Assembly (NCBI RefSeq): GCF_900188115.1 | Contig: NZ_FZNW01000011.1 | Span: 62,001 to 126,000 of the forward strand | Length of the DNA stretch: 64,000 bases | Source of the DNA: Haloechinothrix alba | Lineage (GTDB): Bacteria > Actinomycetota > Actinomycetes > Mycobacteriales > Pseudonocardiaceae | Direction of reading: 5' to 3' | In this document: positions 1 to 64,000 of the stretch, piece by piece | Layout of the letters: each line of letters begins with the position of its first letter | How positions within the stretch are numbered: the stretch's first letter is position 1 | The notes under the pieces: generated by a model | Told to the model about the DNA's origin: nothing | Database searches by the model: none | The model's input: only the letters and a program-made list of their open reading frames with translations | Program-made: the position numbers and the translations under genes

Positions 1-141
1 CGGATGGAACTTGGTACCGCGCTGGCGCACCAAGATCTCGCCCGCGTGCACCTCCTGACCACCGAAGCGCTTGACGCCGAGCCGCTTGGAGTTGGAGTCG
101 CGGCCGTTCTTCGAGCTGGATGCGCCCTTCTTGTGTGCCAT
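1..141 (-). CDS. rpmA: 50S ribosomal protein L27 (C-terminus outside window)
   Basis: Component of the large ribosomal subunit whose N-terminal tail reaches towards the peptidyl-transferase centre. The 47 visible residues begin [20 protein letters not shown] and continue with [20 protein letters not shown], the hallmark start of L27. The ATG is at 141-139. The gene runs off the left edge, so the C-terminal part is missing only because of the window boundary. It lies 19 bases after the stop of rplU on the same strand, the usual rplU-rpmA pair. There is no N-terminal extension of the kind cleaved in Firmicutes. Confidence 0.97.
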
Positions 142-160
142 GGCTAGTCAGGTTCCTTAC

Positions 161-475
161 CTAGCTGTTGATGCCGGTGACTTCGACGCGGGTCAGCTGC
201 TGACGGTGACCCTGCCGCTTGTGATACCCGGTCTTGTTCTTGAACTTGTGAATGCGGATCTTGGGGCCCTTGGTCTGTTCGACGACCTTGCCGGTCACCG
301 AGACCTTCGCGAGCGCGTCAGCGTCCGTGGTGACAGCGCCGTCGTCAACCACGAGCACCGCGGGGAAGGTGAGTTCGGTACCCGGCTTGCCCTCGAGCTT
401 CTCGATCTCGAGGACGTCGCCGACAGCCACCTTGTACTGCTTGCCGCCGGTCTTGACGATCGCGTACGCCGACAC
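161..475 (-). CDS. rplU: 50S ribosomal protein L21
   Basis: Large-subunit ribosomal protein, 104 aa, close to the family's usual length. The N-terminus [16 protein letters not shown] and the C-terminal [20 protein letters not shown] are typical of L21. An upstream in-frame ATG would add 23 residues of unrelated composition. I prefer the GTG at 475-473 because GCAGGAG lies a few bases upstream and the conserved N-terminus starts there. It is followed by rpmA after 19 bases and preceded by rne, the standard actinobacterial order rne-rplU-rpmA. Confidence 0.97.
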
Positions 476-547
476 GGATGCTCCTGCTTGCTCGACAGTG
501 GATGGGAACGTGCGCTCCGGGGCGTCCGCCCGCGAGGCGCGCACGAT

Positions 548-566
548 GCCCGCACTGACTGCGGGC
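548..566 (-). other. Hairpin between rne and rplU
   Basis: A perfect 7-bp stem (GCCCGCA, 548-554, with TGCGGGC, 560-566) and 5-nt loop sits in the roughly 150-bp gap between the rne stop and the rplU start. It has no T-tract. It could be a weak terminator for rne or part of an L21 leader structure; the sequence alone does not decide. Confidence 0.4.
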
Positions 567-629
567 CGACCTACAGGTTACGTGGCACCCCGAGGCGTCG
601 TTGCACCGGGGTGGGGCAAATGCCGATCA

Positions 630-3600
630 TCAGCTCTCCTCCTGACCCGACGTCGTCGAGGTCGACGCGCCGACCGGCGGTCCGGCCGGGCGGGACGCCG
701 CACGCCGCGCGCGCCTGCGCACCGAGCGTTTCGCCGGGGCCGGAACCTCAGCGACGTCGTCGTCATCGCCGGTCGCGCTGCCCGCTCCCGCGGTCGATTC
801 CGACGGCTGTGCTGCTTCGGCCTGCGTGACCGGGCCCGGCCCGGCCGCTTCGTCCGTGGCGGGCGCGCCCGTCGTCCCCGCAGGCTCTGCGGGCTCGGCG
901 GGCTTCTCCGGCTCGGCAGGCTTCTCCGACGGCGCGGGCGCGCTCGCCCCCGCAGCGGCCGACGCTCCGGAGCCTGCCGGAGCCTCCGCACCCTCCGCGG
1001 TCCCCTGCCCGGCCGTGCTGTCCTTGCCACTGGTGGAGCCGACCGCAGTTCCAGCCGCGGTTCCAGCTGTTGGGCCACCCGTGGACTTGTCCGCTGCGGC
1101 CTTGGAGGCACTGGCCATCGCGTGCACGGCCGAGGCCGCGGACTTCCGCTGCCGTCCTGTCGGCTCGGCCGAGGCTGTATCTCCCCTGTCTCCTCGGTCC
1201 CCGCGCGAGGTGTCCTCGCCCTTGCGCTTGCCGCGCTGCTTGCCCTGCTTGCCCCCGTCGGACGGCGGCCCGCCGTGGGCGTGGGACTCCGTACCGACGA
1301 CGACACCACGCCCCTTGCAGTGCTCGCACGAGTGCGAGAACGCCTCGAGCAGGCCGGTGCCGATCCGTTTCCGCGTCATCTGGACCAACCCGAGCGAGGT
1401 CACCTCGGCGACCTGGTGGCGGGTCCGGTCCCTGCCCAGGCATTCGGTGAGCCTGCGCAACACCAGATCACGGTTGGACTCCAGGACCATGTCGATGAAG
1501 TCGATCACGATGATCCCGCCGATGTCCCGCAACCGTAGCTGCCGGACGATCTCCTCGGCGGACTCCAGGTTGTTCCGGGTGACCGTCTCCTCCAGGTTGC
1601 CGCCCGATCCGGTGAACTTGCCGGTGTTGACGTCGATCACCGTCATCGCCTCGGTGCGGTCGATGACCAGGTAGCCCCCGGAGGGAAGCCATACCTTGCG
1701 GTCGAGCGCCTTGGTGATCTGCTCGTGGATGCGGTAGTCCTCGAAGACGTCCCCGCTGCCGACATAGCGCTCCAGCCTGCCGGTGAGGTCCGGCGCCACG
1801 TGCTGGACGTAGGAGTCCACCGTCTCCCAGGCCACCGACCCCTGCACGACGAGCTTGCCGAAGTCCTCGGTGAACAGGTCACGCACGACCTTGATGAGCA
1901 TGTCCGGTTCCTCGTACAGCAGCGTGGGTGCGCCGCTCTTGTTGCCGGAGGAACCGCGCGCGCTCTGCGACTTCTCCTTGATGACCTCCCACTGCGCCTG
2001 CAGCCTGCGCACGTCGCGTTCGATCTCGGTCTCGCTGATGCCTTCCGATGCGGTCCTGATGATCACACCGGCGTCGTCCGGGACCACGCGCTTGAGGATG
2101 TCCTTGAGCCTGCGCCGCTCGTTCTCCGGCAGCTTGCGGGAGATGCCGGTGGCACCGCCGCCCGGCACGTAGACGAGGAACCGCCCGGGAAGCGAGACCT
2201 GGGTGGTCAACCGCGCACCCTTGTGACCGGCCGGGTCCTTGGTGACCTGCACCAGCACGCTGTCACCGGTGTTGAGCGCCTGCTCGATCTTGCGGGACTT
2301 GCCCTCGAGGCCGGCAGCGTCCCAATCGACCTCCCCCGCGTAGAGCACCGCGTTGCGCCCGCGACCGATATCGACGAACGCCGCCTCCATGCTGGGAAGC
2401 ACGTTCTGCACGCGGCCCAGATAGACATTGCCCACGATCGAGCCCGAACCCGCCGAGGTCACGAAGTGCTCGACGAGCATGTTGTCCTCGAGTACCGCGA
2501 TCTCGGTCGTGCGGTGGTCCTTGGAGCCCTTGCCGTTGCCGCCCGCGGCGCTTTCCTTGACCACCATGGTCCGCTCGACGGACTCGCGCCGCGCGAGGAA
2601 CTCCGACTCCGACAGCACCGGAGCACGCTTGCGACCGGCTTCCCGGCCGTCCCTGCGCCGCTGGCGCTTGGCCTCCAGGCGCGTGGAGCCGCGAACACTC
2701 CGTACCTGATCATCACCGGTGTCCGAGTCGCCACTGCCGGACTGCTTGTCCGAGGTGTCGTCCGCGGACCCGCCGTCATCGCCGCCCTTGCGCCTGCGTC
2801 GCCTGCGACGGCGGCGCGTGGAGGCCTCCCCTGAGTCGGCTCCGCTGCCGTCTCCCGACCCGGAGTCGTCCTGCTGGCTGTCCCCATCGTCGGAGGACTC
2901 GGAGGCGTCCGCCTCGGTGCTGCCTGCCGCTGCCTGCCCGCTCTGCCCGGCCTCGCCGGCCTGTGCCGCCTTCCCGGACTTGGCCGCTTGCTCGTCGGGC
3001 TGACCGGCGCCGGACGTGCCACCCGCCTCGTCCTCGCCGCCCTTGCCGCGGCCACGACCCCGGCGCCCGCGCCTGCGCCTGCGTTTCGCGGCTGCGTCGT
3101 CGTCCGCACCGTCGCCGGAGGCGCCCTCGGGACTACTCGCGGTACCCGTCCCGTCCGCGACCGCCTCCGTGACCTCGGTGGCCGGGTCCTGCTCGGACTC
3201 GTCCGTTGTGCCGGCCGCCCCGGCAGGGTCCGGTGCCGGCTCCGGAGCGGGTTCCGGTGGCAGGAAGACCGGCGACGGCGGGGTGAACTGGGGTGCCTGT
3301 GGAGCGGCCGTACCAGCCTGCTGCTGTTCCGGCTGCTGTTCCGGCTGCTGTTCCGGCTGCCGTTCCGGCTGCTGGGCCTGCTCCGGCGCGTCACCGGTGG
3401 CCTCGCTCGTGGCGGCCGCGGAGTCGTGCCCTGTCGGCTGTGCGCCCGTGCCTGCCGGCGCCGCTGGGGCGCCCACCGCTTCGGCGACCCGGACGGCGAC
3501 CTCCCGGGATACGCTCGACTGCGGGCTGCGTGCGCTCTCACCGAGCTCACTCAACGCGCCGAGCACCTTCTTGCTCGTCGATCCGAGCTGCTTCGCCAGT

Positions 3601-3701
3601 GCGTGCACCCTGATCCGTTGGGGCAGAGTCGCTGCCCAATCGGACGCAGGTGTGCCGGTATCCCCGCCAGTGGTCTCGGCGGGTCCTTCCGTGTTCGTCA
3701 T
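630..3701 (-). CDS. rne: Ribonuclease E/G
   Basis: Endoribonuclease for mRNA decay and rRNA/tRNA processing, 1023 aa. The start is ATG 3701-3699 (MTNTEGPAETTGGDTGT), preceded by GGAGGAG; longer in-frame starts lack support. Near the N-terminus (about residues 25-55) LPQRIRVHALAKQLGSTSKK resembles the IF2-N-like domain found in actinobacterial RNase E. A long low-complexity acidic and basic region follows, with a run of PEQQ-type repeats (about 115-135) and several Arg clusters. The catalytic core follows, with the S1-like segment (VGNVYLGRVQNVLPSMEAAF), the metal-site motif MTVIDVNTGKF and GGIIVIDFIDM, and the Zn-link cysteines in SCEHCKGRG. The C-terminal tail is again Ala/Pro/Glu-rich, ending in an Arg patch. 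The length and core in the middle match mycobacterial RNase E. It heads the rne-rplU-rpmA cluster. Confidence 0.96.
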   Translation of the reverse strand: MTNTEGPAETTGGDTGTPASDWAATLPQRIRVHALAKQLGSTSKKVLGALSELGESARSPQSSVSREVAVRVAEAVGAPAAPAGTGAQPTGHDSAAATSEATGDAPEQAQQPERQPEQQPEQQPEQQQAGTAAPQAPQFTPPSPVFLPPEPAPEPAPDPAGAAGTTDESEQDPATEVTEAVADGTGTASSPEGASGDGADDDAAAKRRRRRGRRGRGRGKGGEDEAGGTSGAGQPDEQAAKSGKAAQAGEAGQSGQAAAGSTEADASESSDDGDSQQDDSGSGDGSGADSGEASTRRRRRRRRRKGGDDGGSADDTSDKQSGSGDSDTGDDQVRSVRGSTRLEAKRQRRRDGREAGRKRAPVLSESEFLARRESVERTMVVKESAAGGNGKGSKDHRTTEIAVLEDNMLVEHFVTSAGSGSIVGNVYLGRVQNVLPSMEAAFVDIGRGRNAVLYAGEVDWDAAGLEGKSRKIEQALNTGDSVLVQVTKDPAGHKGARLTTQVSLPGRFLVYVPGGGATGISRKLPENERRRLKDILKRVVPDDAGVIIRTASEGISETEIERDVRRLQAQWEVIKEKSQSARGSSGNKSGAPTLLYEEPDMLIKVVRDLFTEDFGKLVVQGSVAWETVDSYVQHVAPDLTGRLERYVGSGDVFEDYRIHEQITKALDRKVWLPSGGYLVIDRTEAMTVIDVNTGKFTGSGGNLEETVTRNNLESAEEIVRQLRLRDIGGIIVIDFIDMVLESNRDLVLRRLTECLGRDRTRHQVAEVTSLGLVQMTRKRIGTGLLEAFSHSCEHCKGRGVVVGTESHAHGGPPSDGGKQGKQRGKRKGEDTSRGDRGDRGDTASAEPTGRQRKSAASAVHAMASASKAAADKSTGGPTAGTAAGTAVGSTSGKDSTAGQGTAEGAEAPAGSGASAAAGASAPAPSEKPAEPEKPAEPAEPAGTTGAPATDEAAGPGPVTQAEAAQPSESTAGAGSATGDDDDVAEVPAPAKRSVRRRARRAASRPAGPPVGASTSTTSGQEES

Positions 3702-3721
3702 GTGTCTCCTCCGCCCCCGGG

Positions 3722-3767
3722 CGCACCTGGCCGGCGACACCGCGGTGTCGACGTGTCTCCAGGTGCG
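3722..3767 (-). promoter_or_regulatory. Nested hairpin in the rne 5' leader
   Basis: About 20 bases upstream of the rne ATG, CGCACCTGG (3722-3730) pairs perfectly with CCAGGTGCG (3759-3767). Inside lies a perfect 16-bp palindrome CGACACCGCGGTGTCG (3735-3750). Both arms are visible directly in the sequence. RNase E mRNA is autoregulated through a leader hairpin in E. coli, so a similar role is an inference here. Confidence 0.55.
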
Positions 3768-4195
3768 GCCGCTCAGGGGCACCTTTCTGCGTCCCGTGCG
3801 AGGCGTGCATCCACCGCCCGACTTCGGCGATGACCCCACACCCCTGCCTGTGTTCACCGGTAAGGCTGTATCACCTCGACGACGTAGCCCTCATCGCTGC
3901 CGTCCCCGCGCAGCCACCTACCGCGAGCCTCCCGCTCACCCCCGGCTCACTACCCCACGATGTAGCTACGCGCTGTCGTGGTCGTGTCCGGACGACGGAC
4001 GGATGGCCGCGTTCGCTGGCTCGTGAATGACCCTCCCGTGCGCTTTTCCCTGTGGTCCGGTTACCCATCATCCGCGACAGTGCCCGCTCACGCGCGGCAC
4101 ATGCTTCTCAGCCGTCGCAAGCCGCCCGTTAGGTGGTACGGCCGCACCGGCTGCCTGATGAACAACCTTCCCGGCATGCGTCGTTCTGTTGTGTA

Positions 4196-4276
4196 CCGCT
4201 GTGGTGTTTGCCACAGCGGGAATCCTGCGCCCTGCCGGTCACTGGCCGTTAAGCCGAGTGACCGGCTTTTCTTTTC
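4196..4276 (+). ncRNA. Candidate small RNA 3' end: hairpin plus intrinsic terminator
   Basis: Two stem-loops in tandem point the same way. CCGCTGTGG (4196-4204) pairs with CCACAGCGG (4211-4219). GCCGGTCACT (4234-4243) pairs with AGTGACCGGC (4257-4266) and is followed directly by TTTTCTTTTC. The second is a textbook Rho-independent terminator on the plus strand, yet no plus-strand gene precedes it, so a short non-coding transcript ending near 4276 is likely. The 5' end is unknown; I annotate only the structured 3' part. It might instead end antisense transcription from the rne leader. Confidence 0.4.
4234..4276 (+). terminator. Rho-independent terminator
   Basis: Perfect 10-bp GC-rich stem with an additional inner GGC/GCC pairing, then a 10-nt T-rich tract (4267-4276). 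It functions only in the plus direction, because the minus strand lacks a T-tract after the stem. No plus-strand gene lies upstream within the window. Confidence 0.8.
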
Positions 4277-4604
4277 GGCGACTCCCCGCCCTGGCTGAAG
4301 GCGGTCGGCCTCGTACCGCATCGTCGAGCCACCCGTGGTGGCGACGACGCGGCCCTTCCTGCACGAAGCCGCCAGATCCCCGGACCGTACCGCGCCACAC
4401 GGTCTAGCTGCCGGAGGCACGCTGGCTCGGCGACCTCCACCAGTATCCCACACTGCCGCGCCTTCGGGTGTCACTCGGTCGATCCGGTACCCGCCCGTCC
4501 ACCGACACCGGCCCGGCCCGTTCGGCCGAGAGAAGCCATCCGTGTGCGGTCAACTCGAGCTACTCCCTTGTCGCAGGGCACGGGACTGGCTACGGTGCGC
4601 AGCT

Positions 4605-6080
4605 ATGGCCCTCGCGAGGTTGTCGACGTGCGCGCCGCGTGCCATCGGTACCGTTGTGATCAGCGCCACGATCACACTGGCCCCGTTGAGTACCGCTGTC
4701 GGCGTGTCGGCCGATCCGCTGTCCACTCCCGCGCCGGCCGCCGACCGGGCCGCGTGCGCGAGCTCCGGCGAGACTGTACGTCATCTCGTGGTGTTCGACG
4801 AGGGGACGCGGGAGAGCGACGCCACCGAGCGCATCGAAGCCGCCTGCGGGGACTCCGTCACCTACTACCCCGAGATCGCCGTCGCGGTCGCGAACAGCCG
4901 GGACGCGGGCTTCACCGAGCGGCTGGGCGATGCCCGTTCGTTCAGCGCCCAGCAGCGCCGCGACGCGAGCGGGTCGAGCGCGGAGTCGCGGCGCGTACCG
5001 CGTGCCGAACCGTCGACGCTGGCACCGACCGATCCCGAGGTCGTCCCGTCAACCGACCGGTCCGACGAGCAGTGGGGGATGCGCATGCTCGAGGTGCCTC
5101 GCGCCCGGTCGGTGAGCGCGGGCGACCCGGACGTGGTCGTCGGCGTGCTGGACTCCGGCATCGACGCGGCGCATCCGGAACTGGCCGAGGCCGTACGGGC
5201 CGACCTGTCGGCCGGCTGCCTGTCCGGGAAACCGGACCCCACGGCCGAGTCCTGGTCACCGAGCACCTCGGGGCACGGCACGCACGTGGCGGGGACCATC
5301 GCGGCAGCCGAGGACGGCACCGGCATCACCGGCGTCGCCCCGGAAGCGGGCATAGCGTCCATCAAGGTCATCGGGGACCGCGGGTACGCCGATCCGGAAG
5401 CCGTCGTCTGCGGCCTGATGTGGGCTGCAGCCAACAGCCTGGACGTGACCAACTCCAGCTACGTCGTCGACCCGGGGTCGCTGTCCTGCGTCAGCGGCAC
5501 GGAGCTGGATGTCGCGCGGGAGGCCATCGCCCGCGCCGCCGACCACGCCACCGCCGAGGGGACGCTGAACATCGCCGCGACGACGAACGACGGGGTGAAC
5601 CTCTCCCCCACCTCAGCGGGTGACCAGGAGGACGGGTGCCACGCGCTCCCGGCGAGCCTGCGATCCATGCTGACCGTCTCAGCCGTCGACAGCGACGAGC
5701 GCAAAGCCACCTACAGCTCGTACGGGCTGGGGGTCGTGTCCGTCGCGGCACCGGGAGGCGAGGCGCCACGGTGCGTGCTGTCCGCGGCGCCGGGTGGCTA
5801 CACCCGCGTCTGCGGTACGTCCATGGCCGCACCCTACGTCTCCGGCGTGGCCGCACTGGTCGCATCCGCCAACCCGGACCACGGCCCGGAACAGATCGCC
5901 GGCACGCTCACCTCGAGCACGCGCAACGTGCCGTGCCCAGCCGACTACGACATCAGCGGGGACGGCAAGCAGGAGGGGTACTGCAGCGGCTACAGCGGGT
6001 ACAACGGTTTCTACGGGCACGGGATCGTCGACGCCTACGCGGCGGTTGACGACGCGGACAGCGCCCCCTCCCGGGAGTAA
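4605..6080 (+). CDS. Secreted S8 family (subtilisin-like) serine protease
   Basis: Secreted serine endopeptidase of 491 aa. The ATG at 4605 gives a Sec-type signal peptide (MALARLSTCAPRAIG then a hydrophobic run to about residue 35, with an AVGVSA cleavage-like end); longer in-frame starts would bury it. After a propeptide region come the catalytic motifs: Asp183 in VGVLDSGIDAAHPE, His224 in SGHGTHVAGTIAA and Ser406 in CGTSMAAPYVSGVAAL, so the triad is complete. The oxyanion Asn is probably N328 in IAATTNDG, where most subtilases have AAGN. Several Cys suggest disulfides. No transmembrane anchor is seen at the C-terminus, unlike type VII-linked mycosins. It stands alone, divergent from rne. 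Confidence 0.92.
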   Translation: MALARLSTCAPRAIGTVVISATITLAPLSTAVGVSADPLSTPAPAADRAACASSGETVRHLVVFDEGTRESDATERIEAACGDSVTYYPEIAVAVANSRDAGFTERLGDARSFSAQQRRDASGSSAESRRVPRAEPSTLAPTDPEVVPSTDRSDEQWGMRMLEVPRARSVSAGDPDVVVGVLDSGIDAAHPELAEAVRADLSAGCLSGKPDPTAESWSPSTSGHGTHVAGTIAAAEDGTGITGVAPEAGIASIKVIGDRGYADPEAVVCGLMWAAANSLDVTNSSYVVDPGSLSCVSGTELDVAREAIARAADHATAEGTLNIAATTNDGVNLSPTSAGDQEDGCHALPASLRSMLTVSAVDSDERKATYSSYGLGVVSVAAPGGEAPRCVLSAAPGGYTRVCGTSMAAPYVSGVAALVASANPDHGPEQIAGTLTSSTRNVPCPADYDISGDGKQEGYCSGYSGYNGFYGHGIVDAYAAVDDADSAPSRE

Positions 6081-6219
6081 GCACGCGAGGACGGGGCGGC
6101 CCGGCGCGGGCGGTGCCGCGCTCGCGCCACCACGTCGGGCCGAGCAGGCTCGGCGTACGAGCCCGGCCTGCTCGCGATGCGGGTCGGACCGGTGCTGGAG
6201 GCGGTGGCGCGATCGCACA

Positions 6220-6762
6220 TCACAGACTCAGCGGCGGCTGGTCGGCGTCGTAGACGAGCACACGCTCCTCGTGCATCAACCGCGCTTCCTCACTCGGCCG
6301 GTGCCGCCGCAGCGTGCCGTCGTGCATCAGGTGATCCACGGGAACCTCCCTGGCCAGCACCAGGAAGTCGGCGATCATGCTCCGGTGGCAGCGCCACCAC
6401 ACCGACTCGGCGCACATGATCGCGGTGCGTTCCCGCTCGGCACCCGACAGCAACGCGTCGATCGCCGCGAGGAACTCCGCGGTGCGCATGTGGCCGGCGT
6501 ACCCGCGGAAAGCTCGGTTGCGCAGCGCCGTGTCCGGGGTGTCGGCTGCCACCTTGCGCCATCCGCCGAGGCGCTCCTCCCAGCGGTAGGCGATACCCGC
6601 GGCGGGAAGCCAGCTCGACATCTCGTCACGCGCGAGCGCCGGGTTGCGCTTGCTACCCGGTGCCCGGCGCACGTCGACGACGCTCCCGACCCCTGCACCG
6701 CGCAGCAGCTGCGCGATCCCGGAGGGTTCCGCCGTGCCGTGGCCGAATGTCAACAGGTACAT
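6220..6762 (-). CDS. DUF488 family protein
   Basis: Small cytosolic protein of 180 aa. It begins MYLLTFGHGTAEP and contains the DUF488 signature: an N-terminal VVDVRRAPGSKRNP segment and the cysteine/histidine motif CAESVWWRCHRSMIADFL at about residues 115-135. The biochemical role of DUF488 proteins is not firmly established. An upstream GTG at 6765 is directly adjacent; the ATG at 6762 has better spacing from GGGGAG. It is separated from the preceding ABC operon by a long palindrome. Confidence 0.88.
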   Translation of the reverse strand: MYLLTFGHGTAEPSGIAQLLRGAGVGSVVDVRRAPGSKRNPALARDEMSSWLPAAGIAYRWEERLGGWRKVAADTPDTALRNRAFRGYAGHMRTAEFLAAIDALLSGAERERTAIMCAESVWWRCHRSMIADFLVLAREVPVDHLMHDGTLRRHRPSEEARLMHEERVLVYDADQPPLSL

Positions 6763-6811
6763 CACGTCTCCCCGTGTCTCGCGTGCCGCCGGCCGCGCCG
6801 GACCGCTCGGA

Positions 6812-6872
6812 GTGGGAGCCGAAGGTGACAGCGGGTTCCTCTAGGGAGCCGGATGTCACCTTCGGCTCCCAC
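6812..6872. repeat. Long perfect palindrome (19-bp arms)
   Basis: GTGGGAGCCGAAGGTGACA (6812-6830) and its exact reverse complement (6854-6872) flank a 23-nt centre that itself partly pairs (GGTTCC with GGAGCC). It lies between the DUF488 start and the ABC exporter stop. There is no T-tract on the minus strand, so it is not a standard intrinsic terminator for the exporter operon, although such a stem could still block transcription or exonucleases. Confidence 0.85.
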
Positions 6873-6900
6873 CACAGCCGGGGCACTGCCGGTGGCGACG

Positions 6901-7740
6901 CTACCGCAGCAACAGCCCGGCCAGCCTGCGTGACGTCACCCAGAGTCCGAGTGCCGCCAGTGCGGCCAGGTAGCCGACGTGACCGAGCAACGCAGGATCG
7001 ACCACCCCCACCGACAACTGCCTGGCGAGCTCGACCCCGTGATACAGCGGGGACAGCTGCACCACCGGACGCAGCGGCTCCGGGTACACCGACAGCGGGT
7101 AGAACGTCGCGGAGAACAGGAACAGCGGCATGACAGCCAGCTGGATGTAGTCGAACTGCGAGACCGTGCGGATGAAGGTCACGCACGCCATACCGAGCGC
7201 GGCGAAGGTGAACGCCACCAGCAGTGCCACCGGTACGAGCAGCACGACCCACGGCGAACCGGACAGCCCGAGCAGCGTCATGATCGCGAGGAAGGCCACG
7301 GCGTACAGCCCGCCGCGCAGCATCGACCAGCTGACCTCGCCCATGGCGATATCGACGGGACCGACCGGTGTGGCCAGCATCCCCTCGTAGGTCCTCGCAT
7401 GCCGGATCTTGAAGAACACGTTGAACGTCGCGTCGTAGACCGCGCCGTTCATCGCCGAGGCCACCATCAGCGCGGATGCCACGAAGGCAGCATAGCTCAT
7501 CACCTCGCCACCCGGCCCCACGACCTCGGTGACCAGCCGCCCGAAACCGATCTGGAAGGCCAGCAGGTACACGGCCGGTTCCACGATCCCGGACACGAAG
7601 ACCAGCCACATCTTCCTGGACACCAGCAGTGAGCGCTCGAGGACCTTGCTGGCGCGCCCGGCGTACAGCCCCGGCGGCAGGATCCGCAGCGTGACCGATC
7701 GCGAGCGCGCGGTGCCGGTGACCTCGGTGTTCGCAGCCAC
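6901..7740 (-). CDS. ABC-2 type exporter permease
   Basis: Integral membrane permease of 279 aa. It starts at GTG 7740, directly after the TGA of the upstream permease gene with no spacer, so translational coupling is likely. Hydrophobic segments typical of the ABC-2/NodJ fold are visible (MWLVFVSGIVEPAVYLLAF, LYAVAFLAIMTLLGL, WVVLLVPVALLVAFTF, LAVMPLFLFSATFYPLSVYP and a C-terminal span). The PLSVYP-to-LSPLYHGVEL stretch near residue 210-240 is characteristic. It partners with the neighbouring permease and ATPase to form an exporter whose substrate cannot be read from the sequence. Confidence 0.9.
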   Translation of the reverse strand: MAANTEVTGTARSRSVTLRILPPGLYAGRASKVLERSLLVSRKMWLVFVSGIVEPAVYLLAFQIGFGRLVTEVVGPGGEVMSYAAFVASALMVASAMNGAVYDATFNVFFKIRHARTYEGMLATPVGPVDIAMGEVSWSMLRGGLYAVAFLAIMTLLGLSGSPWVVLLVPVALLVAFTFAALGMACVTFIRTVSQFDYIQLAVMPLFLFSATFYPLSVYPEPLRPVVQLSPLYHGVELARQLSVGVVDPALLGHVGYLAALAALGLWVTSRRLAGLLLR

Positions 7741-8562
7741 TCACACCACCAGCCTGCGGTAGAAGCGGCTGCGTGCCAGCAGGCCGCCGCCGAGCAGCAA
7801 CGCCACAAGGAACGCGCCGTGCCCCACGAGCGGCAACCACTCCCCGCCACCGAGCGCGGCGGCCCGAGCCAGCTCGTTGCCGTGCCACAACGGGGACACC
7901 CACGCCAGCATCCGCGCAGGCACGGGTATGTAGCTGATGGGGAAGAACGTCCCGGAGAACAGCATCACCGGCATCACCACGAACCGCAGCAGCGCGCTGA
8001 ACGCGTTGCTCGGGTTGCGCACGGTCGCCGACAGCGCCATGATCGGCGCTGCGCAGGCCAGTCCCGTCAACACGCCGACCAGCACCACCAGCAGGGCACC
8101 GGGTCCCAACCACGCGCCGAGCGCACCGGCGACGATCCCGTACACGACCGCCGAGAGCAGCAGCCGCATCCCGACCCACATCAGCTCACCGCCGAACACC
8201 TGCCCCGGCGTGATCGGGGTGGTTACCACCGCGACGTACTGCTGCTGCCACTGGAATCCGGACGCGACCTTCCAGGTCGACTCGAACACGGCGATCATCA
8301 TCGCTCCCGAGACGAGCAGCGTCGGGGCGACGAAGTGCAGGTAGTCCACCCCGCCCGTGTCGGGGCCCGGCTCGACCTGGGAACCGAAACCGAGTCCCAT
8401 CGCGGCGAGGAACAGCAGCGGCTGCAGGCCTGACGAGTACAGATTGGACCGCCAGTACCTGCGGTACCACATCCACTGGCCCTCTACCCGCAGCCAGGCC
8501 GCTCGCAACGGGTGGACCACGCGTCCGGGGGACTGCCGCGCGACGGGTGCCGACGTGTCCAT
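7741..8562 (-). CDS. ABC-2 type exporter permease
   Basis: Second permease of the exporter, 273 aa, starting at ATG 8562 immediately after the ATPase stop (TGA-ATG with no gap). It has the ABC-2/NodJ pattern: LQPLLFLAAMGLGFG, HFVAPTLLVSGAMMIAVFES, a central hydrophobic pair, FVVMPVMLFSGTFFPISYIP and SPLWHGNELARAAAL. It is paralogous to the following permease, suggesting a heterodimeric channel. Exporters with one NodI-like ATPase and two NodJ-like subunits occur widely in actinobacteria, often for lipids or drugs; the substrate here is unknown. Confidence 0.9.
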   Translation of the reverse strand: MDTSAPVARQSPGRVVHPLRAAWLRVEGQWMWYRRYWRSNLYSSGLQPLLFLAAMGLGFGSQVEPGPDTGGVDYLHFVAPTLLVSGAMMIAVFESTWKVASGFQWQQQYVAVVTTPITPGQVFGGELMWVGMRLLLSAVVYGIVAGALGAWLGPGALLVVLVGVLTGLACAAPIMALSATVRNPSNAFSALLRFVVMPVMLFSGTFFPISYIPVPARMLAWVSPLWHGNELARAAALGGGEWLPLVGHGAFLVALLLGGGLLARSRFYRRLVV

Positions 8563-9519
8563 TCAGTCGACCAGGGTCCTGCCGGTCAGCCTGAGGAACA
8601 CGTCCTCGAGCGTGCTGCGCCGGACAAGGCAGGACAGCGGCTGCACCCCACGCGCATGCGTGGCGCTCAGGGCCGCCTCACCGTTCTCGGTGTAGAGCAG
8701 CACCCGGTCCGGCAGCACCTCGACCCGGTCGGCCAGCCCGTCCACGGTGGAGGCGACGTCGCCGGACTCACCCGGCGCGAACCGCAGCTCGAGCACCTCA
8801 CGGGTGGAGTAGCTCGCGATCAGCTCCGGCGGCGAGCCCTCCGCGACGATCCGGCCGTTGTCCATGATCACCAGCCGGTCGCACAGCTGCTCTGCCTCAT
8901 CCATGTAGTGCGTCGTGATGAGCAGGGTGACGCCGAGCTGTTTGAGCCGGAACAATCGGTCCCACAGCAAGTGCCTGGCCTGCGGGTCCAGGCCCGTCGT
9001 CGGCTCGTCCAGCAGTAGCAGGTCCGGGTCGTTGACCAGCGAACGGGCGATGGTCAACCGCCGCTTCATCCCCCCGGACAACGTGTCCACCTCGTCGTCG
9101 GCACGCTCGGTGAGCTGCGCGAACTCCATCAGCTCGGTCGCCTTGGCCCGGACGTGCGCCCGGGACAGGCCGAAGTAGCGGCCGTAGACCTGCAGGTTCT
9201 GCCGGATGCTGAGCTCGGTGTCCAGGTTGTCCTCCTGGGGCACCACGCCCAGGCGTGCACGGATACTCGGACCGTCGATCTGCGGGTCCATGTCGAGCAC
9301 CCGCAGATCGCCGTCCGAGCGTGGGGACACGCAGCCGACCATGCGCATCGCGGAGGACTTACCCGCGCCGTTCGGGCCGAGAAACCCGAACGCCTCGCCC
9401 TTGAAGACCTCCACGTCGATGCCGCGCACGGCTTCGACCTCGCCGAACCGCTTGACCAGCGCCTTCGCTGAGACCAGCGGGCTCAGTTCCCGCGCGGAAC
9501 GCTCCCCGGCAGCAGCCAT
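8563..9519 (-). CDS. ABC exporter ATP-binding protein
   Basis: Cytoplasmic ATPase that powers the two downstream permeases, 318 aa from the ATG at 9519, which follows GGTGGAGG; a GTG five codons upstream is possible. Walker A is FLGPNGAGKSSAMRM, the Q-loop PQEDNLDTE, the signature DTLSGGMKRRLTIAR, Walker B LLLLDEPTTGLDP and the switch His TTHYMDEAEQ. The C-terminal 90 residues are the regulatory tail seen in NodI/DrrA-type exporters. First gene of a tightly packed three-gene operon. Confidence 0.93.
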   Translation of the reverse strand: MAAAGERSARELSPLVSAKALVKRFGEVEAVRGIDVEVFKGEAFGFLGPNGAGKSSAMRMVGCVSPRSDGDLRVLDMDPQIDGPSIRARLGVVPQEDNLDTELSIRQNLQVYGRYFGLSRAHVRAKATELMEFAQLTERADDEVDTLSGGMKRRLTIARSLVNDPDLLLLDEPTTGLDPQARHLLWDRLFRLKQLGVTLLITTHYMDEAEQLCDRLVIMDNGRIVAEGSPPELIASYSTREVLELRFAPGESGDVASTVDGLADRVEVLPDRVLLYTENGEAALSATHARGVQPLSCLVRRSTLEDVFLRLTGRTLVD

Positions 9520-9622
9520 GCCTCCACCTTGCACCTTCGAGTTCAGTGGAGGTCAAGGAACGTCACGTTCGAGCACCCTCCACGCGTGGAGACCCTAGCC
9601 GCGGGGACCGGCGCGCGCAGGC

Positions 9623-10033
9623 TCAGTGCTCCGGGAACCACAGCTTGATCTCGCGCTCGGCCGACTCGGCCGAGTCCGAGCCGTGCACGAGGTTGTACTG
9701 CACCTCGAGTCCGTAGTCGCCGCGCAGTGTGCCGGGGGCTGCCTTGTCCACCGGATCGGTACCGCCCGCGATCTGGCGGAACGCCGCCACCGCGCGCGGC
9801 CCCTCGACGATCGCGGCCACCACCGGGCCGGAGGTGATGAACTCGAGCAGGTCCTCGTAGAACGGCTTGCCCTGATGCTCGGCGTAGTGCTCCTCGGCAA
9901 CCGACCGGGAGACCGACCGCAGTTCCAGCGCGGCCAGGCTCAGGCCCTTCTTCTCGATACGCGAGATGACTTCACCAACAAGGCCCTTACCGACGCCGTC
10001 GGGCTTGACCAGCACAAGTGTGCGCTCGTTCAC
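9623..10033 (-). CDS. ndk: Nucleoside diphosphate kinase
   Basis: Transfers the gamma-phosphate of ATP to NDPs through a phosphohistidine. The protein is 136 aa, the normal length. The start is GTG 10033 ([20 protein letters not shown]), preceded by AAAGGA. The active-site histidine lies in [12 protein letters not shown], and the GTLRGDYG and PGTLR segments are typical. It belongs to the conserved core (valS-folC-DUF4233-ndk-rne), although other genes have been inserted on both sides here. Confidence 0.97.
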
Positions 10034-10161
10034 GATAGTTCGTTCCTTTGCGTTCCCGTCGGATGTTCCCCCGCAGCTTACGACGCCGGCACCCGGCGGC
10101 ATGCCGAGAGGGTCCGGGTACCGCCGGGCACCTGTGCCCGCGCGGAGGTGTGTGCACCACG

Positions 10162-11439
10162 TCAGGACCGTCCGTGCCTGCGGGTCGTCACCACCGAGCG
10201 GGTGTCCAGCGTCATGTGGTCGAGCTCGTCGACAGAGTCCTTCAGGCGCACCCGGCCGGTTTCGGCGTCCTCGACGTCCACCACCTTGGACAGCAGCTTC
10301 ATGGTCTCGGCGTGCTCGGACTGCGCCGCGAGCGCGACGGCCCGACCCAGCTCGTGCGTAGCGGTGTCCGGGTCGCCGGAACGGTGGGCGTCCAGCCCGT
10401 GCCGGATGGCTGTCGCCAGCTCGACCTGTCCCGTGTAGTGCGCCACCTGCGGATCGAGGGCACCGTAGTAGGCGGGGTCATCGGTCCATGTGGCGAGGAC
10501 CTTGCCGCGGCCGAGTACCTCACCGGCCGCGTCGACGACGCTGACCCGGCACGCCAGCATGGTGTCGCCGACCCCGGCCGCGGGTACGGCGATACGCACC
10601 TGGAAGGCCCTCGTCTCGGACTCCCACGCGCCTGTCGCGTAGTCGCAGGCCTGAACGTGGGCGTTCTCCTGATGCGCGGTCAGGTCGAGCACGGCAGGGT
10701 CGACCTGCCGGACGACCGTGACGGCCGCTTCCTTCGGGGTCCACAGCCGTAGCGTGACGTCGGGAACGGACTTGCGCATCGCCCGCTCGATCATGGCGGC
10801 GAAGTCGGTGACCAGCTCGTCGGGCTCGGCCACGATGTCGACCGTGCCCAGCAGCGCCTCCGATATCTGGCGAAGCTCGCTGACCAGCCAGTCCGTGCCG
10901 ACACCGCGGCAGTCGCAGCGGAACGTGTCCTGCAGCTCCGTCAACGCCGCGGAGACAGCCTCGGGCTGTTCCGAGGTGTTGCGCCCGTCGGTGAGCAGGA
11001 TGGCGTGCCGGAGCTCGTACTCGCTCCCGGCGAACAGCGCGCCCGCCGCACGCAGCCACCGGCTCATCGCGGTGCCGCCGCCTGCGGTGATCTCGTCAAC
11101 GGCGCGCTTGGCCTCGTACCTCGTGGTGTCGCCTGCCACCGCGAGCTCCGAGGAGTCCGGGTAGATCATGGTCGTTTCGTGCGTGCCTGCGACGATGGCG
11201 AAACCCGCGCCGTCGCGCAAGCTGTCGATCGCGGCGTGCGCGGCGCGCTTGGCCGCGGCCAGCTTGCTCGGCCGGTGCATCGAGGCCGAGCAGTCGAGCA
11301 GGATCACCACCGCGACCGACGGTCGCAGCTCCTGCGCGGGCGGGTGCGCGGTGACCGTCACGATCGCATCGACCGTGTCCGCTCCCCGTGGCAGGTACCG
11401 GTTCTGCGCGACCTCGACATCGAAGTGTGGCTGCTCCAT
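10162..11439 (-). CDS. von Willebrand factor A domain protein (TerY-like partner)
   Basis: Cytosolic vWA protein of 425 aa. The MIDAS metal site is complete: DCSASM (DxSxS, about residue 50), Thr in GGGTAMSRW and Asp in LLTDGRN. After the vWA domain (about 40-220) comes a beta-rich region and a helical C-terminus. The ATG at 11439 overlaps the TGA of the PP2C gene as ATGA, so it is translated with it. In TerY-P-type systems a vWA protein is paired with a PP2C phosphatase and a kinase, exactly the three adjacent products here. The partner or substrate bound by the vWA domain is unknown. A GTG at 11448 is an alternative start. Confidence 0.88.
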
Positions 11440-12833
11440 CACGGCCACCTTCTCCCCGCCGGGAAGGGCACGGCAATCACCGCGACGTTGTCGCGGCCTC
11501 CCTCGGACAGCGCATACCCCACCAGACCGGCCGCCGCACCGGCCGCGCTGCCGTGCGTCAGGACCCGGGCCGCGAGCGTGCCCGGGTCATCCAGGTAACC
11601 CCACAACCCGTCGGTGCACAACACGAGCACGCCGGCACGGTCCGGGCGGACCGTGCTTACCTGCGGGTCCGTACCGTCGGAGTCGGCACCGAGCCACCGG
11701 GTCAGGGTGTGCGCGGCCCGCATGCCATCGGCGAGGTAGGTGTTGCGCACCGTATGGTCGGTGGTCAGGCAGGTGACGCCCTCGCCGGGACCACCGTGCG
11801 CACCGGCAGCATCCGCCCGGGCACCGGGGGCCACCCAGTACGCCCGGCTGTCGCCCAGCCACGCCACCGTGACCTCGGCCCCGGTCACCACGGCGGAGAC
11901 GTACGTCGTCGCAGGCGTGTCCTCCTCGGCCGGACCGGGCTCGGCGAGGGCGTTGACCGCGTCACCGGCAGCCGCTATCGCCATGGTGCTGGCCTTGCGC
12001 GCGTCCAGCCCGTCGGCGAGACAGCCGAGCAGCTCGGCCGCCCCGGCATCCGCGGCGTTCTGCGCCGCCTGACCGGCCATCGCACCGGAACCGACGCCGT
12101 CGCAGACGACCGCGGCGACGTACTCCGGCTGCGCGGCGTCCCCGGTGAAACCGAACGCCATGGCGTCGGCGTTGGACTCGCGCACCCGCCCCCTGTCGCT
12201 GACTCCTGCCACGACACCCACGTCATCGGCCATCCGGTCCCTGCCGGTCGGTTGGCGAAGGCCGCACCTCAGGCAGTACCCGTCCTCGTCCACGTCGCGG
12301 TACTCGCAGTGCACGCAGCCATCCTGGCTGTCCCGCACGGAACCGCCGACCGGCGTCACGGTGATGCGCGTCCGGGCATCCGGGGACCGCACGGCCGCCT
12401 CGTCCAGTGCAGCCTCACCGGGCCATACCGGCTCCGCCTGCGGCGCGGACTCGTGCAGCGGCCCGGCCGGCTCCGCCGTCGTGGTCGGCTCGGCGGGCCC
12501 GCCCTGTACAGCCCTCGTGGGGGACTCGCCGACGGGCCGGACCGGGATGGCCCGTGTCGGGGGTTCGGCGATGGGCCACGCCGGATCGGCCCTCGTCGGG
12601 AGGTCGGCGACGGGCCACTGCGTCAGAGCCCTCGTCATGGCCTCCGCTGCGAAGGAGTCCGCCCGCGGTTCGGTGCCCGGCGGCTCCGTCACCCGTGCCG
12701 CGGCCTCCGCCCGCGGCTCGGGCGGGACCGCCGCGGCGCCCGCCGTAGACTCGCCGATCCGGCCCCCACAGGCCTCACAGAACACGTCCCCGGGCCGTGC
12801 CGGCTCGCCGCAGGAAGGGCACCGTGTCGACAT
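11439..12833 (-). CDS. PP2C-family Ser/Thr protein phosphatase with N-terminal zinc ribbons
   Basis: Metal-dependent phosphatase of 464 aa, probably opposing the upstream PknG-like kinase. The N-terminus carries a zinc ribbon CPSCGEPARPGDVFCEACGG. After an Ala/Pro-rich linker a second one follows, CVHCEYRDVDEDGYCLRCG (about residue 180). The PP2C core (about 210-460) has VSDRGRVRESNADA, AAVVCDGVGSGAMAG, VAWLGDSRAYWV, LVLCTDGLWGYL and GGRDNVAVI, so the metal-binding aspartates are present. The ATG at 12833 overlaps the kinase TGA (TGATG) and its own TGA overlaps the vWA ATG. The second ribbon resembles the one starting the kinase, suggesting a shared docking partner. Confidence 0.92.
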   Translation of the reverse strand: MSTRCPSCGEPARPGDVFCEACGGRIGESTAGAAAVPPEPRAEAAARVTEPPGTEPRADSFAAEAMTRALTQWPVADLPTRADPAWPIAEPPTRAIPVRPVGESPTRAVQGGPAEPTTTAEPAGPLHESAPQAEPVWPGEAALDEAAVRSPDARTRITVTPVGGSVRDSQDGCVHCEYRDVDEDGYCLRCGLRQPTGRDRMADDVGVVAGVSDRGRVRESNADAMAFGFTGDAAQPEYVAAVVCDGVGSGAMAGQAAQNAADAGAAELLGCLADGLDARKASTMAIAAAGDAVNALAEPGPAEEDTPATTYVSAVVTGAEVTVAWLGDSRAYWVAPGARADAAGAHGGPGEGVTCLTTDHTVRNTYLADGMRAAHTLTRWLGADSDGTDPQVSTVRPDRAGVLVLCTDGLWGYLDDPGTLAARVLTHGSAAGAAAGLVGYALSEGGRDNVAVIAVPFPAGRRWP

Positions 12834-15025
12834 CACAGTTGAGTCCATGGACGCACCTGGTTGGCCCGGTCGACAAGGGCGTAGCGTTCGGTCAGGCTAC
12901 TCGCGTGCCGGGCGAGCACGCGGTACCGGTGCTCGAGGGCGAACCGCAGCGGATCCTCCGTCAGCGAGCACCCCAGTACCTCGCCTGCCTGCCCGTCGTC
13001 CCCGGCGAACGACCACTCCAGCGCGGCCGCCAGCAACTCGACCTCCAACTGCACCTGCCCGACCTCGTCCATGTCGAGGTCCGCTATCCGCTCACCGGCA
13101 CCCGAGAAGTCCTCGGCGGTCAGCGACTCGGGTTCGGCTGCCACGGTGCCCACCCGCACGGCCGCGACCTGAGCGGCGAGGTGGTGTGCCGACGTCGGCG
13201 GTACCGAGCCGAGCACGGCAGCCGCCTCGGCCCGCTCACCGCCGCGCAACAACACCCTGGCCAGCCCGAAAGCCGCGCTGACGAACGACCGGTCGGTCCG
13301 CCACACGATGCGGTAGTAGTGCTCGGCGTCGACCAGATCGTCGAGGAGCTCGGCGCAGACGGCCAACCCCAGCTTGGGCGCGAGCTCACCGGGCAGCATG
13401 CCCAGCACCGAGTCGAACTCGCCGCGCGCCCGCACCGGGTCGGCGGCCGCGAGCGCGGCCAGCGCTATCGCCCAGCGCGCACGCCAGGTCCCGTCCTCGT
13501 CCGCCGCGTCGGCCTCGTTCCGGGCCCCCTGCCGATCGCCGAGCTCGATCAACGCACGAACCCTGCGTAGCCGCACCTCGGTTGTGACGGGCACGTCACG
13601 CAGCGACGCGAGCAGCTCCGTCGGCGAGGCCGCCGCGAGGGTGGTCAGCAGGTCCGCGGCGGGGTCGGCCGTGTCCACCCGGGGCACCGGCAGCTCGTGA
13701 GCGACCTCGTCCAGCTCTGTCGTTCTCAGCGCCGCCCCGGACGAACCGCCGGTGGCGAACCCGTGCAGCTCCGGCCCGAAGTGTGTGGACGCGGCCTGCC
13801 GGGGCTGCCCGTCGGAGGCCGCCATGACCTCCCGGAGCACGCCGGTAAGCTGCTCGGCCATCTCGGGAGCGGAGCCGAACCGGCGCGCCGGGTCGGGATG
13901 GCAGGCCCGCAGCAGCGCCCTGCGGAACGACTCGCGCTCGGCGAGCAGCCGGGCCTCGGACGGAGGCGGGAGCCGCGTGGCATAGCTGCCGGTGAAGTCG
14001 AACGGGATGGTGAGCACGGCCAACGTCCGCCCCATGGCGTACAGGTCCGAGGCCACCGACGGCCCCTGCTCGGTGACCTCGGGTGCCTGGTACCCGACGG
14101 TGCCGTAGACGGCGGCCGAGACGTCGCCCGCGTGCCGCACCGCCCCCAGGTCGATCAGTTTGAGCAGCTCCTGGGTCTGCACCATGTTGTCCGGTTTGAC
14201 GTCGCAGTACAGCAAGCCCTCGTCGTGCAGGTAGCCGATGGGGCGCAGCGCCTCGATGGTGTAGGCGAGCGCCTGCTCGACCGGCAGGCTCGCCTGCCCG
14301 TCGTGTTCCCGCCGCCGCTGTTTGACCAGGTCCTTCAACGACTGCCCGCCGACGTACTCCATCACGATGTAGCCGGTGCTGCCACCGTCGGACTCGCTGT
14401 GCTGGACGAAATTGTGGATCTTGACGATGTTCGGGTGCTCGACCTTGGCCAGGAAGTGCCGCTCGGCGATCACCGCCGCTGTCGCGTCGGCGTCGGCGCT
14501 GTCGATCAGCCCCTTGAGCACCACCCACCGATCCGACACTGCGCGGTCGCGGGCGAGGTACACCCAGCCCAACCCGCCGTGGGCCAGGCAGCCCAGAACC
14601 TCGTACTGGTCGTGCACGACATCCCCCGGCCCCATGGCCGGTGTGAACCGGTAGCGCTGACCACACTGCGGGCAGAAACCGTCCGAGCGGGCGGGGCGGT
14701 CCGCGCGGGAGCGACCCACCTCGCTGCCGCACCGGGCGCAGAAGCGCTGATTCTCGGGAACGCGCGGGTCGGTAATGACGACTTCCGCCGGATCCCGGTA
14801 CGGGACCGGCGGCACGTCGACCAGACCGGCGCCGAGCATTCCCCGGCCGGATGTGCCCGGACGCGAGGGCGCCGAGCCGGTCGTGACCGATGGGCGCGAC
14901 CACGTCGCCACGCTGTCCGTGCGGGTGGAGGGGCGGCCTCCGTTCTCGGCCTGCAGCCCACACGACTCGCAAAAGCCGTCCTCGTCGATCACTCCCGCGC
15001 AGCCGACGCGCGGGCACCAAGTCAT
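12833..15025 (-). CDS. pknG: PknG-like Ser/Thr protein kinase
   Basis: Soluble kinase of 730 aa, close to mycobacterial PknG (about 750). An N-terminal zinc ribbon (CPRVGC ... DEDGFCESCG) is followed by a rubredoxin-like metal site (RFCARCGSEV and GFCPQCGQRY, about 90-125). The kinase domain follows (about 137-400): glycine loop CLAHGGLGWVYLARD, VAIK-like lysine WVVLKGL, catalytic loop LLYCDVKPDNM, DFG replaced by DLG in LKLIDLGAV, and APE-like QAPEV. The C-terminal 300 residues are TPR-like helices (RARGEFDSVLGMLPGELAPK). In mycobacteria and corynebacteria PknG phosphorylates OdhI/GarA to tune the TCA cycle, and its genes are pknG-glnH-glnX as here. Odd: the TGATG overlap with a PP2C gene. 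Confidence 0.94.
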   Translation of the reverse strand: MTWCPRVGCAGVIDEDGFCESCGLQAENGGRPSTRTDSVATWSRPSVTTGSAPSRPGTSGRGMLGAGLVDVPPVPYRDPAEVVITDPRVPENQRFCARCGSEVGRSRADRPARSDGFCPQCGQRYRFTPAMGPGDVVHDQYEVLGCLAHGGLGWVYLARDRAVSDRWVVLKGLIDSADADATAAVIAERHFLAKVEHPNIVKIHNFVQHSESDGGSTGYIVMEYVGGQSLKDLVKQRRREHDGQASLPVEQALAYTIEALRPIGYLHDEGLLYCDVKPDNMVQTQELLKLIDLGAVRHAGDVSAAVYGTVGYQAPEVTEQGPSVASDLYAMGRTLAVLTIPFDFTGSYATRLPPPSEARLLAERESFRRALLRACHPDPARRFGSAPEMAEQLTGVLREVMAASDGQPRQAASTHFGPELHGFATGGSSGAALRTTELDEVAHELPVPRVDTADPAADLLTTLAAASPTELLASLRDVPVTTEVRLRRVRALIELGDRQGARNEADAADEDGTWRARWAIALAALAAADPVRARGEFDSVLGMLPGELAPKLGLAVCAELLDDLVDAEHYYRIVWRTDRSFVSAAFGLARVLLRGGERAEAAAVLGSVPPTSAHHLAAQVAAVRVGTVAAEPESLTAEDFSGAGERIADLDMDEVGQVQLEVELLAAALEWSFAGDDGQAGEVLGCSLTEDPLRFALEHRYRVLARHASSLTERYALVDRANQVRPWTQL

Positions 15026-15184
15026 GCCGCTCTCCCCTCTTCGCTACATCCACAACGCGGGCCACACCGGGCGAATCTCGAGTCTAGATACGAAACCACT
15101 CCTTCCCCAGGTACTTCGCACGTCCGGCAACGGCCCCGGCCGGACCGGCGAGACAGCGACCATCGAGACACCGGGTCGGGCTCC

Positions 15185-16156
15185 CTACCGGTACGTGGGT
15201 TCCGGCGGCTCGGCCGGGCCGAGGGCCGGTTCGAGCCAGGTGGCGTACAGCTCCGACCATCGCTGCTGGCGAAGCTCCTCGAGGAAGGCATTGACGTAAC
15301 GCACCATGTCCTCGTTTCCCTTGGGTATCCCGATGCCGTACGGCTCGCTGCTGATCCGCTCCCCGACGATCTCGGTGGTCGGGTCCTGCTCGGCCATCCC
15401 CGCGAGGATCGTGTCGTCCGTGGAGATCGCCTCGACCTGCCCCTGCTGCAGCAACACCAAGCAGTCCGAGATGCTGTCCACCTCCACCAGTTCCGGCCGG
15501 GGGTCGGCGGCGTCGACGTTCACCGACGATGTCGACCCGCGCGGGGCGCAGACCGGCTCACCCCCGAGATCGGCGAGCGAGGAGTAGCTGGAGTCCTCAC
15601 GAACGAGCACCCGCTGACCTGCCACGTAGTACACACTGGAGAAATCGATGTGCTCGCGCCGCTCGCAGTTCATCGTCATCATGAAGACCACGACGTCCAC
15701 CGCGCCCTCGGTGAGGGCGGGGATGCGGTCCGCAACGGACAAGGCCGTGAACTGCACCTTGTCCGGGTCACCCAGCAACGCGTCCGCCAGCTCACGCGCG
15801 ATGTCGATGTCGAATCCCTCCAGCTCGCCCGTGGTGGGGTCACGGAACCCGAACAGGTGGGTGTTCTGGTCGACCCCGACGATCAGCCTGTCCCGCTCGA
15901 TGATCTCGTCCATCGTCGAGCCCTCCGGCACGTCGGTCCCGTCCGGCGGCAGACTCGCCGCGGGGTCGCCGCAGTCCTGTTCGTCGTCCTCATCGGGCTC
16001 GTCCTCCTCATCGGGCAGCTGCTCGGTCACCCCGGCGTTGGCAGGCATGGGACGCTGCGCCGGTTCGACGGGTACCAGCGTCCGGGGTTGCCCCACGGGG
16101 CCACACGCCGCCACCAGCAGCCCGAGTACGGCTATCAGGACCGTCAGACGTCTCAT
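15185..16156 (-). CDS. glnH: GlnH-like amino-acid-binding lipoprotein
   Basis: Extracytoplasmic solute-binding lipoprotein of 323 aa, known in related genera as the ligand sensor that acts with GlnX to control PknG. The ATG at 16156 (MRRLTVLIAVLGLLVAAC) gives a short signal peptide and a lipobox ending at Cys18; it overlaps the glnX TGA as ATGA. An unusual acidic linker (DEEDEPDEDDEQD) separates the anchor from the type-3 binding fold, which shows LIVGVDQNTHLFGFRD, GFDIDIARELADALLG and SVADRIPALTEGAVDVV. Family ligands are Asp, Glu and related amino acids. A 158-bp gap separates it from pknG. Confidence 0.92.
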   Translation of the reverse strand: MRRLTVLIAVLGLLVAACGPVGQPRTLVPVEPAQRPMPANAGVTEQLPDEEDEPDEDDEQDCGDPAASLPPDGTDVPEGSTMDEIIERDRLIVGVDQNTHLFGFRDPTTGELEGFDIDIARELADALLGDPDKVQFTALSVADRIPALTEGAVDVVVFMMTMNCERREHIDFSSVYYVAGQRVLVREDSSYSSLADLGGEPVCAPRGSTSSVNVDAADPRPELVEVDSISDCLVLLQQGQVEAISTDDTILAGMAEQDPTTEIVGERISSEPYGIGIPKGNEDMVRYVNAFLEELRQQRWSELYATWLEPALGPAEPPEPTYR

Positions 16157-17544
16157 CGATACTCCCTGAGGCGCTGTCTGATGCCGATCACAACCCCGCC
16201 TGCTCCGACCGCGGCCAGCGCCAGCCACCCTTCGACGAGGCCGGTCAGCGCGCGCTCGCCGGTAACCGTCGAGGTCACGAACTCCTCCCGCCCGGCCTGG
16301 ATCGCCTCGGCCAGACTGCTGTCGAGCCGCGCGAACGCGGTTCCGCTCCCCGTCTCGGACTCGGTGTCCACGGCCAGCTCGACAGCGTCGTTGTAGTCGC
16401 CGCCGTCGGCGAGATCACGCAGCGTCTCGTGGGTGCGAAGCCACCCGGTCGCACTGGCAACGGCGTCCTCGACGGGGCCGGAGAGCTGCGCGGATGCCGT
16501 GTCGCGCAACTCGCCCAGCCTGCCACCGGTGCCGTCCTGCCCGGCGATCTGCCCGGCCAGCTCGGCGAACCTGTCCTCGTATGCCTCGCCGTCTCCGCGC
16601 GCGACCAGCGCGAGCAGCTCGTCGGCCCTGGCCTGCAGAGCCGCGATCCTGGTCTGCACGAGCACGTCCACCTGCTCGGACCCGTCACGCTGTCCCGACG
16701 TGACAAGCGTGCCCTGCACCGACAGCGCGACCGCGCTCCAGATCAGACCGACGACCAGCGCCACGGTCGCCACGACGAGACCGATGTTGTACCGGCGCTT
16801 CACCAGGCGCCTGATGTGGGACTGCGCGCGCAGCAACCCCACCAGCGCGACGGCCAGCAGGGCGATCGCGATGAACGGCACGCTCGTGGTCGCCGACTGC
16901 GCCTGCGCCAGCCGCTCGCGCTGGATCCGGTACAGCTCCTCGACGGCGGGCAGGACCCGTTCCCGCATGAGATGCGAGGACTCCCGCAGGTAGGCCGCGC
17001 CCACCGGCAACCCCTGGCGGTTGTTCGCGCGCGCCGTCCCCACGAGCTCGGAGTAGACGGGGACCTGCCGAACGACCACCGAAACCTGGCGCGCGGCTTC
17101 CGCGTCCCTCACCGCATCGAAACCGGCCAGCGCCAGCGACGGCCCGACGACGGCGATGTCGTCCTCGTAGCGCACCCGCAGCTCTTCTGGCTCGTCGCCC
17201 GCTGCGAGGAACGCCATCGCCGCGGTCGCGTCGGCATCCGACAGCGCCCGGTAAACCTCCTGCACGGTCGCGGCCATCGGCTCCTGGCGATCGACGAGGT
17301 TCGCGGTGGCCTGCGCCCTGCCACTGGTCGAGGCGGCAGCCCCGACGCCGGCCGCGAGGATGACCGCGACCAGCGAGACCGCGATGATCGAGAGCCTGCC
17401 CGGCGTGGTCGACCAGCTCCGCTGCCCTCCCGCGAGGACCCGACGTACGGCAGCGCCCGCGCGGCCGGAGCGCGACCGCCGAGCCCCCGCGGCCGACTCC
17501 CCTGGCACGTGGCCATCGGGTTCGTGAGGCTGCGCTGTACTCAC
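16153..17544 (-). CDS. glnX: GlnX-like membrane sensor
   Basis: Membrane protein of 463 aa that in mycobacteria and corynebacteria passes the GlnH signal to PknG. After a basic N-terminus, a transmembrane segment lies at about residues 50-75 (LSIIAVSLVAVILAAGVG). An extracytoplasmic helical region follows, then two central spans (PFIAIALLAVALVGLL, IGLVVATVALVVGLIW), a second extracytoplasmic helical region and a C-terminal span (GWLALAAVGAGGVVIGIR). This four-helix layout with two outside domains fits the family. The start GTG 17544 is chosen because the residues before it look non-native, but the SD (AGGAG) is about 13 bases away; GTG 17586 is possible. First gene of the operon. Confidence 0.88.
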   Translation of the reverse strand: MSTAQPHEPDGHVPGESAAGARRSRSGRAGAAVRRVLAGGQRSWSTTPGRLSIIAVSLVAVILAAGVGAAASTSGRAQATANLVDRQEPMAATVQEVYRALSDADATAAMAFLAAGDEPEELRVRYEDDIAVVGPSLALAGFDAVRDAEAARQVSVVVRQVPVYSELVGTARANNRQGLPVGAAYLRESSHLMRERVLPAVEELYRIQRERLAQAQSATTSVPFIAIALLAVALVGLLRAQSHIRRLVKRRYNIGLVVATVALVVGLIWSAVALSVQGTLVTSGQRDGSEQVDVLVQTRIAALQARADELLALVARGDGEAYEDRFAELAGQIAGQDGTGGRLGELRDTASAQLSGPVEDAVASATGWLRTHETLRDLADGGDYNDAVELAVDTESETGSGTAFARLDSSLAEAIQAGREEFVTSTVTGERALTGLVEGWLALAAVGAGGVVIGIRQRLREYR

Positions 17545-17993
17545 CTGCTTACCGCTTCTCCTGCTCCTGTCCAGGGCCCGGTCCACTCATCGGGTCACTC
17601 GCCCGCCGGTCGCTCGCCGTCGCCACGCACAGCCCCCACGAGGCAGCCCCCGTCAACCGGCTCGTGAACAACTCTCCGTGTTCCCGGGCAATGTCGGGCC
17701 GTTCACCGGACACACCCCTCAGTACGCGCGTGCGTTCCGGACGGGCTGCCGTCGCGGCCGCGCCAGCCCGGTCAGTCGGTGAACAACCCTGTAGTACCGC
17801 ACCTAGCCGCGTCACACTAACAGGTGACGTCAGGATGAAGCAGGGGTAACGTACAGATCCGTCGAATCGCGAAACGTGCCCGGCATGACCTGCGCCGTCC
17901 CCTGCCCGGACGAGATCGCAGGTCGCGGGCGATACGGACGATGACGCTCCGCTACTCCTGCCGGGCTTGGCCTGCTGGGCTACTCCTGCCGGG
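17545..17993. other. Intergenic region upstream of glnX
   Basis: About 450 bp without a gene. It should contain the promoter of the glnX-glnH-pknG-PP2C-vWA operon on the minus strand. I see a TGACGTCA palindrome near 17824 but no convincing -35/-10 pair. Its right end contains the first copy of a 28-bp tandem repeat. Confidence 0.5.
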
Positions 17994-18006
17994 CTATGCC
18001 TGCTGG
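17951..18006. repeat. 28-bp tandem duplication at the end of the DUF4233 gene
   Basis: Two adjacent 28-bp copies (17951-17978 and 17979-18006) start GCTACTCCTGCCGGGCT and differ at two bases. The second copy covers the last codons and the TAG stop of the DUF4233 gene. The duplication is not a multiple of three, so it may have changed the C-terminus. Confidence 0.85.
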
Positions 18007-18389
18007 CCCGGTAGCCTGCCCTCGGCCATGCGCCTGGCCACCTCCCGGCGCAGCCACAACATGTAGATCCATACCCCGAGGAACACCACCCCGACCACCC
18101 CCACGGCGGGCAGCGCACCGAAGAAGGCGATCAGCGCACCCTGCAGCAGCAGGACAACCGGGACGGTTCCACGCTGGCGCAACACGCCGCAGCTCGCCAG
18201 GAGCGCGGCGATGACCCCCATGAGACTCCAGCCCTGCCAGCTCGTGACACCCGCACCGAGATCGGCCACGACCAGCAACGCCAGACCGAGCACGATCGCC
18301 TGCAGGATCAGCGCGCCCGCCATCACCCCGCGGAACCCCTTCATCGGGTCCGTCGCGGGTGGCGGCGGGGTGCCCGCCTCACCGGTCAC
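17994..18389 (-). CDS. DUF4233 membrane protein
   Basis: Small integral membrane protein of 131 aa with four predicted hydrophobic segments (VMAGALILQAIVLGLALLVV, GWSLMGVIAALLASCGVL, VPVVLLLQGALIAFFGALP, VGVVGVVFLGVWIYMLWL). The family is restricted to actinobacteria and sits next to folC, as here; its function is unknown. It starts with GTG 18389, overlapping the folC TGA as GTGA, so it is co-translated with folC. The C-terminus lies in a tandem duplication. Confidence 0.9.
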   Translation of the reverse strand: MTGEAGTPPPPATDPMKGFRGVMAGALILQAIVLGLALLVVADLGAGVTSWQGWSLMGVIAALLASCGVLRQRGTVPVVLLLQGALIAFFGALPAVGVVGVVFLGVWIYMLWLRREVARRMAEGRLPGQQA

Positions 18390-19909
18390 GCCGGGTCCTT
18401 ACCGAACAGCGCCCTGGCCTCGCCCGCTGTGACGACCGAGCCCGTGATGAGGACACCGCCGCCTGCGAGGGGCTCCTCCGGGTCCTCCGTGTGCTCGACG
18501 AGCGCCACGGCCGACTCCACCGCCAGGTCGAGACGCGGGTGCACGTGCACACGGTCCTCACCGAAGATCGGGATCGCGATCTCGGCGAGCGCCTCGGGCT
18601 CCAGCGCGCGCGGTGACGCGTTGCGGGTCACCACCACATCCGACACCACAGGCTCGATCGCCTCGAGGATGCCGTGCGCGTCCTTGTCGTCGAGCACGCC
18701 GATCACCGCGACGAGCCTGCGGAAGGCGAACTCCGCGTCCACCGTCGCGGCGAGGGCCTGCGCGCTGTGCGGGTTGTGCGCAGCGTCGAGCAACACCGTG
18801 GGCGCTCCCCGGACGGGTTCGAGGCGGCCGGGCAACGTGAGGTCGGCGAATGCCTCCCGGACGGCCTCGACCACCAACTGGCGATCCGGTCCCGCGCCGA
18901 AGAACGCCTCCACGGTGGCGAGCGCGAGCGCGGCGTTGGCTGCCTGGTGCTCGCCGTGCACCGGCAGGAAGATGTCCTCGTAGACACCGCCGAGGCCCTG
19001 CAGCTTCAGCTGCTGGCCGCCTACGCCCTTCTCCCTTTCCAGTACACCGAACTCGTGCCCGGCCCTGGCTACCGTGGCATCGACCTCCACGGCGCGCTCC
19101 ATCAGCGCGTGCAGGACCTCCGGGTCCTGCTCGGCGACGACCGCGACACCGTCCTTGCCGATGACGCCCGCCTTCTCCTTGGCGATCGAGACCACATCCG
19201 AGCCGAGGTACTCGACGTGATCGCGGCTGACCGGGGTGATCGCGGCGACCTGTGCCTCCCCGACGTTCGTGGCGTCCCACGTACCGCCCATCCCGGTCTC
19301 CAGCACCGCCACCTCCACGGGGGCGTCGGCGAAGATCGAGAACGCCAGCGCGGTCAGCACCTCGAACTTGGTCATCCTCGGAGCGTCCGCGGCCCGCGCT
19401 TCGTCCACCATGGACACGAATGGGAGCAGGTCGGCGTAGGCGTCCACATAGGTCGACGCGCTGACCGGCGAACCGTCCACGCTGATGCGCTCGGTCACCA
19501 CCTGCAGGTGCGGGCTGGTGTAGCGGCCCACCCGCAACCCCATCCTCGTCAGCAGGGCATCGACCATCCGCGCGACCGAGCCCTTGCCGTTGGTCCCGGC
19601 AATCTGGATCAGCGGGTAGGTCGCATGCGGCTCGCCCATCATGTTCAGCAGGGCCGTGATGCGCTTCAGGGTCGGCGCGATCTTGGTCTCGCCCCACCGC
19701 TGGTTCAGCTCCGCTTCCACCCGCAGCAGCTCTTGCTGCGCACGGCGCTCTTCCTCGGGGTCCGGCTCGATCGGCTCGTCACCGGCCTCGGGGGTGTCCG
19801 GCATCGGTCCCGCCGCGAGCTGCTCCTCGGAGAGCTCGTCGAGAACCTCGTCCTCGCGATCATCGTGCACGGGGTGGTACTCCCAACGCGTTCGACCCCG
19901 GAGGGTCAT
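18386..19909 (-). CDS. folC: Folylpolyglutamate synthase / dihydrofolate synthase
   Basis: Mur-ligase-fold enzyme that adds glutamates to folates and in bacteria usually also makes dihydrofolate; 507 aa. The P-loop is LIQIAGTNGKGSVARM (about residue 100). RVGRYTSPHLQVVTERI, LETGMGGTWDATN and LLDAAHNPHSAQALA are the family motifs. The first 60 residues are a poorly conserved acidic extension common in actinobacterial FolC; the exact start is therefore less certain, ATG 19909 being used. It lies 6 bases after valS and overlaps the DUF4233 gene. Confidence 0.95.
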   Translation of the reverse strand: MTLRGRTRWEYHPVHDDREDEVLDELSEEQLAAGPMPDTPEAGDEPIEPDPEEERRAQQELLRVEAELNQRWGETKIAPTLKRITALLNMMGEPHATYPLIQIAGTNGKGSVARMVDALLTRMGLRVGRYTSPHLQVVTERISVDGSPVSASTYVDAYADLLPFVSMVDEARAADAPRMTKFEVLTALAFSIFADAPVEVAVLETGMGGTWDATNVGEAQVAAITPVSRDHVEYLGSDVVSIAKEKAGVIGKDGVAVVAEQDPEVLHALMERAVEVDATVARAGHEFGVLEREKGVGGQQLKLQGLGGVYEDIFLPVHGEHQAANAALALATVEAFFGAGPDRQLVVEAVREAFADLTLPGRLEPVRGAPTVLLDAAHNPHSAQALAATVDAEFAFRRLVAVIGVLDDKDAHGILEAIEPVVSDVVVTRNASPRALEPEALAEIAIPIFGEDRVHVHPRLDLAVESAVALVEHTEDPEEPLAGGGVLITGSVVTAGEARALFGKDPA

Positions 19910-19915
19910 TCATCA

Positions 19916-22549
19916 CTACGAGCCCGGTAGCGACGCCAGGCGCGACTCGATACGCTCGATCTCCGTCTCCGCCGCCTGCTTGCGCGCCCGCATCTTCTCG
20001 ACGACCTCGGCGGGCGCTTTCTCCACGAACGAGGGATTGGCCAGCTTCTTCTCCGTCTGCTCCAGCTCCTTACGTGCCGCGTCGAGATCCTTGTCGAGGC
20101 GCTTGCGCTCCGCGATCACGTCGACGGCCTCGGACAGGTCGAGTTCCACGGACGCGTTACCGCAGCTGAGTCCCACCTCGAACGCCACGCTCGGGGAGAA
20201 CGCCTCACCTGCCCGGTTGAGCCTGGTGAGCGTGTGGATGGCTTCCTCGTGCCCGTCCAGTTGGGCGAACCCCGCTCCGGACAGCCGGGCCGCGACCCGC
20301 TGCCCGGGCTTGACGCCCTGGTCCGAGCGGAACCGCCGGATCTCGGTGACCAGCTTCTGCATATCGGCGATCCGGCTGGTCGCTGCCGCGTCGGCGTAGG
20401 CGGCGTAACCGGCGCGCTGTCCGGGCCATTCCGCGATCACCACCGACTCCCCGCCGGTCAGCGCGGTCCAGAGCCGTTCGGTGACGAACGGGATGAACGG
20501 GTGCAGCAACCGCAGCACCGTGTCGAAGACATGCCCGAGAACCGCACGGGTACTCGCCGCACGTCCCCCGGTGATCTGCACCTTGGCCAGCTCGAGGTAC
20601 CAGTCGCACAGCTCGTCCCACGTGAAGTGGTACAGCGCCGAGATCACCTTCGCGAACTGGAACTCCTCGAACCGCGCGTCGACCTCGCCGACGACCTCGC
20701 CCAGCCTCCCGAGAATCCACCGGTCCGCCTCGGTCAGCTCGCCTGACTCCGGCAGCGGCGTGTCGACGGTCGCGCCGTTCATCAGCGCGAACCTGGTCGC
20801 GTTCCAGAGCTTGGTGCAGAAGTTGCGTGCCCCGGCGGCCCACTCCTCGGCCAGCGCGATGTCGCTGCCCGGGCTGGCGCCGCGTGCGAGGGTGAACCGG
20901 GTCGCGTCGGCGCCGTAGTTGTTCATCCAGTCCAGCGGGTCGAGCGCGTTGCCCTTCGACTTGGACATCTTCTTACCGCTGGCGTCGCGAATCAGGCCGT
21001 GCAGGTAGACGTGGTCGAATGGTTGCACGTCGTCCATGGCGTAGAGCCCGAACATCATCATCCGGGCGACCCAGAAGAACAGGATGTCGTATCCGGTGGA
21101 CAGCACGCTCGTGGGGTAGAAGGTGGCGAGGTCCCTGGTGTCGTCCGGCCACCCCAGCGTGGAGAACGGCCACAGCCCCGAGGAGAACCACGTGTCCAGC
21201 ACATCCGCGTCCTGGTACCAGCCCTCTCCGGAGGGAGGCGCCTCGTCGGGTCCCACACAGACTGTCTCGCCGTTCGGGCCGTACCACACCGGGATGCGGT
21301 GGCCCCACCACAGCTGGCGCGAGATCGTCCAGTCGTGCAGGTTGTCGACCCAGTCGAAGTACCGCTTGGCCAGCTCCGGTGGGTGGATCACGGTGCGTCC
21401 GTCGCGCACGGCCTCGCTCGCCGCCCGCGCGAGCGGTCCGACCCGCACCCACCACTGCAGCGACAGCCGCGGCTCGACCACGGTGTCGCACCGCGAGCAG
21501 TGCCCGACTGCATGCTCGTACGGGCGTTTCTCGGCGACGATGCGTCCCTGTTCACGCAACGCGGCGACCACCGCGGGGCGCGCCTCGAAACGGTCGAGCC
21601 CCTCGAACGGTCCGGCGGCCGTGATCACGGCCGACTCGTCCATGATGGTCAGCATCGGCAGCTCGTGCCGGGTGCCGATCTCGAAGTCGTTCGGGTCGTG
21701 GGCGGGCGTGACCTTCACCGCGCCGCTGCCGAACTCCGGGTCGACATGGTGGTCGGCGACGACCGGGATGTGCCGTCCGGTCAGCGGGAGCTCGATCTCG
21801 GTACCGACCAGGTGCGCGTACCGTTCGTCGTCGGGATGCACGGCGATCGCGGTGTCGCCGAGCATCGTCTCGGCTCGGGTGGTGGCCACCACCACGGAGT
21901 TGTCCCCGTCGCCGTAGCGGATCGAGATCAGCTCGCCCTCGTCGTCGCTGTGGTCGACCTCGATGTCCGACAGCGCCGTGCGGCATCGCGGACACCAGTT
22001 GATGATGCGCTCGGCCTGGTAGATGAGCCCGTCGTCGTAGAGGCGCTTGAACATCGTGTGCACCGCGCGGGACAGACCGGCATCCATCGTGAAGCGTTCC
22101 CGCGACCAGTCGATGCCCTCGCCGAGCCTGCGCATCTGGTCGAGGATCATGCCCCCGTAGGTTTCCTTCCACTCCCAGACACGCTCGATGAACCGTTCGC
22201 GGCCCAGGTCGTGGCGGGAGACTCCCTGACCCGCGAGCTCACGCTCGACCACGTTCTGGGTGGCGATGCCGGCGTGGTCCATACCGGGAAGCCACAGCGC
22301 CTCGTATCCCTGCATCCTGCGGCGCCGGACGAGCGCGTCCATCAGGGTGTGGTTCAGCGCATGCCCCATGTGCAGGCTGCCGGTGACGTTCGGAGGCGGC
22401 AGCACGATACAGAACGGCGGCTTACCCGAGCCGGGGTCCGCCGTGAAGTAACCCGCGTCTACCCAGCGCTGGTAGAGCGCGTCCTCTTCCTCGGCCGGGT
22501 CCCAGCTGGATGGGAGTTCGGTCACTGCCTGCGCTGCATTGTCTGTCAC
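19916..22549 (-). CDS. valS: Valyl-tRNA synthetase
   Basis: Class Ia aminoacyl-tRNA synthetase, 877 aa. The HIGH motif occurs as [18 protein letters not shown] (about residue 50) and KMSKS as [15 protein letters not shown] (about 535). The editing domain, the anticodon-binding domain ([15 protein letters not shown]) and the C-terminal coiled-coil arm ([20 protein letters not shown]) are all present. The start is GTG 22549 ([18 protein letters not shown]), where the conserved protein begins; longer frames add unrelated residues. It precedes folC in the conserved valS-folC-DUF4233 operon. Confidence 0.96.
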
Positions 22550-22681
22550 AGCTTGCCAGTCTACGAACCGCACGTCGCGGGGGTTGACACGGGCCACGTG
22601 GGGCGAGCCGCACGCTCCCTCGGGTACCACATATGTACTGAAGGACCCCTTCGGCTCACCCCCACCGGCCGGCATGGTCGG

Positions 22682-22876
22682 TCAGCGCAGCCCGTCCAGG
22701 AAGGCGTTCCACGCCGGGGACGGCAGCACGAGCGAGCCGCCTGCGGGGTCCTTGGGGTCGCGCAGGCCGACGGACCTCCCGGCCACGGCCACCTGGACGC
22801 AGTGCCCGTTCTCGTCCGGCGCGCTGGGCGGAGCCCGATGCCGCATCCAGTGCCGCACGCGCACCGAGCGCGGCAT
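22682..22876 (-). CDS. DUF397 domain small protein
   Basis: A 64-aa protein with the DUF397 pattern: a Cys followed by alternating Val (CVQVAVAGRSVGLRDPKDP), then a hydrophobic strand and an ending WNAFLDGLR. The ATG at 22876 is preceded by GGAGGTGTGAGGAG. DUF397 proteins are abundant in actinomycetes and normally sit beside an XRE-type DNA-binding regulator, as a partner or toxin/antitoxin-like element. No such regulator is found here; the neighbour is a GPP34 gene 8 bases away. The usual N-terminal W-x-KSSxS motif is degenerate. Confidence 0.75.
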   Translation of the reverse strand: MPRSVRVRHWMRHRAPPSAPDENGHCVQVAVAGRSVGLRDPKDPAGGSLVLPSPAWNAFLDGLR

Positions 22877-22884
22877 TCGGCTCC

Positions 22885-23556
22885 TCACACCTCCTTCGGG
22901 CTCTCCGTGATCATCGACGGGGCCAGCGCGGCGACCATGACCATGGCCGTGATCTCCTCGATGGCCCGCGCCTTCCGGCCGGTGGCCCACTGCCCCTCGG
23001 CGATGGACTTGGCGCGCTTGCGCATCGCGGCACGATCGACGCCCTCGGCCAAACGCGGCACCGCGTCGATCGCGGCGAGCAGCGAGATCAGCGCGGCGGT
23101 CCGCTCGTCCGGCTCCTCGTCCTCGAGCAACGCGCGACGCAGCCGCGCGCGAACGTCGTACTCGTGCGTGGAGTCCTCGGAGGGCCACCGGCTCACCGGG
23201 AGTATCGCGGGTGGCGCGTCGCCGTCGGCGCGCGCAACGCCACGCTCGGCGAGCCCGTCGAGCAGCCTGGTCGCCAGCACGCCGCTCAGCGCGAGTATCA
23301 CGTCCTTGGGCTTGCGCCCGTCGAGCTCGGCGACCGTGTCCAGGATCCCGGCCAGGAAGTCCTCGCCGGGAGGAGCGCCGTCGCGGGCGGTGAGCCGTAC
23401 GGCAGCGTCCCCGTCGTCGGCGACATCCACCCGTTCCAGCCCCACCAGTTCGATGAGCAGGGCACCTGCCAGCGCGTACTCGAGATTGTTCATCCCGATC
23501 CTGCGGCCCGTATCGTCGTCGGAGGCGAGCAGCAACAGGTCCTCAGCGAGCATCAT
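22885..23556 (-). CDS. GPP34 (GOLPH3-like) family protein
   Basis: A 223-aa, mostly helical protein that begins MMLAEDLLLLASDDDTGR and continues LEYALAGALLIELVGLERV, the recognisable GOLPH3/GPP34 N-terminus. Helices with RKPKDVILALSGVLATRLLDGL and ALISLLAAIDAVPRLA follow. In eukaryotes GOLPH3 binds phosphatidylinositol-4-phosphate at the Golgi; the role in actinobacteria is unknown, though such genes are common in Streptomyces and Pseudonocardiaceae. Two adjacent ATGs (23556, 23553) are possible starts. It is divergent from fdhD. Confidence 0.88.
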   Translation of the reverse strand: MMLAEDLLLLASDDDTGRRIGMNNLEYALAGALLIELVGLERVDVADDGDAAVRLTARDGAPPGEDFLAGILDTVAELDGRKPKDVILALSGVLATRLLDGLAERGVARADGDAPPAILPVSRWPSEDSTHEYDVRARLRRALLEDEEPDERTAALISLLAAIDAVPRLAEGVDRAAMRKRAKSIAEGQWATGRKARAIEEITAMVMVAALAPSMITESPKEV

Positions 23557-23635
23557 GACCGACAGGCTATCTCTGGCCGATCGCTCGCGCTGGCGAGGTC
23601 CTCGGTTCGGCGACGACAGTCAGGAGCAACACCAC

Positions 23636-24466
23636 GTGGGCAGGACCGCCGTACGCACCCCGGTACGCCGCATCACGGACGGGGCATCCCGGAACAGGCA
23701 GCACACCCTCGCGGCCGAGGAACCCCTCGCCGTGCGGGTAGCCGGGCACACCGTCGCCGTCCCGCTGCGCACGCCGGGCAAGGACGTGGAGCTGGCCCAC
23801 GGGGTCCTCCTCGACGAAGGCGTGATCGATTCCAGGGCGGACGTGCGGACCGCCCGCTACTGCGCCGGTACGGACGATCAGGGGCGCAACACCTACAACG
23901 TGCTGGATGTCGCTCTCGCGCCGCACGTACCGCCGCCGGAGCCGGGCACGAACCTCCTGGTGGACCCCGGTGACTCCTGCGCGGTCACCAGCACCGCGGC
24001 AGTCGACGCGGTCCGCGTGCGTGCCCGGCACGACCTGGCGAACGCGCCGTTCACCGCCCGCGCCGACATGCTGGCCACGCTCCCCTCGGCGGTGCGGTCC
24101 CGGCGGCGCACCCCTGCGGCCGCGGGCGCGCTACCGGCCGCCGCGCTGTTCGACGAGTCCGGTGCGATCACCGCCGTCCGCGAGGACATCGACCAGCACA
24201 ACGCGGTCGACAAGCTGCTCGGGTGGGCGGTGATGCAGGACCGGATGCCCGTCTCGGCCTACGGCACCGGAATGCTGATCACCGGGCGCGCCACCTTCAC
24301 GCTGGCACGCAAGGCGGTCCTGGCCGGCGTCCCGCTGCTGGCCACCACGCACGACCCGTCCTCGACGGCGGTGGAGCTGGCCGAGGAGCACGGCATGACG
24401 CTCGTCGGCTCGCTGGCGACGAACAGCGTCGACGTCTACACACGCGGCGACCGCGTACCGGCGTGA
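23636..24466 (+). CDS. fdhD: FdhD-like sulfurtransferase, divergent
   Basis: FdhD carries sulfur from a cysteine desulfurase to the molybdenum cofactor of formate dehydrogenases. This protein is 276 aa, starting at GTG 23636 behind AGGAG. Recognisable blocks are EEPLAVRVAGHTVAVPLRTP, DVELAHGVLLDEGVI, REDIDQHNAVDKLLGWA and GMLITGRATFTLARKAV. Two family hallmarks are altered: the usual CxxC sulfur-carrying loop appears as DPGDSCAVTS with only one Cys, and the GGxHAAAL stretch is AGALPAAAL, without the His. No formate dehydrogenase gene is in the window. It may be a subfamily with changed function or a decaying gene. It converges on clpX. Confidence 0.85.
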   Translation: MGRTAVRTPVRRITDGASRNRQHTLAAEEPLAVRVAGHTVAVPLRTPGKDVELAHGVLLDEGVIDSRADVRTARYCAGTDDQGRNTYNVLDVALAPHVPPPEPGTNLLVDPGDSCAVTSTAAVDAVRVRARHDLANAPFTARADMLATLPSAVRSRRRTPAAAGALPAAALFDESGAITAVREDIDQHNAVDKLLGWAVMQDRMPVSAYGTGMLITGRATFTLARKAVLAGVPLLATTHDPSSTAVELAEEHGMTLVGSLATNSVDVYTRGDRVPA

Positions 24467-24480
24467 ACGCAGCCGCGCTG

Positions 24481-25791
24481 CTACGCGGACTTCTCGCCGC
24501 GCTCCCCGCTGCTGCGCTGCCGGCGTGACGCCTGGCGGGACACGATCGTGGGGTTCACGTTCTCCCGCACCGTCTGCTCGGTGATGACCACCTTGGCGAC
24601 ATCCTCCCTGCTCGGGATGTCGTACATCACCTGCTGCAGTACCTCTTCCATGATGGCGCGCAACCCGCGCGCCCCCGTGCCGCGCAGGATCGCCTGATCA
24701 GCGATGGCCTCCAGCGCTGTCTGGGTGAACTCGAGCTCGACGTTGTCCAGCTCGAAGAGCCTCTTGTACTGCTTGACCAGCGCGTTGCGCGGCTCGGTCA
24801 GGATGTTCACCAGTGAGGGCTTGTCCAGGTTCGTCACACTGGCCACGACCGGGAGCCTGCCGATGAACTCCGGGATCAAGCCGTACTTGATCAGGTCCTC
24901 GGGCATGGTCTCCGCGAAGATGTCCCCCTCGCGGGTCTCCGACCTGGTATGAATGTCCGCGCCGAACCCGATGCCGCGGCGCCCCACGCGCTCGTTGATC
25001 ACCTGGTCGAGACCCGCGAACGCGCCCGCGACGATGAACAGCACGTTCGTCGTGTCGATCTGGATGAACTCCTGGTGCGGGTGCTTCCTCCCGCCCTGCG
25101 GAGGTACCGAGGCCGAGGTTCCCTCCAGGATCTTCAGCAGGGCCTGCTGCACGCCCTCGCCCGAGACATCCCGCGTGATGGAGGGGTTCTCCGACTTACG
25201 CGCCACCTTGTCGATCTCGTCGATGTAGATGATGCCCGTCTCGGCGCGTTTGACGTCGTAGTCGGCCGCCTGGATGAGCTTGAGCAGGATGTTCTCGACG
25301 TCCTCGCCGACATAGCCCGCCTCGGTCAGCGCGGTGGCGTCGGCGATCGCGAACGGCACGTTCAACATCCTGGCCAGCGTCTGAGCCAGGTAGGTCTTGC
25401 CGCACCCGGTGGGGCCGAGCATCAGGATGTTCGACTTGGCCACCTCGACCGACTCGCCCTTCGCGTCCGACGGCCCGGCCTTGTTCTCGGAGTTCTCGGA
25501 CTGGATGCGCTTGTAGTGGTTGTACACCGCGACCGACAGCGAACGCTTGGCGTCTTCCTGCCCGATCACGTACTGCTCGAGGAAGTCGTGGATCTCGGTC
25601 GGCTTGGGCAGCTCATCGAGCTTGACGTCACCGGCCTCGGCCAGCTCCTCCTCGATGATCTCGTTGCACAGGTCGATGCACTCATCACAGATATAGACGC
25701 CTGGCCCCGCGATGAGCTTCTTCACCTGTTTCTGGCTCTTCCCGCAGAAAGAACATTTGAGCAGGTCCCCGCCCTCGCCGATCCGTGCCAT
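24481..25791 (-). CDS. clpX: ATP-dependent Clp protease ATP-binding subunit ClpX
   Basis: AAA+ unfoldase that feeds substrates to ClpP1P2; 436 aa. The N-terminal zinc-binding domain has CSFCGKSQ and [11 protein letters not shown]. Walker A is [15 protein letters not shown], Walker [15 protein letters not shown]. The pore loop GYVGEDVEN, the ClpP-binding IGF loop ([10 protein letters not shown]) and sensor 2 ([14 protein letters not shown]) are intact. The start is ATG 25791, following AGAGG at 9 bases; a longer frame adds 42 unsupported residues. It follows clpP2 after a gap with a strong hairpin, so it probably has its own promoter. Confidence 0.97.
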
Positions 25792-25957
25792 GGCCGCTGA
25801 CCTCTGTCCCCTCCGGTGCCCCGGAATCCGGCGCACCTGACGTGTCGTGATGAGCTTCGCGCTGGCGTCCTGGTTCGTCGTGTGCCTAAGTCGACCGTAC
25901 CCCTCGTAAGCGCCCAACGGGAGCAGCGCGAACGAAAGGCCGCCGCGAGGTCACCCT

Positions 25958-25997
25958 AGACGCGTGCGCCGGGCTGTGTCCCCGGCGACACGCGTCT
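25958..25997 (-). terminator. Strong hairpin downstream of clpP2
   Basis: AGACGCGTGCGCCGGG (25958-25973) pairs with CCCGGCGACACGCGTCT (25981-25997) with a single bulged base and a 7-nt loop. It starts about 28 bases after the clpP2 stop on the minus strand. No T-tract follows, as is common for actinobacterial terminators. It would separate clpP1P2 from clpX transcription at least partly. Confidence 0.65.
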
Positions 25998-26005
25998 CGG
26001 GATCG

Positions 26006-26033
26006 AACTGTTAGCTCGCAACTGTTAGCTCGC
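26006..26033. repeat. 14-bp tandem duplication at the clpP2 stop
   Basis: AACTGTTAGCTCGC occurs twice without spacing (26006-26019 and 26020-26033). The inner copy includes the last codons and TAA of clpP2; the outer is just downstream and repeats the stop. It looks like a recent replication-slippage event. Confidence 0.85.
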
Positions 26034-26690
26034 AGGGGTCCCCTTGCGGTACGGGAGCACCTCGTCGATCATCCCGTACTGCAGCGCCTCCTCGGCGGTC
26101 AGGATCTTGTCGCGCTCGATGTCCTTACGGACCTCGTCCGCGGACTTGTTGGTGTGCGTCGCCAGCGTGGTTTCCATCAGCCTGCGCACGCGCTGGATCT
26201 CGTTGGACTGGATCTCCAGGTCCGACACCTGCCCGTAGCTGCCCTCGGTGGCCGGCTGGTGGATCAGCATCCGCGAGTTCGGCAGCGCCATGCGCTTGCC
26301 CCGCGTACCGGCAGCCAGCAGCACCGCAGCGGCGGAGGCTGCCTGGCCGAGGCAGATCGTCTGGATCTCCGGCTTGACGAACTGCATCGTGTCGTAGATC
26401 GCCATCAGCGAGGTGAACGACCCGCCCGGCGAGTTGATGTACATGGCGATGTCACGGTCCGGGTCCTCGTGCTCGAGGTGCAGCATCTGCGCCATGACGT
26501 CGTTCGCCGAGGCGTCGTCGACCTGAACGCCCAGGAAGATGATGCGCTCTTCGTAGAGCTTGTTGTAGGGGTTGGACTCCTTGACACCGTAGCTGGTGCG
26601 CTCGATGTAGCTCGGCAGAATGTACCGGGACTGGGGCAGCTGAGAGGGGAGCTGGGACCCGCCGGAATGGGGAAGCTGCAGTTCACTCAC
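26025..26690 (-). CDS. clpP2: ATP-dependent Clp protease proteolytic subunit ClpP2
   Basis: Serine peptidase subunit, 221 aa. The catalytic Ser is in ICLGQAASAAAVLLAAG, His in MLIHQPATEG and Asp in the DLEIQSNEI region. The start is GTG 26690 after GGAGACAATC. The His/Gln-rich first 20 residues (LPHSGGSQLPSQLPQ) are probably removed on maturation, as in mycobacterial ClpP2. It lies 26 bases after clpP1, the paralogue with which it forms a mixed tetradecamer in actinobacteria. Confidence 0.96.
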   Translation of the reverse strand: MSELQLPHSGGSQLPSQLPQSRYILPSYIERTSYGVKESNPYNKLYEERIIFLGVQVDDASANDVMAQMLHLEHEDPDRDIAMYINSPGGSFTSLMAIYDTMQFVKPEIQTICLGQAASAAAVLLAAGTRGKRMALPNSRMLIHQPATEGSYGQVSDLEIQSNEIQRVRRLMETTLATHTNKSADEVRKDIERDKILTAEEALQYGMIDEVLPYRKGTPAS

Positions 26691-26716
26691 GATTGTCTCC
26701 TGTACCCGCTCGTCGG

Positions 26717-27334
26717 TCAGCTGTTCGATTCCGCGCTGCCGAGCTGGTTCTCACGGCTGAGCACGTGGTCCACGAACCCGTATTCCTTGGCCTCTTCCGC
26801 GGTGAACCAGCGGTCCCGGTCACCGTCGGCGATGATCTGCTCGACGGACTGGCCGGTCTGGTCCGCGGTGATCTTGGCGAGCTCGTGCTTCCACTTGCCG
26901 TAGACCTCTGCCTGGATCGCGATATCGGAGGCCGTGCCGGTGACCCCGGCGGAGGGCTGGTGCATCAGGATCCTGGCGTGCGGGAGCGAGTAACGCTTGC
27001 CCCGCGCACCCGAGGACAGCAGGAACTGCCCCATGGACGCGGCCAGGCCCATCGCGTAGGTCGCGACCTGGGGCTCGATGAGCTGCATCGTGTCGTAGAT
27101 GGCGAAGCCCGCTGTCACCGAGCCGCCGGGAGAGTTGATGTAGAAGCGGATGTCGGACTCGGAGTCCTCGGCCGCCAGCAGCAACAACTGGGCCGTGATC
27201 CGGTTGGCCACATCGTCGTTGACCTCGGAGCCGAGCACCACGATGCGCTCCTGCAGCAATCGCTCGTACATCGAGTCGGTCAGATTCATTCCAGCGGTGG
27301 TCGTCCGCATGCTGGAAGTCGCGTCGTGCGTCAC
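26717..27334 (-). CDS. clpP1: ATP-dependent Clp protease proteolytic subunit ClpP1
   Basis: Paired paralogue of clpP2; 205 aa from the proposed GTG at 27334 (VTHDATSSMRTTTAGMNLTD), which has AGAAGG five bases upstream. An ATG at 27355 (adding seven residues) lies within a perfect hairpin and is the main alternative. The core is typical: LTDSMYERLLQERIVVLGSE, FYINSPGGSVTAGFAIYD, catalytic Ser in MGLAASMGQFLLSSG and His in ILMHQPSAG. It follows tig with a terminator between. Clp operons in actinobacteria are usually controlled by ClgR; I found no certain ClgR box. Confidence 0.94.
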   Translation of the reverse strand: MTHDATSSMRTTTAGMNLTDSMYERLLQERIVVLGSEVNDDVANRITAQLLLLAAEDSESDIRFYINSPGGSVTAGFAIYDTMQLIEPQVATYAMGLAASMGQFLLSSGARGKRYSLPHARILMHQPSAGVTGTASDIAIQAEVYGKWKHELAKITADQTGQSVEQIIADGDRDRWFTAEEAKEYGFVDHVLSRENQLGSAESNS

Positions 27335-27355
27335 GTCTGCCTGCCTTCTTGCCAT

Positions 27356-27382
27356 GATGACCCCGGCCCTGCCGGGGTCATC
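27356..27382 (-). promoter_or_regulatory. Perfect hairpin at the clpP1 translation start
   Basis: GATGACCCCGG (27356-27366) and its exact complement CCGGGGTCATC (27372-27382) enclose a 5-nt loop. The stem ends one base before the upstream ATG of clpP1 and just outside the proposed GTG start region. It could control access of ribosomes, protect the mRNA 5' end or serve as a protein-binding operator. Confidence 0.6.
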
Positions 27383-27518
27383 TGCGGCTACCGTTCTCGT
27401 GCCGTTGTCGTGCCTGACCGGGACAGGCATGCGTCCCGGTGCCGTTGTCTGCCCTGGTTGGTCGCTTTGCCGGTCCCTGTCTCGCGCCCTCGTCGCGAGA
27501 TCATGTCACCGACCCTAA

Positions 27519-27560
27519 CGAACGTGGGCGGCGCAGAATGCCTGACACCGCCCACGTTCG
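27519..27560 (-). terminator. Hairpin terminator after tig
   Basis: CGAACGTGGGCGG (27519-27531) pairs perfectly with CCGCCCACGTTCG (27548-27560) around a 16-nt loop. It starts 10 bases after the tig stop on the minus strand. A 13-bp GC-rich stem without a long T-tract fits actinobacterial termination. Confidence 0.8.
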
Positions 27561-27569
27561 CTGAGAGCT

Positions 27570-29075
27570 TCACCGCTCGTTCGAGGTCTCGCCGCTCTCC
27601 CCGGACTGTTCGGCGGCCTCGCCGGCGTCGGTGGCCTCGCCCGCGTCCGCGACCGCGCCCTCGACCTCGTCCGGCTGCACCACCTCGGTCGCCTCGGCCG
27701 CGTCGGACTCCATGGCATCGGCGAGCTTGGCCGCCTCGTCGCCCGCCTGCGACTCCTCCGAGCCGAACAGCGCCTCGAGGTCGACGGGGTTGCCGGACTC
27801 GTCGGTGACCGACGTCCTGCGCACGATCGTAGCCAGAGCCTTGCCCCGCCGCACGTCGGAGTAGATCGCGCCGAGCTGCCCGGACTGCTGGGCGCGCTGC
27901 ACGTACTCGTCCGGGCTGATGCCGAAGCGCTGCGCCTGGTACATGATCCGCTCGGTCAGCTCGGCCTCGGACACCTCGGTGCCCTCCTGCTCGGCGATCG
28001 TGTCCAGCAACAGCTGGGTGCGGACGGACTTCTCGGCCTCGGCACGGGTCTCGGACTCGAAGTCCTCGAGGCTCTTGCCCTCGGCCTCCAGAGCGCGGGC
28101 AAGGACGTCCTCGTCGTCGCCGACCTGCTGGAGCGCTTCCTGCTTGCGGCCGTCGACCTCGGACTGCACCACCGACTCCGGCAACGGCACCTCGGCACGC
28201 TCGAGGAGCTCGTCGAGCACCTTGTCGCGTGCCTGCACGCCCTGCTCCATCGACTTGGACCGGCTCATCCGCTCACGCAGGTCGGCGCGCAGCTCCTCGA
28301 TCGTGTCGAACTCGCTGGCCATCTGCGCGAACTCGTCGTCCGCCTCCGGAAGCTCACGCTCCTTGACGCTCTGCACGGTCACCGTCACCTCGGCGTCGTT
28401 ACCCGCGTGCTCGCCGGCCAGCAGCCTGGTGGTGAACGTCGTGGTGCCGCCTGCCTCCATGCCGATCAGGGCATCGTCGATGCCGTCCACGAGATCACCC
28501 GAACCGACCTGGTAGGACAGCCCGGACGTGCTGGCATCCGGCAGCTCCTCGCCGTCCACGGTCGCCGACAGGTCGATCGAGACGAAGTCGCCGTCGGCGA
28601 CCGGCCGCTCGACCCCGGTGAGGGTGCCGAACCGCGCACGCAGCTCATCGAGCTGCTCGTCGACATCGCTGTCACTGACCTCGACGTCATCCACGGTGAC
28701 CGCCATGCCCTCGACGTCGGGCACGGTGATCTCCGGGCGGATGTCGACCTCGGCGGAGAACTCCAGGACATCCTTGTCCTCGATCTTGGTGACCTCGAAC
28801 TCGGGACGACCGAGCGTGCGCATGTCGGTGGACTGCACGGCCTCCAGGTACTTGGCGGGGATGGCCTCGTTGACCACCTCGTCGAGCACCGGAGCTCGAC
28901 CGATCCTGCTCTCCAGCACGGGAGCCGGGGCCTTGCCCGGCCGGAAGCCCGGGATGCGCACCTGTTGCGCGATCTTCTTGTAGGCGCGGTCGAAGTTCGG
29001 TTTCAGCTCGTCGAACGGCACCTCGACATTGACCTTGACGCGCGTCGGGCTGAGCTGCTCGACGGTGCTCTTCAA
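27570..29075 (-). CDS. tig: Trigger factor (ribosome-associated chaperone and peptidyl-prolyl isomerase)
   Basis: Binds nascent chains at the ribosomal exit. 501 aa from TTG 29075 (LKSTVEQLSPTRVKVNVEVP), chosen because GAGGAG lies seven bases upstream and family proteins start MKSTVE. The ribosome-binding signature is QQVRIPGFRPGKAPA (about residues 40-55). The FKBP-like domain spans about 155-245 (ADGDFVSIDLSATVDGEEL). The helical C-terminal chaperone domain follows, ending in an acidic tail rich in Glu, Ala and Asp. It lies in the classic tig-clpP1-clpP2-clpX order, on the strand of the nearby tRNA-Pro. Confidence 0.96.
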   Translation of the reverse strand: MKSTVEQLSPTRVKVNVEVPFDELKPNFDRAYKKIAQQVRIPGFRPGKAPAPVLESRIGRAPVLDEVVNEAIPAKYLEAVQSTDMRTLGRPEFEVTKIEDKDVLEFSAEVDIRPEITVPDVEGMAVTVDDVEVSDSDVDEQLDELRARFGTLTGVERPVADGDFVSIDLSATVDGEELPDASTSGLSYQVGSGDLVDGIDDALIGMEAGGTTTFTTRLLAGEHAGNDAEVTVTVQSVKERELPEADDEFAQMASEFDTIEELRADLRERMSRSKSMEQGVQARDKVLDELLERAEVPLPESVVQSEVDGRKQEALQQVGDDEDVLARALEAEGKSLEDFESETRAEAEKSVRTQLLLDTIAEQEGTEVSEAELTERIMYQAQRFGISPDEYVQRAQQSGQLGAIYSDVRRGKALATIVRRTSVTDESGNPVDLEALFGSEESQAGDEAAKLADAMESDAAEATEVVQPDEVEGAVADAGEATDAGEAAEQSGESGETSNER

Positions 29076-29321
29076 CGTTTGCTCCTCAGCGTTTGCAATA
29101 CCTTCAACTGTTTTCGTCTGTCCTCGTCTGCCCTCGGCACAGATCGGGTTCCCGCTCACGGTTGCCGCTTCAGCCGAGCGCGCCGCTCCAACCGGCCGAG
29201 CAGACCTCTCGCCCACTACCACTCGACCGGGATCGTCGACACCGGTACCGGGCAGCACCGAGCACGGTGGTGGCTCGAGCACCGGGTCACCGAGGCATCG
29301 CGCCGCGGCGACCCGGATCCG

Positions 29322-29395
29322 TCGGGGTGACAGGATTTGAACCTGCGACCCTCCGCTCCCAAAGCGGATGCGCTACCAAGCTGCGCTACACCCCG
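29322..29395 (-). tRNA. tRNA-Pro (anticodon TGG)
   Basis: A 74-nt cloverleaf on the minus strand. The acceptor arms are CGGGGTG and CACCCCG, the D-arm GCGC...GCGC, the anticodon stem TCCGC/GCGGA with loop TTTGGGA, and the T-arm GCAGG-TTCAAAT-CCTGT with discriminator A. CCA is not encoded. It lies between tig and the divergent tRNA-Gly. Confidence 0.95.
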
Positions 29396-29480
29396 CAGCA
29401 CAGCCACATACCCGGGCCGTGCACAAAGAGCCTAACCCCACCCGCTAAGCTGGGTGCGCGCCGGTCGGCATACCGGCCGC

Positions 29481-29553
<73 letters not shown>

Positions 29554-29801
29554 CCAGACCGTGCTCCCCGCGGGGACCGGCATCGCAGGGGGAGCGACTA
29601 CTCCAGGGCGCCGTCGACGGCCCCTCGACACGGCTTCCCCATCCCGCCAAGCGAGTACGCAGAACGCCGAACGTAACCCGGACGGGGGAATCAGACGGCC
29701 GTGCGGCCGGGCTGCCCGGCGTCCATGCGGAGCCGGGCCGGTGAGCCGGACCCCGCTCGACACGCTCCCCGAGATCAATCCGTCATTGCTCGATGAATCT
29801 G

Positions 29802-29819
29802 ATATCTTAGTAGCGATAT
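29802..29819 (+). promoter_or_regulatory. Candidate MarR operator
   Basis: In an unusually AT-rich stretch upstream of the marR gene, ATATC (29802-29806) and GATAT (29815-29819) form an inverted repeat with an 8-nt spacer, about 35-50 bases before the start codon. MarR-family proteins often bind such AT-rich dyads in their own promoters. No clear -35/-10 pair was identified. Confidence 0.4.
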
Positions 29820-29853
29820 TCTTAACGATGAACATTAAACCTGTGGGGCGGTC

Positions 29854-30414
29854 ATGACGCGACGAGCGAACTCCGAGCCAGACGCGGTCGACCTCATGCT
29901 GGAACAGTGGCGAAGGGAACGGCCCGACCTCGATACCTCCGGGTTGGCCGTCTTCGGCCGCCTGCACCGCGCGTTCAACCGGTACCAGGCCCACCTCACC
30001 GAGCTGTTCAACGACTACGACCTGAGCATCTCGTCGTTCAGCGTGCTCGCCGCGCTCCGGCGCCTCGGACATCCCTACAGGTGCACCGCGGGCAAGCTCG
30101 CCGACATCGACCTGGTTTCGACCGGGGGTATCACCCAGCGGGTCGACAAGCTACAGACCGCGGGCCTGGTCAACAGGGAACGCGACCCCGAGGACCGCCG
30201 TATCGTCTACGTCGAGCTCACCGAGAAGGGACTGGCCGCTGTCGACGAGGTCGCCACCGCGCACTTCGCCAACGAGGCCGAGATGCTCGGCGGTCTCACG
30301 CACAGCGAGCGCGGTCAGCTCGCCCGACTGCTCAGCCGCCTCGAACGCTCCCTCGACCTCGCCGACATGCGTTCGCTCGCCGCGGACGGCGAGTCCCAGC
30401 AATCCCCGCCGTGA
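29854..30414 (+). CDS. MarR family transcriptional regulator
   Basis: Winged-helix dimeric regulator of 186 aa. The DNA-binding part is CTAGKLADIDLVSTGGITQR (about residues 75-95), followed by the wing VNRERDPEDRRIVYVELTEKG. Long N- and C-terminal helices for dimerisation flank it. MarR proteins usually repress a neighbouring gene and respond to small aromatic ligands. It converges on the polyol operon's last gene (30 bases apart), so that operon is not its obvious target; autoregulation through the AT-rich upstream dyad is the best guess. Confidence 0.9.
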   Translation: MTRRANSEPDAVDLMLEQWRRERPDLDTSGLAVFGRLHRAFNRYQAHLTELFNDYDLSISSFSVLAALRRLGHPYRCTAGKLADIDLVSTGGITQRVDKLQTAGLVNRERDPEDRRIVYVELTEKGLAAVDEVATAHFANEAEMLGGLTHSERGQLARLLSRLERSLDLADMRSLAADGESQQSPP

Positions 30415-30443
30415 CTGACGGGCAGTAACGCCGCGCGGGCGCC

Positions 30444-32168
30444 TTACAGGCGGGGGTCCCGTGCGGACAGCCGGACGGCGTTGGCCGCCTCGTCGGTGTC
30501 GGCCAGCTGTGCCTGCCGCTCGGCCTCGCTCCTGCGCGCGTAGCGCTCGATCTCGTGCGAGGTGGTCCCGGCGTCCCATCCCAGTACGGGGGCGATGACC
30601 GGCGCCACGTGCCGCGCGGCGCGCACTCCACGGTCGGCGGTCTCCGTTCCGATGTGCAGCCTGCGGCACAGTACGTCGTCCAGGTGCTGCGCGCCCTCGT
30701 GGGTCGCCGCGTACGCCGCCTCGACCATCAGGTAGTCCTCCGCGCCCGGGATCGGCTCGCCCCACTCGGGGTGCTCGGCGAGCTGGTCGAGCAGCTCCTC
30801 GACGAGCGAGCCGTACCGTCCGATCAACCGCTCGATCTGGTCCACGGGCAGGCCGGAGCGTTCGAACAGCCGGTGCCTGCAGTTCCAGACAGCCTGGTAA
30901 CCATCGGCACCGAGCAGCGGGACCTCGGCCGAACACGACTCCGGGACGGTCCCTGCCACGTTCCGCAACGCGGCATCCACCGCGTCGGCGGCCATCACCC
31001 GGTAGGTGGTGTACTTGCCACCGGCGACGACGGTGAGCCCTTCCCGCGGGCACGTGACAGCGTGCTCGCGGCTCCACGCGCTCGTACTGCCCGCATCGGC
31101 GGTGAGCAGCGGCCGCAGCCCGGCGAAGGCACCCACCACATCGTCGCGGGTGAGCCTCGGCCGGATGGCCCGGTTGACGTTGCGCAGCAGGTAGTCGACA
31201 TCCGCCCCGGTAGCCGCCGGATGGTCGAGATCCTGCTGCCACGGCGTGTCCGTGGTGCCGATCAGCCAGTGCCTGCCCCAGGGCCGCACGAACAGCACGC
31301 TGTCCTCGGCGCGGAGCAGGATCGCGGCCTCCGAGCGGATCCGCTCGCGTGGAACCAGCACGTGCACGCCCTTCGAGGCGCTCACCCGCAGGCCCCCGGT
31401 GGCTCCCGCGCGTGCGCTCAGGGTGTCGTTCCAGACCCCGGTCGCGCTGATCACCTGGTGCGCACGCACCGGCAACTCGTGCCCGGTGTCGCTGTCGCGT
31501 ACCAGGACCCCGCTGATGCGCTCGCCCTCGGTGAGGAAATCGACGACCTTGGCCCCGGAGGCGACGACCGCCCCGTAGGCGGCCGCGGTACGCGCCAGAG
31601 TCACCGTGTGCCGTGCGTCGTCGACCTGCGCGTCGGAGAAGGTGACCGCGCCGGCGAGGCCGCCACCGCCGAGGTCGGGAGCCAGACGCTGCGCCGCCCT
31701 GCGACCGAGGTGCCGGTGCCGCGGTACGGCCCCCGCTCCCCCGATGCCGTCGTAGAGCATCAGGCCGGCTCCCACGTATGCCCGTTCCCAGGCCCGGTGC
31801 CGCAGCGGGTAGATGAACCGCACCGGCCGCACCAGGTGCGGGCACAACCGCTCCAGCATCAGCGCCCGCTCGGTCAGCGCCTGCCGCACCAGGCCGAACT
31901 TGCCCTGTTCGAGATAGCGCAGTCCACCGTGGATGAGCTTGCCGGACCGGCTCGACGTGCCGGCCGCGTAGTCGCGCATCTCCACGAGCGCGACCGACAA
32001 GCCCCTGCTCGCGGCGTCGAGTGCCGTGCCGCAACCCGTCACACCGCCCCCGACGACCACGACGTCAAAGGTCTCCCGAGCCATGCGTTCGAGCGCGCGC
32101 ACGCGCTGCGCCGGATCCAGCCGGGCCCCTTCGGCCGTGCGTCCGTGTGCGTTACTTCCGGTACTCAC
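30444..32168 (-). CDS. FAD-dependent glycerol-3-phosphate dehydrogenase family (GlpD/EryB-like)
   Basis: Membrane-associated flavoprotein of 574 aa that oxidises a polyol phosphate to a keto-phosphate and passes electrons to quinone. The FAD-binding fold starts VVVVGGGVTGCGTALDAASR (about residue 36). GTSSRSGKLIHGGLRYLEQG, LLRAEDSVLFVRPWGRHWLI and GGKYTTYRVMAADAVD are GlpD motifs, and the C-terminal helical domain is present. The GTG at 32168 overlaps the kinase TGA (GTGA) with GGAGGAG upstream. Because its neighbours are a sugar/polyol kinase and an aldolase rather than GlpF/GlpK, the substrate may be another polyol phosphate, as for the homologue EryB acting on erythritol-4-phosphate. Confidence 0.88.
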   Translation of the reverse strand: MSTGSNAHGRTAEGARLDPAQRVRALERMARETFDVVVVGGGVTGCGTALDAASRGLSVALVEMRDYAAGTSSRSGKLIHGGLRYLEQGKFGLVRQALTERALMLERLCPHLVRPVRFIYPLRHRAWERAYVGAGLMLYDGIGGAGAVPRHRHLGRRAAQRLAPDLGGGGLAGAVTFSDAQVDDARHTVTLARTAAAYGAVVASGAKVVDFLTEGERISGVLVRDSDTGHELPVRAHQVISATGVWNDTLSARAGATGGLRVSASKGVHVLVPRERIRSEAAILLRAEDSVLFVRPWGRHWLIGTTDTPWQQDLDHPAATGADVDYLLRNVNRAIRPRLTRDDVVGAFAGLRPLLTADAGSTSAWSREHAVTCPREGLTVVAGGKYTTYRVMAADAVDAALRNVAGTVPESCSAEVPLLGADGYQAVWNCRHRLFERSGLPVDQIERLIGRYGSLVEELLDQLAEHPEWGEPIPGAEDYLMVEAAYAATHEGAQHLDDVLCRRLHIGTETADRGVRAARHVAPVIAPVLGWDAGTTSHEIERYARRSEAERQAQLADTDEAANAVRLSARDPRL

Positions 32169-33625
32169 GAGCTCCTCCACAACGGTCGTGCAGCTTCGCG
32201 GTGCTGCGTGAAACGGGCGAACCCACGCTCGTAGCTCTCGGCGAGCCGCCGGTCCGGCGCGACGACGTCCCCTGGCGGCAACCACGCATGCCGGTCGACC
32301 GCGTGCCCCATCGCCTCCAGGCCGCCGAGCACGGCCCCGCGCGGGCCGACGTTCGGATCCGGGGTCACCGTCAACGGCCGCTGCAGGACGTCGGCGAAGA
32401 CCTGCAGCCACCGGCGTGACCGCGCCCCACCGCCGCACACGACGACCTCCCCCTCCAGCGGGGTCGACGCGAAGCAGTCGCGCGCCGCGTAGGCGATCCC
32501 CTCGCACGTGGCCCGGATCACGTCGGCCGCTGCTGTCGTCAGCCGTAGGCCGGTGAGCTGACCGCGGGCTCCCGCGTCGACGAACGGCGCACGTTCCCCG
32601 GAGGGCGACAGGTAGGGCAGCATCTCCACTCCCCCGGCCCCGGCGACGCTGCCCGCGATCGCCGCGTCGAGGTCGTCGTGGTCCTTGCCGAGCATGCCAA
32701 GGACCCAGTCCAGACTGGCGCTGCCGACCATGGCCGGCAGCACGCGCAGCCAGCGGCCGGGTCGCGTCGTCGCCAGGTGCATCCCTGTGGCGCCGGCCCG
32801 GGTCTGGACGTCGACGGTGTCGGTGACGACCGTGCAGGCGAGCGTCGTACCGATGATCAGCAGGCCGTCGCCCGGCTCGGTGACGCCGGCACCTGCCGGG
32901 CAGGCGGACAGGTCGAAAGGACCAGCTGTCACCGGCGTACCTTCGGCGAGCGTGGTCAGCGCGGCACCGGCCGCGTCGAGCGGGGCGACCGGCACCGGCC
33001 CGGTGACCGGCGGGAGCAGCCCGGCCCGGTGATCCAGCCGGCACAGCTTCAGTGCCTGCTCGGAGTAGCCCGCACCGTCGGGCCTGCCGAACGGCAGCGA
33101 CGCGTCCGAGGGATCGGTGGCGCGCACGCCGGTCAACCGCTGGAAGATGACGTCCTTGCAGTACGTCGCGGTGCTCGCCCTGTCGAGCGCGTCGGGCTCG
33201 TGCTGGTCCAGCCACCGCAGGATGCAGGCCTGCGCGCCGGGGAACAGCGCGTTGCCGGTCACCCGGAAGACGCTCTCCGCCGTACCGTCGCGTTCCCACT
33301 CGGCGAGCACGCCGCTCGACCGAGCGTCCATCCAGGACACCGCCTTGCGGGTGGGCCACCCACGCTCGTCGACGAGCCAGCACCCGTCACCCTGGCCGGT
33401 GATGGCGAGCAGGCTCGGCGCCTGCCTCGTGCTGCTCCGGAGCAGTTCGGCGATCACCTCGGCCACGCTGGCCAGGACCTCCTCCACATCCTGCTCGACG
33501 CGATCCGGTGCGGGTTGCTCGAGCCGCGTGGCCCGCTCGACGACCGCGAGGCTCGTGCCCGCCTCGTCGAAGAGCGTGGCCTTGGTGACGGTGGTGCCTA
33601 CGTCTACACCGAGAAAAGTCTCCAT
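32165..33625 (-). CDS. FGGY-family carbohydrate (polyol) kinase
   Basis: ATP-dependent kinase of 486 aa that phosphorylates a sugar or sugar alcohol. Phosphate-1 motif FLGVDVGTTVTKATLFDEAG, the substrate-side ITGQGDGCWLVDERGWP and AVSWMDARSSG, and the C-terminal ADP-binding VVVCGGGARSRRWLQVFAD are all present. The GQGDGxWLVD stretch is closer, by eye, to erythritol and L-xylulose kinases than to GlpK, which lacks this pattern. It is coupled to the GlpD-like gene by GTGA overlap and follows the aldolase gene by 9 bases. Confidence 0.88.
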   Translation of the reverse strand: METFLGVDVGTTVTKATLFDEAGTSLAVVERATRLEQPAPDRVEQDVEEVLASVAEVIAELLRSSTRQAPSLLAITGQGDGCWLVDERGWPTRKAVSWMDARSSGVLAEWERDGTAESVFRVTGNALFPGAQACILRWLDQHEPDALDRASTATYCKDVIFQRLTGVRATDPSDASLPFGRPDGAGYSEQALKLCRLDHRAGLLPPVTGPVPVAPLDAAGAALTTLAEGTPVTAGPFDLSACPAGAGVTEPGDGLLIIGTTLACTVVTDTVDVQTRAGATGMHLATTRPGRWLRVLPAMVGSASLDWVLGMLGKDHDDLDAAIAGSVAGAGGVEMLPYLSPSGERAPFVDAGARGQLTGLRLTTAAADVIRATCEGIAYAARDCFASTPLEGEVVVCGGGARSRRWLQVFADVLQRPLTVTPDPNVGPRGAVLGGLEAMGHAVDRHAWLPPGDVVAPDRRLAESYERGFARFTQHREAARPLWRSS

Positions 33626-33634
33626 CGCCGGCCC

Positions 33635-34285
33635 TTACGTCGTGGATGGCTCGACCGTCTGCCCGTAGGTGGTCAGCTTCCCGCCGACACGGTCGATCTC
33701 GTCCTCCGGCAGCAGGCGCGGCCGGCCGAGCAGGCGCGCCTGGTAGTACATCTGGCAGACCCACTCGAGGTAAATGCTGCGGCTGTAGGCCTTGCTCAGG
33801 CTCTCCCCGTAGGTGGTCGCCCCGTGGTTGGCCAGAACGACACCGTACCGGTCCTTCATCGCGTGCACGCTGTTCTCGGCCAGCTCCGGGCTGCCGAAGG
33901 TGGCATAGGGAGCCACCCGCACGGGCCCGCCGAGCAGGGCGATCATGTAGTGCACCGGCGGGATCTCGTCGAGCAGTGTGGACAGGGCGCTGGCATAGAG
34001 CGGGTGGGTGTGCACGACAGCGACCGCATCCGTGTGCTGGTAGACCTTGGTGTGCATGGGCACCTCGGAGGAAGGCTCCAGCTGCCCGTCCACGTGCCTT
34101 CCGGAAAGGTCGATGACGCTGATCGACTCCGGCGTGAGCTCGTCGTAGGCGGCCCCGCTCGGGGTGATGGCGATCAGGTCGCCACTGCGGATGCTGATGT
34201 TGCCCGACGTTCCTACGGTGAGGTTGTCGGCCTGCATCCGCTTGCCGTAGTCGACAAGCTGGCGCCGTTCGTCGTTCAGAAGCAT
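33635..34285 (-). CDS. Class II aldolase / sugar-phosphate 4-epimerase family (AraD/FucA-like)
   Basis: Zinc enzyme of 216 aa. VGTSGNISIR binds the substrate phosphate in this family. The metal histidines lie in VVHTHPLY and the later ANHGATTYG, and the acidic residue in SSEVPMHTKVY. Members either cleave ketose 1-phosphates to DHAP plus an aldehyde (FucA, RhaD) or epimerise ribulose 5-phosphate (AraD). The sequence alone does not separate these. Next to a kinase and a FAD polyol-phosphate dehydrogenase, cleavage of the resulting ketose phosphate is a reasonable inference. The ATG at 34285 follows GAAGGGA with 8 bases' spacing. Confidence 0.88.
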   Translation of the reverse strand: MLLNDERRQLVDYGKRMQADNLTVGTSGNISIRSGDLIAITPSGAAYDELTPESISVIDLSGRHVDGQLEPSSEVPMHTKVYQHTDAVAVVHTHPLYASALSTLLDEIPPVHYMIALLGGPVRVAPYATFGSPELAENSVHAMKDRYGVVLANHGATTYGESLSKAYSRSIYLEWVCQMYYQARLLGRPRLLPEDEIDRVGGKLTTYGQTVEPSTT

Positions 34286-34352
34286 GATGGTATTCCCTTC
34301 GTTTCCCGTGTTGTTCAGTCCGTCGGGTGACGCACCGGCCGGAGCTGCCCGC

Positions 34353-35429
34353 TCAGCGAACTCTCCTGCCGGTCTCCGCGCTGAACAGGTAGGTGCGGTC
34401 ACGGCGCAGGGCCAGTGACACCTCGCGGCCGGGTTCCAGACCCAGCCCCGGAGCCGTCTGGGCGACGATGCGCTCCTCGGCACCGGGCAGCTCGACCGTG
34501 AGCAGGCCGTGCTCGAGCAGGTTCTCGTAGACCACGACAACGCCGCTGACGTCCGCGTCGGCCTCGCCGGCGAGCACGACGTCCTCCGGTCGCACGCCGA
34601 GCACGACCGGCCCCACCGCATCCGGTACGTCGCCGACGGCCACGCGGGTCTCCGTGGACAGCCGGACGGTGCCGTCCGCCTGGTGGGCGCCGTCGAGCAG
34701 GTTCATCGGCGGTTCCCCGACGAACCGGGCGACGAACAGGTTCATCGGGTCGTCGTAGATCTCGTCCGGAGTGCCGACCTGCTGCACGACACCGTCGTTC
34801 ATCACCACGACCCGGTCGGCGAGGCTCAGCGCCTCCTCCTGGTCGTGGATGACCAGGATCGTGGTGTATCCGAGCTCCTGCTGCAGGTGCCGAAGCTCGC
34901 GCCGCGTCGTGTCACGCTGCCCGGCGTCCAGATGCGACAGTGGCTCGTCGAGCAACAGCACATCGGGTCGCCGGACGATCGCTCGCGCCAGCGCCACCCG
35001 CTGTTTCTGCCCGGAGGACAATCCCACCGGTGTGGCATCCAGGATGTCGGTGAGGCCGATGCGGTGCGCCACATCGGCGACCCGCTTCTTGCGGTCGCCC
35101 TTCCCGCGCGCCCGCAGGCCGAACGCGATGTTCTCCGAGACACTCAGCGGCGGGTACAGGGCGTAGTTCTCGAACGCGACACCGATGTTGCGCCGCTGCG
35201 GGGGCAACCCGACGACCGAGCTGCTGCCGACCCGGATGTCTCCGCTGGTGGCATCCTCCAACCCGGCGATCATGCGCAGGGTGGTCGACTTCCCGCACCC
35301 GGACGGCCCGAGAAGGCCGACCAGCTCGCCGCTGTCTACCTCGAGGTCGAAACCGCGCACCGCATGGACCTCCGGACGCCCCTTGGTCCGGTAGGTCTTG
35401 CGCAGATCCCGTATCGCAAGGTCACTCAT
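34353..35429 (-). CDS. Sugar ABC transporter ATP-binding protein (first of two)
   Basis: MalK/UgpC-type ATPase of 358 aa. Walker A is LLGPSGCGKSTTLRMIAGL, the signature VGLSSGQKQRVALARAI, Walker B DVLLLDEPLSHLD and the switch LVIHDQEEAL. A C-terminal OB-fold regulatory part follows (VVLGVRPEDVVLAGE). The signature begins LSSGQ rather than the usual LSGGQ. The start is ATG 35429 (MSDLAIRDLRKTYR). It pairs with the second ATPase in this operon (36267-37382), so the transporter probably uses a heterodimer, as in rhizobial glycerol GlpST systems. It sits after the regulator gene and before the aldolase. Confidence 0.93.
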   Translation of the reverse strand: MSDLAIRDLRKTYRTKGRPEVHAVRGFDLEVDSGELVGLLGPSGCGKSTTLRMIAGLEDATSGDIRVGSSSVVGLPPQRRNIGVAFENYALYPPLSVSENIAFGLRARGKGDRKKRVADVAHRIGLTDILDATPVGLSSGQKQRVALARAIVRRPDVLLLDEPLSHLDAGQRDTTRRELRHLQQELGYTTILVIHDQEEALSLADRVVVMNDGVVQQVGTPDEIYDDPMNLFVARFVGEPPMNLLDGAHQADGTVRLSTETRVAVGDVPDAVGPVVLGVRPEDVVLAGEADADVSGVVVVYENLLEHGLLTVELPGAEERIVAQTAPGLGLEPGREVSLALRRDRTYLFSAETGRRVR

Positions 35430-35487
35430 TGTTTCCACTCCATCTCCGGTGAACAGTCCCGGTGATTCGCTGATCGTTCGGGTGCGG

Positions 35488-36267
35488 TCACGACGCGAGT
35501 TCGTAGGCGACATCCCGGCGCGCCAGCTCGGCCAAGGCGTGCTCCGGGGCACCGGAGTCGACGATGACCAGGTCGAACTCGGACAGTGAGACCAGCCGCC
35601 GCAGGGCCACCTTGCCGAGCTTGCTGTGGTCGACCAGCAGGTATCGCCTCGCCGCGACCTCGAGCATCTTGCGCTTCACCGCGACGATGCGATCCTCCTG
35701 ATGGAAGCTGTACTGGCCGGACAGCGCCGAGGTGGACATGAACACAGCGTCCACCCGGATCGACTCGATGCACTCCAGACAGGTCTCACCGAGAAACGAG
35801 TCGTGCAACGGCTCGTAGTCGCCACCGAGCGCCATCAACGCGACCTCACGTATCTGGCTCAGCTGGCGCATCCCCTCCAGGTAGTTCGTCGCCACCCGCA
35901 GGGGTGTGAAGCCGGCCAGGTGCGGGATCATCTTGGCGGCCGTGGTCGCGTCGTCCAGCATGATCGACATACCGGGCTCGACGTACTGCAACGCGTGCTT
36001 GGCGATCGCTTCCTTCTCCGCGCGCATCGCCTTCTGCCGGTACGCCACGTTGGACTCGAAGACACCGGATGGCAGCGCCGTGACACCACCCCGGTACTTG
36101 CGCACGAACCCTTGCCGTTCGAGCTCGTCCAGGTCCCTGTGGATGGTCATGACGCTGACATCGAACAACGTGGCCAGCTCCTGCGCGGAGAGACTTCCGC
36201 GCTCCAGCACGAGATCAGAGATCTCCTTCTGCCGACCTTCCGGACTTCGCACGATCCTGCCCTCCAT
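35488..36267 (-). CDS. DeoR/GlpR family transcriptional regulator
   Basis: Repressor of 259 aa. An N-terminal DeoR winged helix reads RQKEISDLVLERGSLSAQEL and FDVSVMTIHRDLDELERQGF (about residues 10-55). A DeoR-type sugar-phosphate sensor domain follows, with the effector-site pattern MLDDATTAAKM, VDAVFMSTSALSG and LLVDHSKLGKVAL. It lies inside the operon it presumably controls. Such regulators usually respond to a phosphorylated intermediate, here possibly the kinase product. The ATG at 36267 overlaps the TAA of the upstream ATPase (TAATG). Confidence 0.92.
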   Translation of the reverse strand: MEGRIVRSPEGRQKEISDLVLERGSLSAQELATLFDVSVMTIHRDLDELERQGFVRKYRGGVTALPSGVFESNVAYRQKAMRAEKEAIAKHALQYVEPGMSIMLDDATTAAKMIPHLAGFTPLRVATNYLEGMRQLSQIREVALMALGGDYEPLHDSFLGETCLECIESIRVDAVFMSTSALSGQYSFHQEDRIVAVKRKMLEVAARRYLLVDHSKLGKVALRRLVSLSEFDLVIVDSGAPEHALAELARRDVAYELAS

Positions 36268-37382
36268 TACGATGAGATCCGCCTCTCGTCCTCGCCCCGC
36301 GCGAAGACGTGCACCGCGCACGGGTCGAGCGACAGCCCCACCCTGTCGTCTCTGGCGAGGTCGGGTACATCCTCGCGCGGCACGACCACCGACAGCAGCG
36401 CCGTACCGACCTGGACGGTGACCTCGGTCTGCCTGCCGAGGTGTTCGAGGACGTAGACGACCCCGTCCACCCGCACCCGACCTGCGGGCACGTCCTCGGC
36501 ACCGGGATGCAGCTCCAGGTCGTGCGGCCGGACACCGATACGCACCGCCTCACCCGCGTTCGCCTCGACCCCCGGTACAGGCACCTCGACGGCGCCGTCC
36601 GAGCTGACGAACCGGATACCGTGCTCGCCGTCGACGAGGCCTCCGTCCACGAAACCGATCCGCGGCTTGCCGAACGCCTCCGCGACGAACGCGTTGCACG
36701 GCCTGTCCCAGATCTCCTCGGGGGTGCCGACCTGCAGGATGCGGCCTTCCCTGAGGACACCGATGCGGTCGGCCAACGACAGCGCCTCCACGTAGTCGTG
36801 CGTGACGTAGATCGTGGTGGTGGTCAGGTCACCGTGGCTGATGCTCTTGAGCTCCGCGCGCATGGCCGTACGCAGCTTCGCGTCCAGGTGGGCGAGCGGC
36901 TCGTCGAGCAGGTACGCCTCCGCGGGCCGGACGAGCACCCGGCCGAGGGCGACCCGCTGCCGTTGGCCGTTGGACAGCTGATCCACGCCGCGGTGCAGCA
37001 GCTGTGCGACTCCGAGCATCTCCGCCGTGCGGCCCACCCGCTCGCGTGCCTCGTCGTCGGACAGCCGGAAACGCGGCGAGCGCAGTGGGGAGGCCATGTT
37101 GTCGAATACGTTGAGCTGCGGGTAGAGCGCGTAGCTCTCGAAGCACATCGCGAGGTTGCGATGGTTCGGCTCGACGTCTCCCACGTCATGGCCGGCAAGG
37201 CGCACGGTACCTTCGTCCGGCCGGACCAGGCCCGCGACGCTCTTGCACGTGGTCGTCTTGCCCGCGCCGGACGGCCCGAGGAGGCAGAAGAACTCGCCGT
37301 CGGCCACCGAGAACGACACGTCGTCGAGCGCGACAAGCTTGCCGAACTTCTTCCGTATGCCCTGTACCTCGATCGCTGCCAT
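36267..37382 (-). CDS. Sugar ABC transporter ATP-binding protein (second of two)
   Basis: MalK/UgpC-type ATPase of 371 aa. Walker A is LLGPSGAGKTTTCKSVAGLV, the signature VDQLSNGQRQRVALGRVLV, Walker B AYLLDEPLAHLD and the switch YVTHDYVEALSLAD. A C-terminal OB-fold tail follows (IGVRPHDLELHPG). The signature has LSNGQ in place of LSGGQ, while its partner has LSSGQ, so both halves deviate. The ATG at 37382 overlaps the permease TGA (ATGA), and its TAA overlaps the DeoR gene's ATG. Confidence 0.93.
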   Translation of the reverse strand: MAAIEVQGIRKKFGKLVALDDVSFSVADGEFFCLLGPSGAGKTTTCKSVAGLVRPDEGTVRLAGHDVGDVEPNHRNLAMCFESYALYPQLNVFDNMASPLRSPRFRLSDDEARERVGRTAEMLGVAQLLHRGVDQLSNGQRQRVALGRVLVRPAEAYLLDEPLAHLDAKLRTAMRAELKSISHGDLTTTTIYVTHDYVEALSLADRIGVLREGRILQVGTPEEIWDRPCNAFVAEAFGKPRIGFVDGGLVDGEHGIRFVSSDGAVEVPVPGVEANAGEAVRIGVRPHDLELHPGAEDVPAGRVRVDGVVYVLEHLGRQTEVTVQVGTALLSVVVPREDVPDLARDDRVGLSLDPCAVHVFARGEDERRISS

Positions 37383-38314
37383 CAGCTTTTCACCGCCCCG
37401 AAGGATAGGCCGCGTACCAGGTAACGCTGGATGAACAGCGCGAGTACAAGCGGCGGGAGCGCGGCCATGACGACTCCCGCCGCGACAAGGTTGAACTGAA
37501 CCTGATTGCCCCCGAGGAAGGCCAGCGAGCTCACCGTCACGGTCTGCGCGTTGCTTGAGGTCAGCGTGAACGGGAAGATGAAGTTGTTCCAGGCGAAGAT
37601 GAACGCGAGCAGCGAGACCGCGGCGATGCCCGGGCGCACCAGGGGAAGGACCGTCTTGAAGAAGGCCTGCCGCCGGGTGTAGCCGTCGAGTAGCGCGGCC
37701 TCCTCCAGCTCGGCAGGCAGATCCTGGAAGAACGAGCGCAGGATCCACACCACCAGCGGCATCGTCACCAGCTGAAGTACCCAGATCATGCCGACGAACG
37801 TGTCGTACAGCCCGAGCTGCTGGTAGATAACGCTCAGCGGGATGATGACGGCGAGCTCCGGCGCGAAGCGGAAGCTCAGCAGTGTGAACAGCAGGTCCTC
37901 GCTGCCACGGAAGCGGTACCGCGCTGCCGCGTACGCCGCGGGGATGCCGATGGCCAGGGAGACAAGCACCGCACCGACCGAGGTCACCAGGCTGGCGAGG
38001 AAGAAGCGTACGTAGGACGAACCGCCGTCACCGATGCCGAGCACGGTCCGGTAGTTCTCGAACGTCGGGCTGAATGCCAGGTAGGTCGTGGTCTGGTCCG
38101 CATTGGACTTCAAGCTCAGCGCCAGGATGAACACGATCGGGATCAACGAGAAGGCGAAGTAGGCCGCCAGCGAGACGTTCGCGAGCGACCCGGCGAGCGC
38201 CTTGCGCCTGCTGGACCGCAACTCCGGCCGCGGCCGCGCGGGCGCCGCGTCGCTACCGGCGGCGGTGCTGCCGCTCGGGTCTGCCGTTTCGGTAACCGTT
38301 GTGGACATCGACAT
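37382..38314 (-). CDS. Sugar ABC transporter permease (MalG-like)
   Basis: Inner-membrane permease of 310 aa with six predicted spans and the EAA loop ELEEAALLDGYTRRQAFFKTVLP that docks to the ATPase. The N-terminal 35 residues are Ser/Ala/Pro-rich and probably cytosolic. Candidate starts are ATG 38314 (used) and GTG 38317, one codon earlier, which overlaps the preceding permease's TGA; both follow CGGGAG. It forms the channel with the MalF-like protein encoded just upstream. Confidence 0.93.
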   Translation of the reverse strand: MSMSTTVTETADPSGSTAAGSDAAPARPRPELRSSRRKALAGSLANVSLAAYFAFSLIPIVFILALSLKSNADQTTTYLAFSPTFENYRTVLGIGDGGSSYVRFFLASLVTSVGAVLVSLAIGIPAAYAAARYRFRGSEDLLFTLLSFRFAPELAVIIPLSVIYQQLGLYDTFVGMIWVLQLVTMPLVVWILRSFFQDLPAELEEAALLDGYTRRQAFFKTVLPLVRPGIAAVSLLAFIFAWNNFIFPFTLTSSNAQTVTVSSLAFLGGNQVQFNLVAAGVVMAALPPLVLALFIQRYLVRGLSFGAVKS

Positions 38315-39267
38315 CACACTCCCGCGGCGCGGTTCTGGACCCTGCGCAGGTAGCGGACCAGGATCATCAAGGTCAGGAACACCAGCGCCCACAGCAAGAT
38401 CATGTGGGTGAGGCCTTGGCTGTACCGCGCGTAGCTGATCGCGTCGAGGTAGGCACTGATCTGCAGGGTGGTCGTCGCGTTGCCGGGGCCGCCCGTGGTG
38501 AGGCCGAAGATGACGTCGAACATCTTCAGGTTGTCCATGAGCCGGAAGATCACCGCGACAAGCACGTACGGCCAGATCATGGGCAGCGTCAGCCTGCGGA
38601 AGGTCAGCCACCAGCCCGCCCCGTCGACCGCTGCCGCCTCGAACGGTGAGCGCGGCAGCGAACGGAGCCCGGCCAGCGCGATGATGGCGACGAACGGGGT
38701 GAAGATCCAGGTATCGACGACCACGGACCAGGCGAACGCTCCCACGGGAGAGTCCGTCCCCGTGTAGTTGCCGATGCCCACGGACTCGGCGATCGGGCGA
38801 ACCCAGCCGACCTCCGGAAGCAGGAACAGGCGCCACATGATCGCGGCAAGGATCGGCGCCACCATCAGCGGCGCGATCAGCGCCCGCTCGAAGATCCGGC
38901 CGATCAGGCTGCTGCGGTTGAGCAGCAGTGCCACCCCGATCCCCAGGACCGTCTCGACCGCGGTCGCTGCCAGCGCGAACAACCCGGTGACCCGGGCGGA
39001 GTTCCAGAACGCGTCGCTGGAAAGGATGTTCGCGAAGTTGTCGAAGCCGATGAAGTCCGGTTCGGGGTTGGTGGCGGAGAAGTCGAAGAACGTGTACGAG
39101 ACACCGAGGACGAACGGGTAGAGCACGCCCACACACAGCAACACCGCCGGGACGACCAGGATGTAGGGCCGCAGGGCGCGGCGCCGCCTGGAGACGGTCG
39201 GCGCCGCGCGCAGCGACGGCTGGGCAGCGCTGGGCTGCCGGTCTTCGGTATCGACGGGTGCCGACAT
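38314..39267 (-). CDS. Sugar ABC transporter permease (MalF-like)
   Basis: Inner-membrane permease of 317 aa starting at ATG 39267, overlapping the binding-protein TGA (ATGA). The first span is YILVVPAVLLCVGVLYPFVLG. The EAA motif is PFEAAAVDGAGWWLTFRRLT, followed by LPMIWPYVLVAVIFRLMDNL. It shows the typical six-span MalF/UgpA fold without the long MalF periplasmic loop. Second gene of the operon. Confidence 0.93.
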   Translation of the reverse strand: MSAPVDTEDRQPSAAQPSLRAAPTVSRRRRALRPYILVVPAVLLCVGVLYPFVLGVSYTFFDFSATNPEPDFIGFDNFANILSSDAFWNSARVTGLFALAATAVETVLGIGVALLLNRSSLIGRIFERALIAPLMVAPILAAIMWRLFLLPEVGWVRPIAESVGIGNYTGTDSPVGAFAWSVVVDTWIFTPFVAIIALAGLRSLPRSPFEAAAVDGAGWWLTFRRLTLPMIWPYVLVAVIFRLMDNLKMFDVIFGLTTGGPGNATTTLQISAYLDAISYARYSQGLTHMILLWALVFLTLMILVRYLRRVQNRAAGV

Positions 39268-40718
39268 CACTGGTTGACCGTCCTGTCGAGGTCACTGGCC
39301 AGACGGTCGAGGGTCGACGCCGCGTCGTCGCCACCGTAGATCTGCTGCAGCGCGGCAGCCCACGAGGTCGTGGCGTCGAAGAAGCTGGTCTGCGGGGTGA
39401 ACTGGATCTCGGTGTGCGGCATGACCTCTTCGAACGTCTCGATGAACCCGGTGTGCTTGGACAGCATGTCCTTGTACTCGCCCGAGTCGGCGACCGACTG
39501 ACGGACGGCGTCGATGTGCTGCTTCTCGGTCGCGGCGAACTGCAGGTGCTCCTTCGACGTGGCCCACTGGAGGAACCACCACGCCGCCTCCTTGTTCTCG
39601 GATGCGCCGTTCATCCCGAGCGACCAGATCCACATGTTCGTGTCCAGCGAGCCATCGGGACCCTTGGGCCCCGGGTACCAGGCGATCTTGCCCTCCGCGG
39701 CCGTGTCGGTGTTCTGGAAGTACGACGCGATATCGGCGTCGAACAGCATGCCCGCCTTGCCTGCACCGAGATCGCTGGAGGCCTGGTACCAGGTGTAGGA
39801 GGTCCACCCGGACGGCCCCGAGTCCCGGACCATCCGGGCCCACTTATCGGTGAACTCGACCGCCTCCGGCGAGTTCATCTTCGGGACGAGCTCGCCACCC
39901 GAGAAGTCGAAGTCGGTCAAGCCCATCCGCGAGTACATCGTCATGAACCCGGGATGGATGGTCGCCCATTCCTTGGAGCCGCGCACCGCGATGCCGTACA
40001 TGTCACCGAAGCCCGCCGCCGGGGCCTTCTCGGTGATGGCGGCGGCGACCTCGATCAGTTCGTCGAAGGTCTCCGCGGGTCGCAGGCCGAGCTTGTCGAA
40101 CACGTCCTTGCGGTAGGCGACGGTGTTGGTCTCGAATCCCCACGGCAGCATCCACTGCTGCTCGCCGCCCAGTGGAGCGCCCTTCTCGAAGTTCCACTGC
40201 CCCGCGGTGAGCAGGTTGGGGAAGAAGTCATCGGGGTCGAACTCGGCGTGCGTGGCCGACGAGTTCTGGATCCACGGGTTGAGGTCCTCGAGGTAGCCGG
40301 GTGGACCGTACTGCCACACCATGTACGAACCCAGCATGAAGGCGTCATAGTTGCCCTGCTGGGATTGCAGCTCCAGCGTGAGCTTGTCGAAGTAGTTCGC
40401 CTCGGGAAACTCGTCGATCTCCAGGCTGATGCCGGTCTGCTCCTCGAACTCCTTCCGGTTCGCCTTGAGTGCGTCGGTGTACGGGTGCTTGTTCATCAGC
40501 AGCCGCACGGTCGTGCCTTCGTGCTTGCGCCAGTCGAACGAGCCGGTGACAGCGTCCGCCTCGGAGCCGCCGCCCTGCCCCCCGGCGCCGCCGAAGCCGC
40601 AGGCCTGCAATATCGGTGAGCCGGCGGCGACGGCTGCCGCGGTGCCGGCGATGCGCAACATGCCCCGTCTGCTGATCCCCCTGCTCGCGAGACTGTCGAA
40701 AAACTGGTTGTGGTCCAT
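39267..40718 (-). CDS. Extracellular solute-binding lipoprotein of sugar/polyol ABC transporter
   Basis: Family 1 solute-binding protein of 483 aa. The N-terminus has a twin-arginine motif (GISRRGMLRIAG, Arg17-Arg18), a hydrophobic stretch and a lipobox ending at Cys40 (SPILQACG), so it is probably a Tat-exported lipoprotein. The mature part shows DWRKHEGTTVRLLMNKHPYT, WMLPWGFETNTVAYRKDVFD and aromatic residues in SGWTSYTWYQASSDL, consistent with a sugar or polyol pocket. The ATG at 40718 is preceded by GGAGG at 13 bases. It is the first gene of the operon that ends with the GlpD-like dehydrogenase. Confidence 0.92.
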   Translation of the reverse strand: MDHNQFFDSLASRGISRRGMLRIAGTAAAVAAGSPILQACGFGGAGGQGGGSEADAVTGSFDWRKHEGTTVRLLMNKHPYTDALKANRKEFEEQTGISLEIDEFPEANYFDKLTLELQSQQGNYDAFMLGSYMVWQYGPPGYLEDLNPWIQNSSATHAEFDPDDFFPNLLTAGQWNFEKGAPLGGEQQWMLPWGFETNTVAYRKDVFDKLGLRPAETFDELIEVAAAITEKAPAAGFGDMYGIAVRGSKEWATIHPGFMTMYSRMGLTDFDFSGGELVPKMNSPEAVEFTDKWARMVRDSGPSGWTSYTWYQASSDLGAGKAGMLFDADIASYFQNTDTAAEGKIAWYPGPKGPDGSLDTNMWIWSLGMNGASENKEAAWWFLQWATSKEHLQFAATEKQHIDAVRQSVADSGEYKDMLSKHTGFIETFEEVMPHTEIQFTPQTSFFDATTSWAAALQQIYGGDDAASTLDRLASDLDRTVNQ

Positions 40719-40852
40719 GGTGCTGACGAAACCTCCGAATGATCGGCGCGCAACCACGCGAGTCCCCCGCGCTGCTCGGCCAGAAGCCTTCGCTGTCGAG
40801 CAGTGCGGTCCCCGACCCGGGACAACACCCTCGTGGTGGTCTGTGTCACAGG

Positions 40853-40916
40853 AGTTTGCTGCTTTCTTAACATCAAGTCAAGTGTTGTTCACATAAATTA
40901 TCGTTATTAACGTGAA
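40853..40916 (-). promoter_or_regulatory. Promoter and candidate operator of the polyol operon
   Basis: On the minus strand TTGACT (40881-40876) and CAAACT (40858-40853) are 17 bases apart, a plausible -35/-10 pair some 135 bases before the first start codon. Just upstream lies an AT-rich dyad: TTCAC (40888-40892) and GTGAA (40912-40916), with CGTTATTAACG (40902-40912), a perfect 5-bp palindrome, inside. This is the likely site for the operon's DeoR repressor or an activator. The rest of the 330-bp gap to the next gene shows nothing else. Confidence 0.5.
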
Positions 40917-41048
40917 GATGACACACTCAAACCCTGTGACATGCAGCTATGAAGCGCTCCGGTCGACCGTGTCGATCTCAGAGATAACGAACCATGATGT
41001 GCTCATCACGAGCAGCTGGCACTGGCGTCCCGGACGCCCCGCGACGGT

Positions 41049-41882
41049 TCAGCCGTGTCGCAGGCCCGAAGCCTCGCGGAGACGCACCAGCTCGGCCGCG
41101 ACCGGCTCAGGTTCGATCTCGGGCCCGAGGTGACCGACGCCCGCGATCTCGCGTACCCGGCAATCGGCGATCCGCTCGGCGAGCTCGGTCACCACCGCGG
41201 TGTAGAACGGGTTGGTCCGCGAGCCGCGCAGCAGCAGCACCGGCATCGTGACCCGTTCGAGTAGCGCGAGCTCGGTGAGCCGGGGAAGGCCGGACTGTGC
41301 CTGCTCCTCCAGGACGACGGGGACGAGCGGCGCCATCTCCCGGGCCGCGTCCACCTCGGAGAGAATCGCCCGCTCGGTGTCGTTGGCCATGGCCAGCTCC
41401 TCGAGGAAGATCCAGGCCCCGTCGGCCGGTCTCCCCTCGTCGACGGCACGGCGCACCCGGGCGAAGGCGTCCGAGAACCGTGCGGATACCTTCTCGTCGG
41501 CGAGCTCGGTGAGCGTCGGCTCGTAGAGCGCGAGCGCGCCGACCGCCGAGGTGTGTGCCGCTGCCTCCAGGGCGTGGGTCCCGCCCGCCGAGTGGCCGAA
41601 CAGCAGCACCTCGTTCCCGATGCTCTCGACGAACGCGACGACATCGGCCACGAGGCGCTCGCGCGAGTGGTCGGGGTGGTCTCCGCTCATGCCACGGCCA
41701 CGCGTGTTGATCGCGTAGCAGGTGAAGTGCTCAGACAGGTGCGGAAGCAGCGCCGGCCAGGCGGTCTCGCCGTCGGCCGGGCCGCCCGGCACGAGTACGA
41801 GCGGCGGTCCGTGGCCGTGCACACGTCCGGCGATCTCAGTGCCGTCGGCCGAAATGGCTCGGTGAATGCGGCAGGTGTCCAT
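41049..41882 (-). CDS. Alpha/beta-fold hydrolase
   Basis: Cytosolic hydrolase of 277 aa. The nucleophile elbow is LLFGHSAGGTHAL (Ser at about 98), the oxyanion region LVLVPGGPADG and the catalytic His in AGVGHLGPEI near the C-terminus. The acid is probably in the RGSRTNPFY region, where an Asp would be usual but is not evident, so the triad is incomplete by eye. The start is ATG 41882, preceded by AAGGAG. It follows the HD-GYP/LuxR gene on the same strand by 68 bases, which may make it a target or operon partner. The substrate is unknown. Confidence 0.9.
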   Translation of the reverse strand: MDTCRIHRAISADGTEIAGRVHGHGPPLVLVPGGPADGETAWPALLPHLSEHFTCYAINTRGRGMSGDHPDHSRERLVADVVAFVESIGNEVLLFGHSAGGTHALEAAAHTSAVGALALYEPTLTELADEKVSARFSDAFARVRRAVDEGRPADGAWIFLEELAMANDTERAILSEVDAAREMAPLVPVVLEEQAQSGLPRLTELALLERVTMPVLLLRGSRTNPFYTAVVTELAERIADCRVREIAGVGHLGPEIEPEPVAAELVRLREASGLRHG

Positions 41883-41950
41883 GTGTGGCTCCTTCCCGGT
41901 GGGTTCTTCCCGAGCCTGCACCGGCCGCGGCGGAGCGCGGATCAGTAGAA

Positions 41951-43501
41951 CTACCGGTCCTGGCCGTCGAGCAGGTCGTGCTCCATGGCGAACATGGCTG
42001 CCGTCGCCCTGCTCGACGTGCCGATCTTCGTGTAGATCCGCTGCACATGGAACTCGGCCGTGCGCCTGGAGATCGCCAGCCGCTCGGCGATGCGCTTGTT
42101 GCTGCACCCTCCCGCGACCAGCCGGAGCACCTCCACCTCACGGGTGGTCAATCCCGCGGGTAGCTCCCGCCGGACCGCCGCAGTCATGTGCCCGGCCGCG
42201 GCCAGCACGGCGGCCACGGCATCCGCGTCGAGCCGGCCGCCCGCCGCGTCGTCGCGCAGCCACTGCTCGGCCTGCTCGGGCGCCAGCGCAGGCCGGTGCG
42301 CCCGCTGCTGGGTCATCGCCTGGTAGGCGTCGGCCGCCGCCAGCACCCGCGCTGCCATCGTGAGCTCGGTGGACGCGCAACCACGGTGATAGCCGCTCCC
42401 GTCGCACCGTTCGTGATGCGTTCCGACCAGCCGCGCGAGGGGTGCAAGCCGGTCCGATCCCGACAGGATCCGCTCGGAGTGATAGGCGTGCAGCCGTACC
42501 TGCTCCCACTCGTGCGCGCTGAGCCGGTCCGGTTTCTCCCAGATGGTGGTCGACACGGCTACCCGGCCCACATCGTGCAGCAGTCCCGCCACCTCGAGGT
42601 CGGCAACCTCGTCCGGGCCCAGGTTCAGCCGCTGCCCGGCCGCGCGGGCCAGTGCGGCCACCTCGCGCGAGTGACCGTGCGTGTACGGCGTCTTGAGGTC
42701 GGCAAGGTCGCCGAACACCCCGGCGATGTCGACCAACCGCCACTCGGGTACCGACACCACCGGTCCGGGCTCGGCCTCCAGCACCAGGTCGCGGGGGTCG
42801 GTGGCGTTGACCTTGCCCAGCAGCGCCGCCGCCCGGCCGGTGAAATGCTCGGCGAGCTGCGGATCCACCATGCCGCCGCCGCGGCGGCGTACCGCGTCGA
42901 CTGCCGCCTCGACCCCACCGATGGTGTCGAACAGCACGGCGATGCCGGTGAGCATGGCGAGTCGCGCCGCGACAGGGATGGCCTCGCCTGCCAGACCGGC
43001 AGGCGAGCCGCCTCCGTTCCACCACTCGGCGGAGTGGTAGATGCTGTGCTGCACCCCGTCGGGCAGGCCGAGGCGTCGCGCCGCGTCCCGCCCGACCTCG
43101 CACGAGGCGGTGTCGTAGGCGGCGCCGAAACGTTTGCCCCTGGTGAGCGAGGTGACGGCCAGCTGTACCCGCCGCAGCGGCGAGCGACCCCGTGTCACCG
43201 CCGGAACGATCGTCGCCGCGACGTCCCGCGGGTCCGCCAGATCGGACTGCTCCGCGGCCATGTTCACGACGAACTCGTTCCCGAACACCCGCGCTGTCTC
43301 GTGCGCGTAGCCGACACACCCCACGTGGAACAGCAGTCCCGTGTACATCGCCGCCCGGACGTCCTCGTCCGGCAGGTCCAGCGAGCGGCCCAGCTCGATC
43401 GCGAGTGCCGATGAACGCAGCGACTCACCGGCCTGCAGCCCGAAGCCCAGATCGCCCAGCCGCGACAGTCCTGTCAGCAACTCCGCCAGTCGCACCGACA
43501 T
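41951..43501 (-). CDS. HD-GYP-like phosphohydrolase fused to LuxR-type DNA-binding domain
   Basis: Protein of 516 aa with two HD-type modules and a C-terminal helix-turn-helix. The first module (about 25-260) is degenerate: YTGLLFHVGCVGYAHE has HV where HD is expected. The second (about 290-430) has HGHSREVAALARAAG, LEVAGLLHDVGRVAVST, YHSERILSG and HHERCDGSGYH, an HD-GYP signature with GYH in place of GYP. The LuxR domain occupies the last 65 residues (LTTREVEVLRLVAGGCSNKR). Such fusions could couple hydrolysis of a signalling nucleotide to gene control; activity is not shown. ATG 43501 follows AGGAGG. A 65-bp structured repeat lies about 75 bases upstream. Confidence 0.9.
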   Translation of the reverse strand: MSVRLAELLTGLSRLGDLGFGLQAGESLRSSALAIELGRSLDLPDEDVRAAMYTGLLFHVGCVGYAHETARVFGNEFVVNMAAEQSDLADPRDVAATIVPAVTRGRSPLRRVQLAVTSLTRGKRFGAAYDTASCEVGRDAARRLGLPDGVQHSIYHSAEWWNGGGSPAGLAGEAIPVAARLAMLTGIAVLFDTIGGVEAAVDAVRRRGGGMVDPQLAEHFTGRAAALLGKVNATDPRDLVLEAEPGPVVSVPEWRLVDIAGVFGDLADLKTPYTHGHSREVAALARAAGQRLNLGPDEVADLEVAGLLHDVGRVAVSTTIWEKPDRLSAHEWEQVRLHAYHSERILSGSDRLAPLARLVGTHHERCDGSGYHRGCASTELTMAARVLAAADAYQAMTQQRAHRPALAPEQAEQWLRDDAAGGRLDADAVAAVLAAAGHMTAAVRRELPAGLTTREVEVLRLVAGGCSNKRIAERLAISRRTAEFHVQRIYTKIGTSSRATAAMFAMEHDLLDGQDR

Positions 43502-43574
43502 CCTCCCAGCTTCCTCCTGAGAACGTTGATCCGAAATGACCGGATGGGTGCCCGTGGTCGTGCCGACCGGCGGG

Positions 43575-43639
43575 GACCCTGCTGGGGGAGCCAATCGGGT
43601 CGGGCAACAGGGACACATTCTGAGTCTGCCAGCGGGATC
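43575..43639. repeat. 65-bp structured repeat, copy A
   Basis: Starts GACCCTGCTGG and ends CCAGCGGGATC; the ends pair with one mismatch and one G-T pair over 11 bp. Length and layout match copies B, C, D and E. It lies in the leader of the HD-GYP/LuxR gene and is the most diverged copy. The base pattern GGTGATCA that follows is shared with copy B. Confidence 0.75.
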
Positions 43640-43681
43640 GGTGATCACCTCACCCTGGCTTGCCCACGCCCGCACGCTCTG

Positions 43682-43920
43682 TCACGCGCGCGATTCCCGG
43701 CTCGCGGCGCGTGGGACGCGAAGGACGAGTACGGCCGAGACTGCCATGACCAGCGCTGAGGCCGCGACCAGCCGCCGGAACAGTGCCCACGGGTCGGTGC
43801 TCGCGGATCCAGCGGGGGCGGGCTCGGCACGGCGCACCGTCAGCAGCGTCCCGGGCCCGACCGCAGCAGGTACGGCGCCCGTCCTCGCCAGGTGGTCCCG
43901 CCCATCGAGGTCGTACCGTC
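43682..43920 (-). pseudogene. Possible gene remnant with C-terminal membrane segment
   Basis: One minus-strand frame, ending at the stop 43684-43682, has a coding-like composition. It encodes YDLDGRDHLARTG, then VPAAVGPGTLLTVRRAE and a hydrophobic segment LFRRLVAASALVMAVSAVLV before a basic tail. No start codon with a ribosome-binding site is evident, and the upstream part of the frame is Arg-rich and non-coding in appearance. It may be the 3' end of a decayed membrane-anchored protein gene; I do not recognise the family. The surrounding 43.65-44.18 kb shows no intact gene. Confidence 0.25.
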
Positions 43921-44186
43921 CTGCTGTATCCGCATCGCCGCCTCCCGGGTGTGAGAGTCGTGGTCCCCGTCGGCGGCGAGGAGCCGGCTCAGCGCCGCAA
44001 GGTCCATCCGGTCACCGGCGTCCGTGGGTACAGACGTGATCGCCGAGACCCCGAGGTCGCGGAACCGCAGCGCCCTGTCGACGGTGTCGTGCCGACCCTG
44101 ACTTGGCAGCACCCGGGTCGGCGGTGCCCCGACCAGCCCGTGCGTCTCGATGTCCCAGCCCGCTCGCCAGGACCGGCTGGCGTCGA

Positions 44187-44549
44187 GACGACCCCTCGCT
44201 GCGCCAGGTCTTCGCCAGCCGGCTGATGCCCGACGCCACCCGGCAGACCTGGGAAGCCTTCAACGAGCTACAACGCATGACCACCTCGACCGAGAATGTG
44301 GTGCGGTTCCTCGACGCGTTCGCCCACATCGACGTGACCGGCATCGTGGACCAGGTGCGCTGCTCCACCCTCATCGTGCACGCGCGCGGCGACGTGCGGG
44401 TGCCGCAGGCGCAGGCGCAGGAACTGGCCGCGCGCATCCCCGGCAGCCGGCTCGTGCTGCTGGACAGCCGCAACCACATCCTGACCGGAACCGAGCCTGC
44501 CTGGCCCGTGTTTCTCGACGAGATCGATCGTTTCCTGGCCGCAAGCTGA
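44187..44549 (+). pseudogene. Alpha/beta hydrolase remnant (C-terminal part)
   Basis: About 120 residues match the end of a hydrolase: DDPSLRQVFASRLMP, then TWEAFNELQRMTTSTENVVR, a CSTLIVHARGDVRVP strand carrying the expected Asp, and a terminal His in LDSRNHILTGTEPAW. The nucleophile-elbow half is absent, and no start codon fits the family N-terminus. It is therefore a truncated relic. The layout resembles alpha/beta hydrolases often fused to or paired with LuxR/SARP regulators, which are frequent in this segment. Confidence 0.6.
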
Positions 44550-44707
44550 CCGCGCCGGCGCCCGGCTCCGCATGCGATGGCCGATCCCCTACCGAGGCAC
44601 GACCACGAGGGGGACGTTCCCGATGTGGGAACGGCCCGGCCCATCGCATGCTCGGGGCAGTCGTCCCAGCGGCGGAACGCGGGACCGGACGTGAAAGGGC
44701 AACGGTC

Positions 44708-44989
44708 ATGGAAGCCAACCGATCCTTCTCCCCCACGAGCGTGCCGGTGCCCGGCCCGATGAGCACGCTGTCCGAACTGACCTGTCTTGTGCTGCGCCGT
44801 CCTGGCCCGCACGCGACCACGAGCCAGCTGGCCGGATACTTCGAAAGGGTCGCCACGGTACACAGCCGCCTAGCGGAGGAAGCGAGAACGGTCGCTGAAC
44901 GTGAGGCGGAGGTGGGGCTGGCCTGCCGCATCCGTGACCGGGCAGAGCGACTGTCGACTTCGGCCATGCCCGTAGTCGCGCCGCAATGA
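44708..44989 (+). CDS. Small hypothetical protein
   Basis: Possible 93-aa protein starting MEANRSFSPTSVPVPGPMST, preceded by GAAAGGG about 10 bases upstream. A Ser/Pro-rich head is followed by helices with charged heptad-like spacing (YFERVATVHSRLAEEARTVA, EREAEVGLACRIRDRAERL). No signal peptide or membrane segment is present. I do not recognise the family. Its codon use is typical of the genome, so it may be real, but it sits among remnants and next to repeat B. Confidence 0.5.
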   Translation: MEANRSFSPTSVPVPGPMSTLSELTCLVLRRPGPHATTSQLAGYFERVATVHSRLAEEARTVAEREAEVGLACRIRDRAERLSTSAMPVVAPQ

Positions 44990-45006
44990 GCGCCGGCGGC
45001 GCGCGG

Positions 45007-45071
45007 GACCCTGCTGGTAGTGCCACTTGTGCCGGGCGAACCTGGCACGTGATGGGCCTACCGGCAGGGTC
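45007..45071. repeat. 65-bp structured repeat, copy B
   Basis: Starts GACCCTGCTGGTAG and ends CTACCGGCAGGGTC; the 14-nt ends pair with one G-T pair. The interior has CAC-tt-GTGCC facing GGCAC-GTG, giving an inner stem. It lies between the end of the small hypothetical gene and the end of the DUF559-like gene, so it is downstream of both. Confidence 0.85.
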
Positions 45072-45081
45072 GGTGATCAAC

Positions 45082-46038
45082 TCACGCCGCACCGGGCTGC
45101 TGGCGACCGCGCTGGCGCTCGGCTCCACGCGCGAAGGCCGCCCTGACCCGCCGTGCCAGCCGCGGCGGGTCGTTCGCGTCCTCCCAACCCCAGCGCAGCA
45201 CCTCGTAGCCCGCGTCGGCGAGCCACTCCTCCCTGCGCTTCTCGGTACGCACGACGTCACGTGCGGAGCGGCCATCACCCGGCTCGTACTTGCCGAGCCC
45301 GTCGGCCTCCCCCACCACGCGAACGTCGTCCCACAGGAAGTCGACGCGACAGCGCGGGCCACGATCGTCGCCGAGCGTCACCTGGGTGCGTGGTGCGGGC
45401 AGGTTCTGCTCGTGTATCGCGATCCGGGACAGCGACTCCAACACCGACTCCGCCAGCGGGTCGGCGAAGTCGATCACCCGCCGTGCCCGAGTCGTACCGG
45501 ACCACGTCGAGCACTCCCCGAGCAGAGCGCGCAGCCGGGCGATCGACACCAGACCCGCCCGCAGCGCCGAGTCCGCTACCACCACGCCTTCGGCGAAGGA
45601 CCGCGTTCGCGCCAGGTCCACCACGGTACGCGCAGCGGATGTGATCGGGACGCCGTGTCTGGTCGCCCGGTGATGGCTCGGTAGCGCCGCCGAACGCAGC
45701 ACGTAGCCGTTGCGGTGCGTGCCCTTGACCGCCGCCGCACCGGTCAGTAGGACGGGTTCCCGGACACGCGAGTCGAGCAGGTCCAGCCCGAGAATCCGGG
45801 CGGCGGAATTCCCACCCGCAACCGCGTCGAAGCCGAGGACAAGCCGCACCGCCGCCACGTCGACGGCATGACGCCGTTCCGGGCAACCCGCCACGGCGGC
45901 GAGCTGCGCTGCCTGGACGTACACTCCACGCCGCAGCGGGACCCACCTTCCGCTGCGCAGCGCACGCCGGATGGCCGCCCTGTCGCAGCCTGCCGCGCGC
46001 GCCTGGGCCACGGTGAAGGGCGTTACTGCGTCGGGCAC
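45082..46038 (-). CDS. DUF559/AbiEi-type domain protein
   Basis: A 318-aa protein common in actinobacteria. The N-terminus (FTVAQARAAGCDRAAIRRAL, then GRWVPLRRGVYV) is the winged-helix-like segment of AbiEi-type antitoxin-related proteins. The C-terminus has a Vsr/DUF559-like endonuclease fold: CRVDFLWDDVRVVGEADGLG with the acidic residues and REEWLADAGYEVLRWGWED. No cognate AbiEii toxin gene is adjacent, so a toxin-antitoxin role is not supported. The GTG at 46038 has GGGGAGGACATC upstream. Repeats B and C flank the gene on both sides. Confidence 0.75.
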   Translation of the reverse strand: MPDAVTPFTVAQARAAGCDRAAIRRALRSGRWVPLRRGVYVQAAQLAAVAGCPERRHAVDVAAVRLVLGFDAVAGGNSAARILGLDLLDSRVREPVLLTGAAAVKGTHRNGYVLRSAALPSHHRATRHGVPITSAARTVVDLARTRSFAEGVVVADSALRAGLVSIARLRALLGECSTWSGTTRARRVIDFADPLAESVLESLSRIAIHEQNLPAPRTQVTLGDDRGPRCRVDFLWDDVRVVGEADGLGKYEPGDGRSARDVVRTEKRREEWLADAGYEVLRWGWEDANDPPRLARRVRAAFARGAERQRGRQQPGAA

Positions 46039-46094
46039 GATGTCCTCCCCTCGTCGGACAGCACGGTATGCCGGAGGTACGACACAGATCCGGG

Positions 46095-46159
46095 GACCCT
46101 GCCGGTCGTGCCACTCGCACCGGGTGAACCGGGCACGTGGTGGTCCTACCGGCAGGGTC
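46095..46159. repeat. 65-bp structured repeat, copy C
   Basis: Starts GACCCTGCCGGTC and ends CCTACCGGCAGGGTC; the outermost 12 bases on each side are perfectly complementary. It is closest to copy B in its interior (GTGCCACT, GGGCACGTG). It lies between the DUF559-like gene start and the stop of the membrane-protein gene. Confidence 0.85.
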
Positions 46160-46209
46160 GGTGTCGGTAACGGCACGGGTGACTCGTCCCGTCACCGAGC
46201 CCCACTGGC

Positions 46210-46905
46210 TCACGACACGGCAGGTGCTTGCCGCGCAGCCGCGGCCCGTCCCGAGCTGGCCCGTGTCAACCGCGGTGCGCGCCAGAGCTGGTACGCCAGC
46301 GGCCACAACGCGACGAGGCCGGCGATGGCCTGCACGTAGAACTGCACCGCGCCGAGCGGAACCATCCGCGACAGGGCAAGCACGACGAGCGCGGTGACGA
46401 CCAGGTACGTCAGTGAGCGGTTCAGGATCCGGCAGGAGGCGACAGCCCATGCGAATCCCACGATCCCGACGGCGAAAAGAAGCCCGCCGCTCGCCAGGAT
46501 CGGGATGAACCATGGCTGCAGCTCGCTCTGGACTCCGGCGACGTCACCTCCGGTCAACGCGGCCGCCATGGGCGCGAACTCGAGCGCAGGCAGCAGCGCG
46601 TACAGGGCGCTGCCGGCGAGCACGAACGGCAGCGCCCACGCGCTGTGCCGGTCCTCCCCGGCGTCGCGCAGCCACACCCGGACAGCCAGGAAGGCCAGCG
46701 CGGTCAGGATGACGCCCACGGCGGTGAGCAGGTGTACGACTCCCCACTGCGTCGTGCCCTGTTCGACGGCCGAAGCGACGCCGGTAGCGTCCGGCAACCG
46801 CGCGATGAACGGGTGGCTGACGAGCGCCGCGAACATCATCGCCGGTGCCAGCGCGAGGGCGGTGGCACCGAACCGCGCCCGGGTTGTCGACGTTGTCGAT
46901 GTCAT
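46210..46905 (-). CDS. Six-span membrane protein, hypothetical
   Basis: Membrane protein of 231 aa with about six hydrophobic segments (ALAPAMMFAALVSHPFIA, LTAVGVILTALAFLAVRV, ALPFVLAGSALYALLPALE, ILASGGLLFAVGIVGFAWAV, LTYLVVTALVVLALSRM, VQAIAGLVALWPLAYQLW). No catalytic motif is seen. The ATG at 46905 overlaps the upstream methyltransferase TGA (ATGA) and has AAGGAG upstream, so the two are co-translated. The function is unknown; the pairing suggests a lipid or membrane-associated substrate, which is inference only. Confidence 0.8.
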   Translation of the reverse strand: MTSTTSTTRARFGATALALAPAMMFAALVSHPFIARLPDATGVASAVEQGTTQWGVVHLLTAVGVILTALAFLAVRVWLRDAGEDRHSAWALPFVLAGSALYALLPALEFAPMAAALTGGDVAGVQSELQPWFIPILASGGLLFAVGIVGFAWAVASCRILNRSLTYLVVTALVVLALSRMVPLGAVQFYVQAIAGLVALWPLAYQLWRAPRLTRASSGRAAAARQAPAVS

Positions 46906-47783
46906 GATCTTCTCTCCTTGGTGTGTGCGGGGACGGGCCGTCCCCTTGATCGTTTGATTCCGGTAGCAACAGCGAGCCCGGTGTGCAGTACTGCTCCGGG
47001 ACGGCCGCCCGAGCGCTCCCGCAACATCCCGTCCAGCACCTGCCGGGTGTCTGCGATCCGACGGTCGGTCAACCCGATGCTCCGCCCGGTCCCGGTCGGG
47101 TCGCCGGACATCACCACGTCCCACAGGTGCTGGGCCGACCGGAACCGCGTGCTGACGTCGGTGGTCATCACCTGCACACCGGCAAGCCCGGCTGTGGTAA
47201 GCGCGCGACGCAACTGATGCGGATCGTCGAACGGCTCCGCGTATGCAGGTAGGTCCGCGGGCCGGGCGGCACCGGGCACCGCCACGTGCAGGGCGCTCCG
47301 GAAGAACCTGCCCCATTCCGTCCGCCACGGCGCCCCGGACGCGGCGACCACCACCCGGCCACCCGGCTTCGTGACGCGCACCAGTTCCGCCAGCCCCGCG
47401 CGGGGATCGTGGAACCAGGCGATGCCGTCGAGCGAGGCGGCCACGTCGAAGCTCCCGTCGTCGACCTCGATGGCCTGACCGTCCATGACCTGACCGTCGA
47501 GATCGGACAGTCCGGCTGTAGCCGCCCGTGCCGTGAGCCTGCTGATCATCGTGGGTGCGAAATCGACGGCGACGACCCGAGCACCGAGCCGGGCGGCCGG
47601 GACGGCGAGCGCCCCGACGCCCGCACCCGCGTCGAGGCAACGCAGGCCGGGCCGGATACCGAACTCACCGATGATCGCCTGCGCGAGGGTGGTCGCCAGG
47701 GGCGCGACGTACTCGTCGTAGGCCGGGGCGATCTTCTCCCACGCGACGCGCCGCTGCTCGGTGGTCCGCAACCCGGTGGTCAT
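46902..47783 (-). CDS. SAM-dependent methyltransferase (class I)
   Basis: Methyltransferase of 293 aa. The N-terminal WEKIAPAYDEYVAPLA precedes the SAM-binding motif I CLDAGAGVGALAVPAARLGA, the acidic loop VVAVDFAPTMISRL, motif II-like DGSFDVAASLDGIAWF and the strand PGGRVVVAASGA. This layout is that of UbiE/MenG-like small-molecule methyltransferases. The acceptor is not evident. The start is ATG 47783 with AGGAG upstream. It heads a two-gene operon with the membrane protein that follows. The 265 bp to the next gene contains nothing I can identify. Confidence 0.88.
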   Translation of the reverse strand: MTTGLRTTEQRRVAWEKIAPAYDEYVAPLATTLAQAIIGEFGIRPGLRCLDAGAGVGALAVPAARLGARVVAVDFAPTMISRLTARAATAGLSDLDGQVMDGQAIEVDDGSFDVAASLDGIAWFHDPRAGLAELVRVTKPGGRVVVAASGAPWRTEWGRFFRSALHVAVPGAARPADLPAYAEPFDDPHQLRRALTTAGLAGVQVMTTDVSTRFRSAQHLWDVVMSGDPTGTGRSIGLTDRRIADTRQVLDGMLRERSGGRPGAVLHTGLAVATGIKRSRGRPVPAHTKERRS

Positions 47784-48048
47784 CGCCGTCTCTCCTCAGC
47801 AGGGTCCGGTCAGTCCCGGCTGTGCACGCTCACGTGGATCTCGGTGCGACCGGCCACGTGGTCGCCGGGCCCGCGCCTCACGCCTGGATCTCGTTCGGTT
47901 GGCATCATCGGTCCCCGTTCTCCTCGCCGACACCGACGAGCAGAGCATCCGGCAAACCGACCCACCGGCGCTTCGGCGGAAGCACCCATCTCCGGCGGCC
48001 CGGGACGGATGGGCATTTCTGTGTAGCCGCCCCTGGGGTCGAGGTGCG

Positions 48049-49689
48049 CTACACCAGCTGGTGCCGGTAGGCGTAGGCGGTGGCTGCGGCCCGGGACGCG
48101 ACGCCGAGCTTGGCGAAGATGTTGCTGAGGTGGCGTGCCACGGTCTTCTCGCTCAACACGAGCCGGTCGGCGACTTCGCGGTTGCTCGCCCCCGTAGCGA
48201 CCAGCCGAAGCACGTCGACCTCGCGCGCGGTCAGTCCGCCGGGTGCGCTCGCCCTCGACCGGCCGGACAGCTCGGCGGCCTTGGTCAGCGCCGGGCCCGC
48301 ACCGAGCTGCTCGAACACCCGGCGGGCGGCATCGAGCTCCATGCTCGCCGTGTCATGGTCACCAAGCCGCCGGCAGGCCCGGCTCATCAGCAGGCGCACC
48401 TGTGCCGCCTCGTACGGCGCGTCGAGCTCCTGCCAGGACAGCCACGCGCGCCGCAGCGCCACACACGCGGCGTGGTCGTCACCGTCGGCGAGCATGATCG
48501 CCCCGCGTGCGGACGCAGCGACCGCACGCAGGTAGGGGGTGTCGAGATCGGCAGCGAACTCCGCCAGCTCGTCGCTCGCCGTGCGGGCCGCGTCGATATC
48601 CCCGGCGGCCAGCACGATCTCGACGAACGCGGCCAGCACCCGGCAGCGTTTCACGCGGTCGTCCTCGGCCTCGGCGACGACCCGCCGGATAGCCGCCTCG
48701 GCCTCGTCGATACGCCCCTGGGCCAGGCGCAGCAACGCCAGCCCCGGCTGCACGGCATGTCCGGCCTCACCCGCCTTACGGTAGGCCCGTTCCGACCCCG
48801 AGAACTCGCCGCGCAGCCGCAGCAACTCAGCCAGCTGGTAATGGGCCATCCCCAGTACAGGGTCCCCCGGCGGGTCGGCCAGATGCTCGCAGGCCTGCTG
48901 CGCCTCCGCCATGGCATCGGGCCACTCGCCGCGCAGCTGCATGATCTCCGAACGATGCACGAGGCACTGGCCCCGGTACGGCTTGAGGTCCTGCTGGTTC
49001 GCACACCACCGGGTCAGCGCCACCGTCCACTCCTGCGCACGGCGCCAGTCGAAGATGTCCCTGCAGGAGATCACCAGCACGCAGTAGACGAGCCCGGCCG
49101 CCATCGGCGACACGTCGCCCGTGGTCACCGCGAGCATCGCCTCGTCGAGCATCGCCATGCCCCGGCGCACGTCGCCGCCCGAGATCAGTGCCCGCCCGCG
49201 ACCCATCGTGCCCAGCGCGATGAGATCGGCGTCGCCGAAGCGGTGTGCGATCCTCACGGCCTCGTCGAACATCTCGTGGGCCCGGTGCGGGTCACCGGAG
49301 TCCAGTGCCCTCCTCGCGGCGGGAATCAGCAGGTAGCCGCACTCGACGGCATCCAGAGCGTGCTCGTCGAGCAACCGCTGGGCCCGTCCGAACCAGCCAC
49401 CCGCCTCGGCATGCCTGCCGCGTTGCACCAGGAAGTACCCGAGCCAGAACGCGGAGCGGGCGGCGCGGCCGATGTCAGCCCGATCGAGGAACGCTCGATG
49501 GGCCCGCTCGAAGCCCTCGACGGCAGCATCGTCGTGGCCGATGAAGTACGCAGCCTTCGCGAGCCGGTCGAGGTCGTCCGCGTCCAACGGCGTAGGCCCA
49601 TCCGCCGCCGACAGCTGCTCGTAGGCATCCCGCCAGGCGCGACGCGCGTACGACTCCCGGCCTTGCGTGACTGCGTCGGTAGCGTGCAT
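48049..49689 (-). CDS. TPR-containing LuxR family regulator (paralogue 1)
   Basis: Regulator of 546 aa. Residues about 1-460 are tandem TPR-like helices (DDAAVEGFERAHRAFLDRAD, GLALLRLAQGRIDEAEAAIR). The C-terminal LuxR-type domain reads LTAREVDVLRLVATGASNRE and LVLSEKTVARHLSNIFAKLG. No ATPase or receiver domain is present, so the signal input is probably a protein or ligand bound to the TPR part. It is clearly paralogous along its full length to the regulator at 50651-52294. A broken FAD-oxidase fragment lies beside its 5' side, mirroring the intact oxidase near the other paralogue. Confidence 0.92.
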   Translation of the reverse strand: MHATDAVTQGRESYARRAWRDAYEQLSAADGPTPLDADDLDRLAKAAYFIGHDDAAVEGFERAHRAFLDRADIGRAARSAFWLGYFLVQRGRHAEAGGWFGRAQRLLDEHALDAVECGYLLIPAARRALDSGDPHRAHEMFDEAVRIAHRFGDADLIALGTMGRGRALISGGDVRRGMAMLDEAMLAVTTGDVSPMAAGLVYCVLVISCRDIFDWRRAQEWTVALTRWCANQQDLKPYRGQCLVHRSEIMQLRGEWPDAMAEAQQACEHLADPPGDPVLGMAHYQLAELLRLRGEFSGSERAYRKAGEAGHAVQPGLALLRLAQGRIDEAEAAIRRVVAEAEDDRVKRCRVLAAFVEIVLAAGDIDAARTASDELAEFAADLDTPYLRAVAASARGAIMLADGDDHAACVALRRAWLSWQELDAPYEAAQVRLLMSRACRRLGDHDTASMELDAARRVFEQLGAGPALTKAAELSGRSRASAPGGLTAREVDVLRLVATGASNREVADRLVLSEKTVARHLSNIFAKLGVASRAAATAYAYRHQLV

Positions 49690-49863
49690 CGGGAATCCCT
49701 ACTGAAGGAACCGTCCCGGCCCGACCACCGGCAGGGGCGGATCAGCCTGCGCCTGGTCCGGCACACGCACCGAGCGGGGCGCCACGATCACCGCGTTAAT
49801 CATCCCACTTGTCCGACCCCGAAGCCAGTGTTCGGAAGCCCGCGATCCGCATGCGTGGCGTGA

Positions 49864-50060
49864 GCGGTCGCGCGCCAGACCGTCGGCCTGGCGACCAGCG
49901 GAGGCATCATGCCCGGCACCGGTGTCGCGGGGCTGACCCTTGGCGGCGGTACCGGCTACCTGAACCGCAAGTACGGGCCGGCGTGCGACAACCTGCTCTC
50001 AGCGGACGTGGTGAACGCGGACGGGCGATTCCGCGACCACCATCAGCCGGCCGACCCGGA
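49864..50060 (+). pseudogene. FAD-linked oxidase fragment
   Basis: A plus-strand fragment encodes [20 protein letters not shown] then [20 protein letters not shown] and a divergent end. This matches the middle of the FAD-binding oxidase family (PCMH domain), e.g. [19 protein letters not shown] in the intact gene at 53340. The N-terminal His-flavin part and the whole substrate domain are missing, and a stop lies just upstream, so it is a relic. The rest of the 49.69-50.23 kb gap holds only repeat D. Confidence 0.75.
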
Positions 50061-50117
50061 AAGCCCCATCGAGGCAGAAGCGACCGAGATGTCCTCTCCC
50101 GGCAGGCTGACACCGAC

Positions 50118-50183
50118 GTCCCTGCTGCTAGTGCCAGCCAATCCGGAGAAGGCGGACGGATTGTTGGGCCTACCAGCAGGGAC
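50118..50183. repeat. 66-bp structured repeat, copy D
   Basis: Starts GTCCCTGCTGCTAG and ends CTACCAGCAGGGAC. The outer second base pair is T-A instead of A-T, so both sides changed together. The inner stem is CAATCCG with CGGATTG, unlike the other copies in sequence but still fully complementary. It lies after the oxidase remnant and 47 bases from the DUF4242 stop. Confidence 0.85.
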
Positions 50184-50229
50184 CGTGGTGCCGTCCACAA
50201 CAGACGAGGTGGAGCTCGGTATCCGACGA

Positions 50230-50523
50230 TCAGATCGCGCTGAGCTCGGGATCAGGCCGGTGGATGTCGATCGCACTGATACGCACGGCCTCATCGCACG
50301 GTAGGTCAGCGGCCTCGGCATGTTCCAGCAACGCCTCGGGGCCCGTCGCCTGGTACAGGCACAGCGTGCCCAACCGGCCATCGGGTTCCTCGAGCAGGTA
50401 GGAGCGGATCTTGCGAACGGTGTCGTTGCGCTTGTCCGCTTCTGCGTTCGAGCGCGCGTCCGCGGCTGCGAGCTCGGCCTGACTGCCCCAGCCGCTTCGG
50501 CGGAAAATAACGTACAGGTCCAT
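50230..50523 (-). CDS. DUF4242 (SCO4226-like) small protein
   Basis: A 97-aa protein beginning [20 protein letters not shown] and containing [20 protein letters not shown] and the conserved end [20 protein letters not shown], the DUF4242 pattern. The family includes the nickel-binding SCO4226; its role is unclear. The N-terminal MDLYVIxR and the ferredoxin-like length fit. ATG 50523 is preceded by AAGGAGG. It follows the second TPR-LuxR regulator on the same strand by 127 bases and may be its target. Confidence 0.85.
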
Positions 50524-50650
50524 GTCGTCCTCCTTCGGTCGATGCCAGCGGGCATCCGACCCGCTGGCTACGACGTCGAGCCTGGCAGCGCACGCTGAAA
50601 CTCTCATCGGAAAAGCGAGCCATTGACGACCGAGCTCGTTGTGGGTACGA

Positions 50651-52294
50651 CTACCCATCCCGCTGGGAAACGAGACCGTGGTCGTAGGCGAACGCAGCGG
50701 CGGCAGTACGAGACGAGAGCTCGAGCTTGCCGAAGATGTTGGACAGGTGTCGGTGAACCGTCTTCTCGCTGATAACCAACTCCGCGGCGATCTCCCTGTT
50801 GCTGCGGCCCGTGGCCACCAGGCGCAATACCTCGACCTCGCGGTCACTCAGCCCACCAGGCAGCGGTGCACTGGCAGCGCGCTCGGCGGCGTGCCGTGCA
50901 TCGGTGGCGGCGCCCAGCCGCTGGAACACGACGCGGGCGGCTTCGAGCTCGAGCTCGACGGCACTGTCATCGCCGAGCGCGCGGTAGGCCTCCGCGATCA
51001 ACACCCGCGTCCTCGCGGCCTCGTAAGGCGCATCCAAGTCCTGCCAACTGCGGCAGGCCGCACGGAGAGCGGCCAACGCCTCGCTGGCGGACCCCTCGGC
51101 AAGGTGTACCCGTCCCCGCGCTTGTGACGCAGTCGCCTCCAGTCCCGAACTGCCGTACGCGTGCGCAGTGCTCTCGAGCTCTGCGCACGCACCAGCGGCA
51201 GTCGTGAGGTCTCCCGCAACGGTGGCCACCTCGACTTGTGCCGCGCACAGCCGAGCGCGCTTCAGGCGGTCGTTTCGCTCGCAGGCCAGTGCGGCACGCA
51301 GTGATCCGACCGCCACGTCGACTCGGCCCTCCGTGAGCCTGAGCAGCGCCAGTCCCGGCTGCGGGTCGCGGCCGAGCCGATGGGCGTGCTTGAACGACTC
51401 TTCCGCGCCGGTCCGATCGCCTTTGAGCCTGCGGATCTCGCCCAGTTCGTAATGACCTTCGGCCGCGCTCAGGACGTGAACGTGCGACATGTCCTGGCAC
51501 GCGCGGCTCGCTTCGCGTTCGGCCCGTCTCCAGTCGCCCTGGACCTGCAACACCTGCGCGCGGTGGACCCGGCAGATTCCCGGTAGCGTGCTGACCTCAG
51601 GATGCACATCCAACTGGCGCGTCGCCACCATCGTCCACTCCACCGCTCGGCGAAGATCGAGCAGCTCCTGACACACGTCCATAAGGTGGCAGTAGATCGC
51701 TCCGGCCCAGGTCGGGTCGAGCTGGTCGGACACCGCCGCCAGCATCGCCTCGTCTAGTAGCGACAACCCGTCGCCAACCAATCCCTGCTTCACCAACGCC
51801 CGCCCCTGGCCGAGTACGCCCAGCGCGGCCACATTCGGGTCGCCGAGCCTGTTCCCCAGCGCTTCCATGCGGCGCGCGTAGGACAACGCGTTTTCGACGT
51901 CCCCGTCGCCCATGGTGGCGAACATGTCGGTATAGAGCAGGTAACCGTGCACCGCGCTGTCGGGTTCGTCCGCGACCAGCCTGCGCACCCGCGACAACCA
52001 TGCGCTGCCCCGCGCTGTCTCGCCACGCTCCTGGGAATGGATGCCGAGCAGCAACGCCGACATCGCCGCCTGCAAGGGTTGTCCGGCTGCCAGGAACCGG
52101 CGGTACGCCTCCTCGAAGCCTTCGAGGCATTCGGCGATTCGGCCGAGCCACCACGCCGATTTCGCCGCGGCATGACAGTCATCGGGCGAGAGTTCACCCT
52201 GCTCACGGGCCGCCGCGAACCCCTTGCAGGCCGAATGCCAGTCGTGACGGCTGTACGCCTCGCGGGCCGCCACCAGCACGTCGCTGGTCTCCAT
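50651..52294 (-). CDS. TPR-containing LuxR family regulator (paralogue 2)
   Basis: Regulator of 547 aa with the same build as the gene at 48049-49689: TPR-like repeats (RIAECLEGFEEAYRRFLAAG, GLALLRLTEGRVDVAVGSLR) and a C-terminal LuxR helix-turn-helix (LSDREVEVLRLVATGRSNRE, VISEKTVHRHLSNIFGKLEL). The two share long stretches in the C-terminal 250 residues and the same gene length. An ATG start at 52294 fits the METSDVLVAAREAYSR N-terminus, which aligns with MHATDAVTQGRESYAR of the paralogue. Likely a duplicated regulator with separate targets. Confidence 0.92.
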   Translation of the reverse strand: METSDVLVAAREAYSRHDWHSACKGFAAAREQGELSPDDCHAAAKSAWWLGRIAECLEGFEEAYRRFLAAGQPLQAAMSALLLGIHSQERGETARGSAWLSRVRRLVADEPDSAVHGYLLYTDMFATMGDGDVENALSYARRMEALGNRLGDPNVAALGVLGQGRALVKQGLVGDGLSLLDEAMLAAVSDQLDPTWAGAIYCHLMDVCQELLDLRRAVEWTMVATRQLDVHPEVSTLPGICRVHRAQVLQVQGDWRRAEREASRACQDMSHVHVLSAAEGHYELGEIRRLKGDRTGAEESFKHAHRLGRDPQPGLALLRLTEGRVDVAVGSLRAALACERNDRLKRARLCAAQVEVATVAGDLTTAAGACAELESTAHAYGSSGLEATASQARGRVHLAEGSASEALAALRAACRSWQDLDAPYEAARTRVLIAEAYRALGDDSAVELELEAARVVFQRLGAATDARHAAERAASAPLPGGLSDREVEVLRLVATGRSNREIAAELVISEKTVHRHLSNIFGKLELSSRTAAAAFAYDHGLVSQRDG

Positions 52295-52480
52295 CCAACG
52301 AGCCTAGACGAGCATGGCGTGGCGGAAAATTCCGATTCCTAACGATCGAGCCGAGACGCAGCCAGGCATGAGGCGTACCGCCGAACGCGGCGAGGCGATT
52401 CGCCGCGATCCGAAACCCCGATCATCCAGCCGCGGCAGCTCCGTCAGCAGCTCCGCCGGCCTCCCCTGTTCCGGAGAGCC

Positions 52481-53056
52481 TCAGCAGCTGTCCACCTCAC
52501 GGAGCGCGGCGACACGATCGAGCGGGATCGTCGCCGGGCCGTCGGCGGTGTTCACCCGGACCGCTCCGGCGGGTGCGTCCCCGAGCCGGCCGCACCATGC
52601 CTGACCGCCCACGTCGCGCACCTCGATCGCGCCGCCGCCGGAGGTATCCGGCCACCATGCGGTCAGGGTGGCGGCGACGACCAGCAGTAATGCGAGGAAG
52701 CTGAGGCGGGTACCACCACGGAGCCGGCCCCACGTCCGGGACTGCGCACCGTCACCGAGCGCGCTCGCAGGCGCCGTTTCCCGCACCGGGTACGCCACCC
52801 GTGCAACCAGGAATATCGCCGAGCCGCCGAGCGCGAAGGCGAGCACGGCGAGCGCCGCGGCCAGCCACTGCAGCCACGCCGGTCCAGCGGGCCCTCCGGT
52901 GGTCCAGAGGGCACCGCACAGCCCGATGAAGCCGACCACCGCGAGCTGGACGCGCAGCCAGCCACGGGCAGAGCCCGCGAGCTCATCGCGCGCGTGCGTG
53001 CCTGCACCGGATGCGGCCACGTCGTATGCGGGGTCGGCTTCGTCGTGTGGCGACAT
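52481..53056 (-). CDS. Hypothetical membrane protein
   Basis: A 191-aa protein with three hydrophobic segments (VQLAVVGFIGLCGALW, LQWLAAALAVLAFALGGSAI with FLVARVAYP, and LSFLALLLVVAATLTAWW). A C-terminal extracytoplasmic domain of about 50 residues follows, with two Cys (AWCGRL and the terminal DSC). No family is recognised. The two cysteines could form a disulfide outside the cell. The ATG at 53056 is upstream-adjacent to repeat E. The 186 bases to the LuxR gene hold nothing evident. Confidence 0.75.
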   Translation of the reverse strand: MSPHDEADPAYDVAASGAGTHARDELAGSARGWLRVQLAVVGFIGLCGALWTTGGPAGPAWLQWLAAALAVLAFALGGSAIFLVARVAYPVRETAPASALGDGAQSRTWGRLRGGTRLSFLALLLVVAATLTAWWPDTSGGGAIEVRDVGGQAWCGRLGDAPAGAVRVNTADGPATIPLDRVAALREVDSC

Positions 53057-53104
53057 GTCCCTGTCGTACCGTACTCCGGACTCCCGCGCCAGATGTCAGG
53101 AAAG

Positions 53105-53169
53105 GACCCTGCTGGCAGCTCCGAACGATCCGGGCGGACGGGCGGGTTCTCGGGCCTACCGGCAGGGCC
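53105..53169. repeat. 65-bp structured repeat, copy E
   Basis: Starts GACCCTGCTGGCAG and ends CTACCGGCAGGGCC; the ends pair with a few mismatches or G-T pairs. An inner GAAC/GTTC pairing is possible. It lies in the 283-bp divergent gap between the membrane-protein gene and the FAD-linked oxidase. Confidence 0.8.
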
Positions 53170-53339
53170 CCGGTCGGGGTTCAGCCGAACGACCCCGCAT
53201 ACGTCGAATCGCCACACCTACACAGATCTACCCACGTCGCCACGCAACACAGGATTGGTTGATCCGGCCGATGCGGACGTAGCTGCCTGGCACGGACCCT
53301 TACCCCGTAGCCACGGAGGACGCAGAAGGGCAGCGCGAT

Positions 53340-54761
53340 ATGAGAACGACAGCATTCGACGTCACCGGTCTCGAAGGCGGCCACATCAGCCTGACCTCGA
53401 CCGAGCTCGAACAGCTCAGCTCCAGGATCGACGGTCCGCTGCTCACGGCCGGCGACGCGGGCTGGGACGAGGCGACCGTGCTCTGGAACGCCACGGTCAC
53501 CAAGAAACCAGCCCTTGTCGTGCAGCCGACATCGGCACGGGACGTCGCCGCGTCCGTCCGGTTCGCCGCTGAGCACGGTCTCCTGCTGAGCGTCAAGGGC
53601 GGCGGCCACAACATCGCGGGCACCGCGATCGCCGAGGGCGGGCTCACCCTGGACATGTCCCGGATGCGCGACGTCACCGTCGACGCCACCTCCCGGCTCG
53701 CGCACGTGGGTCCGGGTTGCCTGCTGCAGGACGTCGACAGGGCCACCCAGGAACACGGGCTCGCGACGGTACTCGGGTTCGTGTCCGAGACCGGCGTCGC
53801 CGGCCTGACCCTCGGCGGCGGCTTCGGTTACCTGACGCGCCGGTTCGGCTGGGCAGCAGACAACCTCGAGGAGGTCGAGATCGTCACCGCGGACGGGAAG
53901 CTCCGGACCGCCTGCCGGGCGGAGCACTCCGATCTGTTCTGGGCGATCCGCGGCGGTGGCGGCAACTTCGGCGTCGTCACGCGCTTCACGTTCCGGCTGC
54001 ACGAAGTCGGACCCATCGTGACCGGAGGCCTGATCGCCTGGAGCGCCGACCGCGCCGACGAGGTGCTCGCTACCTACCGCGAACTCACCGCGTCGGCGCC
54101 GCGCGAGCTGACGGCGGTGGCGATGATCCGGCTCGCCCCACCAGCGCCGTTCGTCCCTGAGGAATGGCATTTCAAGCCCGTCGTCGGGTTGCTCCTCTGC
54201 CACAGCGGCCCGACCGCCGAGGCCGATCTCGCACCTGTTCGCGCCCTCGGGGACCCGATCTTCGACCTGGTCGGCGAGAAGCCGTACGTGGTCCAGCAGT
54301 CGATGATCGACAACATGGAGCCCAAGGGCCTGCACCAGTACTGGAAGACCGAGTTCCTGCCCGAGCTGTCCAGCGAGTACCTCGCCACGTTCCGGGACGC
54401 CGCGCTGGCAGTCGCCTCACCCCTGTCGTTCTCCGTCATCTTCCATCTCGCGGGTGCGCTGAACGAACGCGACGAGGGGGCGGTCGGCAACCGGGACGCG
54501 CGGTTCATCAGCGGGTTCTCCGGCGTGTGGTCACCGCAGGCGAGCGGCGGCGGGATCGTCGCAGCGGTCCGCGAGGGATGGCAGAAGATCCGGCCGTTCT
54601 CCACCGGCGGGAACTACGTCAACTTCCAGATGGCCGAGGACGACACCACCAGGACCGCGTGCGCCTACCGAACCACCTTCGAGCGCCTGCAGCAGGTCAA
54701 GGCCCACTACGACCCGGACAATGTCTTCCGCGTCAACCGCAACATCCCGCCGCACCGGTAA
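53340..54761 (+). CDS. FAD-binding oxidoreductase (berberine-bridge-enzyme-like)
   Basis: Flavin-dependent oxidase of 473 aa. The PCMH-type FAD domain has VKGGGHNIAGTAIAEGG, where the His (about residue 92) is the usual covalent flavin attachment site, then [38 protein letters not shown] and FWAIRGGGGNFGVVT. The C-terminal BBE segment is YVNFQMAED and YDPDNVFRVNRNIPP. The second flavin-linking Cys of bicovalent members is absent (AADNLEEVE). Typical substrates are aromatic or sugar alcohols in secondary metabolism; the actual one is unknown. The related broken fragment at 49864 suggests duplication in this segment. Confidence 0.92.
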   Translation: MRTTAFDVTGLEGGHISLTSTELEQLSSRIDGPLLTAGDAGWDEATVLWNATVTKKPALVVQPTSARDVAASVRFAAEHGLLLSVKGGGHNIAGTAIAEGGLTLDMSRMRDVTVDATSRLAHVGPGCLLQDVDRATQEHGLATVLGFVSETGVAGLTLGGGFGYLTRRFGWAADNLEEVEIVTADGKLRTACRAEHSDLFWAIRGGGGNFGVVTRFTFRLHEVGPIVTGGLIAWSADRADEVLATYRELTASAPRELTAVAMIRLAPPAPFVPEEWHFKPVVGLLLCHSGPTAEADLAPVRALGDPIFDLVGEKPYVVQQSMIDNMEPKGLHQYWKTEFLPELSSEYLATFRDAALAVASPLSFSVIFHLAGALNERDEGAVGNRDARFISGFSGVWSPQASGGGIVAAVREGWQKIRPFSTGGNYVNFQMAEDDTTRTACAYRTTFERLQQVKAHYDPDNVFRVNRNIPPHR

Positions 54762-54851
54762 CCGCCTGCTCGACAAGGAGCACCGTGCGGTACGGCAACG
54801 CAACGGTCGTGCGGCGAACGACCAGCGACGCCGTCCCGTGGGCGTGCGCGT

Positions 54852-55951
54852 TCAGCGGCCCGACAACTCGGCGCACGTCGTGATCGCGAAGTCGACGACG
54901 TCGTCTCGGTCCATCAGCCTGCCGCGCCGCAGCGCGGCCTCGGACCGCTGCTCTGTCAGGCGTGCCCCAGCCGTGGCGAGGGCCTTGCTCAGCCGGTCGG
55001 ACTCCATCCCGAAGCTCGGTTTGGCCGTTTCCTGCGCCTCCGCCCCCGCGATGACCAGCGCCGGTTCGTCGGCGCCCAGCCGCACGAGCAGCTCGGCAAG
55101 GTTGCGCAGGGTGGTCCACTGCTGGGTCCGGTGCCCGCTGCGGCGCCAGTGCCGGAGCAGGTCCGCGTAGGCGGGTACGGCGCGCGCGGGCTCACCGTGG
55201 CGGCCCCGCAGGCTGGCCGCCGTGAGCCGCGCGACCCCCTCGACGAACCATGCCTGGCAGTCGCGTGCGAGCTCGGCGGCCTCCTCGACCAGAGCCACAG
55301 CTTCCCAGGGCGCTGTCTCGGCGCGGCACTCGCCTTGCGTGTACCGCGCGAAGGCTTGCGCCGTGTGACCGGCCCGGGTGGCTGCGCGGCCCGCGGCGTC
55401 CGCCTCCCGCACCGCGTCGATGGCACGTCCCATGCAGGCCAGCACGATGGCGACGCTGGTACGTCCCAGCGTCTCCCCGTCGGGGTCACCGCTGAGCGAT
55501 GACAGCCGGACGACCTCGCCGAAGGCGGCCTCGGCCTCGGACAGTCGCCCCTCGAAGAAGACCGCGTCGCCGAGCGCCTCGTAGACGAGCGTGCGTGCCG
55601 GGTCATCGGGTCCCGCGCCGAGCCCGGCACCGCGGGTGGCGAGCCGCCGGGCTCGCTCGAGATCGCCCCGCATCCACGCGGCCGCTGCCGCGGCCGCGTG
55701 CATCTGCGGAGCCGTGGGTTCCTTGTCGGCCCCCTCCATCGTCAACGCCTCGTCGGCCCACACGCCGAGCTCGGCGACCGTCCGCCAGTACGAGTACCGG
55801 TACAGCGCCGCGACGAGCCTGCCGAGCAGCGCGACGTCGCCGGTCTCCCAGGCTCGGCGCCGCACCTCGCGCAGGTCGTCGAGTGAGGCATCCAGCCTGC
55901 GCCGCCCCTCGTCCGTCATCGGCGGACCCGCTGCTCGTTCCGCGTACCCGG
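54852..55951 (-). pseudogene. C-terminal TPR part of the SARP regulator, out of frame
   Basis: This frame encodes HAAVLTGYAERAAGPPMTDE, then RRLDASLDDLREVRRRAWET and a run of TPR-like helices to MDRDDVVDFAITTCAELSG. In related regulators the text after RFARERLAGHGALEA continues directly into xRHAAxxxxxAERA, so this is the natural continuation of the upstream open frame (55952-57799), displaced by one base near 55968-55970. Independent translation from the ATG at 55920 is possible but has no clear ribosome-binding site. Confidence 0.75.
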
Positions 55952-57799
55952 TCAGCACCGCCGCGTGCCGGTGAGGGTCGCCTCGAGCGCACCGTGGCCG
56001 GCCAGCCGTTCGCGGGCGAACCGCCGCACCGGCCGCAGCATCCGGTACCGGTGATCTCCTCCTGCCGGTTCGGCGGCGTGACCGAGCAGTGAGCGTTCCA
56101 CGAGTGCCGCGACCTGCTCCACGGTCACCGTCCTGCTCTGCGCGTCTGCGCCGCACACGGCGTGGGCCTGGTCCAGGGTGAACCCGCCCGCGAACACGCT
56201 GAGCCGCTCGAACAGACGCTGCTCATCCCCGTCGAGCAGCTGGTAGGACCATTCCACGACGGCGCCGAGGGTGCGGTGGCGTCCCGGCTCGCTGCGGCGG
56301 TAACCGACGGTGGCCGACGCGCCGTCCCGCAACGCGGCACACAGGTCCTCGACCGGTAGCGAGGCCGTACGGGCGGCGGCAAGCTCGATCGCCAGCGGCA
56401 ACCCGTCCAGTTGCAGGCAGATCTCCCGCACCGCGGGCAACCGGTCGGAGAGGTCCCTCCCCCCGGTGACCGACGCCGCGCGGTCGAGGAACAGCCGTAC
56501 GGAGTCGGCGCCGTCCTCGGCGCCGGTAGCGGCGCGGGTGGACAGCGGCGCGACGGGATACACCTGCTCGCCCTCGATGGCGAGCCGTTCGCGGCTGGTC
56601 GCCAGCACCCGCACCCTCGGGCACCGCTGCCGCACCTTGTCGACGACGGACGCGACCGCTTCCAGCAGGTGCTCGCAGTTGTCCAGCACCACAACCAGCG
56701 TGCGGGCGGCGAGCGCGCGCAGCAGTGCCGCCCGCGGCGACGGCCCCACGGACACGTCGACACCCGCCGCGGCGCCGAGGACGTGGTCGAGGGCCGCCGG
56801 GTCGGACACCGGGGCGAGCTCGACCCACACCACCTCGTGGCGCGCGTCCCGGTGCACGGCGCCTGCGACCTCGGCTGCCACCCGGGTCTTGCCGACGCCC
56901 CCCGGACCGGTGAGCGTCACAACGGGATGCCGGTCGAGCGCGGTACGCGCTCCGGCGATCTCGTGCTCGCGCCCTACGAGCGACGTGGTCATGACCGGCA
57001 CAGCCGGTGCAGCTTCCGTGTTCGGCTCACGTTCCTGCGTCCCGCGCCACGTGGCCGGCCCCGTCGCCGATCCGGTGAGCTCGCCCCGCACGATCCGGTC
57101 GTGCACGGCGTCCAGCGAGCCGGACGGGTCCAGCCCGGACTCGTCGGCGAGGCGTTCCCTGTAACGGCGGTAGGTCGCGAGCGCCTCGGCCTGCCGATCC
57201 ACAGTGGCCAGCGCTCGCATGAGCAGTTCCACGAACCGTTCCCGCAAGGGATGCTCGGTCAGCAGCGCCTCGAACTCCCCGACCACCTCACGCGACTCAC
57301 CGAGCGCGATACGCGCTTCCGCGCGTTCCTCGATGGCGACCAGCCTGCGCTCCGCGAGCCGCACGGCCTCGCCGCGCGCGATACCTCCCGCGAACTCCGG
57401 GTACGCCGTGCCGCGCCACAGCCCGAGCGCCTCGTCCAGCAGCTCCCACGCGACGGCAGGCTGCCCGCGCTGCTCCTGCGCACGCGCCAGCAGCCGCTCG
57501 AAGCGCAGCGCATCCACCTGGTCGGGATCGACGAGGATGGCGTAACCGGGGCTGCGGGTGACGAGGCGAACCTCGCTGCCGAGTGCCTCACGCAGCCGCG
57601 CCACGTACGTCTGGATCGCGTTGCGCGGGTCCGCAGGCTGGCGGTCCTCCCACAGCGCCGTCGCGAGCGTCTCGACAGGGACCACCTTGCCCGCGTCGAC
57701 GAGCAGCGCCGCCAGCAGTGCCCGCTGGCGTCTGCTGCCGAGTGCGACCACCGTTCCCTCGCGATCGACCTCCAGCGACCCGAGGACCCGAAACCGCAT
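55952..57799 (-). CDS. SARP/AfsR-type regulator, N-terminal 615 residues (frameshifted gene)
   Basis: Starts MRFRVLGSLEVDREGTVVAL with an OmpR-like DNA-binding domain (RRQRALLAALLVDAGKVVPV, LWEDRQPADPRNAIQTYVAR). A BTAD helical domain follows (about 95-240; LVAIEERAEARIALGESREV, DRQAEALATYRRYRERLADE). An NB-ARC/STAND ATPase comes next (about 275-600) with P-loop VTLTGPGGVGKTRVAAEVAG, Walker B TLVVVLDNCEHLLEAV and LDGLPLAIELAAARTASLP. It stops at GALEATLTGTRRC, whereas homologues go on into TPR repeats that are found in another frame directly downstream. SARPs typically activate secondary-metabolism genes; the divergent methyltransferase is the nearest candidate target. Confidence 0.85.
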   Translation of the reverse strand: MRFRVLGSLEVDREGTVVALGSRRQRALLAALLVDAGKVVPVETLATALWEDRQPADPRNAIQTYVARLREALGSEVRLVTRSPGYAILVDPDQVDALRFERLLARAQEQRGQPAVAWELLDEALGLWRGTAYPEFAGGIARGEAVRLAERRLVAIEERAEARIALGESREVVGEFEALLTEHPLRERFVELLMRALATVDRQAEALATYRRYRERLADESGLDPSGSLDAVHDRIVRGELTGSATGPATWRGTQEREPNTEAAPAVPVMTTSLVGREHEIAGARTALDRHPVVTLTGPGGVGKTRVAAEVAGAVHRDARHEVVWVELAPVSDPAALDHVLGAAAGVDVSVGPSPRAALLRALAARTLVVVLDNCEHLLEAVASVVDKVRQRCPRVRVLATSRERLAIEGEQVYPVAPLSTRAATGAEDGADSVRLFLDRAASVTGGRDLSDRLPAVREICLQLDGLPLAIELAAARTASLPVEDLCAALRDGASATVGYRRSEPGRHRTLGAVVEWSYQLLDGDEQRLFERLSVFAGGFTLDQAHAVCGADAQSRTVTVEQVAALVERSLLGHAAEPAGGDHRYRMLRPVRRFARERLAGHGALEATLTGTRRC

Positions 57800-57961
57800 G
57801 ACCCGCGCCCGCTTCCCGTGTCCGCCCCGGCCGGGGGTTCCGTCCTGTCTCGCGACCACCGTAGCCCGACAGGTCTGACGTGTACGCCATCTGTAACCGA
57901 GCCGCAAGCGCGACCGCGCACCCTGGAGCCGAAACGGCCACGCGAGAGAAAGGGGCACCTG

Positions 57962-59056
57962 ATGACCACCGCGGCTACCAGCACCGGAACCGCAGGCGAG
58001 CAACAGGCGACCGACGTCGAGGAACGGCTCGTCGACATACTCAACCATGGGGCGCTGTCGTTGATGCTCTCCGTGGGGCACCGCACCGGCCTGCTCGATG
58101 CCATGGCCGAGACCGGCCCCGCAGGCATCGGGGCGCTCGCCGAGCACGCGGGTCTCGACGAGCGCTACGTCACCGAGTGGCTGGGAGCCATGACCGTCGG
58201 GGCGATCGTCGAGCACGATCCGGACACCGGCACCTACACACTTCCCGCCGGACACGCCCAGCTGCTGACCCGCGTCTCCGGCGGGGACAACCTCGCCGCG
58301 TTCGCCCAGTACATCCCGCTGCTCGGCGGTGTCGAAGACCGCATCGTCGAGTGCTTCCGCCGCGGCGGTGGCGTGGACTACGCCGAGTTCGGCCGCTTCC
58401 ACGAGGTCATGGAGGAAGACAGCGCCCAGACCGTCCTCTCGGCGCTGTACGACCACATCCTCCCGCTCGTACCGGGACTGACCGAGCGGCTCGCCGAGGG
58501 CATCCGCGTCATCGACGTCGGCTGCGGCAGGGGCCGGGCCCTCAACGCGTTGGCGAGCTGGTTCCCGCGCAGCACGTTCGTCGGCTACGACCTCTCCGCG
58601 GAGGCGATCGCCTACGCACGCGACACCGCGGCCGAGCGCGGGCTCGGCAACGTCTCCTTCTCCGTGGAGGATGCCGCGCGACTCGCCGAGATCGAAATGC
58701 CGGGATCGGCCGATATGGTCACCACCTTCGACGCCGTGCACGACCAGGCCGACCCGGCCGCGGTGGTACGGGGCATCCGCCACGCTCTTGCCGACGACGG
58801 TGTCTACCTCGCCCAGGACATCGACGCGAGCAGCACCCATCACGGGGACCGTGAGCACCCGCTCGGGCCACTGCTCTACACGCTGTCGTGCCTGCACTGC
58901 ATGACGGTGTCCCTGGCGAGGGGCGGCACCGGGCTCGGCGCGATGTGGGGCCGTCAGCGGGCGCGCGAGCTGTTCGAGTCGGCAGGATTCACCGACATCC
59001 GGATACGCACCCTCGAGCACGATCCGCAGAACGCCTACTACATCTGCCTGCCGTAG
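57962..59056 (+). CDS. SAM-dependent methyltransferase with winged-helix N-terminus
   Basis: Methyltransferase of 364 aa. An N-terminal helical region with GALSLMLSVGHRTGLLDAMA and HAGLDERYVTEWLGAMTVGA is the dimerisation or winged-helix part also seen in O-methyltransferases. The Rossmann core has RVIDVGCGRGRALNALASWF, TFVGYDLSAEAIAYARD and ADMVTTFDAVHDQADPAAVV. The family occurs near regulators in actinobacteria, and in animals related proteins are methyltransferase-like TRM9B/rebH-type; the substrate is unknown. ATG 57962 follows GAAAGGGG. It is divergent from the SARP gene (162-bp shared promoter region), suggesting regulation by it. Confidence 0.9.
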   Translation: MTTAATSTGTAGEQQATDVEERLVDILNHGALSLMLSVGHRTGLLDAMAETGPAGIGALAEHAGLDERYVTEWLGAMTVGAIVEHDPDTGTYTLPAGHAQLLTRVSGGDNLAAFAQYIPLLGGVEDRIVECFRRGGGVDYAEFGRFHEVMEEDSAQTVLSALYDHILPLVPGLTERLAEGIRVIDVGCGRGRALNALASWFPRSTFVGYDLSAEAIAYARDTAAERGLGNVSFSVEDAARLAEIEMPGSADMVTTFDAVHDQADPAAVVRGIRHALADDGVYLAQDIDASSTHHGDREHPLGPLLYTLSCLHCMTVSLARGGTGLGAMWGRQRARELFESAGFTDIRIRTLEHDPQNAYYICLP

Positions 59057-59130
59057 GGGTACGGGACGGTTCGCCCGCGTTCGAGACAGCAACGCTGTGC
59101 GCGGCGGGCGTCAGCATGTCCGTCGCTGAT

Positions 59131-59973
59131 CTACGTGTGCTCGCCGGCGCGCACCCGGTACACCGACACCGGGTGATCGACCCCCTTCACACGCTTGCGC
59201 GCGGGCTTGGACAGCCACAGCCCCGGCAGCTCCCCCGCGGCCTCGATCGCCTCGTCGCTGGCCAGCACCTGGTTGCCCCTGGCGAGGTCGGTGATCCGCG
59301 CGCTGACGTTGACGACGTGGCCGACAAGGTCGTCCCTGGTCACCACCGCGTCACCGGTGTGCACACCTGCCCGCACCTTCAGGTCGGCCGGCCGCTCGTC
59401 GACCAGCTCCACCGCGGCCCGCACCGCGTAGCCCGGGTCGGCGAAGGTCAACATCAACCCGTCCCCCAGCCGCTTCACTACACGACCGCCCCAGCGTCGC
59501 ACGATCGGGCCCACCACCCGGTGATGCTCGTCCAGCAGCGAGCGCGCCGCCTCGTCCCCGTGCGCCGAGGTGTAGCGGGTGAAGCCCTCGATGTCGGTGA
59601 ACACCACCGTCACGCGCGCCTGCCTGCCTGAGCCCCCGATCGCGGCGCCATCCACCGAGAGCACCTGCAGGGCGTTGAGCCCGAGGCGGGCGAGGGCGGA
59701 CGGTCGCCGCTCCACCGAGCGCTCGAGGAACCGGCGCATCACCTCCACCGGCGCCACCCTGGAGATGGGGCGCGCCGCCGGGTCCTCCAGCCACTTGTGG
59801 TCGATCACGCCCATCTCGAGCGCCTGATCGCGAAACTCCGGGTCCTGCTCGACGAGGTCGGCCAGCCGCACGGCGACGACGGTGTTCAGCGAGGCGATCG
59901 TCGAGGGTACGACGGAACCTGCGCGCCGGAACCTGCGCACACGAGCGGGTCGGGACGACCGGAACTTCCGCAT
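59131..59973 (-). CDS. Class III adenylate/guanylate cyclase family protein
   Basis: A 280-aa protein with a C-terminal class III cyclase domain (about 115-270): VTVVFTDIEGFTRYTSAHGD carries the first metal Asp, GGRVVKRLGDGLMLTF the second metal Asp, then VRAGVHTGDAVVTRDDLVGH and VNVSARITDLARGNQVL. The transition-state residues Asn and Arg are present as VNVSAR. The N-terminal 110 residues resemble the helical DUF-type input region of mycobacterial Rv1264/Rv2212-like cyclases rather than a membrane anchor. Start ATG 59973 (MRKFRSSRPARVRRFRRAGS); a longer start adds 13 residues. The product could be cAMP. Confidence 0.9.
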   Translation of the reverse strand: MRKFRSSRPARVRRFRRAGSVVPSTIASLNTVVAVRLADLVEQDPEFRDQALEMGVIDHKWLEDPAARPISRVAPVEVMRRFLERSVERRPSALARLGLNALQVLSVDGAAIGGSGRQARVTVVFTDIEGFTRYTSAHGDEAARSLLDEHHRVVGPIVRRWGGRVVKRLGDGLMLTFADPGYAVRAAVELVDERPADLKVRAGVHTGDAVVTRDDLVGHVVNVSARITDLARGNQVLASDEAIEAAGELPGLWLSKPARKRVKGVDHPVSVYRVRAGEHT

Positions 59974-60233
59974 GGCTACGACCGTAGCGCGGGACACCCC
60001 GCGCCGCGCCACGTCCGGGCAACCCCGTCACGTGGTGATCACCACGTGAGCCGCGCCGAACGGGTCACGATGCCGAACCCGGACGGTACGATGCGGCAAA
60101 AGTGTGTGGCACGCCACACCGGGCCCACCGGCGCGACCTGGTACGGCCGCACGGTCGGCGCGCGCCGGTACGAGGCCACGGTCGACGGTGGTCGCGTGCC
60201 GGGTCCAGATGCGAAGCAAGCCGGGAGTGCCAC

Positions 60234-61013
60234 ATGAACGAGCTGTTGATCGGTGTCGTAGCCTTCGTCGCACTCGTCGTCGCCTGGGTCTACGTTTCCG
60301 GCCAACGCAGGAGCCGCCGTGAGCGGGAGCTGGAGGATGCCAAGGCAGAGGCGCGACGCTGGGTCGAGCGGCTCGGCGGCCAGGTCCTCTCGCTGACCGG
60401 TACCGACATCGCCTCCCAGCAGGCGATCAGCGACGCCTCCGAGCGCTACACGGCGGCAGGCGCACAGCTCGAGCGGGCGGAGAGCCTGCACCAGGCCGGG
60501 CTGGTGACCGACACCGCTGTGGAAGGCCTTTACTACGTGTGCGCGGCGCGTACGGCGATGGGCATGGACCCCGGCCCGACCCTACCCGACGAGGCGGAGC
60601 GCGCACGCGCAGGCGCGGTTTCCGAGACACGGGATGTCGAGGTGGAAGGGCACCGCTACGCGGCGGCACCCGGTCCAGGCGAGGACACCCCGCACTACTT
60701 CCCCGGCGGCCGCGTCGCGGGCAGGCCGGTACCCGCCGGGTGGTACAGCGAACCGTGGTGGAAACCCGCCCTCACGGCAGGTGCGTGGGGACTGGGATCA
60801 ATGTTCCTGTTCAGCGCACTGTTCTCCGGGATGGGCGGGATACCCAGCGCGCAGGCGTGGGAGGCAGGCTACGACGCGGACCAGGAAGGCGCGCTCGAGG
60901 GCGGCTCCGGAGGCGACTCGGCAGGCGCCGGCACCGGTGACACTGGTGGTGACCCCGGCGGTGGCGAGCTCGGCGGCGGCTCCGGATTCGACATCGGCGA
61001 TATCGGTTTCTGA
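60234..61013 (+). CDS. Hypothetical membrane protein with Gly-rich tail
   Basis: A 259-aa protein. An N-terminal span (LLIGVVAFVALVVAWVYV) and a basic segment are followed by a coiled-coil-like region (RRERELEDAKAEARRWVERL). A central part contains the WYSEPWWKPAL motif and a second hydrophobic stretch (AGAWGLGSMFLFSALFSGMG). The tail is Gly/Ser/Asp-rich (GGSGGDSAGAGTGDTGGDPG), ending FDIGDIGF. GGGAG lies six bases before the ATG. Similar proteins are annotated as hypothetical in actinobacteria; no function is known. The 260 bp before it contain no clear gene. Confidence 0.8.
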   Translation: MNELLIGVVAFVALVVAWVYVSGQRRSRRERELEDAKAEARRWVERLGGQVLSLTGTDIASQQAISDASERYTAAGAQLERAESLHQAGLVTDTAVEGLYYVCAARTAMGMDPGPTLPDEAERARAGAVSETRDVEVEGHRYAAAPGPGEDTPHYFPGGRVAGRPVPAGWYSEPWWKPALTAGAWGLGSMFLFSALFSGMGGIPSAQAWEAGYDADQEGALEGGSGGDSAGAGTGDTGGDPGGGELGGGSGFDIGDIGF

Positions 61014-61054
61014 CCGGTCGCCCCTCCCGCACGCCGGGCGGCACCCGGTACCGG

Positions 61055-61864
61055 TCACGCTCCCTGGCAGCGCGGGCACCAGTAGAGCTTGCGCCCGGCC
61101 AGCTCGCGCAGCGCCACCTCGCTCCCGCAGACGTGGCACGGTTGGCCCGCCCGTCGGTAGACGTACACCTCGCCGCCGTGCCGGTCGTCCCGCGGTTGCC
61201 TGCCGGTCACCTCCGGCATGTGCTCCGGGCGCACCGTGTCGATCCGGCCGGTCCGTACCCCGTGGCGCATCAGCTCCACCAGATCGGTCCACATCCGCTC
61301 CCAACGACGCTCGGCGAACTGCTCCCCCGGCGTCGCGGGGTCGATGCCGTGCCGGAACAACAACTCGGCGCGGAAGACGTTGCCGACGCCCGCGAGCACC
61401 GACTGGTCCATCAGCAACGCCGCGATCGAGGTGCGGGACCGCGAGATCCGCTTCCAGGCATCGCCGGGGTCGGAGTCCGCACGCAGCGGGTCGGGCCCCA
61501 GACCGGCCAGCAGCCGGTCCAGCTCGCCGGGGTCGACGAGCTCACAGCGGATCGGGCCGCGCAGGTCCGTCCAGTGCGTCGGGCCGATGATGCGCATCCG
61601 CACCTGGCCGACGGGCTCGCTCTCGGGTCGTTCGGCTTCGCTGAACGTCCCGTACAGCCCGAGGTGCACGTGCACCGAGGCACGCTCGCGGTAGTGATGC
61701 ACCAGGTGCTTGCCGTAGGCCTCGGCGCGCAGGAACTCCGCTCCGTCCAGCTGTGCTGCCTCGCTCGCGAACCGGCCCTGCGGGCTGGACACCGACACGA
61801 CCCGGCCACCGAAACGACGGGTGTGCAGCTGCGCGAGCCGATGCAGCGTGTGGCCCTCCGGCAT
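61055..61864 (-). CDS. nei: Fpg/Nei family DNA glycosylase (endonuclease VIII)
   Basis: Base-excision-repair glycosylase with AP-lyase activity, 269 aa. After Met removal Pro2 is the catalytic nucleophile and Glu3 (MPEGHTLHRL) the acid. The lysine in EAYGKHLVHHY, the H2TH motif DQSVLAGVGNVFRAELLF and the C-terminal zinc finger CHVCGSEVALRE ... YWCPRCQGA are all present. MPEGHT rather than MPELPE assigns it to the Nei branch. It follows rpiB by 10 bases, as in mycobacteria (rpiB-nei). Confidence 0.95.
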   Translation of the reverse strand: MPEGHTLHRLAQLHTRRFGGRVVSVSSPQGRFASEAAQLDGAEFLRAEAYGKHLVHHYRERASVHVHLGLYGTFSEAERPESEPVGQVRMRIIGPTHWTDLRGPIRCELVDPGELDRLLAGLGPDPLRADSDPGDAWKRISRSRTSIAALLMDQSVLAGVGNVFRAELLFRHGIDPATPGEQFAERRWERMWTDLVELMRHGVRTGRIDTVRPEHMPEVTGRQPRDDRHGGEVYVYRRAGQPCHVCGSEVALRELAGRKLYWCPRCQGA

Positions 61865-61873
61865 CGGGTCGTG

Positions 61874-62356
61874 TCAGGACGGATCCGGCAACGCGGGTGC
61901 CTGACCGGTGCGCTCGTAGGTCAGCAGCTGCTCCACCCTGCGGGCGTGGCGGGCGTCGTGGTCGATCGGCGTCGCCAGGAAGGACTCCACGATCTCGGTG
62001 GCCTCCTCCGTCGAGTGCATCCGCGCACCGATACCGATGAGCTGGGCGTGGTTGTGCCGGCGAGCCAGCTGGGCCGTCTGCACGCTCCACGCGAGACCCG
62101 CTCGCGCGCCGGGCACCTTGTTGGCCGCGATCTGCTCACCGTTTCCCGAGCCGCCGATCACGATCCCGGCACTGCCCTCGTCGGCGACGACCCTGCGCGC
62201 CGTCTCGATGCAGAACGGGGGGTAGTCGTCGACCTCGTCGTAGACGTGCGGCCCGACGTCGACGACCTCGTGCCCCTGACCCGACAGGTGCCCGGACAGG
62301 TGGTTCTTCAGCTCAAAGCCTGCGTGATCGGCTCCCAGATAGACGCGCACGGGCAC
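61874..62356 (-). CDS. rpiB: Ribose-5-phosphate isomerase B
   Basis: Interconverts ribose 5-phosphate and ribulose 5-phosphate; 160 aa, the usual size. VRVYLGADHAGFELKNHLSG is the N-terminal phosphate-binding region. GIVIGGSGNGEQIAANKVPG carries the active-site segment in which actinobacterial RpiB has Ser or Glu rather than the E. coli Cys. RRHNHAQLIGIGARM follows. The start is GTG 62356 or GTG 62350 (VRVYLG). It forms a conserved operon with nei. Confidence 0.95.
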   Translation of the reverse strand: MPVRVYLGADHAGFELKNHLSGHLSGQGHEVVDVGPHVYDEVDDYPPFCIETARRVVADEGSAGIVIGGSGNGEQIAANKVPGARAGLAWSVQTAQLARRHNHAQLIGIGARMHSTEEATEIVESFLATPIDHDARHARRVEQLLTYERTGQAPALPDPS

Positions 62357-62400
62357 GAGTCTGCCATCCCGCCCATCGTGACCGGGACACGACCCAGGGG

Positions 62401-62455
62401 TGTGCTGAACGACGCTTTCAGTCCGTCTGGTGGAGTGAAAGCGTCATTCAGCACA
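62401..62455. repeat. Long palindrome (20-bp arms)
   Basis: TGTGCTGAACGACGCTTTCA (62401-62420) pairs with TGAAAGCGTCATTCAGCACA (62436-62455), with a single G-T pair, around a 15-nt loop. It lies in the divergent gap between rpiB and the metallo-beta-lactamase-fold gene, only 15 bases before the latter's ATG. It is therefore not a terminator for either. It is unrelated in sequence to the 6.8-kb palindrome and to repeats A-E. Confidence 0.85.
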
Positions 62456-62470
62456 ACATGGTGGGGTGCG

Positions 62471-63184
62471 ATGGTGGGTGAGCACGGAGTCTGGCGTGAG
62501 GTCGCCGACGGGGTGCTGGTGCGCCGGTACGCCGAGCTGGAACAGGCACTCGGGCTGGTGACCGGCACGCGGCGATGCCTCGTGATCGACACCGGCCGCG
62601 ACGAGGTGCACGGGGCCGAGCTCGCCGCGGCCGTACGCGAGATCACCACCGTGCCCTGGAACGTGGTGCTCACACACGCCCACTTCGACCACGCCTTCGG
62701 CACGGCAGCCTTCACCCCGTGCCCGGTGTGGGCCCACGCGCGATGCGGCGCCGCCCTCACCGGGACCGCCGAAGCGCAACGGGCCGAATGGACGCGGCAC
62801 TACCGGCACGAGGCCAAACACGCTTTCGCCGAGGCCCTGCAGCGCGCACGGCTGGAGCTGCCCACCGAGACGTTCACCCGCGGCGCCACCCTCGATCTCG
62901 GTGGCCGGCAGGTGAGGCTGCTGCACCCCGGCCGGGGCCATACCGACCACGACGTGGTCATCCACGTGCCGGACAGCGACGTCGTGTTCGCAGGCGACCT
63001 CGTCGAGCAGAGCGGGCCTCCGTCGGTGGGCGAGGACTCCCACCCGGCGGACTGGCCTTCCGCGGTGGACGCCGTTCTCGCCCTGCGGCCCCGGATCGTG
63101 GTACCCGGGCACGGCGACCCCGTAGGGCCCGAGTTCGTCGCGGCGCAACGCGCGATGCTGGCCCGTGATGCCCGGGACACGTAA
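62471..63184 (+). CDS. Metallo-beta-lactamase-fold hydrolase
   Basis: Binuclear-metal hydrolase of 237 aa. Metal ligands are in VVLTHAHFDHAFG (HxHxDH), LLHPGRGHTDHDVVIH, VVFAGDLVEQS and IVVPGHGDPV, so all five motifs are present. The first half lacks a signal peptide, so it is cytosolic. Substrates range from lactones to glyoxalase-II-like thioesters; this sequence does not decide. It is the first of two adjacent such genes; its ATG lies just after a strong palindrome. Confidence 0.92.
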   Translation: MVGEHGVWREVADGVLVRRYAELEQALGLVTGTRRCLVIDTGRDEVHGAELAAAVREITTVPWNVVLTHAHFDHAFGTAAFTPCPVWAHARCGAALTGTAEAQRAEWTRHYRHEAKHAFAEALQRARLELPTETFTRGATLDLGGRQVRLLHPGRGHTDHDVVIHVPDSDVVFAGDLVEQSGPPSVGEDSHPADWPSAVDAVLALRPRIVVPGHGDPVGPEFVAAQRAMLARDARDT

Positions 63185-63194
63185 TACTCGGGGT

Positions 63195-64000
63195 GTGACC
63201 GACCCGACGATGCGCTTCATCGGGCACTCGACCGTGCGCATGGACCTCGGGGGCACCACGGTGCTCACCGACCCGGTACTCACCGCTCGTGTCGGCCCGC
63301 TGAGCAGGGTCACGCGGACGCCCGACGCGGCCTCCTACACGGGTGTGGACCTGGTCCTGATCTCCCACCTGCATGCCGATCACCTCCACCTGCCCTCGCT
63401 GCGCCTGCTCGGCGAGGACGTGCGGATCGCGGTGCCGCACGGCGCAGGCGCGTGGCTACGCGACCGTGGTTTCCGCCGGGTGGAGGAGCTCGACGTCGGG
63501 GGGCAGCTGACCGAGCGGGACGTGCGCGTCACGGCGACCCGCGCCGTGCACTCCGGGCACCGCTGGGGACCGCGGCTCACCCACGGGCCCCAGTCCCCGG
63601 CTATCGGGCACATGCTCGAGGCGAACGGGCTGCGGATCTACCTCGCGGGCGACACGGACCTGTTCGACGGGATGTCCTCGCTGGGGCCGGTGGACGTGGC
63701 GGCACTGCCGGTATGGGGCTGGGGCCCGTCGCTCGGACCCGGCCACCTGACCCCGCAGGACGCCGCCGTGGCCGTCGGCAGGATCCGCCCTCGCCTCGCT
63801 GTGCCGGTGCATTGGGGAACACTCGCCCCGATGGGTCTGCCCCGCGCCCCTGGGCGACCGGGCGCGCGGATGCGGCGGGCGCTTGTCGAGCCGCCTCGCG
63901 AGTTCGCCGCCGCGGTACGCCGGGCGCGCACGCCGAGCCGCGTGGTCATCAGCGAGCCGGGCGGGTCGGTGCCGGTACCCGACCCGGGCACCGACCCGCC
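63195..64000 (+). CDS. Metallo-beta-lactamase-fold protein, UlaG-like (3' end outside window)
   Basis: At least 268 residues, cut by the right edge. The start is GTG 63195, 10 bases after the previous stop. MRFIGHSTVRMDLGGTTVLT and TDPVLTARVGPLSRVTRTPD are typical of the L-ascorbate-6-phosphate-lactonase/NAPE-PLD-like branch. The metal motif is LVLISHLHADHLHLPSL, followed by ATRAVHSGHRWG, LAGDTDLFDGM and PVHWGTLAPMG. The substrate is unknown. Probably co-transcribed with the neighbouring fold relative. Confidence 0.88.
   Translation, partial: MTDPTMRFIGHSTVRMDLGGTTVLTDPVLTARVGPLSRVTRTPDAASYTGVDLVLISHLHADHLHLPSLRLLGEDVRIAVPHGAGAWLRDRGFRRVEELDVGGQLTERDVRVTATRAVHSGHRWGPRLTHGPQSPAIGHMLEANGLRIYLAGDTDLFDGMSSLGPVDVAALPVWGWGPSLGPGHLTPQDAAVAVGRIRPRLAVPVHWGTLAPMGLPRAPGRPGARMRRALVEPPREFAAAVRRARTPSRVVISEPGGSVPVPDPGTDP

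What the first reader, a model, noticed from the sequence alone, without database searches (positions are those of the whole stretch)
10162..17544. GlnX-GlnH-PknG sensing operon extended by a PP2C phosphatase and a vWA protein
The known actinobacterial pathway links amino-acid binding by GlnH, via GlnX, to PknG, which controls the TCA cycle through OdhI/GarA. Here the operon continues with a PP2C phosphatase and a vWA protein, joined by TGATG and ATGA overlaps. Kinase, PP2C and vWA together are the composition of TerY-P triads described in Ter-type stress systems. The arrangement suggests that the off-switch (phosphatase) and a metal-dependent scaffold are made stoichiometrically with the kinase, a merger of two systems normally treated separately.
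Basis: partly seen in the sequence, partly recalled or inferred. Interest (0 to 1): 0.72.

Follow-up and report, generated by a model that had tools for sequence, protein, structure and literature searches.

The report
PknG kinase operon with phosphatase and scaffold
The well-known nutrient-sensing kinase PknG is encoded here, and in many other actinomycetes, together with its own phosphatase and an archaeal-style scaffold protein, so the three-gene version studied in tuberculosis bacteria is probably a stripped-down form of a larger signalling switch.

Summary
In detail: GlnX-GlnH-PknG-PP2C-vWA lie on the minus strand with ATGA and TGATG overlaps, apart from a 159-bp gap before pknG. It is not a local merger: the arrangement recurs across Pseudonocardiaceae, Streptomyces-like genomes, Actinomadura and one distant class. 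This genome also has a second, three-gene glnX-glnH-pknG operon from a separate old clade. The vWA is not TerY; it has the archaeal ArnB fold (Z 26). In 32 of 52 vWA-bearing loci the next gene encodes a zinc-ribbon-FHA protein, the make-up of archaeal ArnA. PknG, PP2C and FHA all carry zinc ribbons; where the FHA gene is missing, a ribbon is often fused to the vWA (12 of 20). A PknG ribbon with an aromatic residue before its third Cys occurs in 48 of 51 vWA-linked kinases and 0 of 52 others (six independent contrasts, p about 0.03). ArnA's ribbon is known to bind ArnB. Best explanation: the vWA is a docking scaffold for ribbon-tagged kinase and phosphatase, and PP2C is the off-switch. This window lacks the FHA gene, and its GlnH has lost two of three Asp/Glu-contact residues. 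No binding or activity was tested.

The parts
16153..17544 (-). GlnX, membrane signal transducer
   Evidence: NCBIfam NF058618 408 bits over cut-off 250; mycobacterial GlnX equivalog NF041460 190.7 bits, below its cut-off 780
15185..16156 (-). GlnH, solute-binding lipoprotein; ligand residues T162 and W232 (M. tuberculosis numbering) are Met and Ile here
   Evidence: SBP_bac_3 1.6e-29; PDB 6h2t E 2e-73; ligand-residue table
15026..15184 (-). 159-bp gap between glnH and pknG
   Evidence: sequence; no consensus promoter or terminator found
12833..15025 (-). PknG kinase (rubredoxin + kinase + TPR)
   Evidence: Pfam; PDB 2pzi E 3e-154, VVLKG and IDLGAV motifs aligned
14957..15016 (-). extra N-terminal zinc ribbon of PknG, CPRVGCAGVIDEDGFCESCG
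   Evidence: sequence; survey
11439..12833 (-). PP2C phosphatase with two N-terminal zinc ribbons
   Evidence: PP2C_2 1.7e-8, Zn_ribbon_3 1.7e-6; profile match to solved PP2Cs 1.9e-28; metal Asp invariant, Haloechinothrix-clade motif 1 reads NAD for NED
12765..12821 (-). PP2C zinc ribbon 1, CPSCGEPARPGDVFCEACG
12261..12317 (-). PP2C zinc ribbon 2, CVHCEYRDVDEDGYCLRCG, resembling the PknG ribbon
10162..11439 (-). ArnB-type vWA protein (vWA set in a beta-sandwich, C-terminal helix bundle)
   Evidence: VWA_3 and VWA_3_C over cut-off; AlphaFold2 pLDDT 85.5; 4fx5 Z 43.1, ArnB 8s05_B Z 26.1
11281..11295 (-). MIDAS DxSxS motif (DCSAS) of the vWA; T123 and D151 complete it
   Evidence: invariant in 16 relatives
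10180..10209 (-). conserved hydroxyl-rich tail [10 protein letters not shown]; Thr418 is Thr or Ser in 56 of 57; candidate phospho-acceptor (inferred)
   Evidence: last residues pLDDT under 50

Best explanation
This is an amino-acid-sensing phosphorylation switch with on and off enzymes and a scaffold in one operon. GlnH binds an amino acid outside the membrane and signals through GlnX to PknG (proposed from genetics and structures in mycobacteria, inferred here). PP2C is the dedicated antagonist (inferred). The ArnB-like vWA is the scaffold: it docks the zinc ribbons of PknG and PP2C on the surface that in Sulfolobus ArnB receives the ribbon of ArnA, so kinase and phosphatase act on a shared, local target (inferred). 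The target is probably the vWA's own C-terminal helix bundle and tail, read by an FHA protein: the ribbon-FHA gene that follows the vWA in most relatives, and in this genome, which lacks that gene, perhaps GarA (weakest step). The five-to-six-gene form is probably the older one; the mycobacterial three-gene operon and this genome's second operon have lost PP2C, vWA and the ribbon.
For: Conserved operon over many genera. FHA-ribbon gene directly after the vWA in 32 of 52 vWA+ loci and 0 of 52 vWA- loci, FHA over the Pfam cut-off. Fused ribbon on the vWA in 0 of 32 loci with the FHA gene but 12 of 20 without it: a natural fusion linking ribbon and vWA. PknG ribbon with aromatic residue: 48 of 51 vWA+ against 0 of 52 vWA-; of 6 independent contrasts on well-supported branches nearly all go the same way and none opposite, median p 0.031. 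PP2C carries at least one ribbon in every locus. ArnB fold. The ArnA ribbon hairpin binds the ArnB beta-sandwich and helix bundle, nutrient-dependently (PMC12852372). MIDAS invariant. PknG and vWA distances co-vary. PP2C_2 has only one other match in this genome.
Against: No complex was modelled and no binding or activity was measured. The vWA segments corresponding to the ArnA-binding site are only moderately conserved (85th and 45th percentile). Seven vWA- kinases keep a four-Cys ribbon without the aromatic residue, so the ribbon may have another role. The aromatic trait was chosen after looking at the same data, and six contrasts is the minimum that can reach significance. FHA or PP2C can be missing while vWA remains. 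The window clade has an E-to-A change in PP2C motif 1, which might weaken its second metal site. The root of the kinase tree is a midpoint, so ancestral presence of the vWA is inference.
Confidence: 0.55

Rival explanations
1. TerY-P merger: PknG has recruited a TerY-P-type PP2C and vWA pair, and the set acts as a metal- or stress-responsive or defence module.
For: Same three enzyme or domain types, and ribbons on the kinase; kinase-ribbon + PP2C + vWA sets are a recurring theme in actinobacteria (PMC7159879). The fused vWA-ribbon variants resemble TerY in outline.
Against: No TerY_C in vWA or genome; no PADLOC match to the vWA and only generic kinase matches for PknG; kinase C-terminus is PknG TPR; nearest folds are 4fx5 and ArnB; PknG and vWA distances co-vary over all vWA+ loci.
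Confidence: 0.1
2. Plain co-expression: PP2C and vWA are expressed with PknG as phosphatase and accessory protein without a physical complex; the ribbons serve nucleic-acid binding or redox sensing.
For: Zinc ribbons are common and bind many things; the PknG rubredoxin site is redox-linked in mycobacteria (PMC6069109).
Against: Co-loss of vWA and aromatic ribbon, vWA-ribbon fusions, and the same kind of module on three different proteins of one cluster are not expected.
Confidence: 0.2
3. Divergent channel: because GlnH has lost Asp/Glu-contact residues and GarA lacks the PknG-type Thr, the window operon senses another ligand and controls something other than GarA and the TCA cycle, leaving the second operon (C29) for acidic amino acids. 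It concerns input and output only and is compatible with the best explanation.
For: Ligand residues RFMTRID here against RRTTRWD in the second operon; GarA motif ERTS; two separate PknG clades.
Against: The GarA change is family-wide, including genomes with three-gene operons, so it does not separate the channels; the remaining Thr may be used.
Confidence: 0.4

Closest known systems
GlnH-GlnX-PknG-GarA/OdhI pathway of mycobacteria and corynebacteria (PMC6069109, PMC2784874)
   Same: Homologous GlnX, GlnH and PknG in the same order; GarA present in the genome.
   Different: Adds ribbon-tagged PP2C and an ArnB-like vWA, an extra ribbon on PknG and an altered GlnH pocket; in C. glutamicum the phosphatase is Ppp, encoded elsewhere.
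ArnA-ArnB module of Sulfolobus (PMC6509490, PMC12852372)
   Same: vWA inserted in a beta-sandwich with C-terminal helix bundle and MIDAS; in relatives, a zinc-ribbon-FHA partner gene; kinase and phosphatase nearby; nutrient input.
   Different: Bacterial, encoded in the kinase operon, ribbons also on kinase and PP2C, PP2C instead of PP2A; this window lacks the FHA gene. The papers note the bacterial 4FX5 as ArnB-like; the passages read did not mention PknG.
TerY-P triad (PMC11090510)
   Same: Kinase, PP2C, vWA and zinc ribbon.
   Different: Other vWA family, ribbon at the N- not C-terminus of the kinase, PknG-type TPR kinase.
T6SS threonine phosphorylation pathway PpkA-PppA-Fha1 (PpkA domains from PMC1262709, the rest from memory)
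   Same: Kinase, vWA, PP2C and FHA in one pathway downstream of an envelope sensor.
   Different: vWA is fused to the kinase and the output is type VI secretion; no homology test was made.

Membership tests
GlnX-GlnH-PknG pathway | GlnX family membrane protein upstream | tested here: met
   NF058618 408 bits, cut-off 250
GlnX-GlnH-PknG pathway | PknG with rubredoxin, kinase and TPR domains | tested here: met
   three Pfam domains over cut-off; 2pzi over its full length
GlnX-GlnH-PknG pathway | GlnH with Asp/Glu side-chain contacts R147, T162, W232 | tested here: not met
   R, M, I in the window; the second operon of the genome keeps R, T, W
GlnX-GlnH-PknG pathway | GarA/OdhI as substrate | tested here: inconclusive
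   GarA orthologue present, 77% identical, but the PknG-type acceptor Thr is Arg
TerY-P triad | TerY-like vWA (TerY_C) | tested here: not met
   no Pfam TerY_C in the protein; only genome match is below cut-off and has stops
TerY-P triad | kinase with C-terminal zinc ribbon | tested here: not met
   C-terminus is PknG_TPR; ribbon is N-terminal
TerY-P triad | PP2C-like phosphatase | tested here: met
   PP2C_2 over cut-off
ArnA-ArnB module | vWA in beta-sandwich plus C-terminal helix bundle with intact MIDAS | tested here: met
   VWA_3_C over cut-off, MIDAS invariant, ArnB Z 26.1 over 333 residues, rmsd 6.6
ArnA-ArnB module | partner protein with zinc ribbon and FHA domain | tested here: not met
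   absent next to the window vWA and not found in the genome; present in 32 of 52 relatives
ArnA-ArnB module | zinc ribbon binds the vWA protein; phosphorylated helix bundle binds FHA | not testable with these tools
   needs complex modelling or binding assays
PP2C phosphatase | conserved metal-binding Asp residues | tested here: met
   D223, D245, D328, D408, D448 invariant; neighbouring Glu of motif 1 is Ala in the Haloechinothrix clade

The most novel reading that the evidence does not exclude
PknG signalling is at root a bacterial counterpart of the archaeal ArnA-ArnB nutrient switch: one ArnB-like scaffold receives the same zinc-ribbon tag from a kinase, its antagonist phosphatase and an FHA reader, so that the three compete for or assemble on one site, and the textbook three-gene PknG operon of Mycobacterium and Corynebacterium is a remainder that has lost scaffold, phosphatase and tag.
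Probability: 0.4. Interest if true: 0.85.

Novelty: new variant of a known kind. Interest (0 to 1): 0.7.

Why it matters
PknG is a studied drug target and metabolic regulator, but how GlnX activates it and what opposes it locally are open. Relatives that keep a dedicated phosphatase, an ArnB-like scaffold and an FHA partner in one operon turn this into a testable complex, tie a bacterial pathway to an archaeal nutrient switch with a solved ribbon-scaffold structure, and suggest that the model organisms carry a reduced version.

Tried and rejected
TerY-P membership (rejected on two defining features). PADLOC defence families (only generic kinase or weak PP2C matches). The Streptomyces SCO4775-4779 kinase cluster was considered as a related case and dropped: five separately transcribed kinases. 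First scoring of the ribbon (strict pattern) put it at 0 of 68 in the three-gene class; a looser pattern found ribbons in 7 vWA- kinases, so only the aromatic form is used as the trait. Scores of L038, L082 and L131 were corrected by eye (L131 has lost its fourth Cys) and L176 was set aside because the contig ends there. PP2C presence against ribbon: only 3 contrasts, so no association can be tested. Conservation of the vWA site matching the ArnA interface: moderate, not decisive.
Full report
The observation. The five genes lie on the minus strand as described. GlnX and GlnH overlap by ATGA; PknG and PP2C, and PP2C and vWA, overlap by TGATG. Between glnH and pknG there is a gap of 159 bp, so one or two transcripts are possible; a consensus scan found neither promoter nor terminator. 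Upstream lie a small membrane protein gene and folC, downstream ndk.

Where it occurs. PknG-containing loci were fetched from public genomes and from a family and a phylum sample and annotated with profiles built from the window genes. GlnX-GlnH-PknG-PP2C-vWA recurs in Haloechinothrix, Actinophytocola, Umezawaea, Thermocrispum, Streptomyces-like genomes (group f5 g8; GlnH and PknG further apart there), and, with GlnX-GlnH downstream, Actinomadura; PknG-PP2C-vWA also occurs in one genome of another class. Some genera have PP2C without vWA, others vWA without PP2C. Amycolatopsis and the Mycobacteriales loci fetched have only GlnX-GlnH-PknG as a rule. The window's own genome has a second glnX-glnH-pknG operon of that three-gene kind (L090). 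The sample is a set of loci, not a census.

Evolution. In a tree of 104 PknG sequences without the ribbon columns, the two kinases of this genome fall in different well-supported clades: the window copy with the five-gene loci, the other in a 28-row three-gene clade (SH-aLRT 99). The mycobacterial kinases form another three-gene clade (100). Most deep branches, including distant PknG paralogues, are next to the same vWA family. PknG and vWA distances co-vary (r 0.95 for 51 loci, 0.90 for the 33 five-gene loci, 0 of 2000 permutations). This suggests that the vWA is old and was lost, but the root is a midpoint and shared species history contributes to the correlation.

What the vWA is. It matches VWA_3 and VWA_3_C, has an invariant MIDAS, and its AlphaFold2 model (mean pLDDT 85.5) aligns best with 4fx5 from Catenulispora (Z 43.1, 44% identity) and then with Sulfolobus ArnB (Z 26.1 over 333 residues, rmsd 6.6). 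ArnB's partner ArnA is a zinc ribbon plus FHA domain. The ribbon's second hairpin (D31-Q41, holding Cys35 and Cys38) binds the ArnB beta-sandwich and helix-bundle linker; after phosphorylation by ArnC the FHA domain binds the helix bundle; the state depends on nutrients (PMC12852372; PMC6509490). The papers name 4FX5 as an ArnB-like structure; the passages read did not mention a PknG operon.

The missing gene. In 32 of the 52 vWA-bearing loci in the tree the next gene encodes a zinc-ribbon-FHA protein. It is absent from the window, from its closest relatives and, as far as one protein search shows, from the rest of the genome, where only GarA matches weakly. [quoted passage not shown] none of the 32 with it do. 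The eight with neither include the five of the window clade; one of them (L164) is likely a broken reading frame.

Ribbon and scaffold. The PknG ribbon with an aromatic residue before the third Cys is found in 48 of 51 scorable kinases next to a vWA and in 0 of 52 others; seven of those others keep four Cys without the aromatic residue. On the tree, 6 independent contrasts on well-supported branches are available and nearly all go the same way, none opposite (median p 0.031). The trait was refined on these data, so this is support and not proof. The aromatic residue lies in the hairpin that corresponds, by position relative to the Cys pairs, to the ArnA contact hairpin; the ArnA sequence itself was not aligned.

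Input and output. GlnH keeps Arg147, Arg169 and Asp250 but has Met for Thr162 and Ile for Trp232, two of the three side chains that select Asp/Glu in M. tuberculosis GlnH (PMC6069109). The second operon's GlnH keeps all three. A different ligand is therefore likely. GarA is present (77% identical), but in 26 Pseudonocardiaceae GarA sequences the acceptor motif reads ERTS, with Arg where C. glutamicum OdhI and mycobacterial GarA have the PknG-phosphorylated Thr (OdhI Thr14 from PMC2784874, the GarA residue from general knowledge). PP2C metal-binding aspartates are intact; its motif 1 has NAD instead of NED in the Haloechinothrix clade. The vWA ends in a conserved S-x-x-T/S-x-R tail, a candidate phosphosite.

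Verdict. A real, conserved operon whose reading as a TerY-P merger is not supported. Best reading: a PknG switch with its own phosphatase and an ArnB-like ribbon-docking scaffold, of which the textbook operon is probably a reduced form. Shown by computation: genes, folds, co-occurrence, fusions. Inferred: docking, antagonism, target. Literature was searched only in an open-access library, so earlier description elsewhere is possible.

Noticed in passing
G000:C60:149015-149431 (L180) and L184-L213: GarA of Pseudonocardiaceae reads PERTSVFRADF: the Thr that PknG phosphorylates in mycobacterial GarA and C. glutamicum OdhI is Arg in all 26 sequences read.
   Followed up: partly
L090 (G000:C29:105500-125400): Second glnX-glnH-pknG operon in the same genome, without PP2C, vWA or ribbon, and with an intact Asp/Glu pocket in GlnH.
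   Followed up: yes
L106, L107, L108, L120, L128, L137, L138, L165, L173, L177: vWA proteins next to distant PknG paralogues carry a zinc ribbon fused at the C-terminus, only where the FHA gene is missing.
   Followed up: yes
L080 and L077: Glycomyces PknG has the N-terminal ribbon in two or three tandem copies.
   Followed up: no
L114, L116, L119 and other Streptomyces-like loci: A gap of about 1.1 to 1.5 kb between glnH and pknG may hold another gene; not identified.
   Followed up: no
window 10180-10209: Window vWA tail [10 protein letters not shown](R) recalls the ArnB phosphopeptides IDTVEQTR and ETTRR (PMC6509490).
   Followed up: partly
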